From Arachis hypogaea (Eukaryota; Streptophyta; Magnoliopsida; Fabales; Fabaceae), in the NCBI RefSeq assembly GCF_003086295.3, contig NC_092045.1, positions 94,936,693 through 95,000,692 on the forward strand: a stretch of 64,000 nucleotides of DNA, read 5' to 3'. The position numbers were made by a program, and so were the translations under genes. The notes under the pieces were generated by a model. It was not told the origin of the DNA. It made no database searches and worked only from the letters and a program-made list of their open reading frames with translations. Positions 1 through 64,000 of this stretch are shown in pieces. The first letter of the stretch is position 1, and each line of letters opens with the position of its first letter.

Positions 1-335
1 TGGCATGTATGTATCCGGTGGTAATACTAGAAGACAGAGTGCTTTGGGCCACGGCCAAGACTCATAAAGTAGCTGTGTTCAAGAATCATCATACTTAACT
101 AGGAGAATCAATAACACTATCTGGATTCTGAGTTCCTATAGAAGCCAATCATTTTGAATTTCAAAGGATAGAGTGAGATACCAAAACTGTTCAGAGGCAA
201 AAAGCTACAAGCCCCGCTCATCTAATTAATACTGATCTTCATAGATGTTTTTGGAATTCATTGCATATTCTCTTCTTTTTATCTTATTTGACTTTCAGTT
301 GCTTGGGGACAAGCAACAATTTAAGTTTGGTGTTG
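1..335 (+). mobile_element. 3' internal tail of a plus-strand LTR retrotransposon
   Basis: This stretch aligns closely by eye with the last 330 bases before the 3' LTR of element A (34290-34629). Both hold the phrases 'ccggtggtaatact', 'aagactcataaa', 'gtgttcaagaatca' and the terminal 'ggggacaagcaacaattt' plus AAGTTTGGTGTTG. It is untranslated 3' sequence; the coding part lies left of the window. It was probably the same kind of gag-only element as A, but that cannot be seen here. Confidence 0.85.
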
Positions 336-1924
336 TGATGAGCGGATAATTTATACGCTTTTTGGCATTATTTTTAGTATGTTTTAGTTAGTTTTTATTA
401 TATTTTTATTAGTTTTTATTTAAAATTCACTTTTCTGGACTTTACTATGAGTTTGTGTGTTTTTTTTGTGATTTCAGGTATTTTCTGACTGAAATTGAGG
501 GACCTGAGCAAAAATATGATTCAGAGGCTGAAAAGGACTGTAGATGCTGTTGGATTCTGACCTCCCTTCACTCGAAGTGGATTTTATGGAGCTACAAAAG
601 CCCGATTGGCGCGCTTTCAATTGCGTTGGAAAGTAGACATCCTGGGCTTTCCAGCAATGTATAATAGTCCATACTTTGTCCGAAATTTGATAGCCCAAAC
701 AGGTGTTCCAAGTCAGCTCAAGAATTCTGACGTAAAACGCCGGAACTGGCACAAGAATGGGAGTTAAACGCCCAAACTGGCACAAAAGCTGGCGTTTAAC
801 TCCAAGAAAAGTCTCTACACGAAAATGCTTCAATGCTTAGCCCAAGCACACACCAAGTGGGCCCGGAAGTGGATTTTTACGTCATTTACTCATCTTTGTA
901 AACCCTAAGCTACTAGTTCTCTACAAATAGGACCTTTTGCTATTGTATTTTAATCTTTGGATCACTTTAGATCTCTAGATCATCTTTGGACGTCTAGTTC
1001 TTAGATTATGGGTGCTGGCCTCTCGGCATAGATTAAGGTGTGGAGCTCTGTTGTACCTCGAGTATTAATGCAATTACTATTGTTTTTCTATTCAATTCAG
1101 CTTATTCTTGTTCTAAGATATTCATTCGTACCCAAGAACATGATGACTGTGATGATTATGTGACACTCATCATCATTCTCACTTATGAACGCGTGCCTGA
1201 CAGCCACTTCCGTTCTACAAGCAAACAAGGCTTGAATGTTTATCTCTTGGATTTCTTAACCGGAATCTTCGTGGTATAAGCTAGAATTGATGGCGGCATT
1301 CAAGAGAATCCGGAAGGTATAAACCTTGTCTGTGGTATTCTGAGTAGGATTCGAGGATTGAATGATTGTGACGAGCTTCAAACTCGCGATTGTGGGGCGT
1401 TAGTGACAGACGCGAAAGAATCACTGGATTCTATTCCGACATGATCGAGAACCGACAGCTGAATAGCCGTGTTGTGACAGAGCGCGTTGAACATTTTCAC
1501 TGAGAGGACGGGACTGTAGCCATTGACAACGGTGATGCCCAACATACAGCTTGCCATGGAAAGGAGTAAGAAGGATTGGATGAAAACAGTAGGAAAGCAG
1601 AGAGACGAAAGGGACAAAGCATCTCCATACGCTTATCTGAAATTCTCACCAATGAATTACATAAGTATCTCTATCTTTATTTTATGCTTTATTCATAAAT
1701 CATCTATAATCATTTGAATCTGCCTGACTGAGATTTACAAGATGACCATAGCTTGCTTCATACCAACAATCTCTGTGGGATCGACCCTTACTCGCGTAAG
1801 GTTTATTACTTGGATGACCCAGTGCACTTGCTGGTTAGTTGTGTGAAGTTGTGATAAAGAGTTGAGATTGCAAATGAGCGTAACATGCTGATGGCGCCAT
1901 TGATGATCACAATTTCGTGCACCA
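336..1924 (+). repeat. 3' LTR (1589 bp), TGATGAGCGG...TGCACCA
   Basis: It starts TGATGAGCGG directly after the AAGTTTGGTGTTG tract and ends TGCACCA, giving TG...CA ends. A TATA-like 'ctacaaatagga' lies near 923. It is related to A's LTRs but shorter and of another subfamily, with weak GGCGTTNAACGCC-type palindromes at 730-800. The 5 bases after it (gtcct) should be the target duplication; the partner copy is outside the window. Confidence 0.85.
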
Positions 1925-2148
1925 GTCCTCAAAGAGGAGTTGCCGACGCCTAGCTTGCCTTATACGTGAAAGAGTTCTTTCAATTTCAGGGTCAAATACT
2001 GGCAAGCTTGGGTCAGGAAGTGAACGTGTCATTTAACGAAAGAAACGTACAGCTCATAGTGACAAAAATAAAATAAAATGCAAATAAATAAATTCTAATT
2101 AATAACTTTAGCACTCTATTGCAACTCCCCGGCAACGGCGCCAAAAAT
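1925..2148 (-). mobile_element. 5' leader of minus-strand element C
   Basis: Only 224 bases of C's internal region remain in view, next to its primer site. The plus-strand element ending at 1924 inserted here, so the rest of C should continue left of the window. No coding sequence is visible. Confidence 0.7.
2126..2143 (-). other. Primer binding site, tRNA-Asp type (element C)
   Basis: On the minus strand this reads TGGCGCCGTTGCCGGGGA, complementary to the 3' end of plant tRNA-Asp including CCA. It lies 5 bases inside the LTR end, as expected. Athila-type and related Ty3/gypsy elements use this primer. Confidence 0.9.
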
Positions 2149-3645
2149 TGATGTGGGCGAAAATCGGTAAATTAAAAATTATTAGGATATATACGTTGCA
2201 AGTATAGTTCTTAACTCACCAGAAATTCACTTATCGATTTAGAAAGGTGTCACAGGAATTTAAAATTAAAATACTGGGAGTATGAATCCCAGGTCGTCTC
2301 CCAATGAGTTGCAGAAAAGTGTGCTATTTTATTAATCAGATGTTTTCAAAAAGGTTTGAGTTGAGTAAACAGGAAATAAAATTAGAGAATTTGAATAATG
2401 TAAATAAAAGCCTTGACTGGGAGTTGATTAGTTGGAAGTCCCAGTATTGTTGAATTACTCTCTAGATTAATTGATAATTAAAGGTTATCCTGTTTAGTTA
2501 TCTCTTACTAGGTAAGGAAAAGTCAAACAAGTTGGAATGCTACGTCCGTTCACAAGTTGCAACCCTCTTAATTAAAAAGGATTGGTGTTAGTGACTAGAG
2601 GGAAATCCAACAATAAACCCAATTACAATCTTTCTTTTAAGCCTTCCAATTCAAGGGTTCCTTTCAATCAACTCCCCATCAAGTTAGGGAACTACTCGCT
2701 CATTGTGAATGTAAAATTCATAACATATGAAAGGGAATTGAAGAAGGACATTGTAAATAAAAAATCAAAATAATCAATTAAAAATAAAAATAATCCTTGT
2801 ATTAAATAATCCCAAAAATATTCCAATGGTAAAATTAAGCAAAGCAAAGGACATGGAAGAGTAAATCCAAGTAAAGAAAACGAACTAGAATGACGAAGTC
2901 TTGATGAGGTAATAACTCTTCTCAGTATCCCAATGCAAAAAGTGGTAGAAAAATAAAATCCTAAGAACTATGAATGTCTAGAGAGAAAAACCTAGAGGAG
3001 GAGTAAAAACTAGATCTAAAACTAAAACTGCCTAGAATGAATTGTTCTTCTGGTTTCTGCATGTTCTCTGGCTCTAGTCTGCTGTTCTGGACCGAAAACT
3101 GGGTCAAAATATGGTCCAAAATGGCCCCCCAGCGAATTCTGCAGATTATGCAGATCGCGCTCATCACGCGATCGCGTCATCCATGCGGACGCGTCATTCG
3201 CGTTTCTCCCTGCCACACGGTCGCGTCGTCCACGCTTCCGCGTCACTTGTGCTTTTCCAATCCGCGCGGTCGCGTGAGCCAGGCGGCCGCGTCACTGCGA
3301 TTTCTCCTCTTTCGCGCGAACGCGTGAGCCATGCGGCCGCGTCACTTCTCGCTGGTTATCTCCTCAATTTCTCGTGTTCCTTCCATTTTTTCTTGCTTCC
3401 TTTTCAATCTCCAACTCATTCATGCCCTATAAAAACTGAAACACTTAACACACAGATTACAGCATCGAATGGAATAAAGGAGAATTAAAATGCATAATTA
3501 AAAGCCTCTAGGAAGCAGTTTTCAATCATGTAATAATTTCAAGAAGGAAATATAAATGCATGCTAAATTAATGAATAAGTGGGTAAGGATCATGATAAAA
3601 CCACACAATTAAACACAATATAAACCATAAAATAATGGTTTATCA
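2149..3645 (-). repeat. 5' LTR of element C (1497 bp)
   Basis: On the minus strand it begins TGATAAACCATTATTTTATG and ends just before the primer site, giving TG...CA ends. Positions 3150-3345 hold a run of CpG-rich words such as 'gcggccgcgtcac' and 'ggtcgcgtgagcc'. The 5 bases outside it (gatct, 3646-3650) are the expected target duplication. Open frames across this CG-rich part are chance frames through repeats. Confidence 0.85.
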
Positions 3646-3891
3646 GATCTCTTTTATGACCTTGTCTCCTAATAAGTCCATGGGTACCATCTCATATGCT
3701 TTCTCCACCAATCATTTAAGTAGAATTATGTTTATAGCATATCGTTTTGTCTTTATATATGTTCATGATTGCAAATATTTAGATGCAACACAGTCATTCA
3801 CATCCTAAAGCATAAAAAGCTCAAAAATATATTTTTTTTAATTTTTATTTCTTACACTAATTTTATGTCTACTCATCTCTGGCAATGAAAG

Positions 3892-3996
3892 GTGCTTCAA
3901 CAATTTGAGGATAAAAATTTAATTGAATTTCAATCACATTTTGATTATACACTGTCACCTCCCTTGGATATTTTCTCAGAGCAGGAACATAAAAAG
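3892..3996 (+). pseudogene. Split exon of a CACTA-type protein (5' part)
   Basis: A frame opens after a possible splice acceptor (aaag at 3888-3891), is open for 35 codons, and runs into the target duplication aaaag. After element B the frame continues from 16586 to a stop at 16654. The residues after the junction are rich in E, K and Q and look like a coiled coil, as in C-terminal parts of plant En/Spm-like transposases. I infer this family from the coil and the nearby CACTA terminus; no catalytic motif is visible. The gene is disrupted and has no visible start. Confidence 0.45.
3992..3996. other. Target site duplication AAAAG of element B (left)
   Basis: Sequence aaaag precedes the LTR and recurs perfectly at 16586-16590. 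This pair fixes the outer limits of B. Confidence 0.9.
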
Positions 3997-6900
3997 TGTA
4001 ACACCCCAATTACCCTAAACTTTACCTCTAGCCGTAAAGCAAAGATTAATCAGAAGTTATGATAGTTCTAAGGCTTATATATATATATATATATAGAAGG
4101 AAGTAATATATTCTAGAAGTCTGATGAAGGATTAAGCTCAAATTATCGAATTACAAAAGCGTGAGACGTGCACATGAAGCTAACGCATGAGATACGAGGT
4201 ATAGGTCTAAGAGAATAAAATATATATAAATATAAGAATATAATAATCATAGAATACTAGCTGTAGCTTGCAGAGTTTAAGCCGACTAGTTACAAATATA
4301 AAGATACAGAGTTTTAGAATTAAAACAGCTTATACAACCTATCTCTCAAGTAAGCCTCTAGGGCCATAAAGATAAAACACAAAAACATGTGAGAGTAACT
4401 ATAACAAAGCATTATAAATTAAACCCAGGAGGAACCATACTCTGCTCTGTCACTATATCCACAATCTCACCAAAGTAGATTACGACCTGCATCTGAAAAA
4501 TAACAACAAAGTATGGAATGAGAACCGGAGGTTCTCAGTATGGTAACAGTGTCCAAATGATGTAAGATGTAAGGCTCTGGGACGCCAAAGGCAATCCTAG
4601 AACTCCACATCACATACAAATATTCAAGCTTAGAGCAAAATAAATAAAAAAACTCAAACCATAAAACAGGGTTATTTAATCTTAGGGAAATTCTAACTAA
4701 ACTAGTCACACCGCTGTATCCCACAACCCTCGCCAACCTACCCTGCATGCGATCTCATCGCCACCGCCTACCTAACCTCGTCAGCACCAGACAATCACAA
4801 TAAGTGCATGCAAGTAAAATACATATAATATTCATATACAATAAGTAATCCAAGAAGCAAGTAAGCATGTTATACAATTAGGCAAACTCAAGTAAACAAA
4901 GCAAGCAAGCATATAGAAGATGCACATGATGAATGTCTGTCCTATTGGCTGTGATATCACATGTCGGTTATTGTGCCAAATCCGACAGCGAATCCGGTCG
5001 ACAACTCCTGGACTAGTCTCTCTATTGTGCATAAGGAGGAAAATTCCGAGGGAGAGTACCCTACCACCTTCTCCTTTCAGACAGAAATATTCTGAGGGAA
5101 TGTGCCCTACCACCTTCCTCTAGTTGTCGCATGATTTTGTGGGTTAGTGCCCTACCACCTTGCAATCAGAGAGAAGTCACATTTTCAGGAGGAATAATTC
5201 CGAGGGATAAGTGCCCTACCATCTTCTCCTTTCATAGGAAAATATTCCGAGGAAACGTGCCCTACCTCTTTCCTCTGGTTGCGAAAGTATGATTGAGAAG
5301 CCCAGCTTCAACTCTTACATCCGAACGTTGGCGGGATTCTACCACAGCCCCTATGACGGAGAATAATGCATAGTATAACTACATATTCAATCTCAGAGGC
5401 TACTCCTCATAACACACTTCCACTCATACTCATTCCATCAACCTTAGCCATTCACCATTTCCTTTTTGAACTCATTAGTTCCTTAGTTTCTCAATTCATC
5501 ATCAGCAATCACCAAGTTCACTACTCTTCCTTCTCTCCCAATCAAACTCAACATCAATACATCAGAAACCTAAACCTCCGTTCTCTAACATTTCAATATA
5601 ATCATCAACTAAAACCCTTAGCCTATTTTCCTTATTCCCATACTCAAATCTAAGTCCATAAGCCTTAAATGGTGTTAAAGATGCTTACAACCTTTTTGAG
5701 AAGGTGAAATAGTTGAAAATAAAGTTTAAAATTATGAAACAGGCGTGTGCGTTCGCACAGGGGTATGTGTGCGCACGCCCAGGAATATTTTGAAAGTGTG
5801 CTTACATATCAGAAAATCCTGAAATTCTGCAACTCATGCAGAATTTCAGATTTTCAACACCAATTTTGAGTGATCATAACTTCTTCTACAAAAATTCAAA
5901 TTTTACAAACTTTATATCAATTTGAAGAGTTTTCAATAAGCTTTAATTTAAATCAAATTTCAACAAATTTTGAAAATCAAAGCAAAAGTTATGATCAGGC
6001 AAAGTTCACCCAAAATCCATTTTTACCCAAAAACCTCTTAACCTCAAATTTAACAATCTCTCAATTCAAAATCAAACCAAACCGTGTCCAACCATCATAA
6101 ACCACTACTACATACAACATCTTACCATTTCATATCATCCCCCTCAATTTCACACCTAAATTACTAAGCCATTACATCATGTCTCACTACCAATCCAAAT
6201 TTTCCAATTCAATTATAAATCCACACTCATAATCATCCTCAACTAACAACAACCTCAATAACCAAAATAATTCCTCATCAATTCTAGTAATCATCACCAA
6301 ATCATATATAGCATTAATCAAATTCATCATAAAACTCATCAACACCAATAACATTCTCACAACTCATTTTCAATCATCAACAACACGAACCACTCTCAAT
6401 ATAATCCAATAGTTTCATCATTTCACAACAACATTACACATCAATAAATTCTCATACATTGATCCATCACTTGCCATAATCATCATCATCATAATACTCA
6501 TCCAACACCAACATTTCCCAACAATCATCATCAACCACAACAATTCAATACCACCAACAATTGACATTAATTCACATATAATTGTTCATACACCAACAAC
6601 ATTCAATCATATCTTAGGGTTAACTAGCCTAAGTATCCAGAAATATTACATATTACATAAAGGAAACCAAAACCATACCTTGGCCGATTCTCAAATGCAC
6701 CAAACACCAAAACAAAACAACCAAGCTTGATCCAAAGCCTCAACCAACTTCAACCAACACCAAAGCTCAAACTAACAACACATATATCACCAAAACTCAA
6801 AACCTAAGATACACAAAACAACTAAACACAAGGGTTTAGTGAAACCTTACCTTATCCAACATGATTAGGGGTAAAATCCAACATTTATTCGCTACTAGAG

Positions 6901-7593
6901 ATCACCTAAACAACCAAAACCACAAAATCTACTCAAAAACCAAACATAAAAGCGTGCAGAACCTAGGGTACGAAACTAGTAAGTGAAGAGAGATATCTTA
7001 CCAAATTTATTTATTTAGAAATGTAGAGCTCGACAAGTGCTTCGTGTGGCCGCAAACGGCTCATCAATCGGAGCTCCGGATCAAAAGTTATTGCTTCTGG
7101 AAGGTGGAGGTGAAAAGTAACCAACCCTCACCTCTCCTCTCTTCTCAATCTGCGCCCAGCTCTTTGTGGGGAAAAAAATGAGCTGAAAAGCTCATTAAGT
7201 GAGTTTATATATGTTGGACCTTGGGCCTGGTCCAACCCGTTAGTGTTTTTGGTCCGTTTGGCCCACTTTGGGCCAAAACCTTTAAGATTAGTGTCCAGTT
7301 TTCGATTCTAAAATTATTTTTCTCCTTTCAAAACAACAAATCAATTTTCTAAATATTATTTTCCAAAATACGCGGTACTGGACAGTCTAGAGTCGGTACT
7401 GCCAACTTAAGTGTCAGTACGCATTTTTACAAAAAAATCTTTTCGAAAAGGTACATTTTCCAACTCAAAAAAATTCACTGAAATCAAATTTCACATTTTT
7501 ATTTTTAAATTAAAACTTCTAAATTTTGAATCTATTCCGGGCACTAAAATTATTTTATTAAAACGGTTTTACGTGAAAATGCGGGTTCTTACA
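3997..7593 (-). repeat. 3' LTR of element B (3597 bp)
   Basis: On the minus strand it runs TGTAAGAACCCGCATTTTCA...GGGTGTTACA. It holds a (TA)n run (4076-4095), a perfect palindrome TGTGATATCACA (4950-4961), about five copies of a repeat around 'gccctaccacctt' (5046-5290) and a 'gtgtgcgcacgcc' CpG palindrome near 5770. About 2 kb of it (5360-7000) is CA/AAC-rich and free of genes. Confidence 0.9.
5046..5290. repeat. LTR-internal tandem repeat 'CCCTACCACCTT', about 5 units
   Basis: Units of roughly 45-55 bases share 'gtgccctaccacctt' followed by 'ctcctttcaga' or 'cctctggttg'. The same array occurs in the other LTR at 12383-12610. It lies just after the GATATC palindrome module, where element G carries an unrelated repeat. 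Confidence 0.8.
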
Positions 7594-7606
7594 TCCTCCC
7601 TTCCTT
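7594..7606 (-). other. Polypurine tract of element B
   Basis: On the minus strand it reads AAGGAAGGGAGGA directly against the 3' LTR start, where plus-strand DNA synthesis is primed. Confidence 0.85.
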
Positions 7607-7689
7607 AAAAAGATTTTTGCCCTCGAAAATCCGAATCACGCGATGGGATATATATATACATATATTCCCCACGAAGCATCCTACTTTCA

Positions 7690-8180
7690 ACGTTGCTAAC
7701 CCAACAAGTTGCCAAAGCATCTCGTTCACCATCATCTTACTGTGTCGATATTCTCTCTCGCCAACTCCTCTATAGAATCGTTTGCTCGGATAGGCAGAAA
7801 ATGAACGGATTTGGTTAAGCGAACCACGATCACCCAAACCGCATCATAGTCCACTTCCACTGAGGAATCTCAAGAGGCTGCATCATTCCTGACGGCTTCT
7901 GATGCTCCATCTTCGCCTTCTGACACGTCCAACACTTGGATGCCACTGTAGCTACATCACCTTTCATCCCAAGCTATTAGAACATCTTCTTTAAGTTACA
8001 ATACATCTTTGTGCTTTCGGGATGAACAGAAAATCCACTGTAGTGAATCCCCGACAACAAGTCTTGTCTCAAACTTCTAACATCCTGTTTGCAAACTCTC
8101 CCCTTATCTCTCCACAATCTGTCACCATCCTTAGTGAATTCCTCACGCCTCTTATCACCAACTGGTTGCAACAATTTCTG
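7690..8180 (-). pseudogene. Integrase fragment of element B
   Basis: Reading right to left on the minus strand there is the zinc-binding N-terminal part (a segment with HPESTKMYCNLKKMF, then [16 protein letters not shown]) and the start of the catalytic core ([14 protein letters not shown]). These blocks match the usual Ty3/gypsy order, but they fall in different frames, with stops between, and the DDE core and C-terminus are missing. It follows the RNase H remnant, as in chromoviruses. It cannot encode an active enzyme. Confidence 0.8.
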
Positions 8181-8339
8181 AAGCTTCCACTCATCTTGCT
8201 GAGCACCCTAAATCTCCGTCTTAAACGTGCTTGAAATCTACAACTGGCTCAAACAAGTTCTCCCAGCCACCTGACCAATGTCCAGCTTAAGACCCACAAA
8301 CCTATCCACTAACTCCTCTTCCTTGATTCTCACCTAAGC

Positions 8340-8660
8340 AATTGTTAAGGATTTCCGACCCAATGCACCTGCGACCACTTTCGCCTTTCCAGGGTGATAA
8401 CCCAGTTCAAAATCATAATTCTTTAGTAACTCCATCCGTCTTCTCCACTCATTTTAAGCTCTTTCTGATCAAGGACATACTTGAGACTCTTATGATCAGA
8501 AAAGATGCTAAACCTCAGTCCGCATAGGTGGTGCCTCCAAATCTCCGGTGAAAACACAATCGTCGCTAATTCCAAATCACGAGTTGAATAGTTTACCTTA
8601 TGCGGTCCCAACTGACGCGATGCGTAAGCCACCACACTCCGGTGTTGCATCAACACGCAA
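8340..8660 (-). pseudogene. RNase H fragment of element B
   Basis: The frame 8423-8656 reads [20 protein letters not shown] and [18 protein letters not shown], classic Ty3/gypsy RNase H blocks with the Glu and Asp positions in place. After a frameshift near 8450 the tail (ELGYHPGKAKVVAGALGRK) continues in another frame; the usual final Asp (VADALSRK) is replaced by Gly. This is a dead copy between the RT tail and the integrase fragment. Confidence 0.85.
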
Positions 8661-8759
8661 CTTAACCCTTCAGAGAAGCGTCATCGTATACTTCGAACGG
8701 CTCATGCGTTTCCAACAAGATTAAACAGGTGCTGAAGTTAACTTTTGCTTCAAAGTCTA

Positions 8760-8998
8760 AAAACTCGCTACACACTCCGACATCCAAACAAAGGCGCTTC
8801 CTTTCTTGTCAACCTAGCCATCGGCAATGCAATCCGGGAGAATCTTTCAATGAATCTCCGATAATATCCGGCTAAACCCAAGAAGCTTCTAACTTCCGTT
8901 ACCGTTGTCGGTCTTTCCCATCCCATCACCGTTTCTACCTTATAAGGATCTATGGTCATTCCTCTCTTGCTCACCACATGACCTAAGAGCCTCACTTC
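8760..8998 (-). pseudogene. Reverse transcriptase C-terminal fragment of element B
   Basis: The 75-codon frame 8768-8995 contains LLGHVVSKRGMTIDPYKVE and EVRSFLGLAGYYRRFIERFS, the conserved end of the Ty3/gypsy RT palm and thumb. The catalytic FxDD block and everything N-terminal are absent; AT-rich repeats (9005-9960) stand in their place. Confidence 0.85.
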
Positions 8999-9004
8999 TC
9001 CCTT

Positions 9005-9965
9005 TCAGAACTTACACTTTGACAACTTGGCATACAACTTCCAATGCGTCACTCTGATTATCGTCACTAGAATCCAAAAAATCCTTTCTTTTAAACCAAA
9101 ATACCGAATTTTGTAATACTTTTCAAAACCTTTAAAACAAGTTTATTCTAAATGAGTTCATTGTTAAAGCTCCTTCAAAGGAGTCAAAAATCATTCGCTA
9201 GTAAGTCAAACACTTGAATTCACAGTTTTCTTAAATAAAAAATTTTTCAGTTTGAATTCCTTTCGATAAGATAGTTTAGAAACCAAATTCACAAATGAAC
9301 ATAATCGGAGAACTCACTTTTCTTTTCAAATAATATCTTCCAAACTAAGAATTTTTGACGTAGTTTCAAAACCAAAGGCTGCTTCCGTAACATTTCGCAA
9401 AGCTGTGAAAACAAGTTCAATCTAAACCAGTTCATTATGAAAGCTTTTTCAAAGGCTCAAAAATTTATTTATTTTTAAATCAAAACCTTTCAATTTAAAT
9501 CCCTTTTTGATAAGATAAATTTGCAAACCAAGATCACAAGTTATTAAAATCACACAACCCACCTTTCTTTTTAAATCGTAGCATTTGATTAAAAGTTCAA
9601 ATCCTAGTTTCAAAACCAAATCAATCAAACCCAAACTCCAAACCAGATTTGAAAATCACTCTAAATCTTAAAATGGAAAAAATTATAGTTAAAAATCGAA
9701 AGGATGTTAGTCGGTATTTCCGTTGCCACTAGTGCTGAATCGCACCCATCGCTCACACAGGGAACCGTCAAGAATTCTAATCAGACTTGGTAACCATTCC
9801 GGCACGCCAACTCGGATCGTTCGTCATCACAAGTCCGAACCATTGGATACCGCCATTAGAATCCTCCTTTCCCCATGATTTACTTTCAACAAAACTCTAA
9901 GCTCTTGAAATTCTAACGACGATTTTACAAAAGATAGAACCAAACTAACCTCAGGTCCAGGTAAT
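9005..9965. repeat. AT-rich spacer with a tandem duplication in B's pol region
   Basis: Two related blocks (about 9120-9385 and 9395-9640) share phrases such as 'caagtt.attctaaa', 'aagct..ttcaaagg', 'gataaga.a.tttg.aaacca' and 'tagtttcaaaaccaaa'. No reverse transcriptase or protease homology is visible. The block replaces protease and RT N-terminal sequence. Confidence 0.55.
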
Positions 9966-9972
9966 ATAAGAC

Positions 9973-11052
9973 TCAAAGAATACGCTTACCTCTCGTCGGA
10001 GGATCCGACCCCGCCGCCTCACGTGTTGTTTGGAGTGGACTTTCTCTAACCAAATGTCCTGGTGCGCCACACTTGTAACATAGTTTCTTACCCAATCGGC
10101 ATGGCCTATTCGAATGGTAGTTCCCACGCTCCTGACATTTTATATTGGGGGAATAAGCTCTTGACCGCTTCCCATCACTATATTTCTTAAGGTCTTGTCT
10201 CCTTGGTCCAAGGTTGTTGTTGTCGCGTTCCCTACTAGTGTTTACACCATGAGTGTCCCTTGACGAGGCTACCGTCTTTGTGTTCTCTTCAACCACGCTT
10301 GCTTTGTTCACCAGATCGGAGAAAATACGGATCTCCATAGGAGCCATAGCAGTCCTGACGTCGTCCTTCAAACCACTTTGATACTTGACACACTTCCAAC
10401 TTTCAAAGGTTTTCGGGGCACCCTGACACGCCCTAGAGAACCTACAAAGTTCCTCAAACTTGCTTGTATAATTTGCCGCAGACAAGGAACCTTGCTTCAG
10501 CTGCATAAGTTCCATCTTCTTCGCTTCCCTTGCAGACTCAGGGAAGTACTTCTTGTAGAAGGCCGTTTGAAATACATCCCAAGGAACATCTGCATTCTGG
10601 AGCCGTAGCAAGCGGCATTCTGCCTGCCACCAATGCTGGGCCTCTTCCCAAAGTTGGTAAGCAGCAAACTCTACATATTGGTTACGTGGGACATGCTGCG
10701 CTTGCAGTGTGCATTCCATAGCTTGGAACCAGTTATTCGCTTCCGTGGGATTAGTTGAACCTCAAAAACTCGGAGGATGAACCTTGAGAAAGGTCGCCAA
10801 GGTCATCGGAGCACCTCCCGTGTTATCTCCGTTTCCTCTTGCATTCTCATTCGCATTTCCTTCACCATTTCCGTTTCCATTTCTGGCCGGTTGGCCTAAC
10901 CTTTACACAGCTTGCAGAGTCGCAGCAGCATTAGCCTCCATGGTGTTCGCAAGGTTCGCCATTGCCTCCATGAACTCGGCATGGTTATCGGCCGGTCGCT
11001 CATTCCTACTCTTTCCTCGTGAACGCGTATGACCTCGTCTGTGAGTGGCCAT
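9973..11052 (-). pseudogene. Gag of element B, two in-frame stops
   Basis: The frame starts at an ATG at 11050-11052 (MATHRRGHTRSR...). It passes two stop codons (near 10908 and 10758) and then is open through 9973-10719. The retrotransposon gag core (ATFLKVHPPSF, then WWQAECRLLRLQ and FYKKYFPESAREAKKMELMQ) is followed by a zinc knuckle CYKCGAPGHLVRE in which the last Cys is lost. It parallels the gag of element G block for block, so the two families are related. Gag packages the RNA into virus-like particles in the cytoplasm; this copy cannot. Confidence 0.88.
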
Positions 11053-11256
11053 TAGGTTTCATGTCCACACTAAACAATCGATATCAAGGTGATCAGTCTC
11101 AATATCAAAAGCCTAGTGCTTCATTTATCCTAAAAAGGCACTCACAAACAAGCATGCTATGAAATATCAAGTAGATAACCTAAATATCATGAAAGAAAAA
11201 TGATCTTGAGTGTGCAACGAAGCACAATCGGTCTATCCCTCAGGCTCACAAGGACA

Positions 11257-11272
11257 AACCGCTCTGGTACCA
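11257..11272 (-). other. Primer binding site, initiator-Met type (element B)
   Basis: On the minus strand it reads TGGTACCAGAGCGGTT, a near match to the complement of plant initiator tRNA-Met (usual start TGGTATCAGAGC). It lies 5 bases from the LTR. Confidence 0.85.
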
Positions 11273-11353
11273 CTAAATGTAACACCCAATTACCCTAAAC
11301 TTTACTTCTAGCCGTAAAGCAAAGATTAATCAGAGGTTACGACAGTTTTAAGG

Positions 11354-11355
<2 letters not shown>

Positions 11356-11431
<76 letters not shown>
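11356..11431. repeat. (TA)n microsatellite
   Basis: About 76 bases of alternating T and A in the 5' LTR of B. The partner LTR has only about 20 bases (4076-4095). Confidence 0.95.
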
Positions 11432-11434
<3 letters not shown>

Positions 11435-12736
11435 AAGTAATATATTCTAGAAGTTTGATGAAGGATTAAGCTCAAATTACCGAATTACAAAAGCGTGAGA
11501 CGTTCACACGAAGCTAACGCATGAGATACAAGGTATAGGTATAAGAGAATAAAACATATATAAATATAAGAATATAATAATCATAGAATACTAGCCGTAG
11601 CTTGCGAACTTTAAGCCGACTAGTTACAAATAGAAAGATACAGAGTTTTAGAATTAAAACAGCTTATATAAGCTATCTCTCAAGTAAGCCTCTAGGGCAA
11701 TAAAGATAAAACGCAAAAAGATGTGAGAGTAACTATAACAAAGCATTATAAATTAAACCCAGGAGGAACCATACTCCGTTCTGTCACCATATCTGCAATT
11801 TCACCGAAGTAGATTACGACATGCATCTGAAAAACAACAACAAAGTATGGAATGAGAACCGAAGGTTCTCAGTATGGTAACAGTGCCCAATGATGTAAGA
11901 TGTCAGGCTTCGAGACGCCGAAGGCAATTCTAGAACTCCACATCACATACAGATATTCAAGCTTAGAGCAAAATAAATAAATGAACTTAAACCATAAAAC
12001 AAGGTTATCTAATCTTAGGGGAATTCTAACTAAACTAGTCATACCGCTGTATCCCACAGCCCTTGCCAACCTAAACTCCGTGCGATCCCATCGCCACTAC
12101 CTACCTAACCTCCTCAGTACCAGACAATCACAATAAGTGCAGGCAAGTAAAACACAGATAATATTTATATTCAACAAGTAATCCAAGAAGAAAGTAAGCA
12201 TGTTATACAATTAGGCAAACTCAAGTAAACAAAGCAAGCAAGCAGATAGAAGATGCACATGATGAATGTCTGTCCTATTGGCTGTGATATCACATGTCGG
12301 TTATTGTGCCAAACCCGACAGCAAATCCGGTCGACAACTCCTGGACTAGTTTCTTTATTGCGCAAAAGGAGGAAAATTATGAGGGAGAGTGCCCTACCAC
12401 TTTCTCCTTTCAGAGGGAAATATTCTGAGAGAACGTGCCCTACCACCTTCCTCTGGTTGTCGCATGATTCCGTGGGTTAGTGCCATACCACCTTGCAATC
12501 AGAGAGAAGTCGCATTTTCAGTAGCAATAATTCCAAGGGAAAAGTGCCCTACCACCTTCTCCTTTCAGAGGGAAATATTTTGAGGGAACGTGCCCTACCA
12601 CCTTCTTCTGGTTGCGAAAGTATGAGTGAGAAGCCCAACTTCAACTCTCACATCGGAACGTAGGCGGGATTCTGCCACAGACCCTACGACAGAAAACAAT
12701 GCAGAGTATAACTACATATTCAATCTCAGAGGCCAC

Positions 12737-14417
12737 TGGTACACGAAATCGTGATACACAACTTCGTGCAACTGACCAGCAAGTGCACTGGGTCATCCAA
12801 GTTATACCTTACGTGAGTAAGGGTCGATCCCATAGAGATTGTCGACTTGAAGAAAGCTACGGTCATCTTGTAAATCTCAGTTGGCAGATTCAAATGGTTA
12901 TGGGATTTTGATAATTAAAAGAACGAAATAGAACATAAAATAGGATAGAAATACTTATGCAATTCATTGGTGAGAATTTCAGATAAGTGTATGAAGATGC
13001 TTTGTTCCCTCTGAGCCTCTGCTTTCCTGTTGCCTTCATCCAATCATTCATACTCCTTTCCATGGCAAGCTGTATGTAGGTGGATCACCGTTGTCAATGG
13101 CTACCATCTATTCTCTCAGTGAAAATGGTCCTCTACAGTTTCCCGCATGGCTAATCAGCTGTCGGTTCTCGATCGTGTCAGAATAAGATCTATTGATCCT
13201 TTTGCGCATTGTCACTATGCCCCATAGTCGCGAGTTTGAAGCTCGTCACAGTCATCCCATCCCAGATCCTACTCGGAATACCACAGACAAGGTTTAAACT
13301 TTCCGGATCTCATGAATGCCGCCCATTTGATTCTAGCTTATACCACGAAGACTCTGATTGCATGGAATGGAAGCTCTGTTGTCAGGAGAAGCAACTATGC
13401 GTCGTGAACCAGGAGGCCAAGAGATACATACTCAAGCTTTAGCAGATAAAACGGAGGTGGTTGTCACTTGTCAGGCACGCGTCCATAAGGGAGGATGATG
13501 ATGAGTATCACGGATCATCACATCCATCAGGTTGAGTTACGAGTGAATATCTTAGAACAAGAATAAGCTTGAATTGAATAGAAGAACAATAGTACTTTGC
13601 ATTAATTCATGAGGAATAGCAGAGCTCCACACCTTAATCTATGATGTGTAGAAACTACACCGTTGAAAATACATAAGAACATGGTCTAGGCAAGGCCGGC
13701 TATGCCTCCCAAATAGAATGAAACAAACAAAAAAGGGTTCAAAGACCTGATCCCAAGATCAAAGATGATCAAAAGATCACAGATGATCAAAAAGATGAAA
13801 ATACAATAGTAAAAGGTCCTATTTATAGCCAACTAGTAACCTAGGGTTTACAGAAATAAGTAAATGATGCAAAAATCCACTTCCGGGGCCTACCTGGTGT
13901 CGCTGAGCATTGAAGCATTCACGTGCATAGGCTTCTCTTGGAGTTAAACGCCAGCTCTTGTGCCAATTTGGGCATTTAACTCCAGCTTTTATGCCAGTTT
14001 GGGCGTTTTACGCCAGAATTTTTATGCTGACTTGGAACGCCAGTTTGAGCCATCAAATCTCGGGCAAAGTATAAACTATTATATATTGCTGGAAAGCCCA
14101 AGATGTTTAATTTCCAACGCAATTGAGAGCGCGCCAATTAGGCTTCTGTAGCTCCAGAAAATCCACTTTGAATGCAGGGAAGTCAGAATCCAACAACATC
14201 TTCAGTCCTTTTTCAGCCTCTGAATTAGATTTTTGCTCAGGTCCCTCAATTTCAACTAGAAAATACCTGAAATCACAAAAAAATACACAAACTCATAGTA
14301 AAGTCCAGAAATGTGATTTTTGCATAAAACTAATCATTATATACTAAAAACTAACTAAATCATACTAAAAACTAATTAAAAACAATGCCAAAAAGCGTAT
14401 AAATTATCCGCTCATCA
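12737..14417 (-). repeat. Solo LTR (1681 bp) inside B's 5' LTR
   Basis: On the minus strand it runs TGATGAGCGG...TACCA, of the same superfamily as the LTRs at 336 and 37124. It is flanked by perfect 5-bp duplications GCCAC (12732-12736 and 14418-14422). The uninterrupted site survives in the other LTR near 5400. With no internal sequence, it is the product of LTR-LTR recombination. Palindromes of the GGAGTTAAACGCC type lie at 13930-14010. Confidence 0.93.
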
Positions 14418-16585
14418 GCCACTCCTCATAACACACTCCTACTCATACTCATTCCATCAACGTTAGCCATTTACCATTTCCTTTCCAAACTCATTAGTTC
14501 CTTAGTTTCTCAATTCGTCATCAGCAATCACCAAGTTTACTACTCTTCCTTCTCTCCCAACGAAACTCAACATCAATACATCAGAAACATAAATCTCCGT
14601 TCTCTAACATTTAATATAATCATCAACTAAAACCCTTAGCCTATTTTCCTTATTCCCATACTCAAATCTAAGTCCAAAAACCTTAAAATGGTGTCATAAA
14701 AGCTTACAACCTTGTTGGAAAGGTGAAATAGTTAAAAACAAAGTTTAAAATTATGAAACACGGCGTGTGCATCTGCAAAGGGGTGTGCGTGCGCACGCCC
14801 AGGAATATTTTCAAAGTGTGCGTACATATCAGAAAATCCTGAAATTCTGCAACTCTGTAGAATTTAAGATTTTAACCCCAACTTTGAATGATCATAACTC
14901 CCTCTACAAAATTTCAAATTTTACAAACTTTATATCAATTTGAAGAGTTTTTAATAAGCTTTAATTTAAATCAAATTTCAACAAATTTTAAAAACTGAGG
15001 CAAAAGTTATGATCAGACAAAATTCACCAAAAATCCATTTTTACCGAAAAACCTCTTAACCTCAAATTTAACCATCTCTCAATTCAAAACCAAACCAAAC
15101 CATGTCCAACCATCATAAACCACTACTACATACAACATCTTACCATTTCATATCATCCCCCTTAATTTCACACCTAAATTACTAAGTCATTACATGATGT
15201 CTCACTACCAATCCAAATTTTTCAATTCAATCATAAATCCACACTCATAATCATCCTCAACTAACAACAACCTCAATAACCAAAATAATTCCTCATCAAT
15301 TCTAGTAATCATCACTATATCATATATAGCATTAATCAAATACATCATAAAACTCATCAACACCAATAACATTCTCACAACTCATTATCAATCATTAACA
15401 ACACCAACCACTCTTAATATAATCCAATAGTTTCATCATTTCACAACAATATTACACATCAATAAATTCTCATACATTGATCCATCACTTGCCATCATCA
15501 TCATCATAATACTCACCCAACACCAACATTTCCCAATGATCATCATCAACCACAACAATTCAATACCACCAATAATTGACATCAATTCACATATAATTGT
15601 TCATTCACATATAAGTGTCCAGAAATATTACATATTACATAAAGAAAACCGAAATCATACCTTGGCCGATTTCTAAACGCACCAAACACCAAAACGAAAC
15701 CACCAAGCTTGATCCAAAGCTTCAACCAACTTCAACCAACACCAAAGCTCAAACTAACAACACATATATCACCAAAAATCAAAACCTAAGATACACAAAA
15801 CAACTAAACACAAGGGTTTAGTGAAACCTTACCTTACCCAATGTGATTAAGGGTAAAATCCAACATTTATCCGCTACTAGAGATCATCTAAACAACCAAA
15901 ACCACAAAATCTACTAAAAAACCAAACATAAAAGCGCACAGAACCTAGGGCACGAACTAGGAAGTGAAGAGAGAGATCTTACCAGATTTCTTTATATAGA
16001 AACATAGAGCTCCACAAGAGCTTCATGTGACCACAAACGGCTCATCAATCAGAGCTCTGGATCAAAAGTTATGACTTCCGGAAGATGAAGGTGAAAAGTA
16101 ACTAACCCTCACCTCTCCTCTCTTCTCAATCTGCGGCCCTCTCTCTTTGTGGGGAGAAAAATGAGCTGAAAAGCTCATTAAGTGAGCTTATATATGTTGG
16201 ACCTTGGGCCCAGTTTGGGTCCGATCCAACCCGTTAGCGTTTTTGGTCCGTTTGACCCATTTTAGGCCAAAACCTTTAAGATTAGTGTTCGATTTTCGAT
16301 TCTAAAATTATTTTTATCCTTTCAAAACAACAAATCAAATTTCTAAATATTATTTTCCAAAATATGCGGTACTGGACAGTTAGAGCCGGTACTGCCAGTT
16401 TAAGCGCCAGTACGCATTTTTACAAAAAATCTTTTCAAAAAGGTACATTTTCCAACTCAGAAAAATTCACTGAAATCAAATTTCAATTTTTTATTTTTAA
16501 ATTAAAACTTCTTAATTTTGAATTTATTCCGAGCACTAAAATTATTTTATTAAAACGATTTTACGTGAAAATGCGGGTTCTTACA

Positions 16586-16656
16586 AAAAGGCTATGAACA
16601 TGCTTCAGCAAGAATATGAAGAAAAAATTACAAGATTAGAAGTTGAGGTTAAGTGA
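16586..16656 (+). pseudogene. Split exon of a CACTA-type protein (3' part)
   Basis: It continues the frame of 3892-3996 across element B and ends at a TGA (16654-16656). The predicted helix around MLQQEYEEKITRLEVE looks like a coiled coil. A GT (gttaagtgag at 16648) could be a splice donor instead of readthrough to the stop. Confidence 0.45.
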
Positions 16657-17635
16657 GTATTTGATAATTCACATAAAAAAGTGTCTATCAATAAAACCTT
16701 TCTGTTCATTATTGATCTCTTTCTATTATTTCAAGGCATTTCTACATAAGGAAGAAACATATGAATCGACCACAAGTTAGCTGCATCAAGATTTAACAGC
16801 CTATAAAAATCAAATATGCAAGTCCTAGCTAATAGGTTGGATCAAATCCATTTTGAAGTGGAATCAAAATATAAGGCACTTTGTTTTTCCAATGATTGCA
16901 TTGTTTTCAGTTTTCACATGTTGGTAAAGACCTGAAGATATGTTTGCACATCATCATTTGACAGATAATGTTGAAATTCAAGACTTGATAGAATGCCTGC
17001 TAGCTGAGCAGAAAAAAATGAGTTAAAATAGAAAAATAAAAAAAAACTGGAAAAGGAATATAAGTGTTAATTGTTTTCTTATATCACTTCTTCTATCATA
17101 TTATACATGCATTCTTGTTTTGAAAAAAATTTATTTGGTCATAGAGAAGTAGCCATCACAGGCATAAGACTCATTATTTTTGCAATTATTTTTTCTCTCT
17201 TTTATGCCGACACATACCTCTACACCATTAAATTAAATTAGGTGTATGATTTAATGGAGAGTGGTGTGTATTAGGTTTGAGTATGATATAGAATAAGACA
17301 TTTACTACCCGTGATCCAAGTATCAAGGTAGTATCCTTTTGTAGTTTAATGTCTTGTGTTGGTGTTGAGCTCCTAGTTGTCAAGCTCTGTTTTTTTATCT
17401 TCCACGCATGTGTCTGTTGGTTCATATATTGGCTTTTAGGAATTTTCAATTCCACATCTGTTTTTAGATTTACTTTATGTTCTTCTTTTTTAACCAACAA
17501 GAAATAAGGCGTAATGAGGTCATAACCAATGCATGAATGAAGTTAGATGACAATAAAAGCAGCAAAAGCTTTTCGTACTTGGTGTGAACAATTATAAGGA
17601 ATTTTACAAACACTTATGTCTATCAATAAATGTAT

Positions 17636-17835
17636 TGAAGTGTGGCATTCCAAACGTCTAACACCTCATAGGGTTTCAAGTTCATGATCTCATTTTCAGG
17701 CATGAAATTAGCACCAATGCAATCCACCAATATCTCAATGTGCTGTTTGATATTATGCTTCCTATATACAAAAATATTTGGTATAACATACATGGGACGG
17801 GGTTTTAATCCATAAATATTTTCTGAGTATATGGG
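17636..17835 (-). pseudogene. Unrecognised minus-strand exon-like frame in CACTA
   Basis: About 66 codons are open on the minus strand, with well-spaced non-repetitive residues (for example HIEILVDCIGANFMPENEI). This is unlike the AT-rich noise around it. I do not recognise the family; CACTA elements can carry Ulp1-like or other captured genes. A further 90-codon minus frame at 17228-17500 is weaker. No start or splice site was confirmed. Confidence 0.3.
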
Positions 17836-18621
17836 ATGATGCTCTTCTACTCCCTTCTACTCTCTGAGGTTTGTACTTGTACCCTTTTCAATTTTAATGT
17901 TAATTATTCTTAGCTTTTTGTATTTGTTTCTTTATTGCTTTTCAGTAGTTGAAATAGAAAATATGTAATCTGCAGATTCAAAAAAGAATAGAAGAAATGG
18001 CTAGTGCTGGTTTGGACACTAATTCACTTGAGATATATATTTATGTACATAGTATTCTCTAATTATTATATGTTTAATATATGTTATTTTTAATATTTTG
18101 TTGTTGTAATTAATGTGATTGGAAAATGATGGTAATGTACTATATTGATTTTGTTTTAAAGTATTTCTTTTGTTTAAATATATAATATTTTAATTTTCTT
18201 CTATATTTTTAATGTCTTGTTTAAGTATTTCTTTTAAATAGTAAATGATGAGTAGCATAATAATGTAATTCTAACATCCAGATTAATATTTTAAAAATAA
18301 TATTGACAGGTTTGTGGAGGTTTGAAACCCCACAGAATAGCTATTCTTCTCAAAATGGAAAATTCCTTTTGTGGAGGGGGGTTTGAACCGCCACAAACGT
18401 TAACCAAAAACTACCACAAAATGCCAGCACAGAACCCCCACAAAAGGGATAGAAAATCGCCACTAAAGGACATTGTGGGAGTTGTAAAAAACTACCAGAA
18501 AGGAGCTCGTGGCACCTTAAATTTTGAAGATTTTTGAAACTGTCACAATTCTTTTTGTGGGGGTTTGAAACCTCCAAAAATAGGAAAAAAACGTCCACAA
18601 ATAAACAAAAATCTTGTAGTG

Positions 18622-19014
18622 TCTTTGGGTGCTAAACGCTAGGTTTGGACGTTTAGCGCCAGATTTGGCAGTGATTCTGGAAGAGACATATAGACTATCA
18701 TATATCGTTGAAAAGCTATGAAAGTTAGCTTTCTAACACCATTAAGACTGCATCAATTGGACCTTTGTCACTCAAGTTACGCTCGTTGGAATGCAAGGAG
18801 GTCAAGATTGATAGCATCTGCTATCCTTTCTTCGTCTCTGCACAAAGACTCTGCCAAATTTGTCCAAAATTCTCCTAAAATCATAAAAATAACACAAAAA
18901 CTCAAAGTAGCATCAAAAGATGAATTTTGCACTAAAATCTAATAAAACTTAATAAAATCTAACTAAAAACAACTAGAAAATGAGGTAAAAAAAGGTATAA
19001 GATATTCACTTATC
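18622..19014 (-). repeat. LTR part of element D (U3 side), cut by the CACTA insertion
   Basis: On the minus strand it begins TGATAAGTGAATATCTTATA. It matches 39550-39966 along its length at roughly 85% by eye. The CACTA end falls where the intact copy reads 'cctctttggg', so the intact copy acts as an empty site. The remainder of this LTR should be left of the CACTA, outside the window. Confidence 0.8.
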
Positions 19015-20497
19015 ACAATACCAACTTAAACCGTTGTTTGTCCTGAAGAAACTAAAACAATATAGGACCAAAGAAGAAAAAATGCTTAAAACTTTGAGTT
19101 ATCATTCATGCTCAGATCTAAATATTGAATGGAGCTATTAACACTCTATTTCTGAATAGCTTTGACATCTCACTATCCTTTGAAGCTCGGAAATATTGGC
19201 ATCCTTTTAGAACTAGAATCCGGATGATATTATTGATTCTCTTCTTTAGGATCTTGTTGATTCTTGAATACAACCTTTAAGCCTAACCGTGACTCTAAGT
19301 GTTTTGTTTTCAAGTATTACCACCTAATACATAAACACGACAAGCACTTAACTGGGGGAACCCTTTGTATTCGAATTTAGCTTTGCTTAAATTCCCAGAC
19401 AGTGGTGCTCAGAGCCTTAAGCGTACTCTTTAATAGCATCGGGTCACAACTTTAAATGTTCAGTCTCAGGGTTTACTTGACACCTTCACACCACAAGCAT
19501 ATAGTTAGAGATAACAACTCTTTTGAGTTTTTTAGGCCAATTTTGACCCTCCTAACCCTTGATGCTCAAAACCTTGGACCTTTCTCTTTTGTTCTTTTTC
19601 TTTTTATTTTCTTTTTTTTGCTGTTTCTTTAGCTTCAAGAATCAATCCTTTTTATTTTTTAGAGAATCAATAATACTTTTCTAAATTCCTGTTCCTTAAG
19701 AGTAAATATGCCCAACCCCAACATCAAGTATGCACAATTAATTCATACATTTAGAAAATAGAGATCAGTCCACCACATCAAAGTAATCAGAATAACTCAT
19801 AATATAACTCAAGATCTTATGTATTTTACTACTTCTTTTTCAAAAAAAAAATTTCCTTTTTTAAGCTTTAGTGGGTAATGAATGAGACATCTTCTAACCA
19901 TAAAAATTTCAAAATTGAACTACTAGACTAGAAAGCAAAGGAAATCCTAATAGTGATCATGCAAAAGCTAGAATAGGAACAGGAAATAAGATAAAGGAAG
20001 GGATAATGAAATTTAACCACGTCAGTTATGGTGGTTGCTGATCTTCCATGAAGATGATTCACCTTCCTTTGGTGCCATTGATGATAATATAAACCCAGAG
20101 CTCGCTCTGCAACACCAAACTTAAAAAGTTTGCTTCTCTCCAAGCAAAGAAAACTTGGTCCCTTTTTAGCGTTAAACGCTAGGACTGCTTGCCTTCCTGC
20201 TGGAGCTAAACGCCCAGTCTGGCATTTAGTGCCAGAGCCTTCCTGCTTCAGTGTGCTTTGTTCTTCCATTATGAGTTCTTCTGTCCCTGTTCTAAGCACT
20301 ATGCATGATCACAAACAATATTAAGCCTAGGAAAACTATGGAAATTAATGAAAAATAAAAATGAAAATCAAACTGAAATAAAACTGAAATAAAATATAAA
20401 TAAAATAAAGGGCACTTATGGTTGGGTTGCCTATCTACAAGCGCTTCTTTAAAGTCATTAGCTTGATACTTGATTGTTGAATTTTCTTCTGCTTCTT
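19015..20497 (-). mobile_element. 3' untranslated region of element D
   Basis: Reading on the minus strand from 20497 downwards: a GCGCTTG...GGCAACCCAA hairpin relic (20415-20450), palindromes of the GCGTTAAACGC type (20165-20240), AAGTTTGGTG (20113), then a 3' region related to 34240-34629. It ends with a degraded 'GGTTTAAGTTGGTATTG' against the LTR. The same order occurs in element A. There are no real genes here; a 123-codon minus frame at 19928-20299 crosses the palindromes and is not supported. Confidence 0.75.
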
Positions 20498-21598
20498 CTA
20501 GTTGGTTAAAAGAAATGATTTCAAGGGAGAAGAGGAGAAGATTAGCGCCCTCAGATTTGAATTTCTCCTAACAAGTTTTCTTTTTTTGTTATCAGCTTGA
20601 TTCCCCTTGCTTTTTAGGGTAGGGGTTGGATTTCTTTTTGTTGACCTTCTCTTTTTTGTGGATATCATCTCTTGTTCCTTGGTCACAATCCCCTTTTCAG
20701 TACATTCCTTAATTATCTCTACTACTCTGAATTCAGGATTTGGGTGTTGTGTGATGAGTGGAGTGTACCTTTCATCAAGAACCTCTGGAATTGGTGGTTC
20801 AATGAACTCACCCTCTATCTAGCTCTCTGCTTTATTGGAGTGTAAATTTCCATAATTGTTTACCTCCCTTACAATCTCCTTTATTTGTGCATCTTCTTCT
20901 TCTTCTTCCATGTGTGAGGGTGGAGAGTTCTCTAATTCACTGGGGTATGGACTCCTTTGAATGATTCCCTCACATTCTTTTGCAGGAATTTGCATTGCTT
21001 CTCATGTGAGGGAGTTTGGTTATTCCTCTGCCCAATGCTTGGTAATCACCTCCACATGCCCCTTTAAATTTTTGACACTCATTCTTATATCATGTATGTA
21101 ATTTTGAGCGGCATCCCCTAATTCTTTTATGGTAAGCTCTAAAGCTAACAGTTCTTGATAAAGAGATGATGATTCTTGATATGAATAACGAGATGGTGGC
21201 TTTTGATATGAGTAAAAAGAGCATGGTTCTTAGTATGGATAGAGAGATGGTGGTTCTTGGTATGAGTAAGCAGGGGATGAGGATGGAAATTTTTTCAAAA
21301 TTTCATCTATTATTTGCTGCAGTTCATGGCAGGCAAGATCAAAAGATGATGGTTCTTGATATGGGCAAGAAGATGAAGGTTTTTTATATAGATAGAGAGG
21401 TGGTGGTTCTCGATATGAATATGGATATGGTAGTTCTTGATATGAGTAAGGAGATGATGGTTCTTGATAGGTGGAATATAGAGCATTGACATCTCTTTGC
21501 TCTTGACCTTGCCAACCAAAATCTGGGTAGTTCCTCCTTTCACAATGATATGACTCACTTCTTAGATGTGAATAGTAACCCATGTGATCTCTTTCCAT
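20498..21598 (-). pseudogene. Gag-region pseudogene of element D with SYQEP repeats
   Basis: A minus-strand frame from ATG at 21598 reads MERDHMGYYSHLRSE and then about ten tandem blocks of the kind YQEPSSPYSYQE, a low-complexity Pro/Tyr/Ser domain. After a stop near 21230 weaker frames continue (an acidic EEEEED block, then a lysine-rich tail ending at 20498). I place it in the C-terminal gag region because it precedes the 3' module and no pol follows; no enzyme domain is visible. Nothing upstream of 21598 can be read, because a foreign LTR fragment begins at 21683. Confidence 0.55.
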
Positions 21599-21682
21599 TA
21601 TTTTTCCTCAGCACAAAACACCAAACAAAATTAAACGCACCAAAAGGTAAACAGAAAAGTAAGGAAGAAAGAACAGAAAGAG

Positions 21683-22320
21683 TGTAACACCCTAACTATC
21701 AAATATCACGCTTCCGACTGCGCCATTCTAATAGCTCGGATATTACGACGACTCTTATAATATTTAATACTAAAATATGAGCCTATTTAAATTAAATAAA
21801 ATCGCATAACCTTTCTAAAACACTTTTTCGTTGAAAACATAAACTTATATATACATACAAGCCAGATACAATACCTTAATTTATATATATATACACATCA
21901 CTAGCTTACAAACATACATACCATCAATTCCTATCCCTCTAACAAAATTAATAAAGATAAAGGCGAGGGAAAAATAATAACTAAGATAATACAAGAATAT
22001 CGAATAAACAGAAAATGAACATAACTCTTGTGAAGCTTCATTGCCCATATCCTGAAAAGGAAAAACCTGTAGGGGAGTGAGAATGTTGTCCTCACTGGTT
22101 CTCACTATAGGGTTACAGAAATTACGATAACAAGATACGTAAAATAAGACTATTTTTAGAGTATAGTGATCATTGCTCGTCTTATGAGTCTTTGCAAAAA
22201 CCATGGGTTCACATTCAAAATCCAAAAATCCTTTTTGAAGACTTGATAAATTTCTCAAATATTTTAAAACAAAACCTTTTTCCTTTCTTGTAAAATCTAA
22301 AAAGTTTTTCCTATACAGAG
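21683..22320 (-). repeat. Truncated LTR fragment (element E), TGTAACACCC type
   Basis: It begins TGTAACACCCTAACTATCAA, the minus-strand terminus shared with B and G but otherwise of a third family. It stops abruptly at 22320 where Athila-like pol sequence starts. The 5 bases before it are aagag; no matching copy was found. The 153-codon minus frame across it (21881-22342) has no recognisable domain. Confidence 0.65.
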
Positions 22321-23995
22321 ATGCACGTGGAGCAAGGTGCAAGTGTGGGGACGCCCTTTGAACTTACTAAAGACGCTGTGCCACCACAAATAGCTCCGAA
22401 TGATCAAGAGCCTCCCCATGAGCAAAAGATGGAATTGAAGCCCCTTCCACCCACCTCAAGTATGCTTACCTTGAGGATAATCAAAATCTCCCAGTCATCA
22501 TTGCAAGGGAACTCACCTCCCAACAAGAGGAGCAGTTGCTTAGTGTGCTGCGAAGACACAAGAAAGCAATTAGGTGGAGCTTGGCGGATATAGTAGGCAT
22601 CAGCCCCCATGTCTGCAAGCACCATATATTCTTAGAAGAGGGCGCAAGACCTGTCCGTCAACCTCAAAAGTGGCTGAAGCCCACCATTCTGGAGGTTGTC
22701 AAGAAGGAAGTGACCAGACTGCTCGAAGCTGACATCATCTATCCAATCTCAGATAGCAAATGGGTCAGCCCGGTACAGGTGGTACCAAAGAAGTCTGGAG
22801 TAACAACAGTAAAGAATGAGCATGGAGAACTCATTGTAACTAGAGTGCAGAACTCTTGGAGGGTGTGCATTGATTACAAGCATCTCAACCAGACTATCCG
22901 CAGGGATCACTACCCATTGCCCTTTATCGATCAAATGCTTGATCGCCTGTCATGTAAATCACACTACTATTTTCTAGATGGTTACACTGGCTATTTTCAA
23001 ATTCATATAGCTTCTGAAGATCAGGAGAAAACTAATTTTATGTGTCCCTTCGAAATGTATGCATATAAGAGAATGCCTTTTGGCTTATGTAATGCACCGG
23101 CTACGTTCCAAAGATGCATGATGAGTATTTTCTCAGATTTGCTTGAGAACTGTATGGAAGTTTTCATGGATGACTTTAGTGTGTATGGTGATTCGTTTAG
23201 CCTTTGCTTGGATAGTTTAGCTAGAGTATTAGACAGGTGTGTTAGTTCAAACCTTATACTGAATTTTGAAAAATGTCAATTTATGGTACAACAAGGTATT
23301 GTTCTAGGACATATTGTTTCTAATACTAGTATTTCAGTTGACCCAGCAAAGGTAGATGTTATTTCTGGTTTACCTCACCCCTCCTCTGTGAGGGAAGTCC
23401 GTTCGTTTCTTAGTCACGCAGGTTTTTACTGGCGATTTATTAAGGACTTCAGTAAGGTAGCACTGCTCTTATCCAGACTGCTACAGAAGGATGTTGAGTT
23501 CGAGCTGAATGTGGACTGCAAGGAGGCGTTCGATAAGCTAAAGACCGCCTTGACTCAAGCCCCTATTGTGAGAGGGCCTGACTGGAGTCAATTATTTGAG
23601 ATAATGTGTGATGCCTCCAATTACGCAGTAGGAGCGACGCTGGCTCAGCGCAATGGTAAAGACCCTTTTATAATTGCCTATGCATCTAAGACCTTAGACG
23701 CCGCTCAGTCTAATTACACTACCACTGAAAAAGAGCTTCTGGCTATTGTTTTTGCTCTGGATAAATTTTGAGCCTACTTACTTGGTACTAAGGTGGTAGT
23801 ATACTTAGACCATGCAGCTCTAAGATATTTATTAGCTAAGAAAGAGTCCAAACCAAGGCTCATATTTTGGATATTGTTGCTGCAAGAATTTGATTTAGAA
23901 ATTAAGGATAGGAGTGGCTCTCAGAATTTAGTGGCTGACCACTTGAGTCGCCTTGAGCATATTAAGCATGATTCCACTCCTATCAATGATGCTTT
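22321..23995 (+). pseudogene. Athila-like pol: reverse transcriptase and RNase H, broken
   Basis: The sequence starts inside pol, with a frameshift near 22450. A 411-codon frame (22536-23771) then holds the whole RT: WRVCIDYKHLNQTIRRDHYP, then the catalytic MEVFMDDFSVYG with both Asp present, then VREVRSFLSHAGFYWRFIKD. RNase H follows (EIMCDASNYAVGATLAQ, YTTTEKELLAIVFALDKF). A TGA at 23769 replaces an expected Arg codon. The same frame resumes to [12 protein letters not shown] (23793-24000). Blocks match the Athila branch of Ty3/gypsy. Protease and gag are missing upstream, where an unrelated LTR fragment abuts. RT/RNase H would copy element RNA in cytoplasmic particles; this copy is dead. 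Confidence 0.92.
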
Positions 23996-25339
23996 CCCAT
24001 TTGATAGCTTGCACGCAATATCTGCAGTGGTCCCTTGGTATGCACCTATAGCTAATTATCTTGTTAGTCGTACTTTCCCTCCTGATTTTTTTAAAACATC
24101 AAAAAGACAAGCTCAAAAGCGAGTCCAAATATTATGTATGGGATGAACCATATTTATGGAGATGTGGTGCTGATCAGGTAATTAGGAGGTGTGTGCCTCA
24201 ATCAGAATTTCAGTCCATTTTAGAGGCCTGCCACTCTTCTGAGAGTGGTGGAAATTTTGGCCCTCAAAGAACAGCTAGAAAAATATTAGATTGTGGATTC
24301 TGGTGGCCCACACTGTTTAAGGATGCTACTACTTTTTGTAAATCTTGTTCACCTTGCCAGAGGTTTTGGAACTATATCCAAAAGGGATGAGATGCCCCAA
24401 CAACCTGTGTTATTTTGTGAAATTTTTGATATCTGGGGCATTGACTTCATGGGTCCATTTCCAAACTCTCACGGTTTCTTATATGTATTGTTAGCTGTAG
24501 ATTATGTTTCTAAATGGGTGGAAGCAATTCATACCCGTACTGATGATGCTAACACTGTTGCCTCCTTTGTGCAAAAAATATTATCTGTCACTTTGGATCA
24601 CCATGAGAAATCGTGAGTGATCAAGGCACTCACTTATGTAACAAGAGATTAACAGGTCTGCTAAAGAAACATGGGATTGTTCACAAGTGGCTACATGTTA
24701 CCACCCTCAGACCAATGGACAAGCGAAGGTGTCAAACAGAGAGATAAAGTGTATTCTGGAGAAGATCGTCAAACCTTATAGCAAAGACTGGAGTACCAGG
24801 CTTGCAGATGCGCTTTGGGCTTACAGGACAGTATACAAGACACCAATCGAAATGAGTCCCTTCCGCCTAGTATATGGAAAGGCATGTCACCTCCTAGTGG
24901 AGGTGGAACACAAGGCTTTCTGGGCGGTGCGGGAGTGCAACATGGGACTCGAGAGAGCGAGGGCTGAAAGGAAGCTGCAACTACAAGAACTGGAGTGCCT
25001 CTGCCTGGAAGCGTATGAGAACTCCACACTGTACAAAGAGAACGTGAGGGCTGTGCATGACAAAAATATCAAGCGAAGGGAGTTCAGACCTGGGGAGTTA
25101 GTTCCCTTTTACAACTCCAGGTTGAGACTCATGCATGGAAAGGTGAGATCCAGATGGGAAAGCCCTACAGAGTGGAAAAGGCTGAGCCTTTTGGCATCGT
25201 CCACTTGAGTCACCCCTCAAGCCCCAATATCCTCAAAGTCAATGGGCACCGCTTGAAGCTCTACCATGGTGAGAAGATGAAGGACAACAAGGAGTTGGAG
25301 ATTCTCCTCTTGGCGGATCCACCTATAGAAGTAAACTGA
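23996..25339 (+). pseudogene. Athila-like pol: integrase, frameshifted and catalytically mutated
   Basis: After a frameshift near 24100 the zinc-binding domain is read (ILEACHSSESGGNFGPQRTA...[10 protein letters not shown]). The usual second His (GGHFGP) is Asn. Another frameshift near 24390 leads to the core: GIDFMGPF (first Asp) and [11 protein letters not shown] (second Asp). In [14 protein letters not shown] the catalytic Glu position is Lys (AAG at 24726-24728). The C-terminal part continues through [15 protein letters not shown] to a stop at 25337-25339, with one more frameshift near 25180. Integrase would insert cDNA in the nucleus; this copy cannot. Confidence 0.92.
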
Positions 25340-25382
25340 GCTTCTAGACCATCCAACTTAAGGACGTTAAAGCAAAGTGCTA

Positions 25383-25400
25383 GGTGGGAGACAACCCACC
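25383..25400 (+). other. Conserved post-ORF hairpin, Athila-like version
   Basis: GGTGGG, loop AGACAA, CCCACC: a 6-bp stem 44 bases after the pol stop, preceded by 'gacgttaaagcaaagtgct'. It corresponds in place and in loop sequence to the hairpin of element A at 32485-32500, with compensating stem changes. Confidence 0.75.
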
Positions 25401-25934
25401 ATGGTATGATCGTTCCTTTTCTTTCTCAGTTTTATTTTGTTCTCTTTCTCTTTATCAGCATTCATACATACATTCTGCGTCATCACTTGCATTCTGCATA
25501 AAAAAATGGCATTCGATGTGTGTGCGCCACATACGCGTGCGCGTCCTTCATGAATGCGTATTGGGTTAGATTGACCAGAGAGTTACGCGGGCGCTGGGCA
25601 CGAAACGTGCCTTAGGCATAATCCAGCACACGTGTACGCGTACCATACGCGTACGCGTCCCAGTGCACTTTGGTGAACCACGTGTCCGTGGCTATGACAC
25701 ACCCGCACGCATAAAGAAATCGGTGTAATTGAGTGTTTTGGCTGAAAGTTGTGCTGGTCTGGGGCTGGTATCGTGCTAGGAGCACAAGTTCACCCACGCA
25801 TACGCGTCCCTGACGTGTGCGCATCCTTTTACACTTTGTCATCCACGCGTGCACGCACATGACGTGCACGTGTCACTTGCAACTAAGGCCCACATCCCAT
25901 ATTGAACCAAAAGTTGTGCGTGCGTACGGCTGGC
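25401..25934 (+). mobile_element. Athila-like 3' untranslated region with CpG palindromes
   Basis: No gene is present. From 25518 to 25875 there are repeated CpG-rich words: 'catacgcgtgcgcgtcc', 'tacgcgtacgcgtcc' and 'acgtgcacgtgt'. The region is cut at 25935 by a truncated LTR of another element. Confidence 0.7.
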
Positions 25935-26547
25935 TGATGAGCGGATAATTTATACGCTTTTTGGCACTATTTTTAGTATGTTTTTAGTATATTTTAGTTA
26001 GTTTTTAGTATGTTTTTATTAGTTTTTATTTAAAATTAAATTTTCTGGACTTTACTATGAGTTTGTGTGTTTTTCTATGATTTCAGGTATTTTCTGGCTG
26101 AAATTGAGGGACCTGAGCAAAAATCTGATTCAGAGGCTGAAAAAGGACTGCAGATGCTGTTGGATTCTGACCTCCCTGCACTCGAAGTGGATTTTCTGGA
26201 GCTACAAAAACCCAATTGGCGCGCTCTTAATTGCGTTGAAAAGTAAACATCCTGGGCTTTCCAGCAATGTATAATAGTCCATACTTTGCCCAAAACTTGA
26301 TGGCCCAAACCGGCATTTCAAATCAGCTTCAGAATTCCCGGCGTTTAACGCTGGAACTGGCACAAAAGTTGGAGTTAAACGCCCAAACTGACACAAAAGC
26401 TGGCGTTTAACTCCAGCAAAAGTCTCTACACATGAAAGCTTCAATGCTCAGCCCAAGCACACACCAAGTGGACCCCAGAAGTGAATTTTTACGTCATTTA
26501 CTCATTCTTGTAAACCTTAGGTCACTAGTTCACTATAAATAGGTTCT
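25935..26547 (+). repeat. Truncated LTR, TGATGAGCGG family
   Basis: It matches the first 600 bases of the LTR at 336-1924, including the palindromes (26338-26415) and 'cactataaatagg'. It then stops abruptly and is joined to minus-strand gag sequence of element F. No purine tract precedes it, so it is not the 3' LTR of the neighbouring Athila-like element. Confidence 0.8.
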
Positions 26548-26727
26548 TACAAATTGCTTACTCAGTAGGTTCTTCCTGTGGAAGACTGGAATACTGGCAA
26601 TTTTACTAAACCATGATAATGAGTTGAGGATTTAGCTCAAAGCTGCTTGCTTTAATGGGAGGTATACAGATGCTACTCCTATATGCAGCTGTAATGGGGT
26701 TAGCATATGACCCCAGAGTCCTTCTGG
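26548..26727 (-). pseudogene. Gag of element F, distal part
   Basis: On the minus strand this continues the frame that starts at 36442, after removal of element A. It reads RRTLGSYANPITAAYRSS, SFELNPQL and then, past two adjacent stops, NCQYSSLPQEEP. These blocks parallel residues 58-110 of A's gag. It is truncated at the junction with the LTR fragment (26547). Confidence 0.8.
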
Positions 26728-26732
26728 ACTGC
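26728..26732. other. Target site duplication ACTGC of element A (left)
   Basis: Sequence actgc precedes the 5' LTR and recurs perfectly at 36418-36422. Confidence 0.95.
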
Positions 26733-28520
26733 TGATGAGCGGATAATTTATACGCTTTTTGGCATTGTTTTTATATAGTTTTTAGTAAGTTTAAGCTACT
26801 TTTAGGGATGTTTTCATTAGTTTTTATGTTAAATTCACATTTCTGGACTTTACTATGAGTTTGTGTGTTTTTCTGTGATTTCAGGTAAATTCTGACTGAA
26901 ATTGAGGGATTTGAGCTAAACTCTGAAGAAGGCTGACAAAAGGACTGCTGATGCTGTTGGAATCTGACCTCTCTGCACTCGAAATGGATTTTCTGGAGCT
27001 ATAGAACTCCAATTGGCGCGCTCTCAACGGCGTTGGAAAGTAGACATCCAGGGCTTTCCAGCAATATATAATAGTCCATACTTTATTCGAATAATGATGA
27101 CGTAACATGGCGTTGAACGCCAAGTACAAACTGCTGTCTGGAGTTAAACGCCAGAAAAACGTCATGATCCGGAGTTGAACGCCCAAAACACGTCATAACT
27201 CGGAGTTCAACTCCAAGAGAAGCCTCAGCTCGTGGATTAATCAAGCTCAGCCCAAGCATACACCAAGTGGGCCCCGGAAGTGAATTTATGCATCAATTAC
27301 TTACTCCTGTAAACCCTAGTAGCTAGTCTAGTATATATAGGACATTTATCTATTGTATTAGACATCTTTGATCTCAGTTTTGTTTTATTCTTCATCTTAG
27401 GGGATCATTGATCACGTTAGAGAGGGCTGGCCATTCGGCCATGCCTGAACTCTTTGCTTATGTATTTTCAACGGTGGAGTTTCTGCACACCATAGATTAA
27501 GGGTGTGGAGCTCTGCTGCACCTCAAGTATTAATGAAATTCTATCTTCTTTTATTCAAATCTCTTTTAGTCTTATTCCAAGATATTCATTCGTACCCAAG
27601 AACATGATGAATGTTATGAGTCAGATTACCCTCATTATCATTCTCACTTATGAACGCGCGTGATTGACAACCACTTCCGTTCTACATGCAACAGAGCTTG
27701 AATGCGTATCTCTTAGATTCCCCATCAGAATCTTCGTGGTATAAGCTAGATAGATGGCGGCATTTATGAGGATCCGGAAAGTCTCACCTTGTCTGTGGTA
27801 TTCCGAGTAGGATCCTGGGAATCCGGAAAGTCCAACCTTGTCTGTGGTGTTCCGAGTAGGATTCCGGTGATGAATGACCGTGACGTGCTTCAAACTTTAA
27901 CCTGCTGGGCGTTAGTGACAAACGCAAAAGAGGGATTCTATTCCAGTAGGAGCGGGAACCAACCGGTGATTAGCCGTACTGTGACAGAGTGCGTTAGCAT
28001 AGTTTTCACTGCGAGGATGGGATGTAGCCATCAGCCATGGGTGATGCCTCCAGACTGGTTAGCTGTGCGAGTGACAGCCGCACAGGATATTTCCCCGTGA
28101 GGAATGAAAGTAGCCACAGTTGATGGTGAACCCCTATACAAAGCTTGCCATGGAAAGGAGTAAGAAGGATTGAGTAGAAGGAGTAGGAGAGCAGGCGTCC
28201 GAGAGCTCTACAGCATCTCCATCCGCTTATCTGAAATTCCTACCAATGAATCTGCATAAGTGTTCTATCCTTTTTATTATCTCTTTTTATTATTAATTCT
28301 CGAACCCATAAATAATGTTTAATCTGCCTGACTGAGATTTGCAAGGTGACCATAGCTTGCTTCATACCAACAATCTCTGTGGATTCGACCCTTACTCACG
28401 TAAGGTTTATTACTTGGACGACCCAGTACACTTGCTGGTTAGTTGAACGGAGTTGTGTCCACTCGTGCCAATTTCTAAAATCCAATTACAAGAAAATAGG
28501 AATCACAATTTCGTCCACCA
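26733..28520 (+). repeat. 5' LTR of element A (1788 bp)
   Basis: TGATGAGCGG...GTCCACCA. A TATA-like 'gtatatatagg' lies at 27331. Four palindromes of the GG(C/A)GTTNAAC(G/T)CC kind lie at 27107-27215. A 45-bp direct duplication around 'ccggaaagtc.aacctt' lies at 27771-27862. Open frames across the LTR are identical in both copies but show no protein signature. Confidence 0.95.
27771..27862. repeat. 45-bp direct duplication inside A's LTR
   Basis: Two tandem copies run from 'gatccggaaagtc' to 'tccgagtaggat'. The same pair occurs in the 3' LTR at 35668-35759, so it predates this insertion. Other LTRs here (1300-1350, 37640-37700) carry one copy. Confidence 0.85.
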
Positions 28521-28526
28521 AGTTTT

Positions 28527-28545
28527 TGGCGCCGTTGCCGGGGAT
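28527..28545 (+). other. Primer binding site, tRNA-Asp type (element A)
   Basis: TGGCGCCGTTGCCGGGGAT, complementary to the 3' end of tRNA-Asp, 6 bases after the 5' LTR. Confidence 0.93.
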
Positions 28546-30097
28546 TGTTCGAGTATGGACAACTGACGGTTCATCTTGTTGCTCAGATTAGGTAATTTTC
28601 TTTTCAAAAACTTTTTCAAAATTTTTTCTTTTCTTTTTCGTTTTCTCCAACTTTATTTTCGAAAAAATTAATAAAAATACAAAAAAAAATTAGAAAATCA
28701 TAAAAATCAAAAATACTTTGTGTTTCTTGTTTAAATCTTGTGTCAATTTTAAAGTTTGGTGTCAATTGCATGCTCTCAAAATTTTTCTTGCATTTTTTTC
28801 GAAAATCTCATGCATTCATAGTGTTCTTCATGATCTTCAAGTTGTTCTTGACAAGTCTTCTTGTTTGATCTTGATGAATTCTTATTTTGTGTTGTTTGTT
28901 GTTTTTCATGTGCATTTTTGCATTCATATTTTCCATGCATTAAAAAATTTCTAAGTTTGGTGTCTTGCATGTTTTCTTTGCATCAAAAATTTTTCAAAAT
29001 AATGTTCTTGATGTTCATCATGATCTTCAAAGTGTTCTTGGTGTTCATCTTGACATTCATAGCATTCTTGCATGCATCTTGTGTCTTGATCCAAAATTTT
29101 CATGTTTTGGGTCATTTTTGTGTTTTTCTTTAAAATTTAAAAATCAAAAAATATCTTTTCCTTATTTCCCTCCAAATTTTCGAAATTTTGGATTGACTTG
29201 GTCAAAAATTTTTAAAATTAGTTGTTTCTTACAAGTCAAGTCAAAATTTCAATTTTAAAAATCTTATCTTTTCAAAATCTTTTTCAAAAATCATATCTTT
29301 TTCATTTTTCTTATAATTTTCGAAAATTTCAAAAATTAGTTTTCAAAATATTTTCAAAAATCTTTTTCTTATCTTTTTATCAAATTTTCGAAAATTAGCT
29401 AACAATTAATGTGATTGGTTCAAAAATTTAAAGTTGTTACTTTCTTGTTAAGAAAGGTTCAATCTTTAAAGTTCTAGAATCTTATCTTGTAGTTTCTTGT
29501 TAGTTAAGTAATTTTAAAATTAAATCTTTTTCAAAATATCTTTTTCAAATATATCTTTTTATTTTTTATCTTATCTTTTTCAAAAATTTTTTATCTTTTT
29601 CAAAATTTGATTTCAAAATATCTTATCTAACTTCTTATCTTCTTATCTTTTTAAAATTTTGATTTCAAATCTTTTTCAATCAACTAACTAACTTTTTGTT
29701 TGTTTCTTATCTTTTTCAAAACCACCTAACTACTTTTCCCTCTTCTATTTTCGAAAATATCTCTCCCTTTTTCAAAAAATTCTTTTTAATTAATTAATTG
29801 TTTCATGTTTTAATTCTAATTACATTTTATCTCTAATTTTCGAAAATCACTAACTTTTTTTTTTTAAAAATTATTTTCGAAAAATTCCTTTCTCTTTTCT
29901 TCTTCTATTTAATTATTTAATTACTAACACTTCTCTTCACCCCTCTTCATTCATATCCTAACATCTCATCTCACATCTCTGCCATCCTCACAGTTGTGTT
30001 TCTTTTCCACTCTTCTTGTACCCCTTTCTTCTTCTACTAATATAAGGGAATCTCTATACTAGATTCTTTTTTCTTTTCTTGTTTTCTTCTCTCTCTT
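28546..30097 (+). other. T-rich untranslated leader of element A
   Basis: About 1.5 kb without a gene. It holds two AAGTTTGGTG motifs (28752 and 28953), repeated 'ttcttgatgttcatcttg' phrases, and about eight palindromes centred on TTCGAA, mostly TTTTCGAAAA (near 28655, 28797, 29178, 29318, 29386, 29750, 29838, 29875). It would be the 5' RNA leader where packaging signals are expected; that role is inference. Confidence 0.7.
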
Positions 30098-32416
30098 ATG
30101 AGCTGGAACAAGGATAAAGGCACTCTTGTTGAAGCTGATCTAGAACCTGAAAGGACTCTGAAGAGAAAATTAAGAGAAGCTAAATTACAACAATCCAGAA
30201 ATAACCTTTCAGAAATTTTCGAACAGGAGAAGGATATGGCAGCCGAAAATAATAATAATAATAATGCAAGGAGAATGCTTGGTGACTTCACAAAGCCAAC
30301 ATCCAAGTTTGATGGAAGAAGCATCTCCATTCCTGCCATTGGAGCTAATAACTTTGAGCTTAAGCCTCAACTAGTTGCATTAATGCAACAAAACTGCAAG
30401 TTTTATGGGCTTCCATCTGAAGATCCCTATCAGTTTTTAACTGAGTTTTTGCAAGTCTGTGATACTGTAAAGACGAATGGAGTTAATCCTGAAGTCTACA
30501 GACTCATGCTTTTCCCTTTTGCTGTAAGAGACAGAGCTAGAATATGGTTGGATTCACAACCTAAGGATAGCCTGGACTCCTGGGATAAGCTGGTCACTGC
30601 CTTCTTGGATAAATTCTTTCCTCCTCAAAAGCTGAGCAAGCTAAGAGTGGATGTTCAAACCTTCAAACAAAAAGATGGTGAATCCCTCTATGAAGCTTGG
30701 GAAAGATACAAGCAGCTGACCAAGAAATGTCCATCTGACATGTTTTCAGAATGGACCCTATTAGATATATTCTATTATGGTCTCTCTGAATTTTCGAAAA
30801 TGTCATTGGACCATTCTGCAGGTGGATCTATTCACCTGAAGAAAACGCCTGAAGAGGCTCAAGAACTCATTGACATGGTTGCAAACAACCAGTTCATGTA
30901 TACCTCTGAGAGGAATTCCGTGAATAATGGGGTACCTCAGAAGAAAGGAGTTCTTGAAATTGATGCTCTGAATGCCATATTGGCTCAGAACAAAATGTTG
31001 ACCCAACAGGTCAACATAATCTCTCAAAATCTGAATGGATTGCAACATGCATCCAACAATACTAGAGAGGCAGCTTCTGAAGAAGCTTATGATCCTGAGA
31101 ACCCTGCCATGGCAGAGGTTAATTACATGAGTGAACCTTATGGAAACACCTATAACCCATCATGGAGAAATCATCCAAATTTCTCCTGGAAGGATCAACA
31201 AAAGCCTCAACAAGGCTTTAACAATGGTGGACACAATAGGCTGAGTAACAGTAAGCCATATCCATCATCTTCTCAGCAACAGACAGAGAACTCTGAACAA
31301 AACACTTCTAATTTAGCCAATATAGTCTCTGATCTGTCAAAAGCCACTTTCAGTTTCATGAATGAAACAAGATCCTCCATTAGAAATTTGGAGGCACAAG
31401 TGGGCCAGCTGAGTAAGAAAGTTATTGAAACTCCTCCCAGTACTCTCAAAAGCAATACAGAAGAAAATCCAAAAGGAGAGTGCAAGGCCATTGATTTAAT
31501 CAAAGTGGCCGAATGCACTAGGGAGGAGGAGGACGAAAATCCTAGTGAGGAAGACCTCCTGGGACGTCCTTCAAGCAAGAAGGAGTTTCCTAATAAGGAT
31601 CCAAAGGAATCTGAGGCTCATACAGAGACCATAGAGATTCCATTAAATCTCCTTCTGCCATTCATGAGCTCTGAAGACTATTCATCCTCTGAAGAGGATG
31701 AAGATGTGACTGAAGAGCAAGTTGCTCAATATTTAGGAGCTATCATGAAGCTGAATGCCAAGTTGTTTGGTAATGAGACTTGGGAAAGTGAACCTCCCTT
31801 GCTCATTAGTGAACTAGATACTTGGATTCAGAATACTCTACCTCAAAAGAAACAAGATCCTGGCAAGTTCTTAATACCTTGTACCATAGGCACCATGAGC
31901 TTTGAAAAAGCTCTATGTGATCTTGGGTCAGGGATAAATCTGATGCCACTCTCTGTAATGGAAAAGCTGGGAATCATTGAGGTACAACCTGCCTTGTTCT
32001 CATTACAATTGGCAGATAAGTCAATGAGACAAGCTTATGGAATAGTAGAGGACGTGCTAGTAAAGGTTGAAGGCCTTTACATCCCTGCTGATTTCATAAT
32101 CCTAGACACTAGGAAGGAAGATGATGAATGCATCATCCTAGGAAGACCTTTCCTAGCCACAGCAGAAGCTGTGATAGATGTCAACAGAGGAGAGTTAGTC
32201 CTTCAATTGAATGGGGACTACCTTGTGTTCAAGGCACATGGCCATCCCTCTGTGACAAAGGAGAGTAAGCATGAAGAGCTTCTCTCAGTTCAGAGTCAAG
32301 AAGAGCCCACACAGTCAAACTCTAAGTTTGGTGTTGTGAGGCCACAACCAAACTCTAAGTTTGGTGTTCAAACTCCATATCCAAACTCTAAGTTTGGTGT
32401 GGGGACTACACACTAA
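30098..32416 (+). CDS. Gag-protease polyprotein of element A (772 aa), intact
   Basis: Starts at ATG 30098, the first ATG after the leader, and ends in a stop at 32414-32416. Residues 50-56 are an Asn run. Residues 58-260 are an Athila-type gag core (WLDSQPKDSLDSWDKLV, then FLDKFFPPQKLSKLR, then YEAWERYKQLTKKCP). No CCHC zinc knuckle is visible. Residues 290-330 and 405-445 are helical, and 470-545 are very acidic. Residues 590-710 resemble a retropepsin: CDLGSGINLMP (D608, with DLG instead of DTG/DSG) and IILGRPFLATA (about 679). The C-terminus has three NSKFGV repeats (741-767). No pol follows. Gag would build cytoplasmic particles; whether the protease cleaves is unknown. The intact frame fits a recent insertion. 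Confidence 0.93.
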   Translation: MSWNKDKGTLVEADLEPERTLKRKLREAKLQQSRNNLSEIFEQEKDMAAENNNNNNARRMLGDFTKPTSKFDGRSISIPAIGANNFELKPQLVALMQQNCKFYGLPSEDPYQFLTEFLQVCDTVKTNGVNPEVYRLMLFPFAVRDRARIWLDSQPKDSLDSWDKLVTAFLDKFFPPQKLSKLRVDVQTFKQKDGESLYEAWERYKQLTKKCPSDMFSEWTLLDIFYYGLSEFSKMSLDHSAGGSIHLKKTPEEAQELIDMVANNQFMYTSERNSVNNGVPQKKGVLEIDALNAILAQNKMLTQQVNIISQNLNGLQHASNNTREAASEEAYDPENPAMAEVNYMSEPYGNTYNPSWRNHPNFSWKDQQKPQQGFNNGGHNRLSNSKPYPSSSQQQTENSEQNTSNLANIVSDLSKATFSFMNETRSSIRNLEAQVGQLSKKVIETPPSTLKSNTEENPKGECKAIDLIKVAECTREEEDENPSEEDLLGRPSSKKEFPNKDPKESEAHTETIEIPLNLLLPFMSSEDYSSSEEDEDVTEEQVAQYLGAIMKLNAKLFGNETWESEPPLLISELDTWIQNTLPQKKQDPGKFLIPCTIGTMSFEKALCDLGSGINLMPLSVMEKLGIIEVQPALFSLQLADKSMRQAYGIVEDVLVKVEGLYIPADFIILDTRKEDDECIILGRPFLATAEAVIDVNRGELVLQLNGDYLVFKAHGHPSVTKESKHEELLSVQSQEEPTQSNSKFGVVRPQPNSKFGVQTPYPNSKFGVGTTH
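32320..32402 (+). repeat. Three tandem CTCTAAGTTTGGTGT units inside the ORF end
   Basis: The 15-base word occurs three times about 33 bases apart, coding the repeated NSKFGV. The first copy extends to AAGTTTGGTGTTGTGA, identical for 16 bases to the junction before the 3' LTR at 34617. Confidence 0.9.
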
Positions 32417-32484
32417 CATTGACCTGATCACCTTGTGGCTCCATGAGAGCCACTGTCAAGCTATTGACATTAAAGAAGCGCTTG

Positions 32485-32500
32485 TTGGGAGGCAACCCAA
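32485..32500 (+). other. Conserved post-ORF hairpin, element A version
   Basis: TTGGG, loop AGGCAA, CCCAA, 69 bases after the stop and preceded by 'gacattaaagaagcgcttg'. The same site exists after the Athila-like pol (25383-25400) and, degraded, in element D (20415-20450, minus strand). Confidence 0.75.
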
Positions 32501-32653
32501 TTTTATTTATCCAATTTTATTTTATTTTGTTTCTTTGTTATTTGTATGTTTAATTAGGTACATGATCATGAGGAGTCACGAAAAAATCAAAAAATTAAAA
32601 ACAGAGTCAAAAACAGAAGAAAAAAATTTTTCACCCTGGAGGATGCACGGGCT

Positions 32654-32890
32654 GGCGTTCAACGCCAGTAAGGTGCATCTGGCAGGCGTTTAACGCCAGA
32701 ACGTGCACCATTCTGGCGCTGAACGCCAGAAACAAGCAACAACCTGGCGTTAAACGCCAGGAAGGTGCACAGAGAGGACAAACTGGCGCTGAACGCCAGA
32801 AACAAGCATGAAACTGGCGTTCAACGCCAGAAACATGCATCACATGGGCGTTTAACGCCCAGAACATGCACCAATGGGCGTTTGAACGCC
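32654..32890 (+). repeat. Array of eight GGCGTTNAACGCC palindromes
   Basis: Copies start at 32654, 32685, 32715, 32746, 32785, 32816, 32846 and 32876. The arms are constant apart from GGCGCT in two copies, while the centre base varies (C, T, G, A, G, C, T, TG). Spacers of about 17-26 bases share 'gaacatgcac' or 'aaacaagca'. Chance frames cross the array on both strands; none is supported. Confidence 0.93.
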
Positions 32891-32948
32891 AGAATGATGC
32901 ATGGAGGCAATTTACATGCCTATATGGTGAAGGAATGGTATTTCTTTT

Positions 32949-33012
32949 CACCTCAGGATCTGTGGACCCCACAGGATCCCCACCTCAGGATCTGTGGACC
33001 CCACAGGATCCC
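32949..33012 (+). repeat. Two tandem 32-bp units with internal dyad
   Basis: Unit 'cacctcaggatctgtgg' plus 'accccacaggatccc' occurs twice. Each unit can fold, GGATCTGTGG against CCACAGGATCC with one bulge. Confidence 0.88.
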
Positions 33013-33399
33013 CACCTACCATATTCCCACCTTACCTTCTAATCCTATTTTTGTGATTTGAATTCCCCATGTCACAATTCCCAATCTTCTTCACCATTCA
33101 CATCAATCTCCTCTTCCCCATACACCCCACCTACCTCTACAATTCAACTTCTCTTTCCCACCCAATCCCACCCACATAGCCGAACCTACTTCTCCCCCTT
33201 TCTCCCATATTCTCTTCTTCTTCTTCTACTTTTATTTTCTTTCTTGCTTGAGGGCGAGCAATATTTTAAGTTTGGTGTGGTAAAAGCATAGCTTTTTTCT
33301 TTTTCATTACCATTAATGGCACCTAAGGCCAGAGAAACCTCAAAGGGAAGACAAAAGCTTCCACCTCTGAGTCTTGGAAGATGGAAAGACTCATGTAAA

Positions 33400-33433
33400 C
33401 TGGAATAGCTCAGTTGGTTAGAACATGTGGCTG
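33400..33433 (+). other. 5' half of a tRNA-Asn(GTT)-like sequence
   Basis: Thirty-four bases match positions 2-35 of plant tRNA-Asn as I remember it, with two differences. They include the whole A box (TAGCTCAGTTGG) and stop after CTG at the anticodon loop. The next bases belong to the element's own coding relic. It cannot form a full tRNA. Confidence 0.7.
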
Positions 33434-34616
33434 CAAATCAAGAGATCCCTGAGATACCTCAGGGAATAAATGATCCTCCACACAACTATTGGGAGCAACT
33501 ATGGATAGAAGCACCAAAATTACTGTAAATCATTCAACAGAAGCAAGGAAGAGACATAGAGGAGCTCAAAGAGCACCATTGGACCTTCAAGAAGGCACCA
33601 CCCTCACTCAGGTGGACTCATTCCTTGTTCTTTATTTTCTTTCTGTTTTTCGTTTTTAATATTGTGTTTATCTATGTTTTGTGTCTTTACTTCATGATCA
33701 TTAGTATGTAACCATGCCTTAAAGATTATGAATAATTCCATTAGTCCTTCACCTCTCTTAAATGAAAAATGTTTTAATTCAAAAGAACAAGAAGTACATA
33801 ATTTTCGAAATTATTAGTGAATTTAATTTAATTATATTGATGTGGTGGCAATAATTTTTGTTTTCTGAATGAATGAATGAACAGTGCATATTTTTGATCT
33901 TGTTGTTTATGAGTGTTAAAATTGTTGGTTCTTGAAAGAATGATGAACAAAGAGAAATGTTATTGATGATCTGAAAAACATCATGAAATTGATTCTTGAA
34001 GCAAGAAAAAGCAGTGAAAAAAAAAAGTGGCGAAAATTTTAGCAAAGATCCAAGGCTTTGAGCATTAATGGATAGGAGGGCCCAAGGAAATAAAATCCAG
34101 GCCTAAGTGGCTAAATCAAGCTGTCCCTAACCATGTGCTTGTGTCATGAAGGTCCAAGTGAAAAGCTTGAGACTGAGTGGTTAAAGTCGTGATCCAAAGC
34201 TAAAGAGTGTGCTTAAGAGCTCTGGACACCACTAACTGGGGACTCTAGCAAAGCTGAGTCACAATCTGAAAAGGTTCACCCAGTTATGTGTCTGTGGCAT
34301 TTGTGTATCCGGTGGTAATACTGGAAGACAAAGTGCTTAGGGCCACAGCCAAGACTCATAAAATAGCTGTGTTCAAGAATCAACATGCCTAACTAGGAAA
34401 GTCAATAACACTATCTGAAATTCTAAGTTCCTAGAGAAGCCAATCACTCTAAACTTCAAAGGAAAAAAGTGAGATGCCAAAACTGTTCAGAAGCAAAAAG
34501 CTACAAGTCCCGCTCATCTAATTAAATTAATATTCATTGGTATTTTGGACTTTATAGTATATTCTCTTCTTTTTATCCTATTTGATTTTCAGTTGCTTGG
34601 GGACAAGCAACAATTT

Positions 34617-34629
34617 AAGTTTGGTGTTG
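34617..34629 (+). other. Plus-strand priming region of element A
   Basis: AAGTTTGGTGTTG lies directly against the 3' LTR start, where a polypurine tract belongs. It is not purine-rich; the purine run 'ggggacaagcaa' lies 20 bases upstream. The same arrangement precedes the LTR at 336. Confidence 0.6.
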
Positions 34630-36417
34630 TGATGAGCGGATAATTTATACGCTTTTTGGCATTGTTTTTATATAGTTTTTAGTAAGTTTAAGCTACTTTT
34701 AGGGATGTTTTCATTAGTTTTTATGTTAAATTCACATTTCTAGACTTTACTATGAGTTTGTGTGTTTTTCTGTGATTTCAGGTAAATTCTGACTGAAATT
34801 GAGGGATTTGAGCTAAACTCTGAAGAAGGCTGACAAAAGGACTGCTGATGCTGTTGGAATCTGACCTCTCTGCACTCGAAATGGATTTTCTGGAGCTATA
34901 GAACTCCAATTGGCGCGCTCTCAACGGCGTTGGAAAGTAGACATCCAGGGCTTTCCAGCAATATATAATAGTCCATACTTTATTCGAAGAATGACGACGT
35001 AACTTGGCGTTGAACGCCAAGTACAAGCTGCTGTCTGGAGTTAAACGCCAGAAAAACGTCATGATCCGGAGTTGAACGCCCAAAACACGTCATAACTCGG
35101 AGTTCAACTCCAAGAGAAGCCTCAGCTCGTGGATTAATCAAGCTCAGCCCAAGCATACACCAAGTGGGCCCCGGAAGTGAATTTATGCATCAATTACTTA
35201 CTCATGTAAACCCTAGTAGCTAGTCTAGTATATATAGGACATTTATCTATTGTATTAGACATCTTTGATCTCAGTTTTGTTTTATTCTTCATCTTAGGGG
35301 ATCATTGATCACGTTAGAGAGGGCTGGCCATTCGGCCATGCCTGAACTCTTTGCTTATGTATTTTCAACGGTGGAGTTTCTGCACACCAAAGATTAAGGG
35401 TGTGGAGCTCTGCTGCACCTCAAGTATTAATGAAATTCTATCTTCTTTTATTCAAATCTCTTTTATTCTTATTCCAAGATATTCATTCGTACCCAAGAAC
35501 ATGATGAATGTTATGAGTCAGATTACCCTCATTATCATTCTCACTTATGAACGCGCGTGATTGACAACCACTTCCGTTCTACATGCAACAGAGCTTGAAT
35601 GCGTATCTCTTAGATTCCCCATCAGAATCTTCGTGGTATAAGCTAGATAGATGGCGGCATTTATGAGGATCCGGAAAGTCTCACCTTGTCTGTGGTATTC
35701 CGAGTAGGATCCTGGGAATCCGGAAAGTCCAACCTTATCTGTGGTGTTCCGAGTAGGATTCCGGTGATGAATGACCGTGACGTGCTTCAAACTTTAACCT
35801 GCTGGGCGTTAGTGACAAACGCAAAAGAGGGATTCTATTCCAGTAGGAGCGGGAACCAACCGGTGATTAGCCGTACTGTGACAGAGTGCGTTAGCATAGT
35901 TTTCACTGCGAGGATGGGATGTAGCCATCAGCCATGGGTGATGCCTCCAGACTGGTTAGCTGTGCGAGTGACAGCCGCACAGGATATTTCCCCGTGAGGA
36001 ATGAAAGTAGCCACAGTTGATGGTGAACCCCTATACAAAGCTTGCCATGGAAAGGAGTAAGAAGGATTGAGTAGAAGGAGTAGGAGAGCAGGCGTCCGAG
36101 AGCTCTACAGCATCTCCATCCGCTTATCTGAAATTCCTACCAATGAATCTGCATAAGTGTTCTATCCTTTTTATTATCTCTTTTTATTATTAATTCTTGA
36201 ACCCATAAATAATGTTTAATCTGCCTGACTGAGATTTGCAAGGTGACCATAGCTTGCTTCATACCAACAATCTCTGTGGATTCGACCCTTACTCACGTAA
36301 GGTTTATTACTTGGACGACCCAGTACACTTGCTGGTTAGTTGAACGGAGTTGTGTCCACTCGTGCCAATTTCTAAAATCCAATTACAAGAAAATAGGAAT
36401 CACAATTTCGTCCACCA
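34630..36417 (+). repeat. 3' LTR of element A (1788 bp)
   Basis: Same length as the 5' LTR with about 10 substitutions seen by eye and no indel. It is followed by the target duplication actgc (36418-36422). Confidence 0.95.
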
Positions 36418-36442
36418 ACTGCTCAATTCCACTTAGGTCCAT
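36418..36442 (-). pseudogene. Gag of element F, start codon part
   Basis: On the minus strand ATG at 36440-36442 opens MDLSGIEQS, and the frame passes through the ACTGC duplication into 26727. Element A therefore inserted nine codons into the gag of F. Confidence 0.75.
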
Positions 36443-37098
36443 GATGGAGAAAGGGAGATGATATGGATTGCAAGTAGATTTTTTTTATTTAATTAAAAGT
36501 GACTGAAAATAATAAACTAAAATAAATGGAAAAGAAAATAAGATAAAATTTCGAAAACTAATAGAAAATAAAATCAAAGCAAATTGAAAACTAAATTAAT
36601 TAATTAATTAAAAAGATTTTGAAATTAGCAATTAAAAAGATATGATTGAAAATTATTTTTAAAAAGATATGATTGAAAAGATATGATTGAAGAAATGAAA
36701 AAGATTTGATTTTTGAAAAAGATTTGAAAAGATCAATTTTTGAAATTAGAATTTTGACTTGACTAAAAAAGATATGATTTTGAAAATTAGTGCAAATTTT
36801 TGAAGATTTAAAGGAAAACACAAAGAAGACACCAAACTTAGAAATTTTTAGAAAATCACACACAAATTTTCGAAAACCTAAAGGAAAACACAAGGAAGAC
36901 ACCAAACTTAGAATTTTTAAAGATCAAGAAAGGACTAAGAACATGCAAATTCGAAAAATTAAAAGAAAACAAAAGCATGCAATTGACACCAAACTTAAAA
37001 TATGAAACTAAACTCAAATAAAAGACTCTAAACCAACAAAAATAAAATATTCCTAATCTAAGCAACAAGATAGACCGTCAGTTGTCCAAACTCGAACA
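36443..37098 (-). other. AT-rich leader of element F
   Basis: The minus-strand equivalent of A's leader: three AAGTTTGGTG motifs (as ACACCAAACTT near 36830, 36900 and 36986), TTCGAA palindromes (36549, 36865, 36947) and 'aaaagatatgatt' repeats. There is no gene. Confidence 0.75.
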
Positions 37099-37117
37099 AT
37101 CCCCGGCAACGGTGCCA
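37099..37117 (-). other. Primer binding site, tRNA-Asp type (element F)
   Basis: On the minus strand it reads TGGCACCGTTGCCGGGGAT, one base off the perfect tRNA-Asp complement. Confidence 0.88.
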
Positions 37118-37123
37118 AAAACT

Positions 37124-38634
37124 TGGTGCACGAAATCACAATCACACTTTTGTAATTCCACACAACTAACCAGCAAGTGTACTGGGTCGTCCAAGTAATA
37201 CCTTACGTGAGTAAGGGTCGATCCCACGGAGATTGTCGGCTTGAAGCAAGCTATGGTTATCTTGTAACTCTTAGTCAGGATATCAATAATTCTCAGATTT
37301 AATTGTAAAAAGTAAAAGAACATGAAATAAATACTTGTTTTGCAGTAATGGAGAACAGGTTGAGGTTTTGGAGATGCTCTATCTTCCGAATTTCTACTTT
37401 CCTACTGTCTTCTTCTTCCAGCACACAAGGCTCCTTCCATGGCAAGATGTATGTTGGGTTTCACCGTTGTCAATGGCTACCTCCCGTCCTCTCAGTGAAA
37501 ATGTTCAATGCGCTCTGTCACAGCACGGCTATTCATCTGTCGGTTCTCGATCATGTCGGAATAGAATCCAGTGATTCTTTTGCGTCTGTCACTAACGCTC
37601 CACAATCGCGAGTTTGAAGGTCGTCACAGTCATTCAATCCTTGAATCCTACTCAGGATACCACAGACAAGGTTTAGACCTTCCGGATTCTCAAGAATGCT
37701 GCCATCAATTCTAGCTTATACCACGAAGATTCTGATTAAGGAATCCAAGAGATATCCACTCAATCTAAGGTAGAACGGAGGTGGTTGTCAGGCACACGTT
37801 CATAGGTGAGAATGATAATGAGTGTCACGGATCATCACATTCATCAAGTTGAGGAACAATTGATATCTTAGAATAGAAGCAAGCGTGATTGAATGAAAAA
37901 TAGTAGTAATTGCATTAAGCCATTAGGACACAGCAGAGCTCCTCACCCCCAACTGTGGGGTTTAGAGACTCATGCCATAGAAGATACAATATGAAACGTG
38001 TAAAGTGTCATGAGGTAAAGATACAATGTCAAAAGATCCTATTTATAGTGAACTAGTAACCTAGGATATACAGAAATGAGTAAATAACGTAAAAATCCAC
38101 TTCCGAGGTCCACTTGGTGTGTGCTTGGGCTGAGCATTGAATCTTTCATGTGTAGAGACTTTTCCTTGAGTTAAACGCCAGCTTTTGTGCCAGTTTGGGC
38201 GTTTAACTCCAATTTTTGTGCCAGTTCCGGCGTTAAACACCGGGAATTCTGAAGCTGATTTGCAACACCGGTTTGGGCCATAAAATCTAGGGCAAAGTAT
38301 GGACTATTATACATTTCTGGAGAGCCCAGGATGTCTACTTTCCAACACAATTCAGAGCGCGCCAATTGGGCTTCTGTAGCTCCAGAAAATCCACTTTGAG
38401 TGCAGGGAGGTCAGAATCCAACAGCATCTGCAGTCCTTTTCAGCCTCTGAATCAGATTTTTGCTCAGGTCCCTCAATTTCAGCCAGAAAATACCTGAAAT
38501 CACAGAAAAACACACAAACTCATAGTAAAGTCTAGAAAAGTGAATTTTAACTAAAAACTAATAAAAATATAATAAAAACTAACTAAAACATACTAAAAAC
38601 AATGCCAAAAAGCGTATAAATTATCCGCTCATCA
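37124..38634 (-). repeat. 5' LTR of element F (1511 bp)
   Basis: On the minus strand TGATGAGCGG...GTGCACCA, next to the primer site. Palindromes GAGTTAAACGCC and GGCGTTTAACTCC lie at 38168-38245. F's 3' portion is lost; its gag ends at an unrelated LTR fragment (26547). The outer flank is cagga. Confidence 0.88.
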
Positions 38635-39966
38635 CAGGACTTAGTCAGGCAAATAGAAAAAAGGGTTGTTGTTGAGAACACATAAAACAATATAATAAAG
38701 AAAGCAGTAAAGAATTGGTGTAAAAACAATAATGGGAAAATAGTTAAGATCTCCAAGATGTTTATCTTTCCGGACAAATAGTTCTTACTAACTATTTTAA
38801 CAACGGATGATTCATTCCATGGCAAACCATAAGTGATTAAAGCCAAATGTCTTTGCGAGTTAATCTCCCCGAATCTTACTAAAACGCCATAGATAAGGTC
38901 AATTCTTTCATATCATAGGGTGAAGTTCAGAAATCTAGTTTAGCACCACAGAAACCTTAATTACCCAAAGCTGATAGGATTGCATATCACATATCCCAAT
39001 CAGTTCCAAGTAACCCTCAGTTTAGGAGGAGTGTTTTCAAGCTGTAGCCCAAGCGAGATAGTTCTGTCGAGAATCACAAGTGCTCATGTAGAATAAGGGG
39101 TCATACTGTCGTTTCACCTCAGATTCATAGGATTAAGGACGAAAACAACACCTTAGAATGGAATAAAAAATTAATTAAAATAGAAGAGTCATAAGATTAA
39201 TCTATAGAAATAAGTAGAGCTCCTAACCTTAACCAGGAGGTTTAGTTAATCATACTTTACAGAGAAAACAAAATAACAGTAAAGAAGATATATTTGGATC
39301 TCTCTTACTCATAAACCTAAGCAATCTCATCTTTAAATAGTAAAAGCTAAACATAAAAGATGTTAATTTAAATTTAAAAGTTACAAGGATAAGATAAGAT
39401 AAGCTAAGGAGTGCTAAAATCCACTTTAGGGCCCATTTTGGTGATTGCTTCGGTTCTGTCTGGCATTCAACACCAATCTGGGCATTGAACGCCCCATAGG
39501 GGGGCAGAGCGTACTGGTCCTTGCTCCCTGGCTGGTGTTGAACGCCAGTTTTGGGCATTCAGCACTGGGCTTGCTCCTCTTTGGGTACTAAATGCCAGAT
39601 TTGGATGTTTAGCGCCAGATTTGGCAGTGATTCTGGAAGAGAAGTATAAACTATCATATATCGTTGGAAAGCTCTAGAAGTTAGCTTTCTAAAAAATGTT
39701 AAGACAGCATCAATCAGACCTCTGTAGCTCATGTTATGCTCATTGGAATACAAGGAGGTCAGGATTGACAGCATCTGCTATCCTTTCTTCGTCTCTGCAC
39801 ACGACACTGCTAAATTCGTCTAAAATTCTCCTAAAATTGTAAAAATAACATAAAAACTTAATGTAACATCCAAAGATATTCACTAAAATATAATAAAACT
39901 TAATAAAATCCAATTAAAAATAACTAGAAAATGAGGTGAAAAAGGGTATAAGATATTCACTTAGCA
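38635..39966 (-). repeat. LTR of the D family (most of one copy)
   Basis: The right end reads '...agatattcacttagca', matching the D terminus at 19014. The middle carries degenerate palindromes (39470-39625). Element F interrupts it about 170 bases before its other end. It could be the 5' LTR of element D, whose 3' LTR is at 18622-19014, or an independent copy. Confidence 0.75.
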
Positions 39967-41975
39967 CATATCTCCAGAAATAAGTCTATATAAGGGAAAG
40001 TAAGATAAAAGGTAAAACATATCTGAAAAATTAATACTCACTTAAGTCTATGTCACTCTTTTCTTTTAATTATTATTAAATTAAGCATCAGAGTACCTTT
40101 TACAGGAACCCACCCTGTCTGGTGTTCTATGAAGTTTGACGTATACCTCATCCATGGAGAAGACAGGACTGTTGAGGTTAGAAAACTAATCCTTAATCAA
40201 AGTGATTAACAAACATTATTAAGTGATTATAAATTATTTGTGTAATTTATTTGGCTTAGTGTGCAGGAAAATAAGTTATACAAAAATAATCTAAGAAGCT
40301 TGAGATGCAGCCCCAAACCATGTCTGGCCCATCTATGCACACAATATGACTCACTCATTGATAATCCAATAAGCATGTCCACACCAATACTCCAAATCTT
40401 GATCTAATAAAGAAAACGATTGAACCAAGAAAAAGAAAACAAGCCACATGTTATGTGTAGACAATCAAACTTAGCCCAAACCACTCTAAGCCCATTTGGG
40501 ATCCCAAAGCCAAGTCCTCACAAATCACTAGGTCACCAACAGAGTAAACAAAATTCAAATTCATTTGATTTCTTTTTCAATTCCACTGAACACACTCTCT
40601 TTCTTCTCTCTCTTCTCTTTTTTTCCTTTCACGTCAAAACTCAGAACCAAGAAAGAAAAAAATAGAAAGAGCCGAAGGTAGATTGTGGTGAAGAACAAAA
40701 AATTTGTTTCCAATTCTAAGAAAGAAGAAGGGTTACAACAAAGAAGTTATTCTCATTCGGTCAAGAGTACATCAAAAAGGCTTCTTTCACCATTTGTGCC
40801 ACACCTAGAAACCGTGAAGAAATCTGCCAAGCCTCAAGCACAGATCAAGCAACCATTAAGAAAAAAAAAGTCAAATATGGTTAGAAGCTCATCCACGGTC
40901 TAAATCCAAACTTGGGACCAAAGCAAAACTCAATGGTCAAGATTCAATGAGCTTTATGAAAAAGGATGAGAGAGAATGGGTAAGTTGCATGCAACAGAAT
41001 TGAAGTACTCTCTCTCTCTCTCTCTCTCTCTTCTTACTATGCCGCTGTGATCTTTGATGTTGGAGAAGGAGATAACCAGGAATTTGAACTTGTTCTCAAC
41101 ATTGGAAACTTCACTCTTCTATAATAAAGGTGAACAGCCAAGGGTTGAAGCAAGAGAGAAATAGCAGAGCACTGAGTTCAGTTCTCATAGCTACCTAAGC
41201 TGTTCTAAGTTCTTCTCCTTCATGGTTTTCATGTTGTATTTCTTTTTCTCAATTTAGTTTGTCTGAGTCTCATTGAAAAAGGCAAACATGGTGAAGTTTG
41301 TAACGAAAAACTAATGAGAGGTAAAAGGTAGTGAGTTAAACTTGGAGAACAAGCCATAAGATGTCTCAGATTTTTTTTTGTACGTCTTTCTGTTTTGTAT
41401 CATGATTCTATGGGAATCCCTTGTAAGTTGGGTTAGCACTTGCCAGTTGAAAGCTAGGTTAAAGTCCTAGTCAAATTTAGATTGTGTTAGAATCTGAATT
41501 TATCCTAAATAGAATTGGTAGATCCTAGGGAGATTTGGTGATTGTAATCCATTGAAAGATAGTAAAATTCCGTCTTAGTTGAGATAGAGACTGGATGTAG
41601 GCTACATTGCACTGGGTAGCTGAACCAGGATATATCTGCGTGTAATTCTCTTCTTTCTACTCTATCTCAATTTTTGTAATTTATGAGACAAAAAGAAAGT
41701 ATCTCATATTATGACAGGAGAAAAAAAATAAAAATATCTCCTCAAGTTCTCTTAGTAAAACTAATTTAAAAGTCAGCAGAAAAGGAGACCAAGATTCAAC
41801 CTCCCTTCTCTTAGCCATTGATATCCATCAAGGACGATATCTCCTTTTCTGTGATGAATTATACCTTGGATACCCCTTAACGATAAGAACATTAAACACC
41901 CACCGCGGGACATACCTCAATGTTATCCCACATTTTTTTCCACTTGTTATTTCTCTTTTTTGTAGAACCTCAACC
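39967..41975 (+). other. Unclassified region, probably worn LTR and leader sequence
   Basis: No credible gene. It holds pyrimidine-rich and adenine-rich tracts, a (CT)n run near 41009-41032, and text such as 'actgggtagctgaaccaggatatatctgcgtg' cut in style like plant LTR ends. It lies upstream of a Tat-like gag and may be that element's 5' part. No primer site or LTR pair was found. Confidence 0.35.
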
Positions 41976-42678
41976 ATGGTAGATGAGCAATCCCTTCTTT
42001 CACCAGCACATGCTAAATTATTGGCCATGAATGTTGCACTGCATGCTGAAAATCAGAGGATGGTCGATCTATTAGCTCAATGCCAGAATGGTTGTCAAGA
42101 CTATGATGATCACAAAAATATCAACAATAGCAAAATGCATGAGGACCATACCTTAGAAACCAACATTTTGGTAGAGATCACTCCAACCATAGGAGCAAAG
42201 AGATCTTCCAACCCTTTTTCTAAAGACATCATGAGTTTTTAGCTGCTTGCCAAATTCACTTTTCTAATAGCCTTTAAGTCATAAAGGGAGTTAGTGATCC
42301 GAACTTATACGTTATAAAATTCCGTTCTATGATGCTAGGGAACAATGCCTCTTACCTTATTTTTTGTCGTTCTTTTCCTGGCATTTTGGATGGTGTTTTT
42401 TATGGATTTCATTGTTACTTATAGTTTCTATCTCTACTTTTCAGGAATTCGCTGACCTCTTCACCAATAATTTTGCAGCATCCGATTCATGATTTTGATT
42501 ACCTCATCACAATCAAACAAGATCAACCCTAAATCTCTGTGACTACATGACGAGGTTCAATAAGAAAACAATAGAGATCTCCAACCTTAATCTCAACGTC
42601 CACATATCCATTCCCTTAAAAGTGACCTTCTCTCTAACAAGTTCTAGGAAACATTGTTGTTGCCAAGCCCAAGACTTT
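41976..42678 (+). pseudogene. Tat-like gag fragments
   Basis: A first frame (41976-42242) opens MVDEQSLLSPAHAKLLAMN with a helical block. After a gap a second frame near 42500 reads LCDYMTRFNKKTIEISNLN, the conserved gag block of Tat-type Ty3/gypsy elements (usual form DYMTRFN.E...I.NLNP). The two lie in different frames and most of the gag core is lost. A direct jump to integrase C-terminal sequence follows, so the whole pol between is deleted. Confidence 0.6.
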
Positions 42679-43419
42679 GGCAAAATTCTGAAAAAAAAAT
42701 AACAGGACAGATGAAAATTGAAGAGCTCTGACAAGCTCGGCAGACCAATAAAGCAACTCAATCAAACAAGAATGTCTAGAAAGATCTTTTCAAATTAGCA
42801 AAGTAATCGGCAAAGGGGCTTATACCCTTCAAGCACTACTAGGCAGAAAACTACCTGGTACTTAGAACGCATCACCTCTAAAAATATACCACTACTAACT
42901 TAGCTTGTAAGCTTGGACTCGAAGATATATTCTTTTTTATACTCACAAGATTTCTCCCATACTGGATTTTTCTTAGAGGAATTTTAATGAGGCAGTTCAT
43001 CCTGCACCTTCTATGTTGAGAGCGTAACCCTCAATAAAATACATTACTTTAGCAGAATTTTGAGAAAAATTAGTCAGACAAATGAAAGTTGAAGAGCTCA
43101 GATAAGCTTGGCAGACCAATAAACTAACTCAATCAAAAGATAAGAACCAGCAGAAAGATCTTTTTGAATTAACAAAGTGATTGACAAAGGGGATTATATC
43201 CTTCGAACACTACTAAGCAAAGAACTACTTAGTACTTAGAACGCATTATCTCTAAAATTATACCACAACTAAGTTATAAGTTAGGACTCGGATTTGTATT
43301 CTTTTCATACTCACAAGATTTCTCCCACACTAAATTTTGCTTAGAAGAATTTTAATGAGACACTTCATCTTGACCCTTTTATGATAAGAGGGTAATCCTC
43401 AATAAATAATATATTATTT
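42679..43419 (+). repeat. Tandem duplication (about 371 bp x 2) of an integrase tail
   Basis: Copy 1 is about 42679-43050 and copy 2 about 43051-43419, roughly 80% alike. Each contains the integrase C-terminal block (VIGKGAYTLQALLGRKL in copy 1, VIDKGDYILRTLLSKEL in copy 2) and then 'actcacaagatttctcccacac' and 'gaattttaatgag', typical of the region before a Tat 3' LTR. Both have TAG where a Trp is usual. Confidence 0.8.
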
Positions 43420-45180
43420 TTATCTTTATTGTTATTAATTTTTAATTATTACAATTATTCTTGACTTTAGTTTTGCTATTATTTTTCCTACACATTACAC
43501 ATGTTACAATAAACCAACATCAAAATTGGCATAGAAAAACAAACCAAAAATTTATAAGTCAAAATCAATTTAAACAAGATAACACCTTTAAGTCAAAATT
43601 AATCCAAACAACCAAAAATTATAAGTCAGAATCAATCCAAAAAAATCGACAATTATAAGTCAGAATCAGTAAAAGAAAATGGACACATATAAGTTAGCAT
43701 AAATCCAACAAACAAACACATATAAGCTCGTCCAAAAATACACTAATATAGGCAACTCCTTCCTAATGAAAAACTTGTCCAAATTTATTTTCAAGATTAT
43801 TAAGTTAATATTGGGGATTAATCCTCATTTCTCTAAATTATTATATTACCGCATCTCTTTCGTATCCTACCGAGTTATAACTCGACAACTCAAAAGCTCA
43901 ACCTGTTTATGTTAAAAATAACCAGGTCAGGCTTGGGAGCTGCGATTTGGCCACTATAACTCAGCGATTATAACCTATAGTTCAGAGATTAGGTTAAAAG
44001 AATAATAGAATTTTCATGACTCACAATGTTGTTGTCATAACTCGACTGTTATACCTATAACTCGACAACTGCTGCCTATAACTTGGAGAACAGGTCAAAC
44101 AAAGAGATAAAATCATTCAAGTAAAATAGAAAAATAACCTCCTCACATATCACCCATAATAGTTCGAAGAAGTAGTCAAAATTGATGTCATAACTCCAAA
44201 CATAACCTCATTGTGGCCTACACATGCACTCACTAATATATCAAGAACCGAAGATATTTGAAAATGGTCATATCTCCAAAAGAAAGTCTAGTTAAGTTGT
44301 TCCTACGTGATAAGCCCGACGATGGGTATAACTTGTACCGTTCAAGGATTGAGTAGTCTTTCACCTGAAGTGGAAGAGGCATACGTTGACTTCAAGAGAA
44401 GCGGAAGTGGCGTGCACTTGCAAAGTGAATAGCATACCTCCCTTTTGACCATAGTACGGTTAATGTATGTGACCTATTCTTTAATATAATGTGGAAGTTA
44501 CTTGTAACAACATCCTCTTTCAGTAGGATTCTATTTCTTAATTCTTATTTAATATTTTGCTAATAGAATAATAAACACGTTTAATTATCAAAATAACCAA
44601 TTTATAAGGAGTATAGCTGTGTTATTCCCAACGGATCATAGCCCCCAAGCTTAACATGAGAGAGTATGGAGAAGGTTGAGCTTTCATAAGATATCCCGAC
44701 CTATAAATCAGTTATCTGATAGAGGGATACAGCCCCAAGGTCAACTTGTCTCAACAGTAATAAATAATATAATTTCTTGGAACTAAGAAGTACTTGTAGA
44801 AAATAATTTGTATTTGAAATAGATAATAAATAAAAAGAAAATTGTAATTATTACTTGTAGTTACCTGTTGCGGTTACCAAGGCCAGTTACTTTTCTTATG
44901 TTAGGGGAAAATAGATCAACAGTGTAATAGTCGTTGAAGTTGAAACAAGGAGCATCATGATTTTTTTATTTCAGGGGTTGTATGTTTTATTGGGTTGGAG
45001 TGGGCTTAGGTTTATTATCCTTCAATTTTACTATTCTTAGGGCTTTCAGGTTTTGGAAATTTTAGAAAATATAAATACAAAAGGTTAATAGAGCTCATAA
45101 CCTTTTGTTCTGCTTTATCATCTTTTTCTCTGTTTCTTATTGAGGCTGTAAATCTTAGAATAGGAAAAAAGAAAGGAAAG
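43420..45180 (+). other. AT-rich LTR-like region
   Basis: No gene. It contains the 14-bp palindrome CGAGTTATAACTCG (about 43869) and several 'ataactcgac' half copies to 44070, a phrase 'catagcccccaagctta' seen in legume Tat-type LTRs, and 'aaatataaataca' as a possible TATA at about 45070. LTR limits were not found. Confidence 0.45.
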
Positions 45181-45396
45181 GGTAAGGACAATAAAGTGGT
45201 AGACAAAGAATTTGTCCCTAATAGTAGTGATCCTTATTCATGGATAGGTTTTCCTGTAAGAGATTATGTGTCTTGGTTTAGCGACGAAGAAAGTGTCAGT
45301 CAACTAGGTAGTTCTGAGTGGGTGAGGAGGGATGAGGATCTCAAAGTTGAGTTTTTACCAAGCAATGTCTTTGATAGAATGTATTATAGGAATGAA
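45181..45396 (+). pseudogene. Unrecognised TE-type ORF, N-terminal part, split by element G
   Basis: An open frame with a basic start (KKKGKGKDNK) followed by DPYSWIGFPVRDYVSWFSDE and WVRRDEDLKVEFLP. I connect this, from memory, with the extra ORFs of legume Tat-type elements; I cannot name a domain. No ATG is seen; the frame is open to about 45100. Element G interrupts it at the duplicated ATGAR, and the frame continues at 57188 for about 20 codons to a stop. Confidence 0.45.
45392..45396. other. Target site duplication of element G (left), ATGAA
   Basis: It pairs with ATGAG at 57188-57192 with one mismatch. The reading frame of the interrupted ORF supports ATGAG as the original. Confidence 0.75.
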
Positions 45397-46659
45397 TGTA
45401 ACACCCTAATATTCAGATCCTTATGCTCGAGTCATAAGTCAATGATATTACGGTGGTACGACTCTCAGGTGGATTTTTAATATATAAATATAGGTAATTT
45501 CAAAAGGAGTATTAATCGAGAAGCCTGAAAGGAGTAGAAATAAAATCGCGAAGACGTATCACTCACGTTTCGACAGCGAAAAGTTAAACCGCGAAGCCGA
45601 AGCGATATACGGACAAGGCATAAAGGAGATTAAGAGATAGATAACAGATAGATATATATAACATAAATAAATAGCCACTAGTCGCGACCCGCGAAGTTTA
45701 GGCCGGCTAGGGTACAGTATGAAAGTAGTTGACAACAGTACATCCTAATCTCTCCCAAAGGAAACATAAGAGCCTCTATAGGCAAGTTCCAAAAGAGTTC
45801 AACACATAATATAATATCTTCTAAACAAAGGTGGAGAGATTCTAAGCAAAACACAAGTAGAGAAAATAAAGATCTTCGCCGGCTCTCAGACGAACCACAG
45901 CTCACTTCTGAGCACCTGGACCTGTATCTGAAAAACAAGAGATATATACGGAATGAGAACCCCGGGCCCATGGGTTCCCAGTACGGTAAAAGTGCCAAAT
46001 AAATACAATGCACTGTAATAAAAACTCACTAAGCATCCTAAACTCCTTTTCACCAAGTATCCAGCCTAGATTCTCGCTAATCCATAAATAGGCATCTATC
46101 GTAAGGGGATACTAAATCTAGTTCATGGTACACATGTTTCCCAACTTTCTGATTATTCCACGAATCAGACTCAGAATCATAAGCAAAACCATCACCAGTT
46201 ATTCTGCCTCAGCAACTCTATATCAATACATCATACCCTTGCCTGGAGCTAGTGAAATCACATCACTGCGTCTACCCAGGGGGCTCAAATGATCTCATTC
46301 AAAAATCATCATCATCATGCAATCGCATTATCAATTCATCTCATCAAGAACAGCCCCCAACATCCACCGACACCATCATGAGGGATCTCTTAGTTGTACA
46401 AACACAAGCAATACAGACAAGTAATACACAAATAAGGTACAAGTAGAACAAGTAGCACGTAATCAGGTAACATAGCATATATGATATAGAAATCCAAAAC
46501 AAATAGGCAAACCCAAACAATTCAAACATATGCAAATGATGTATGCCTGCCCTATGGCTGATGATATCATCTGTCGGTTATATAGCCAACCCGACATGTC
46601 CTGGTAGCTAACCATTGGACAGAAACACCCCTTGCGGAGCAAGTAGGTTTGAGCTACAA

Positions 46660-47190
46660 CCCCTTGCTACTACCCGCTCAACCCAGAGCCAGTGGAACAA
46701 CCACTACTGCGGCTACTACCCAGGCGGGTGTTTAAAAGCTCAACCTGGAGCGAGTGGAATCACCACTACTACCGCTACTACCCAGGCGTCACAGTCTCTA
46801 ACCTGGAGCAAGTGGGACGAACCACAACCCTTGCTACTACCCAGGTATCACAATCTCTGACCTGGAGCAAGTGGGACGAACCACAACCCTTGCTACTGCC
46901 CAGGTATCTCAAGCATTAACCCAGAGCAAGTGGGACAAACCACAACCCTTGCTACTGCCCATGTATTTTAAGCATATATTCATTCAATCTCAATTCATAT
47001 TATCAATCCTCATTGTTATCAAATCTCAAACATTTACCTGGAGCAAGTGGGACGAACCCCAACCCTTACTACTACCCAGGTACCAGAGTTACATTCATTC
47101 AAAACTCCATGATTAACTCATTTATCATAAACATCATTTTTCGTCTCATACCCGGAGCAAGTGGACTAGCCACTGCTACTACCCAGGGAA
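46660..47190. repeat. Tandem array of hairpin-forming units in G's 3' LTR
   Basis: About seven units share 'acctggagcaagtgggac' and 'ccttgctactacccaggt'. Within each, CCTGG..AGCAAG can pair with CTTGCT..CCCAGG. The 5' LTR has the same array at 53831-54361. Confidence 0.88.
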
Positions 47191-47637
47191 ACTCGTATCT
47201 CAGATAGTGAAAGTGCAAATCACAATTATCAATAATTCAGCATAAACATGCATGAATTCTCATCCATGGCTCAACATCCATATCAGCCATCCGGCTCACG
47301 GTTAAATCCATAACCAGCCAATATTCATAGCATACACAGCTATTCCGGCTCACGGTTCAATCCAGAACCAGCCAATTCATAAACAATTACGGCCCTTCGG
47401 CCAATGGCATAACAAGCACTTCCACCACCATCCTCCACATCTCACATAATCATCAATGATCCTCATTGATTATTCATTTTCCCCTTGCTTCACTCGCAAG
47501 TTACCTCATTCACTAGCCCTTTTCTAATAGCTAGGCACATCATAATGATTTAAGATATAAGTGGTGAGATCGGAGGCTTAGAAGTATGAGATTTGGCTTT
47601 TAAAACTCAACTATCAACTTTGGCATGAAAACAATGC

Positions 47638-47940
47638 CACGCGTACGCGTACTCCACGCGCACGCGTGGATGGCCTTAAAAACTCATTGACGCGCAAGCG
47701 TCATGCACGCTAACGCGTGGATTAAAAATTTGCCAAATCGACGCGCACGCGTCAACCACGCGTACGCGTGGATACTCTCGTGCCCCAGGCACAAAGCTGG
47801 CACAGTTCTGGCACAACTCTCTGGAAAATGGCTGGGCATTGGGTGCAGCATTATCGGCGCGCCCGCGCACATCACGCACACGCGTGGATGGCATTTTCTG
47901 GAAGATCGGCGCGTACGCGCCAAGTGCGCCCACGCGCAAG
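47638..47940. repeat. CpG-rich palindrome cluster in G's 3' LTR
   Basis: CACGCGTACGCGTA, CCACGCGCACGCGTGG, 'gacgcgcacgcgtc', CCACGCGTACGCGTGG and 'ggcgcgtacgcgcc' occur within 300 bases. The partner cluster is at 54809-55111. Confidence 0.93.
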
Positions 47941-50017
47941 GGGTTATTCTGCTAAAAATTTTCTAAGTTAAAAACTGCAGAATTCACAGCTTCAACCCCC
48001 AATCTTCCGACGGACATAACTTCCTCATTTTAAATCGTTTTTCACCCGTTCTTCGAACGGCATGGACATCCCGGATCTAATTTCATTTCTAAACAGATTT
48101 GGCACAAAACAAAGATCCGTAGTCCAAGTTATGTCCCGTCAAAGTATGCCCAAAAACCATGTTTTCATATAAAACCACAAAGTGCCATTTTCAAAACAAG
48201 CCATTTTCAACTCTTTTCAAAATCAACCAAAACATGCCAATTTCAACCCTTTTTGAAACCAATCAAAATATACCCAAAATCAACATCAAGCCTCCTCAAC
48301 TCATACATTAACACTTTACCACGAATCACAAAACCATCATATAACCATCTTTACCCATTCCAAGTAAATGGCTAAATTACAAACATATCAACATGTCTTA
48401 CATCCTTCCTCATCTCAATTTCCAACAATACTATCTCCAATCAACCATCATTATACATAATCAATATCATAATCACTATCACGTGGTTTCACCCCCAAAT
48501 CAACCTTAATCATTTCTCAAGCATATATCACAACATACATATCTCTCATGCATTATCATACCATCAAGGCATCAATAATCATACTCACATATATGACCAC
48601 ATAATATATCTCAACCAAAATCAAACATACCTCATCTATACTATTTCACCCAAAATTTACCAATTTCCACACTTCAATTCCTCAAACCTCATTATTCAAT
48701 AACCAACCCAATCATTCATATATTCATTATATGAAATTCATCCAATCACTTGTGTCATCATACAATGCACACATCAACTTACCTTCCTTACCTCTTTCCG
48801 GCCTCCGGCCCAAAATATACGGCCTCCGGCCCAATTTCACAATTTAAATGCATAAATCACAAATCAATACTCATTACCCAAAACATCAAATTTTCAATAC
48901 ACCAAGCATACAAGGCCACACAATTCTCAACCCAATCATTAATTCACATTACATACCAACTATGCATATTAGCACCAACCATTTACACAATCTAAACTTA
49001 ATCCTAGGGGCATCTAGCCTAGGAATTCTCATCACACCACACGGTACTTAAATGAAACTTAAACCGTACCTCTTGTAGCCAAATCAATTGAGCCTCTTCT
49101 TTAGAAGTCTCTACCAATCTTAGTCCCAAGCCTTACCAAAGCTCCTCAAGCAACACCAATCTTCCAATTGTGCACCAAGATCATCAAATACACTAACATA
49201 ACCAATATCACATACATACATCAACCTAGGGCTCATAAAAATGACAAATCACAAGGGTTTGAGCACTTCTTACCTCAGCCCATATGAAGTAGGGATAGAA
49301 CCCACTTAGAATCCATGTTGGAGTATCCCTAAACACCCAAAATCACAAGATTTCAACACTAACTTCCCAAAAACGTGTAACATAGGGAAATTTCGAAAAC
49401 TGGGCAGAGATGAATAGAATACTCACCACAAAACTTAGATAGAATTGTAGAGGATGAGAAGAGCGACGCGTGGCCGCAAACGGCTCGTCAATCGGAGCTC
49501 CGTAGCTCAAGTTATGGTGATTTGAAGATCAAAGAGAGTTAGGTTTTCTCTCTTCTCTCCTCTCTTCACTATTTCAGCGCCCCAACCCCTCTTTTAGGGT
49601 AAAAATGAGCTGAAATGCTCATAACTAATGTTTATATATGTTGGGTCTTGGGCCCACTTAGGCCCAATTCACTTATTTTTGTCCGTTGGCCCAATTTTGG
49701 ACCAAAACCTTTAACATTAGCGCTCTAAATCGCACTTCAAATATTTCTACCTCCCCTAATTATAATTCCTCATTTCTTAATCTTATTTACTCATAATCAA
49801 CTTTCTCAGCTGCAGTACCAGACAGGTCTCAGCCGGTACTGCCGGTCAAAATTTCACTGCGCGCCTTTACGCAGAAAACTATGTCTTCCGACTCGGAAAA
49901 ATTCACTGAATCCAAATATCATATTGAAATCATCAAATTCCAATTGCCAAATCTTCCAACCATATTCGCTCCTACTTACTCATTATTTAATTAATTTCGG
50001 TTAGACCGGGTATTACA

Positions 50018-50034
50018 TTCTACCCCCCTAACAG
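50018..50034 (-). other. Polypurine tract of element G
   Basis: On the minus strand CTGTTAGGGGGGTAGAA lies against the 3' LTR. Confidence 0.85.
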
Positions 50035-51334
50035 AAATTTTTGCCCTCGAAAATTCCATCCATCACTACGAGTACGCGAGCGTAGTCTGCCGTTATATCC
50101 AACGCATAACAGTTCCAAGGTCCTTTTACTCTGCGCGCTTCCGTTGCCGCGCTCTGATTTCTCTATCTCTGAGGATCTCGGTCATTCGTTCTTTACTTTT
50201 ATCGTCTCATCAACTCACACCCTCTTAAATCTCATCAATAATATTGCTATCATCGTTAATCATAGACATCATCCCACATCACTATAATCAATCAATTCTT
50301 TCTTAGTTTTTTAAATTCAATGAGTTTGTACTAACAAGCTGACAAACTCTTATGAATCTGCTTCCCTTTAATAATCTATAAAAGCTTTTGAGACACACCT
50401 CTTTTGTTGAAGTTACTCAGATCAAAAATCATTTTCAAAAATATAACCAACACTCCTTCAATTCTTGGGAGAATTTTCAACAGCACCTCCCTAAAAATTG
50501 GAGTTTACCATCCGTCACGGGTTCCCTCAAACCAATCTCAATACCGCATCAGTATTGCAATTTAAAGGTTTCCAAACGATTTCTCTGAAACCGATCATTA
50601 CAAATCTTGATCAAAATCCAAGGTCACCATGACCAATCATCATAGCACTCATCTCTCAAACACAACAACTTGCACTCAATCATCATCTAAATCCGACTAT
50701 GCATCAATGATAATTTCCTCATCCATTTCAGAACCATTAAGGCTCACCGCCGCAATTAATTCCAATTATCGAGAATCAGTATCTGTATAAGCTCACTAAA
50801 CTTTTAAGTACTCAAAGCATAAAGCATTTTTAATCATATCCCACTTTTCCTTATTATTACCCTAGTATGCTAACGCTTTAGCAAGCTTCTACTATGCCAC
50901 TTTGATTTCTCGTCAAGTATTAGCTCCACCACTTATTTCCTCAAGTATCCAACCACAACTTAGCATGACTGGCATTTCAAATCAACGTTTCCAAATCCAT
51001 CATTTAGGACCATTGCTTATCTATTTAAATCAAAGGAACTAAAAGTCACGAGTTCAATCCGTTTCACCAAAAATCCAGAAATTAACCAACTATATAACAA
51101 ACACAACACATCATTCTTAACAGAAAATCATTTACATCAGAGGCATTTATCCATTTGTATTGAGGCAAATCCTTACTCGGACCATCCGGTTTGCTTCTCC
51201 GTCTAATATTAAGCTCGACATTCCCAGTTTTACTGTATAGGTGGTATTATAAAATCACACACTGCCATTTAAGCTTGATTATTGCAATTACCTCAATCTT
51301 ACTGCCGCAATCGGCCCGCATCCTGACTCTCTCC
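50035..51334 (-). other. Non-coding internal spacer of element G
   Basis: Thirteen hundred bases between the gag stop and the 3' LTR, where pol would normally be. I see no RT, RNase H or integrase blocks in any frame; the 66-codon plus frame at 50388 is not supported. Confidence 0.75.
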
Positions 51335-52375
51335 TTATTGGCAATTTCTTGATACATGCCCTGGTAACCCGCACTTGTAACATACGCCTAACCCCAATCG
51401 GCAAGGCCTATTCGGGTGATGACTTCCACACCTCTGACAGCTCAGAACATTAGAAGCAGCCGCTGCCCGTTTTCCCTTACCATTCCTTTGGGACTCCTCA
51501 CTCGTCGCAAAGTTATTCCGTCCTTGGGGAAAGTGTTGTATGTATCCTCTCTCCTTAAACTCTCGACCCCTTGGTGCGAATTCTTGGTTGTGCTCTCTAT
51601 GACTTCCTTCCTCTGCAACCCTCCTTTTCACACACTCTTCAGTAATTCTGCTCTTATTCACTAACTCTGAAAAAGTTCGGATCTCCATTGGTCCCACTGA
51701 ACTTAAGATGTCGCTCCGAAGCCCTCCTTCATACTTAATGCATTTCCATTCCTCAAAGTCTTCCGGAGCTCCATGACACATGCGGAAAACCCTGAATAGC
51801 TCCTCAAATTTGTCTGTATACTCAGATACGGACATAGCACCTTGCTTCAACTGTAGTAACTCCAATTCCTTGGCTGTCCTGGCGGAATTTGGAAAGTACT
51901 TCTTATAGAATTCCACCTGGAAGGCATCCCAAGTGATAGGATCATTCCCCTGTTGCAGGAGACGTCGAGCCCCTTGCCACCAATGCGATGCTTCCCCCAT
52001 GAGCAGATAGGTAGCAAATTCAACACGCTGCTCTTCAGGCACCAACTGCGCTTGCAGTGCTCGCTCCATGGCCTGAAACCAAGTATCAGCTTCAGTCGGA
52101 TTGGTGGTTCCCTTGAACTTAGGTGGGTTAACCTTTAAGAAAGTTGCCAGTGTCATCGGGCCCTGAGCTTCCCTTCCGCCATTGCCATTATTGTTTATCT
52201 GTTGCCCAAGGGCCTCCGCAGTGGCCTGCATAGCAGCAGCCATATTCTCCAATGCCGCCATAAGGTTTATCGGGTTATTCGAGTTGATTTCCGGTTCCTG
52301 TGTACTAGTACGATCTCTCTCACGTCCCCGACCGGGTCCACGAGGCGCCATCTGGTTCCTATACACACCAAACAA
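51335..52375 (-). CDS. Gag of element G (346 aa, or 338 from the second Met), intact
   Basis: The likely start is the second Met (MAPRGPGRGRERDR), closest to the style of relatives; the first is eight residues earlier. Residues 38-62 are an alanine-rich helix. Residues 70-240 form the retrotransposon gag core (ATFLKVNPPKFKGTTNP, then WWQGARRLLQ, then FYKKYFPNSARTAKELELLQ, then EWKCIKYEGGL). A basic segment is followed by CQRCGSHHPNRPC and a perfect zinc knuckle CYKCGLPGHVSRNC (332-345). The frame stops one codon later, whereas in autonomous relatives gag continues into protease and RT. It would form cytoplasmic particles and bind element RNA through the knuckle. Confidence 0.93.
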   Translation of the reverse strand: MFGVYRNQMAPRGPGRGRERDRTSTQEPEINSNNPINLMAALENMAAAMQATAEALGQQINNNGNGGREAQGPMTLATFLKVNPPKFKGTTNPTEADTWFQAMERALQAQLVPEEQRVEFATYLLMGEASHWWQGARRLLQQGNDPITWDAFQVEFYKKYFPNSARTAKELELLQLKQGAMSVSEYTDKFEELFRVFRMCHGAPEDFEEWKCIKYEGGLRSDILSSVGPMEIRTFSELVNKSRITEECVKRRVAEEGSHREHNQEFAPRGREFKERGYIQHFPQGRNNFATSEESQRNGKGKRAAAASNVLSCQRCGSHHPNRPCRLGLGVCYKCGLPGHVSRNCQ

Positions 52376-52548
52376 TCGATATCAAGTTGATCAGTCTCAA
52401 TATCGGTAGTATAGTGCTTCAAAGTACCAAAGGTACACTCATGGACTTCATGCTAGATGTATCAGTTAGATACCCTAACTAGCACAGGCACAGACTCAGA
52501 GTATGCATTGAAGCATAAGCAGTTCCATCCCTCAGGCTCACGAGGACG

Positions 52549-52564
52549 AACTGCTCTGATACCA
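52549..52564 (-). other. Primer binding site, initiator-Met type (element G)
   Basis: On the minus strand TGGTATCAGAGCAGTT, 3 bases from the 5' LTR; the first 12 bases are the standard initiator-Met complement. Confidence 0.92.
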
Positions 52565-52567
52565 TAA

Positions 52568-55500
52568 TGTAACACCCTAATATTCAGATCCTTATGCTCG
52601 AGTCATAAGTCAATGATATTACGGTGGTACGACTCTCAGGTGGATTTTTAATATATAAATATAGGTAATTTCAAAAGGAGTATTAATCGAGAAGCCTGAA
52701 AGGAGTAGAAATAAAATCGCGAAGACGTATCACTCACGTTTCGACAGCGAAAAGTTAAACCGCGAAGCCGAAGCGATATACGGACAAGGCATAAAGGAGA
52801 TTAAGAGATAGATAACAGATAGATATATATAACATAAATAAATAGCCACTAGTCGCGACCCTCGAAGTTTAGGCCGGCTAGGGTACAGTATGAAAGTAGT
52901 TGACAACAGTACATCCTAATCTCTCCCAAAGGAAACATAAGAGCCTCTATAGGCAAGTTCCAAAAGAGTTCAACACATAATATAATATCTTCTAAACAAA
53001 GGTGGAGAGATTCTAAGCAAAACACAAGTAGAGAAAATAAAGATCTTCGCCGGCTCTCAGACGAACCACAGCTCACTTCTGAGCACCTGGACCTGTATCT
53101 GAAAAACAAGAGATATATACGGAATGAGAACCCCGGGCCCATGGGTTCCCAGTACGGTAAAAGTGCCAAATAAATACAATGCACTGTAATAAAAACTCAC
53201 TAAGCATCCTAAACTCCTTTTCACCAAGTATCCAGCCTAGATTCTCATTAATCCATAAATAGGCATCTGTCGTAAGGGGATACTAAATCTAGTTCATGTT
53301 ACACATGTTTCCCAACTTTCTGATTATTCCACGAATCAGACTCAGAATCATAAGCAAAACCATCACCAGTTATTCTGCCTCAGCAACTCTATATCAATAC
53401 ATCATACCCTCGCTTGGAGCTAGTGAAATCACATCACTGCGTCTACCCAGGGGGCTCAAATGATCTCATTCAAAAATCATCATCATCATGCAATCGCATT
53501 ATCAATTCATCTCATCAAGAACAGCCCCCAACATCCACCGACACCATCATGAGGGATCTCTTAGTTGTACAAACACAAGCAATACAGACAAGTAATACAC
53601 AAATAAGGTACAAGTAGAACAAGTAGCACGTAATCAGGTAACATAGCATATATGATATAGAAATCCAAAACAAATAGGCAAACCCAAACAATTCAAACAT
53701 ATGCAAATGATGTATGCCTGCCCTATGGCTGATGATATCATCTGTCGGTTATATAGCCAACCCGACATGTCCTGGTAGCTAACCATTGGACAGAAACACC
53801 CCTTGCGGAGCAAGTAGGTTTGAGCTACAACCCCTTGCTACTACCCGCTCAACCCAGAGCCAGTGGAACAACCACTACTGCGGCTACTACCCAGGCGGGT
53901 GTTTAAAAGCTCAACCTGGAGCGAGTGGAATCACCACTACTACCGCTACTACCCAGGCGTCACAGTCTCTAACCTGGAGCAAGTGGGACGAACCACAACC
54001 CTTGCTACTACCCAGGTATCACAATCTCTGACCTGGAGCAAGTGGGACGAACCACAACCCTTGCTACTGCCCAGGTATCTCAAGCATTAACCCAGAGCAA
54101 GCGGGACAAACCACAACCCTTGCTACTGCCCAGGTATCTTAAGCATATATTCATTCAATCTCAATTCATATTATCAATCCTCATTGTTATCAAATCTCAA
54201 ACATTTACCTGGAGCAAGTGGGACGAACCCCAACCCTTACTACTACCCAGGTACCAGAGTTACATTCATTCAAAACTCCATGATTAACTCATTTATCATA
54301 AACATCATTTTTCGTCTCATACCCGGAGCAAGTGGACTAGCCACTGCTACTACCCAGGGAAACTCGTATCTCAGATAGTGGAAGTGCAAATCACAATTAT
54401 CAATAATTCAGCATAAACATGCATGAATTCTCATCCATGGCTCAACATCCATATCAGCCATCCGGCTCACGGTTAAATCCATAACCAGCCAATATTCATA
54501 GCATACACAGCTATTCCGGCTCACGGTTCAATCCAGAACAAGCCAATTCATAAACAATTACGGCCCTTCGGCCAATGGCATAACAAGCACTTCCACCACC
54601 ATCCTCCACATCTCACATAATCATCAATGATCCTCATTGATTATTCATTTTCCCCTTGCTTCACTCGCAAGTTACCTCATTCACTAGCCCTTTTCTAATA
54701 GCTAGGCACATCATAATGATTTAAGATATAAGTGGTGAGATCGGAGGCTTAGAAGTATGAGATTTGGCTTTTAAAACTCAAATATCAACTTTGGCATGAA
54801 AACAATGCCACGCGTACGCGTACTCCACGCGCACGCGTGGATGGCCTTAAAAACTCATCGACGCGCAAGCGTCATGCACGCTAACGCGTGGATTAAAAAT
54901 TTGCCAAATCGACGCGCACGCGTCAACCACGCGTACGCGTGGATACTCTCGTGCCCCAGGCACAAAGCTGGCACAGTTCTGGCACAACTCTCTGGAAAAT
55001 GGCTGGGCATTGGGTGCAGCATTATCGGCGCGCCCGCGCACATCACGCGCACGCGTGGATGGCATTTTCTGGAAGATCGGCGCGTACGCGCCAAGTGCGC
55101 CCACGCGCAAGGGGTTATTCTGCTAAAAATTTTCTAAGTTAAAAACTGCAGAATTCACAGCTTCAACCCCCAATCTTCCGACGGACATAACTTCCTCATT
55201 TTAAATCGTTTTTCACCCGTTCTTCGAACGGCATGGACATCCCGGATCTAATTTCATTTCTAAACAGATTTGGCACAAAACAAAGATCCGTAGTCCAAGT
55301 TATGTCCCGTCAAAGTATGCCCAAAAACCATGTTTTCATATAAAACCACAAAGTGCCATTTTCAAAACAAGCCATTTTCAACTCTTTTCAAAATCAACCA
55401 AAACATGCCAATTTCAACCCTTTTTGAAACCAATCAAAATATACCCAAAATCAACATCAAGCCTCCTCAACTCATACATTAACACTTTACCACGAATCAC

Positions 55501-57187
55501 AAAACCATCATATAACCATCTTTACCCATTCCAAGTAAATGGCTAAATTACAAACATATCAACATGTCTTACATCCTTCCTCATCTCAATTTCCAACAAT
55601 ACTATCTCCAATCAACCATCATTATACATAATCAATATCATAATCACTATCACGTGGTTTCACCCCCAAATCAACCTTAATCATTTCTCAAGCATATATC
55701 ACAACATACATATCTCTCATGCATTATCATACCATCAAGGCATCAATAATCATACTCACATATATGACCACATAATATATCTCAACCAAAATCAAACATA
55801 CCTCATCTATACTATTTCACCCAAAATTTACCAATTTCCACACTTCAATTCCTCAAACCTCATTATTCAATAACCAACCCAATCATTCATATATTCATTA
55901 TATGAAATTCATCCAATCACTTGTGTCATCATACAATGCACACATCAACTTACCTTCCTTACCTCTTTCCGGCCTCCGGCCCAAAATATACGGCCTCCGG
56001 CCCAATTTCACAATTTAAATGCATAAATCACAAATCAATACTCATTACCCAAAACATCAAATTTTCAATACACCAAGCATACAAGGCCACACAATTCTCA
56101 ACCCAATCATTAATTCACATTACATACCAACTATGCATATTAGCACCAACCATTTACACAATCCAAACTTAATCCTAGGGGCATCTAGCCTAGGAATTCT
56201 CATCACACCACACGGTACTTAAATGAAACTTAAACCGTACCTCTTGTAGCCAAATCAATTGAGCCTCTTCTTTAGAAGTCTCTACCAATCTTAGTCCCAA
56301 GCCTTACCAAAGCTCCTCAAGCAACACCAATCTTCCAATTGTGCACCAAGATCATCAAATACACTAACATAACCAATATCACATACATACATCAACCTAG
56401 GGCTCATAAAAATGACAAATCACAAGGGTTTGAGCACTTCTTACCTCAGCCCATATGAAGTAGGGATAGAACCCACTTAGAATCCATGTTGGAGTATCCC
56501 TAAACACCCAAAATCACAAGATTTCAACACTAACTTTCCAAAAACGTGTAACAGAGGGGAATTTCGAAAACTGGGCAGAGATGAATAGAATACTCACCAC
56601 AAAACTTAGATAGAATTGTAGAGGATGAGAAGAGCGACGCGTGGCCGCAAACGGCTCGTCAATCGGAGCTCCGTAGCTCAAGTTATGGTGATTTGAAGAT
56701 CAAAGAGAGTTAGGTTTTCTCTCTTCTCTCCTCTCTTCACTATTTCAGCGCCCCAACCCCTCTTTTAGGGTAAAAATGAGCTGAAATGCTCATAACTAAT
56801 GTTTATATATGTTGGGTCTTGGGCCCATTAGGCCCAATTCACTTATTTTTGTCCGTTGGCCCAATTTTGGACCAAAACCTTTAACATTAGCGCTCTAAAT
56901 CGCACTTCAAATATTTCTACCTCCCCTAATTATAATTCCTCATTTCTTAATCTTATTTACTCATAATCAAATTTCTCAGCTGCAGTACCAGACAGGCCTC
57001 AGCCGGTACTGCCGGTCAAAATTTCACTGCGCGCCTTTACGCAGAAAACTATGTCTTCCGACTCGGAAAAATTCACTGAATCCAAATATCATATTGAAAT
57101 CATCAAATTCCAATTGCCAAATCTTCCAACCATATTCGCTCCTACTTACTCATTATTTAATTAATTTCGGTTAGACCGGGTATTACA
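52568..57187 (-). repeat. 5' LTR of element G (4620 bp)
   Basis: Nearly identical to 45397-50017. It repeats GATGATATCATC (53731-53742), the hairpin array (53831-54361) and the CpG cluster (54809-55111). Confidence 0.95.
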
Positions 57188-57255
57188 ATGAGGGGTATGA
57201 ATTTTTTCATATGTATGACAGAACTATGTTTACATTAAACTATATTACATTCTAA
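57188..57255 (+). pseudogene. Continuation of the ORF split by element G
   Basis: It resumes the frame of 45181-45396 and reads about 20 codons (GYEFFHMYDRTMF) to a stop near 57254. It is immediately followed by the end region of a minus-strand CACTA gene. Confidence 0.45.
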
Positions 57256-57363
57256 GGTAGTTTCCTTATTATCATCGAACTCGTCTTCCTCTTCTTTGTT
57301 GCCATCGAACCCGTCTTCTTCTTGAAGTTCGTCGTCCTATAGTGGAAGTGCGTCAGTATCTAT

Positions 57364-58530
57364 TCAAAAGTTAATGATGTCATCATCCATAATAGCAGGC
57401 CTAAGGATCATTTGCTCACCGGTATCAACCACCATTTTTGAAGGAGATAGGTCATCAATCTGGTAAGGTTCCTGATCCTCTGTCCTATCATTAGACTCGA
57501 TGTGGCCTCTTGGCTTAGTCTTAACCACAACTACCGAATTAGACTTACATAAATCCGGATAAGACAAATAGTATACTATATTGTATTTTGAGGTAGAATA
57601 AAAGGATTATAGTGCCTATATTTCCTAGTTATGTTAACTTCAGTGATATCATAGTCCTTGTACTTTCGTGTTCCTTATCATGAACTTGGATCATAATATT
57701 CACACTTAAACACGCACTCCTTGTACGTAGTGCGACAAAAATACTCTAATTCAATTATGTTGTGCAACACATCAAAACAATCAGAATGAACCCTGCCTAA
57801 ATCCCTAAGAACACAAACTCTGGTGTTATCTATTTTCTTTCCAATTGACTACTGTAAGGTACAAAATTGATATCCATTAATATTGTATATTGGGTAGCTA
57901 GTGCCCTTATTCATTGGGCCCTAACTAAATACAAATAGTTCCGAATATGTTGTGTTAGTTAGCTGCATGCTGACGTATTTTTTGAACCAACGTGGAAAAT
58001 TGTTCAATGAGGTATTAGAATTCACCTCTTGGAATAACCTATATGATTCATCATAGGATAAAAAAGTTTTAATTATATTAAGAACTTAGTTTTTTACTAA
58101 TTGCTGTATTTACAAAGACTTAAAAACCTCACATAAGGTAGGGTAAAATTTGGTCACAGTTAAATAATACATGTAGATGTGCGGCATTGATTTTTTTCTG
58201 CTCTCACCAGTAGTCACTGCCCACACCCATTGCAGCTCCTTCTGGAAAAAAGATTGGGTATGTTGTTCTACTTGACAAGTATTCTCCCTTTTCATTGTTC
58301 TTTGAAACTCTTGTTCTACGTGATTCAACATGAGACTGAAAATAGAACGAGCAAAATACGGTTGTTCCTTAGCTAGGAATGCTTCATAGATGCTGCCCTC
58401 AATCTGAGCTCTGTTCTTGATGGTGTGCTTGAATGAACCAATCATCCTCTCAAATGGGTATATCCACCGAAATTGGAATGGCCCACATAGTATTACTTCG
58501 TACGGTTGGTGGACTACTAAGTATTCCATA
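57364..58530 (-). pseudogene. CACTA (TNP2-like) transposase, C-terminal part
   Basis: On the minus strand from 58529: FQFRWIYPFERMIGSFKHTI and NRAQIEGSIYEAFLAKE, the DUF4218 block of TNP2/En-Spm transposases. Then, through frameshifts, comes a DUF4216-like segment near 57580-57720, and the tail (VVVVKTKPRGHIESNDR...) to a stop at 57364. The protein would cut and paste CACTA ends; this copy has stops and frameshifts. A hAT-like insertion splits it at 58531. Its relation to the CACTA at 3646-18621 is unclear; it is on the other strand. Confidence 0.85.
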
Positions 58531-60489
58531 CAAGGTTCTAAAAACCAGACCGGTTATCGAATCGCTCTAACTACTAGTTCACTGGTTTATTGGTCTAACC
58601 GTTTCAACTGTGGTTTAACAAAAAAACCGTTTTATAATAAAATAATTTTAAAATTATAAATAAACATCCTAAAAAATACAAACATCAAAATATTATTCAA
58701 ACTTTAATGGAATTATGTATATCATTTGATGACTAAGATTAAATTATTATTGCATAATGACATGATACTCATAATTTATATGAAAAAATAAGATAGTAAA
58801 TCAAAAACAAAATTTTTCACCATATCACTATTTAAAAACTGATATATCCACCTTAAACTAAGACAAATAAATTAATTTGAGAATTACGACAGTCATAATG
58901 CAACATAATTTGTGAAGCTACACACAAAACTCAATCTTAAGACTTAAATAAAAGGGTGCTTATAGAACATAATTCATATTTTCTAGCACAAGTATAAACA
59001 TCCTAAAATATAGCAGCATGGCAGAACAATCATCCTATATAAAAATCACAACACAAAATAGCAGCATACCAGAACAATCATCCTAATCAATAATCAATCA
59101 ATCATTCAATTTAAGCACAATTAAGTCACAAAACACAAAAGAACGACACATCACTATATATAAAAATCACAAAACACAAAACAGCAACACAACAAAATAT
59201 CCTTAGCTAATCAATAATCAATTAATCATTCAATCTAAGCACAATTAAGTCATTAAGACAGTCACAATTTAAGTAGAATTGAGTCACAACACAAAACAAA
59301 AAACAGAAGCACAATTTTAATAAAGATTAACAAGATTAACCAGTGAACTAAATCAACTGAATCAGCACAATTTAAACAAAGATTAACCAGCAAAATAAAT
59401 CAACTAATCATTCAATGATTCAATCCAAAACAAGAAAATAAAGTATAATACAGAAAGATTCTCGCGAGAGAGATTCAACCACTGCAACTGCTTCAATTCT
59501 CCAAGTAGTCTTGACATCGTTCCATTCAACAAATTTCCACTAAGATCAAGAGAATAGAGAGCTCCGTATGACTTGAAGTCAGAGGGGATGCTTCCTTCTA
59601 GTTTGTTGTTGCTCAAGTTCAATTCTAACAAGTTAGGTAACTGAACAACTTCAGCAAGGATCAAATCAAGAATATCATAATCAAATCAATCAATTAATAA
59701 AACTAAAGCATATCAAAATCAATATTCAAGATTATCCATATTCCACAATCCTAAATCATATTAATGACTAATCATAACAACAATTGAAGAAACAACATGA
59801 AAAATCATAGATTAACTAACCAATTAAAAGTTTAAAACAACAATTACAGTTAAAAAACTTTCTAAAGAGAGCAGAGGTTGTAGTATCATTGTGAAAAATC
59901 CAACTCGACTGGGCTTAGTCAAGAGGGAAGATGAATGTACTTTCCTGCTCAATCAATTAAGGAACGAACTAGATCCTTCAAGACAGAACACAGAGTGGGA
60001 CAAGGAGCACGATGGTGGGGCTGACGCGGTGGAACAAAGGCGGCATGGCAAAACAGTGGCTATGCAATGGAGGAACGAGGCGAGACTAGTTGTAGCAGCG
60101 ACGGTGGCTTCAAAGTTCGAACAACGGTGAAGACAACCGGCTTCAAGAAAGGTGGTGGGCGGCGGTGACATGGCGGTGGATGGATGGAGCAGGTGTGGGA
60201 GTGAGGCAGGAGCTCAAGTTGGATAGGAAGGAAGAGGAGTGTCGCATGAGTGAGAGAGTGGTAGAGTGCTTCGTTTGGACTTTGGTGAAGAGGTTCATGT
60301 TCACAGAGTTAGGGTTTCCCACAACTAAAACGACGACATTTGCTTCGTAATTCAAAAAGTCGGCCGGTTTGACGGTTCAATAGTGGTTCTAAAAATTGGC
60401 GGTTTTAACTTCTGACCAATCTATTTTTTATAGCAGTTCACAATTTGACCAGTTTGACCGTCTGATCCGAACTGATTTTCAGAACCTTG
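58531..60489. mobile_element. hAT-like non-autonomous element (1959 bp)
   Basis: The ends are CAAGGTTCTAAAAACCAG and the inverted CAAGGTTCTGAAAATCAG. The flanks are ATTCCATA (58523-58530) and GTTCCATA (60490-60497), an 8-bp duplication with one mismatch. It sits exactly within a transposase frame that is continuous on both sides. No transposase is inside. It is AT-rich (58650-59450) with a captured LRR fragment and a GC-rich part (59950-60350) without a recognised gene. Confidence 0.8.
59451..59664 (-). pseudogene. Captured LRR receptor-kinase fragment
   Basis: About 70 residues hold three plant-type leucine-rich repeats: LPNLLELNLSNNKLEGSIP, then ALYSLDLSGNLLNGTM, then LKQLQWLNLSRENLS. The spacing LxxLxLSxNxLxGxIP is that of extracellular LRRs of receptor-like kinases (subfamily XII/XI style, MIK2-like by memory). 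There is no signal peptide, membrane segment or kinase. It lies wholly inside the hAT-like element, so it is a transduplicated gene piece rather than a resident gene. Confidence 0.85.
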
Positions 60490-60865
60490 GTTCCATAACA
60501 TCAAAAAAGGAGGGAGGGAATATCCTCTCTAGCTTACAAATTATGATGGGAATATTTTTGTGCAACACTGTGAGATCATTAACGCTACGTTTCGTAGTGC
60601 ATAACTCCCTAAAGAAGTCACATATTTCTGTAATGGGTTTCCAGATGTTCATTGGAAGATTTTTGAACGCGACAGGAAGAAAAGACTCCATGAAAACATG
60701 AATATTATGACTCTTTACCCAGCAAGCCTACCCTGTGACACGTTTACACACCTGCCCAAATTAGACGCGTAACCATCAAGAAACCTTAATCCTCTAATCC
60801 AATTACAAACATTTTGTCTCTGCTCCTTTGTTAGAGCGAACACCACCTTTAGTTTAGCCCACCGT
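60490..60865 (-). pseudogene. CACTA (TNP2-like) transposase, N-terminal side of the split domain
   Basis: On the minus strand: FALTKEQRQNVCNWIRGLRF, then LDGYASNLGRCVNVSQGRL, a 1-base frameshift near 60720, then MESFLPVAFKNLPMN and ICKLERIFPPSFFDVM. These are the blocks that directly precede those at 58110-58529 in TNP2 proteins. It is degenerate and interrupted by the hAT-like element. Confidence 0.87.
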
Positions 60866-61000
60866 CCGATTTTGGGCCAAAATCTTTAAAATTAGTGTCA
60901 AAATTTGTATTTTAAATATTTTTACCTCCTTAGATTATAAAAATTTAATTTTTTTAATTTTTTAAATAATATTTAATTTATTAGTTAAATATGTATTAAT
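60866..61000. repeat. Fragment of a G/B-type LTR
   Basis: 'tttagcccaccgtccg' followed by 'gggccaaaatctttaaaattag' and 'atttttacctcctta' matches the G LTR at 49675-49760 and the B LTR at 7250-7320, but is more diverged. The transposase ends here. Confidence 0.6.
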
Positions 61001-61840
61001 TTTACAAGGTTTACATGTGGGGCTCACCAAGTAAGTAGAAAATTGCACTAGACTTTGCATTGACAATTATTATATTGCACAACAATGATTAAAGATTGCA
61101 TCAAGTTCGTTCAAAACTATAATCAATGTTAAAGGCATGCTCCTATTCAGCACGTACCTGCATCAGGCTTACCTTGACTACAGACTAAGGGACTATTTTT
61201 ACTGGTCGACAGATAAAAGGATATGCTGAATCACGAAGTATTAAAATCATACATTCGACTTCTTATTATGCGCAAGCTAATGGTCAAGTCGAGACAGTAA
61301 AAAAATCATAATAAATTTAATTAAAAAAACACATAGGGAGGTAGCCTTGGAATTGGCACAATACACTGAGTCAGGTGTTATGGGCTTACAGATGCTCTCT
61401 AAGAGAATCAATTAAGTCGACACCTTATGAATTAGTATATGGTCATAAGGATGTGCTACCATTGGAAATAAACTTGCAAAATATAAGAGTAGCAAGGCAA
61501 AATGATTTACCAGTCGAACAATATTGGTCAAGCATAATGGATGAATTAGATGAATTAGACCAAGTTCGACTAATAGCATTAGATAGAATGATCAAATAAA
61601 AAGAAATAATAGCTAAGTCATACAATCGAAGGGTAAAGAGTAAAAACTTTGCAGTTAATGACTTAGTTTTAAAATTGGTACTTTCGACTGAGCAGGTAAA
61701 AGGGAAATGGTCTGCTTTATGGGAAGGACCTTTCAAGATAGAAAAGGTGTTTGATGACGATGCATATGGAATACAAGATATAACCAGTAATCAAAGTATG
61801 CATATAAACGATAAATAACTCAAAGGATACTATTGTGATT
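61001..61840 (+). pseudogene. Tat-lineage integrase fragment
   Basis: A plus frame holds SYYAQANGQVETVKKS (with the catalytic Glu), LWAYRCSLRESIKSTPYELVYG, LPLEINLQNIRVARQNDLP, then after a TAA near 61600 KSYNRRVKSKNF and GKWSALWEGPFKIEKVFDDD. This is the end of the core and the C-terminal domain of Tat-branch Ty3/gypsy integrase. The first two catalytic Asp are absent or unreadable. Several stops are present. No RT lies upstream. Confidence 0.85.
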
Positions 61841-61911
61841 GCTAGAGCCAAAGCAGTCGAAAGTCACATGACAAGTTCAAATTCTAAAAAGAAATGAATA
61901 AGAATAAAGCC

Positions 61912-62749
61912 CTAAACATCAGCTTCAAATCCTCCTAGCGTCAACCAAAGTTTATGGTTTTTGGACTGCTGCATCTCTGGCACTAGTTGCTCGAGTGAGT
62001 GCTTCGACCAGATCCCCTCTGCCTGTAATATCGGTAGTATGAGCTTGCTCAATCTTTGAATTTGAATGGAAAGAGTGGCATTAGTTGCTACAACCTTGTT
62101 TTTATTAGATTTCACGATAGCCAACTCTTTTTCTAAAGTTGCGATGTTCGATGCCAATTGTTGCTCTTTTGTTTGACCTTCTAACAAAACTTCAGCAATC
62201 TGGGACTTAGCTTTCTCACATTTTTCAATTGTGTGTCATGATTTGCTAAAGCCTCGATCGATTGGTTTAGCTCATCATCAGCATCTTAAATTTTGGATAG
62301 ATGAACATAAACCTCTTCGATAAAGGAACTTAAAGCTGAATGAGTATTAGAAGGAACGTGGGGACTAAGAAAAGCAAGAGCATTGATAAGTCTAACCTTC
62401 AAATTGGCATCATTATTAATATCCTCTAGAGGTTGATTCAGACAGTTGAGGATGATGTTGACTTGTTCGACGACCTGAGGATCTAGGCCCATAGGAGCAG
62501 GAGAAGTAACTTCCTTTGTGACTTCCTTTTCTTTGAGTGGTTCATCAGGGATCGACTCTTCAACATGTGGAATGGTATCACTCAATTCTGGACTTGAAGA
62601 TACCACTTTAGTCCCTTCAGAAGAATATACATGTCGAGCTTCAGATAGGATGTTCTCCAAGTCAAAGTCAATGTCATCAAAGTTTAAATCCCTAACTTCT
62701 AGAGGAGGAATAGTGAAAGGTGCTTCTAGATCCTGATCGATAGATTTCT
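61912..62749 (-). pseudogene. Antisense ORF downstream of Tat integrase, coiled coil and acidic parts
   Basis: On the minus strand one frame (62749-62286) reads LEAPFTIPPLEVRDLNFDDI and an acidic/hydroxyl segment, then LNQPLEDINNDANLKVRLIN. After a stop and a frameshift near 62210 a second block (62187-61912) is a heptad-rich coil (LASNIATLEKELAIVKSNKN). I do not recognise a domain. Tat-lineage elements are known to carry extra ORFs downstream of pol, some antisense; position and strand fit. It is broken by at least one stop and one frameshift. Confidence 0.55.
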
Positions 62750-64000
62750 ATGTCAATGGTTGAATATGAGAAACCATAGTTGCTGTAGTTGTCGATCCCG
62801 ACCCATGAGCAGGACCAGACTCTTGTGAGTTTCAGTGCCACTTGGAAGAGAGTTGTAACTTTCCTGGAAAGAAAAATAAGTCAAATAGCAAATAATGATT
62901 GACTCGACGAAGTCGATCAATAAAGAACGTACCAGAGGAGAAGTCGTCAAAGTATATGAAGCAGCAGTTGAGGGTAGATTCTGAGTTAGAATCGGAACAT
63001 AGATCAATAGAGGCTAAAGAATTTCTGTTTTAACATGAATAGGTTGATCGATCTCTGGGTTAGAGGGAGCAACATCAACAATTTGAGAAGAAGTCTCTTT
63101 CTGGGATTGCTTCGACTGAGGTTACCTCGACTACAAAATAATTATCATAAGAAAGACAAGTACATGGTGAAAAAAGTTGCAAAAATAATGATCAAGCATG
63201 TACCTTGGAAGAAGTAGTGGGCCGACTCTTCTTTGGTAGTTCAGTGATCATTAAGATGTCAATGGGACTATGTTTCTTTGAAGTGAGGGTCGCACCCTTT
63301 GAGCTACCTCTTCCTTGACCACCAGAGCCTGATTTGGCTTTTGGTGGAGCAGTATCTTTTTCCAAATCCTAGTGTCTTCAACTGGAGGAGAGTTCGTAGT
63401 AATTCCAGTAATGGTAGTGGGTCGAGCAACTGCATTGAAAGAAGTTAAAATAAGGGATTTTGAAAAGAATAATCAATCCAAGAGAGTATGAAGTACCTGG
63501 AGGATATCTAAGGATCCTCGTCCGACCACTCACCACATGATGAGTGTCTCAATCGTATTCAAGATTAATCGAAGTTACTCTACATGTCCTTGGATCGTTT
63601 TTTTTTTAAGTTCATAAATTACCCCTAAAGATCCTTTAGGAGGGTCAGAAAGTCCATCTACAAGGCCAAAAGAGGCATGGGAAAAAGAAAAAAAATTTGA
63701 AAAGACGCATAAAAGATTCTCTTTTGGCCAAAATATCTTTAGCGTGAGCTTTGAAAAAAGGTCGAGATGCTTGTTAAAATGTGCCTCTTTCTTCTTTTTC
63801 CATACCTCTAAAGCCTCATTAAAGACCCATTTTACCTTCCTAAAGTGTCACTTAACTTAATAGTATTTCTCAAACTTCATGATTTTAGTGATGTGTTTAT
63901 CTCTGGTTTTCTTCAATGCAATGGCAGTCTGCACAATAGTAGGAAGGACCAAATTAGCAAAAGCATGGTCGATAAATGCACAATGTGAGTAAAAATACTT
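62750..64000 (-). pseudogene. Further exons or frames of the antisense ORF, degraded
   Basis: Minus-strand pieces can be read: a segment at 62753-63007, and one near 63570-63660 (GVIYELKKKTIQGHVE) followed by further frames to the window end. Codon-like structure is visible but frames shift often, and intron limits were not determined. It runs off the window edge. Confidence 0.35.

What the first reader, a model, noticed from the sequence alone, without database searches (positions are those of the whole stretch)
33400..33433. 5' half of a tRNA-Asn captured inside a retrotransposon
Thirty-four bases of element A's 3' untranslated region match the 5' half of plant tRNA-Asn(GTT) with two differences and end within the anticodon loop. 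The next bases are the element's own coding relic. Start near tRNA position 2 and stop at the anticodon is what a reverse transcriptase would leave after copying a tRNA 5' half and running off its end. The intact A box could also act as an internal Pol III element.
Basis: partly seen in the sequence, partly recalled or inferred. Interest (0 to 1): 0.82.

Follow-up and report, generated by a model that had tools for sequence, protein, structure and literature searches.

The report
Retrotransposon patched with transfer-RNA pieces
A peanut retrotransposon family lost a gene and carries, at the scar, a patchwork that looks copied from host transfer RNAs and whose front end differs between subfamilies, which suggests that a reverse transcriptase has jumped onto transfer RNAs more than once.

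Summary
The 34-base match to tRNA-Asn(GTT) at 33400-33433 is real (32/34; score 28 against at most 13 in 60 shuffles) and lies in a 9.7-kb non-autonomous LTR element (26733-36417). It is not simply a 5' half ending at the anticodon. (1) It sits where about 766 nt of a PF20167 ORF are missing; relatives with continuous sequence there exist (30 of 30 fetched with the ORF as query). (2) A search by flanks alone gives 778 hits. Of the 100 listed, 33 carry a tRNA-Cys-like 5' part, 51 a Lys-like one, 16 tRNA-Asn. The bases before the fixed flank AATCAAGAG are GCA in 93 of 100, as in tRNA-Cys(GCA). So the bases after the 'half', and its two 'differences', look like older tRNA-Cys sequence. (3) Sampled Cys copies keep a purine tract that Lys-like and Asn copies lack. 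Best reading: a reverse transcriptase jumped onto tRNA-Cys, copied to its 5' end and returned upstream, deleting the ORF; later jumps onto tRNA-Asn and probably tRNA-Lys replaced the 5' part. The first bases of tRNA-Cys and tRNA-Lys are recalled, not read. Pol III promoter: not supported.

The parts
26733..28520 (+). 5' LTR of element A (TGATGAGC...CCACCA)
   Evidence: 1788 nt, 10 differences from the 3' LTR; 5-bp flanking repeat ACTGC at 26728-26732 and 36418-36422
28527..28544 (+). primer-binding site TGGCGCCGTTGCCGGGGA; complementary to the 3' end of tRNA-Asp as recalled, so the primer is not tRNA-Asn, -Cys or -Lys
   Evidence: sequence; tRNA assignment recalled, not tested
30098..32416 (+). 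gag-protease ORF (Retrotrans_gag PF03732, E 9.6e-19); the other stop-to-stop frames of the element are 118 aa or shorter, so no open pol frame (degraded pol was not searched by profile)
33316..33398 (+). start of the PF20167 (Athila-type additional) ORF, ending in element sequence ...GACTCATGTAA
   Evidence: alignment to L039 7007-7100; domain in L039
33399..33422 (+). tRNA-Asn(GTT) positions 1-24 (linear count); position 1 reads A here, G in most copies seen; contains the A box TAGCTCAGTTGG at 33406-33417
33423..33433 (+). ACATGTGGCTG: also in Lys-like copies and in one Cys-5' copy; probably older insert sequence, although it resembles tRNA-Asn as well
33434..33444 (+). CAAATCAAGAG: with the preceding G it resembles the anticodon and 3' anticodon stem of tRNA-Cys(GCA); overlaps similar element sequence, so the border is open
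   Evidence: AATCAAGAG was fixed in the pattern; tRNA-Cys bases after GATC are recalled
33445..33640 (+). element sequence downstream of the lost ORF segment (CCCTGAGATACCTCAGGG hairpin, then relic)
34630..36417 (+). 3' LTR of element A

Best explanation
A gag-protease-only Athila-type LTR retrotransposon lost most of its PF20167 ORF in one event in which the reverse transcriptase, making minus-strand DNA, left the element RNA at a short stretch resembling the 3' side of the tRNA-Cys anticodon arm, copied a tRNA-Cys to its 5' end, and returned to the element RNA about 766 nt further upstream. The tRNA-like scar then offered homology (D-arm, TAGCTCAGT..GGT..AGA) to other host tRNAs, and in later rounds the enzyme switched within it onto tRNA-Asn and probably tRNA-Lys, again copying to the tRNA 5' end. 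This exchanged only the 5' part. The window copy is the Asn version. Shown here: the deletion, three 5' types between the same flanks, the Asn join at tRNA position 1, the sense orientation. Inferred: RNA template, the tRNA-Cys and tRNA-Lys 5' ends (recalled letters, one Rfam alignment), order of events, D-arm homology as the guide.
For: ORF gap exactly at the insert; PF20167 E 3.8e-31 in L039; 30 of 30 fetched relatives continuous there with 767-768 nt between anchors, chosen by a query that held the whole ORF. Three 5' types in the 100 listed flank-only hits (33 Cys, 51 Lys-like, 16 Asn). In the freely read bases before the fixed AATCAAGAG, 93 of 100 read GCA, 5 ACA, 2 GTA. 14 of 16 Asn rows there match tRNA-Asn 24 of 24 from position 1. 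The 5-bp anticodon stem is complete in 30 of 33 Cys-5' rows, and in none of 51 Lys-like and 16 Asn rows, as expected of mosaics. Rfam's tRNA model aligns Cys-type L117 from model position 1 at its GGG (25.3 bits, E 0.036, below the gathering score of 29). L117 matches peanut tRNA-Cys 30 of 32 over positions 8-39. Upstream, 11 of 15 relatives read CATCTCAAGGGTGC and Cys rows mostly CAT(C/G)TAAAGGGTTTATAGC, an overlap of GGGT. Purine tract: found in 29 of 30 intact loci, a long A-rich form in 3 of 3 Cys-5' loci examined, short in 3 of 3 Lys-like loci and in 51 of 52 Asn copies (49 by pattern, 2 by eye).
Against: The pattern fixed AATCAAGAGATCC, so part of the shared 3' end is by construction, and copies with another 3' end could not appear. 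Relatives without an insert have ATCAAGAGATCCC at this place (16 of 29), so this stretch need not be tRNA-derived. The Lys-like type differs from the Cys type mainly in six bases (GCCGTC) and over positions 8-39 is closer to tRNA-Cys (28/32) than to tRNA-Lys (25/32). Rfam found a tRNA in 2 of 3 Cys-5' loci and 0 of 3 Lys-like loci at E up to 1; in the second (L121, E 0.57) the alignment starts two bases after the first G. None in the window. Trees and state counts of Asn copies gave no clear order, and flank identity to intact copies does not separate the types. One Asn copy (L099) has GAGCTTG and fits no simple order.
Confidence: 0.61

Rival explanations
1. A single capture of a tRNA-Asn 5' half (cleaved in the anticodon loop), with the other 5' types being unrelated captures at the same place.
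For: 33400-33433 matches 32 of 34 and stops in the anticodon loop; the following ATCAAGAG could be element sequence; tRNA halves occur in LINE-1 chimeras (PMC13174262, passages).
Against: The types lie between the same flanks, mostly share the core GAACAT, which tRNA-Asn does not have, and read GCA before AATCAAGAG in 93 of 100 rows. Independent captures would not share these.
Confidence: 0.1
2. DNA-level origin: a chromosomal copy broke, and end joining filled the gap with sequence copied from a tRNA-Cys gene; later gene conversion with tRNA-Asn and tRNA-Lys genes changed the 5' part.
For: Deletion plus short templated filler with short overlaps at the ends is also what plant break repair leaves (recalled; no call).
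Against: The join falls at tRNA position 1 for Asn (genes read), for Cys by one Rfam alignment and for Lys-like by recall. The bases before it look like the element's own CATCT(C/A)AA(A); the one leader resemblance, CATGTAA of a tRNA-Asn gene, also stands before Cys-type inserts. Orientation is sense, as minus-strand template switching requires.
Confidence: 0.16
3. A tRNA-derived SINE inserted in the element and then decayed.
For: tRNA-like 5' part with an A box; Helenus elements are thought to arise by SINE insertion (PMC10886601, section 4.2).
Against: No B box with up to 2 mismatches and no run of four T in 33380-33620; about 766 nt missing at the insert. No SINE library was searched.
Confidence: 0.05
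4. Only one tRNA (Cys) was captured; the Lys-like and Asn 5' parts arose by mutation or by recombination with other tRNA-bearing elements, not with host tRNAs.
For: The Lys-like change is only six bases, and GTGGCT differs from TTGACT by two point changes.
Against: The Asn 5' part has 24 of 24 bases of tRNA-Asn, its longer D-loop included, in 14 of 16 rows; mutation alone would hardly give that.
Confidence: 0.12

Closest known systems
tRNA/LINE-1 chimeras with tRNA halves (PMC13174262, passages read)
   Same: Fragment of about half a tRNA joined to a retroelement during reverse transcription.
   Different: LINE-1, 21 loci, tRNA mostly antisense; here an LTR element, sense, internal, spread to hundreds of copies and with differing tRNA 5' parts.
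Helenus TRIMs (PMC10886601, abstract and section 4.2 read)
   Same: Non-autonomous LTR retrotransposons holding a tRNA-like sequence.
   Different: Helenus carries it in the LTRs, in miniature elements; here it is internal in a 9.7-kb element and without a B box.
tRNA-Gly linked to HIV DNA and, as cited there, MMLV DNA (PMC12220202, abstract and passages read)
   Same: Host tRNA copied by a retroviral enzyme and linked to deletions.
   Different: There a whole or nearly whole tRNA at a DNA end or between terminal repeats, explained by priming; here an internal scar with the 5' part of tRNAs, inherited and spread.
Neurospora retroplasmid with an inserted tRNA-like sequence (Mohr et al. 2000; only the title seen, in a reference list; paper not held)
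   Same: tRNA-like insert in a retroelement.
   Different: Retroplasmid; details not read.
Athila elements with an additional ORF (PMC11728184, one passage read)
   Same: PF20167 similarity of an Athila ORF, as in L039.
   Different: Element A and L039 have no open pol frame; element A has lost most of this ORF at the tRNA scar.

Membership tests
Athila-type Ty3/gypsy LTR retrotransposon (non-autonomous) | two LTRs with target-site duplication | tested here: met
   LTRs of 1788 nt with 10 differences, ACTGC repeats
Athila-type Ty3/gypsy LTR retrotransposon (non-autonomous) | gag domain | tested here: met
   PF03732 E 9.6e-19
Athila-type Ty3/gypsy LTR retrotransposon (non-autonomous) | reverse transcriptase placing it in the Athila clade | not testable with these tools
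   no open pol frame in element A or among the four L039 ORFs of 150 aa or more; lineage rests on PF20167 in L039 and on the recalled PBS
Athila-type Ty3/gypsy LTR retrotransposon (non-autonomous) | additional ORF with PF20167 | tested here: inconclusive
   present in the relative L039 (E 3.8e-31); element A keeps only sequence from its start and from beyond its end
Captured tRNA 5' half (anticodon-cleaved) | captured tRNA sequence ends in the anticodon loop | tested here: not met
   GCAAATC, tRNA-Cys-like, follows; exact 3' border open
Captured tRNA 5' half (anticodon-cleaved) | starts at tRNA position 1 | tested here: met
   for Asn; one Rfam alignment for Cys; Lys-like start recalled only
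Helenus / TRIMp3 | tRNA-like sequence with Pol III promoter in the LTRs | tested here: not met
   insert at 33399-33444 lies between the LTRs; B box absent with up to 2 mismatches
tRNA-derived SINE | A and B boxes and a tail | tested here: not met
   A box only, no run of four T in 33380-33620

The most novel reading that the evidence does not exclude
The scar works as a tRNA exchange cassette: once a tRNA piece is inside an LTR element, the element's RNA keeps pairing with host tRNAs packaged with it, so its tRNA 5' end is renewed again and again (Cys, then Lys-like and Asn), perhaps because a fresh tRNA mimic helps packaging, priming or escape from tRNA-fragment control.
Probability: 0.15. 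Interest if true: 0.86.

Novelty: new variant of a known kind. Interest (0 to 1): 0.66.

Why it matters
If true, it is a high-copy record of a reverse transcriptase using host tRNAs as templates in the middle of LTR-element replication. It would show that one capture makes further exchanges easier, explain one way in which non-autonomous elements lose genes, and give a natural system in which tRNA packaging in plant virus-like particles can be read from genome sequence. It also warns that a single-copy reading of a 'tRNA half' can be a mosaic of two tRNAs.

Tried and rejected
Rejected: tRNA-gene leader in the insert. CATGTAA before the Asn part matches the leader of one tRNA-Asn gene (8 nt with G1; chance about 0.0005 for CATGTAA, 0.004 for ATGTAA), and for a while I took it as evidence of a pre-tRNA or gene template. 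One search shows the same CATGTAAA before some Cys-type inserts and CATCTAAA before more of them, so it is element sequence.

Rejected: a junction of tRNA-Asn with the element at G34. I first explained CAAATC as filler or as a slip in GCAAACAAGAGACCCCTCTCATCAAGAG; one search made an older tRNA-Cys-like stretch the better account, though the border stays open.

Led nowhere: a search for copies with the flanks but a short gap (0 hits); the tree of Asn copies and the count of intact-like states, both without clear order; Rfam on the window site (five chance matches, no tRNA); folding of four stretches, one of them a real tRNA-Asn (z -0.53 to -1.87, nothing special); upstream pieces of four copies (L113-L116), which turned out to lie in the GGCGTT-repeat region, so those copies are shorter than the intact ones and their ORF was not verified.

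Full report
Where it is. The window is G000:C10:94936693-95000692 of a 2.56-Gb genome in 440 contigs. Element A has LTRs at 26733-28520 and 34630-36417 (1788 nt each, 10 differences) with the 5-bp repeat ACTGC on both sides. At recalled substitution rates that is about 0.2-0.35 million years. It has a gag-protease ORF (30098-32416; gag domain); every other stop-to-stop frame of the element is 118 aa or shorter. Sense is +. ARAGORN finds no tRNA gene in the window.

The match. 33400-33433 equals tRNA-Asn(GTT) with two differences. Best ungapped score 28, against at most 13 in 60 Markov resamplings and 10 on the other strand. The 32-nt core occurs 177 times with up to one mismatch, 0 in the reversed control; among the 100 listed places are tRNA-Asn genes (GAGCGTG) and element copies (GAACATG). 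32 places match a 53-nt tRNA-Asn stretch with up to three mismatches, 0 in the control. In most element copies the base before C is G, that is, tRNA position 1.

What it replaces. The neighbouring relative L039 has, at this place, an ORF with the Pfam domain PF20167 (E 3.8e-31), a domain reported for an ORF of sunflower Athila (PMC11728184, one passage). L039's own frame shifts near its end, and L039 too has no open pol frame. Element A aligns to L039 up to about 7100 and again from 7871, so about 766 nt are missing, and the tRNA-like stretch sits in the gap. A query with the whole ORF gave 8065 candidates, of which 40 were scored and 30 fetched, L039's own place among them. In 30 of 30 the sequence runs on over the site with 767-768 nt between my two anchors. 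Copies without the ORF could hardly rank in that search, so this shows that continuous relatives exist, not how common they are; reading frames were checked in L039 only.

The turn. A pattern made of the two flanks (GATGGAAAGAC and AATCAAGAGATCC, 22-52 free bases between) gave 778 hits, 0 in the reversed control. The first 100 are listed (C1 and part of C2). Sorted by script: 51 Lys-like (mostly GCCGTCATAGCTCAGTGGTAGA), 33 Cys-like (mostly GGGTTTATAGCTCAGTGGTAGA), 16 Asn. None of the 100 lacked a tRNA-like 5' part, but copies with other spacing or changed flanks could not appear. In the free bases just before AATCAAGAG, 93 read GCA, 5 ACA and 2 GTA. The core is GAACAT in most rows, by eye GAATAT in nine and AAACAT in one. 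Peanut tRNA-Cys genes, named here by their anticodon, read TAGCTCAGTGGTAGAGCATTTGACTGCAGATC at positions 8-39 (7 of the 27 places whose text was shown; 53 hits in all, 0 in the control). Eight of those 27 read the same but end in GCAAATC or a one-base variant, which I take for element copies that still keep GAGC; their flanks were not read. Of six Cys/Lys-type loci, Rfam's tRNA model found two of the three Cys-5' loci (L117 25.3 bits, E 0.036; L121 20.9 bits, E 0.57; gathering score 29) and none of the three Lys-like ones; L117 starts at model position 1 with its first G, L121 two bases later.

Why a mosaic. The 5-bp anticodon stem TTTGA/TCAAG is complete in 30 of 33 Cys-5' rows. The 51 Lys-like and 16 Asn rows have TGTGG/TCAAG or a variant with one non-pair, two in one row. 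The core GAACAT is common to the three types although tRNA-Asn has GAGCGT. Hence in the window only 33399-33422 needs tRNA-Asn; 33423-33444 is probably older. A possible intermediate exists: L120 has the Cys 5' part with GTGGCTG and keeps a long tract, though it may be a recombinant.

Order. A purine tract upstream of the site is present in 29 of 30 intact loci (one not matched by my pattern). The 3 of 3 Cys-5' loci examined have a long, more A-rich form. It is short in 3 of 3 Lys-like loci and in 51 of 52 distinct Asn copies (49 by pattern, L026 and L036 by eye; L110 is garbled). So the Cys form is nearest to the intact element, and Lys-like and Asn share a later loss. Lys-like versus Asn is not resolved; one upstream background (CTAATATAAG) occurs with both 5' parts, which suggests recombination between elements. 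Substitution identity of the flanks to intact copies does not separate the types.

Mechanism. Shown: deletion, sense orientation, the Asn join at position 1, and an overlap upstream (11 of 15 relatives read CATCTCAAGGGTGC; Cys rows mostly CAT(C/G)TAAAGGGTTTATAGC). Downstream, relatives without an insert read ATCAAGAGATCCC (16 of 29) or ATCATGAAATCCC (most), which resembles tRNA-Cys 38 onward (GATC read, the rest recalled). That is either a landing site for the enzyme or a reason to doubt that these last bases are tRNA-derived. Inferred: the enzyme left the element RNA at this overlap, copied tRNA-Cys to its 5' end and returned at GGGT; later, within the D-arm homology, it took tRNA-Asn, probably tRNA-Lys, and again ran to position 1. 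The primer-binding site fits tRNA-Asp (recalled), so the captured tRNAs are not the primer.

Promoter idea. A box TAGCTCAGTTGG at 33406; no B box with up to two mismatches, three weak hits at three; no run of four T in 33380-33620. A Pol III promoter is unlikely.

Distribution. All 40 scored hits (of 615 candidates) lie on C2-C10. Of the 117 hits the 100 listed lie on C1-C10 (five copies are listed twice). knows 10 further C10 places; six of them were read and fit the pattern (L001, L003-L007). So at most 11 hits, or 7 if the other four fit too, can lie elsewhere. The Asn form is largely or wholly on C1-C10.

Literature. Ten full-text searches showed no title or abstract start reporting tRNA parts exchanged inside an LTR element. 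I read passages or sections of six papers (PMC13174262, PMC10886601, PMC11963269, PMC7264820, PMC12220202, PMC11728184). The library holds open-licence papers only, and the peanut retrotransposon paper that I tried was not held.

Noticed in passing
L099 (G000:C3:52578850-52579600): One Asn-type copy reads TTAGAGCTTG where the others seen read TTAGAACATG or a near variant (tRNA-Asn TTAGAGCGTG): either a longer remnant of the exchange or two private changes.
   Followed up: partly
places, e.g. G000:C10:42987877 and G000:C4:104369405: Another group of copies keeps GCAAACAAGAGACCCCTCTCATCAAGAGATCCC at the downstream site, but in 4 of 4 pieces read (L113-L116) the GGCGTT repeats lie roughly 600 nt nearer than in L039; perhaps a second, independent loss of the same ORF.
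   Followed up: partly
window 32640-32900: Array of short imperfect palindromic units (CTGGCGTTNAACGCCAG) between the gag-pro ORF and the ORF relic; similar units lie in the LTRs.
   Followed up: no
window 33198-33281 and 34550-34630: The stretch before the 3' LTR (GCTTGGGGACAAGC..TTTAAGTTTGGTGT) recurs at 77% before the ORF relic, as if there were a second polypurine-like tract.
   Followed up: no
window 45395-50017 and 52566-57187: Two 4.6-kb direct repeats, 99.5% identical: probably the very long LTRs of another young element.
   Followed up: no
window 33447-33464: CCCTGAGATACCTCAGGG forms a hairpin where the T arm of the tRNA would be; a similar stretch is present in intact relatives, so it is element sequence.
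   Followed up: partly
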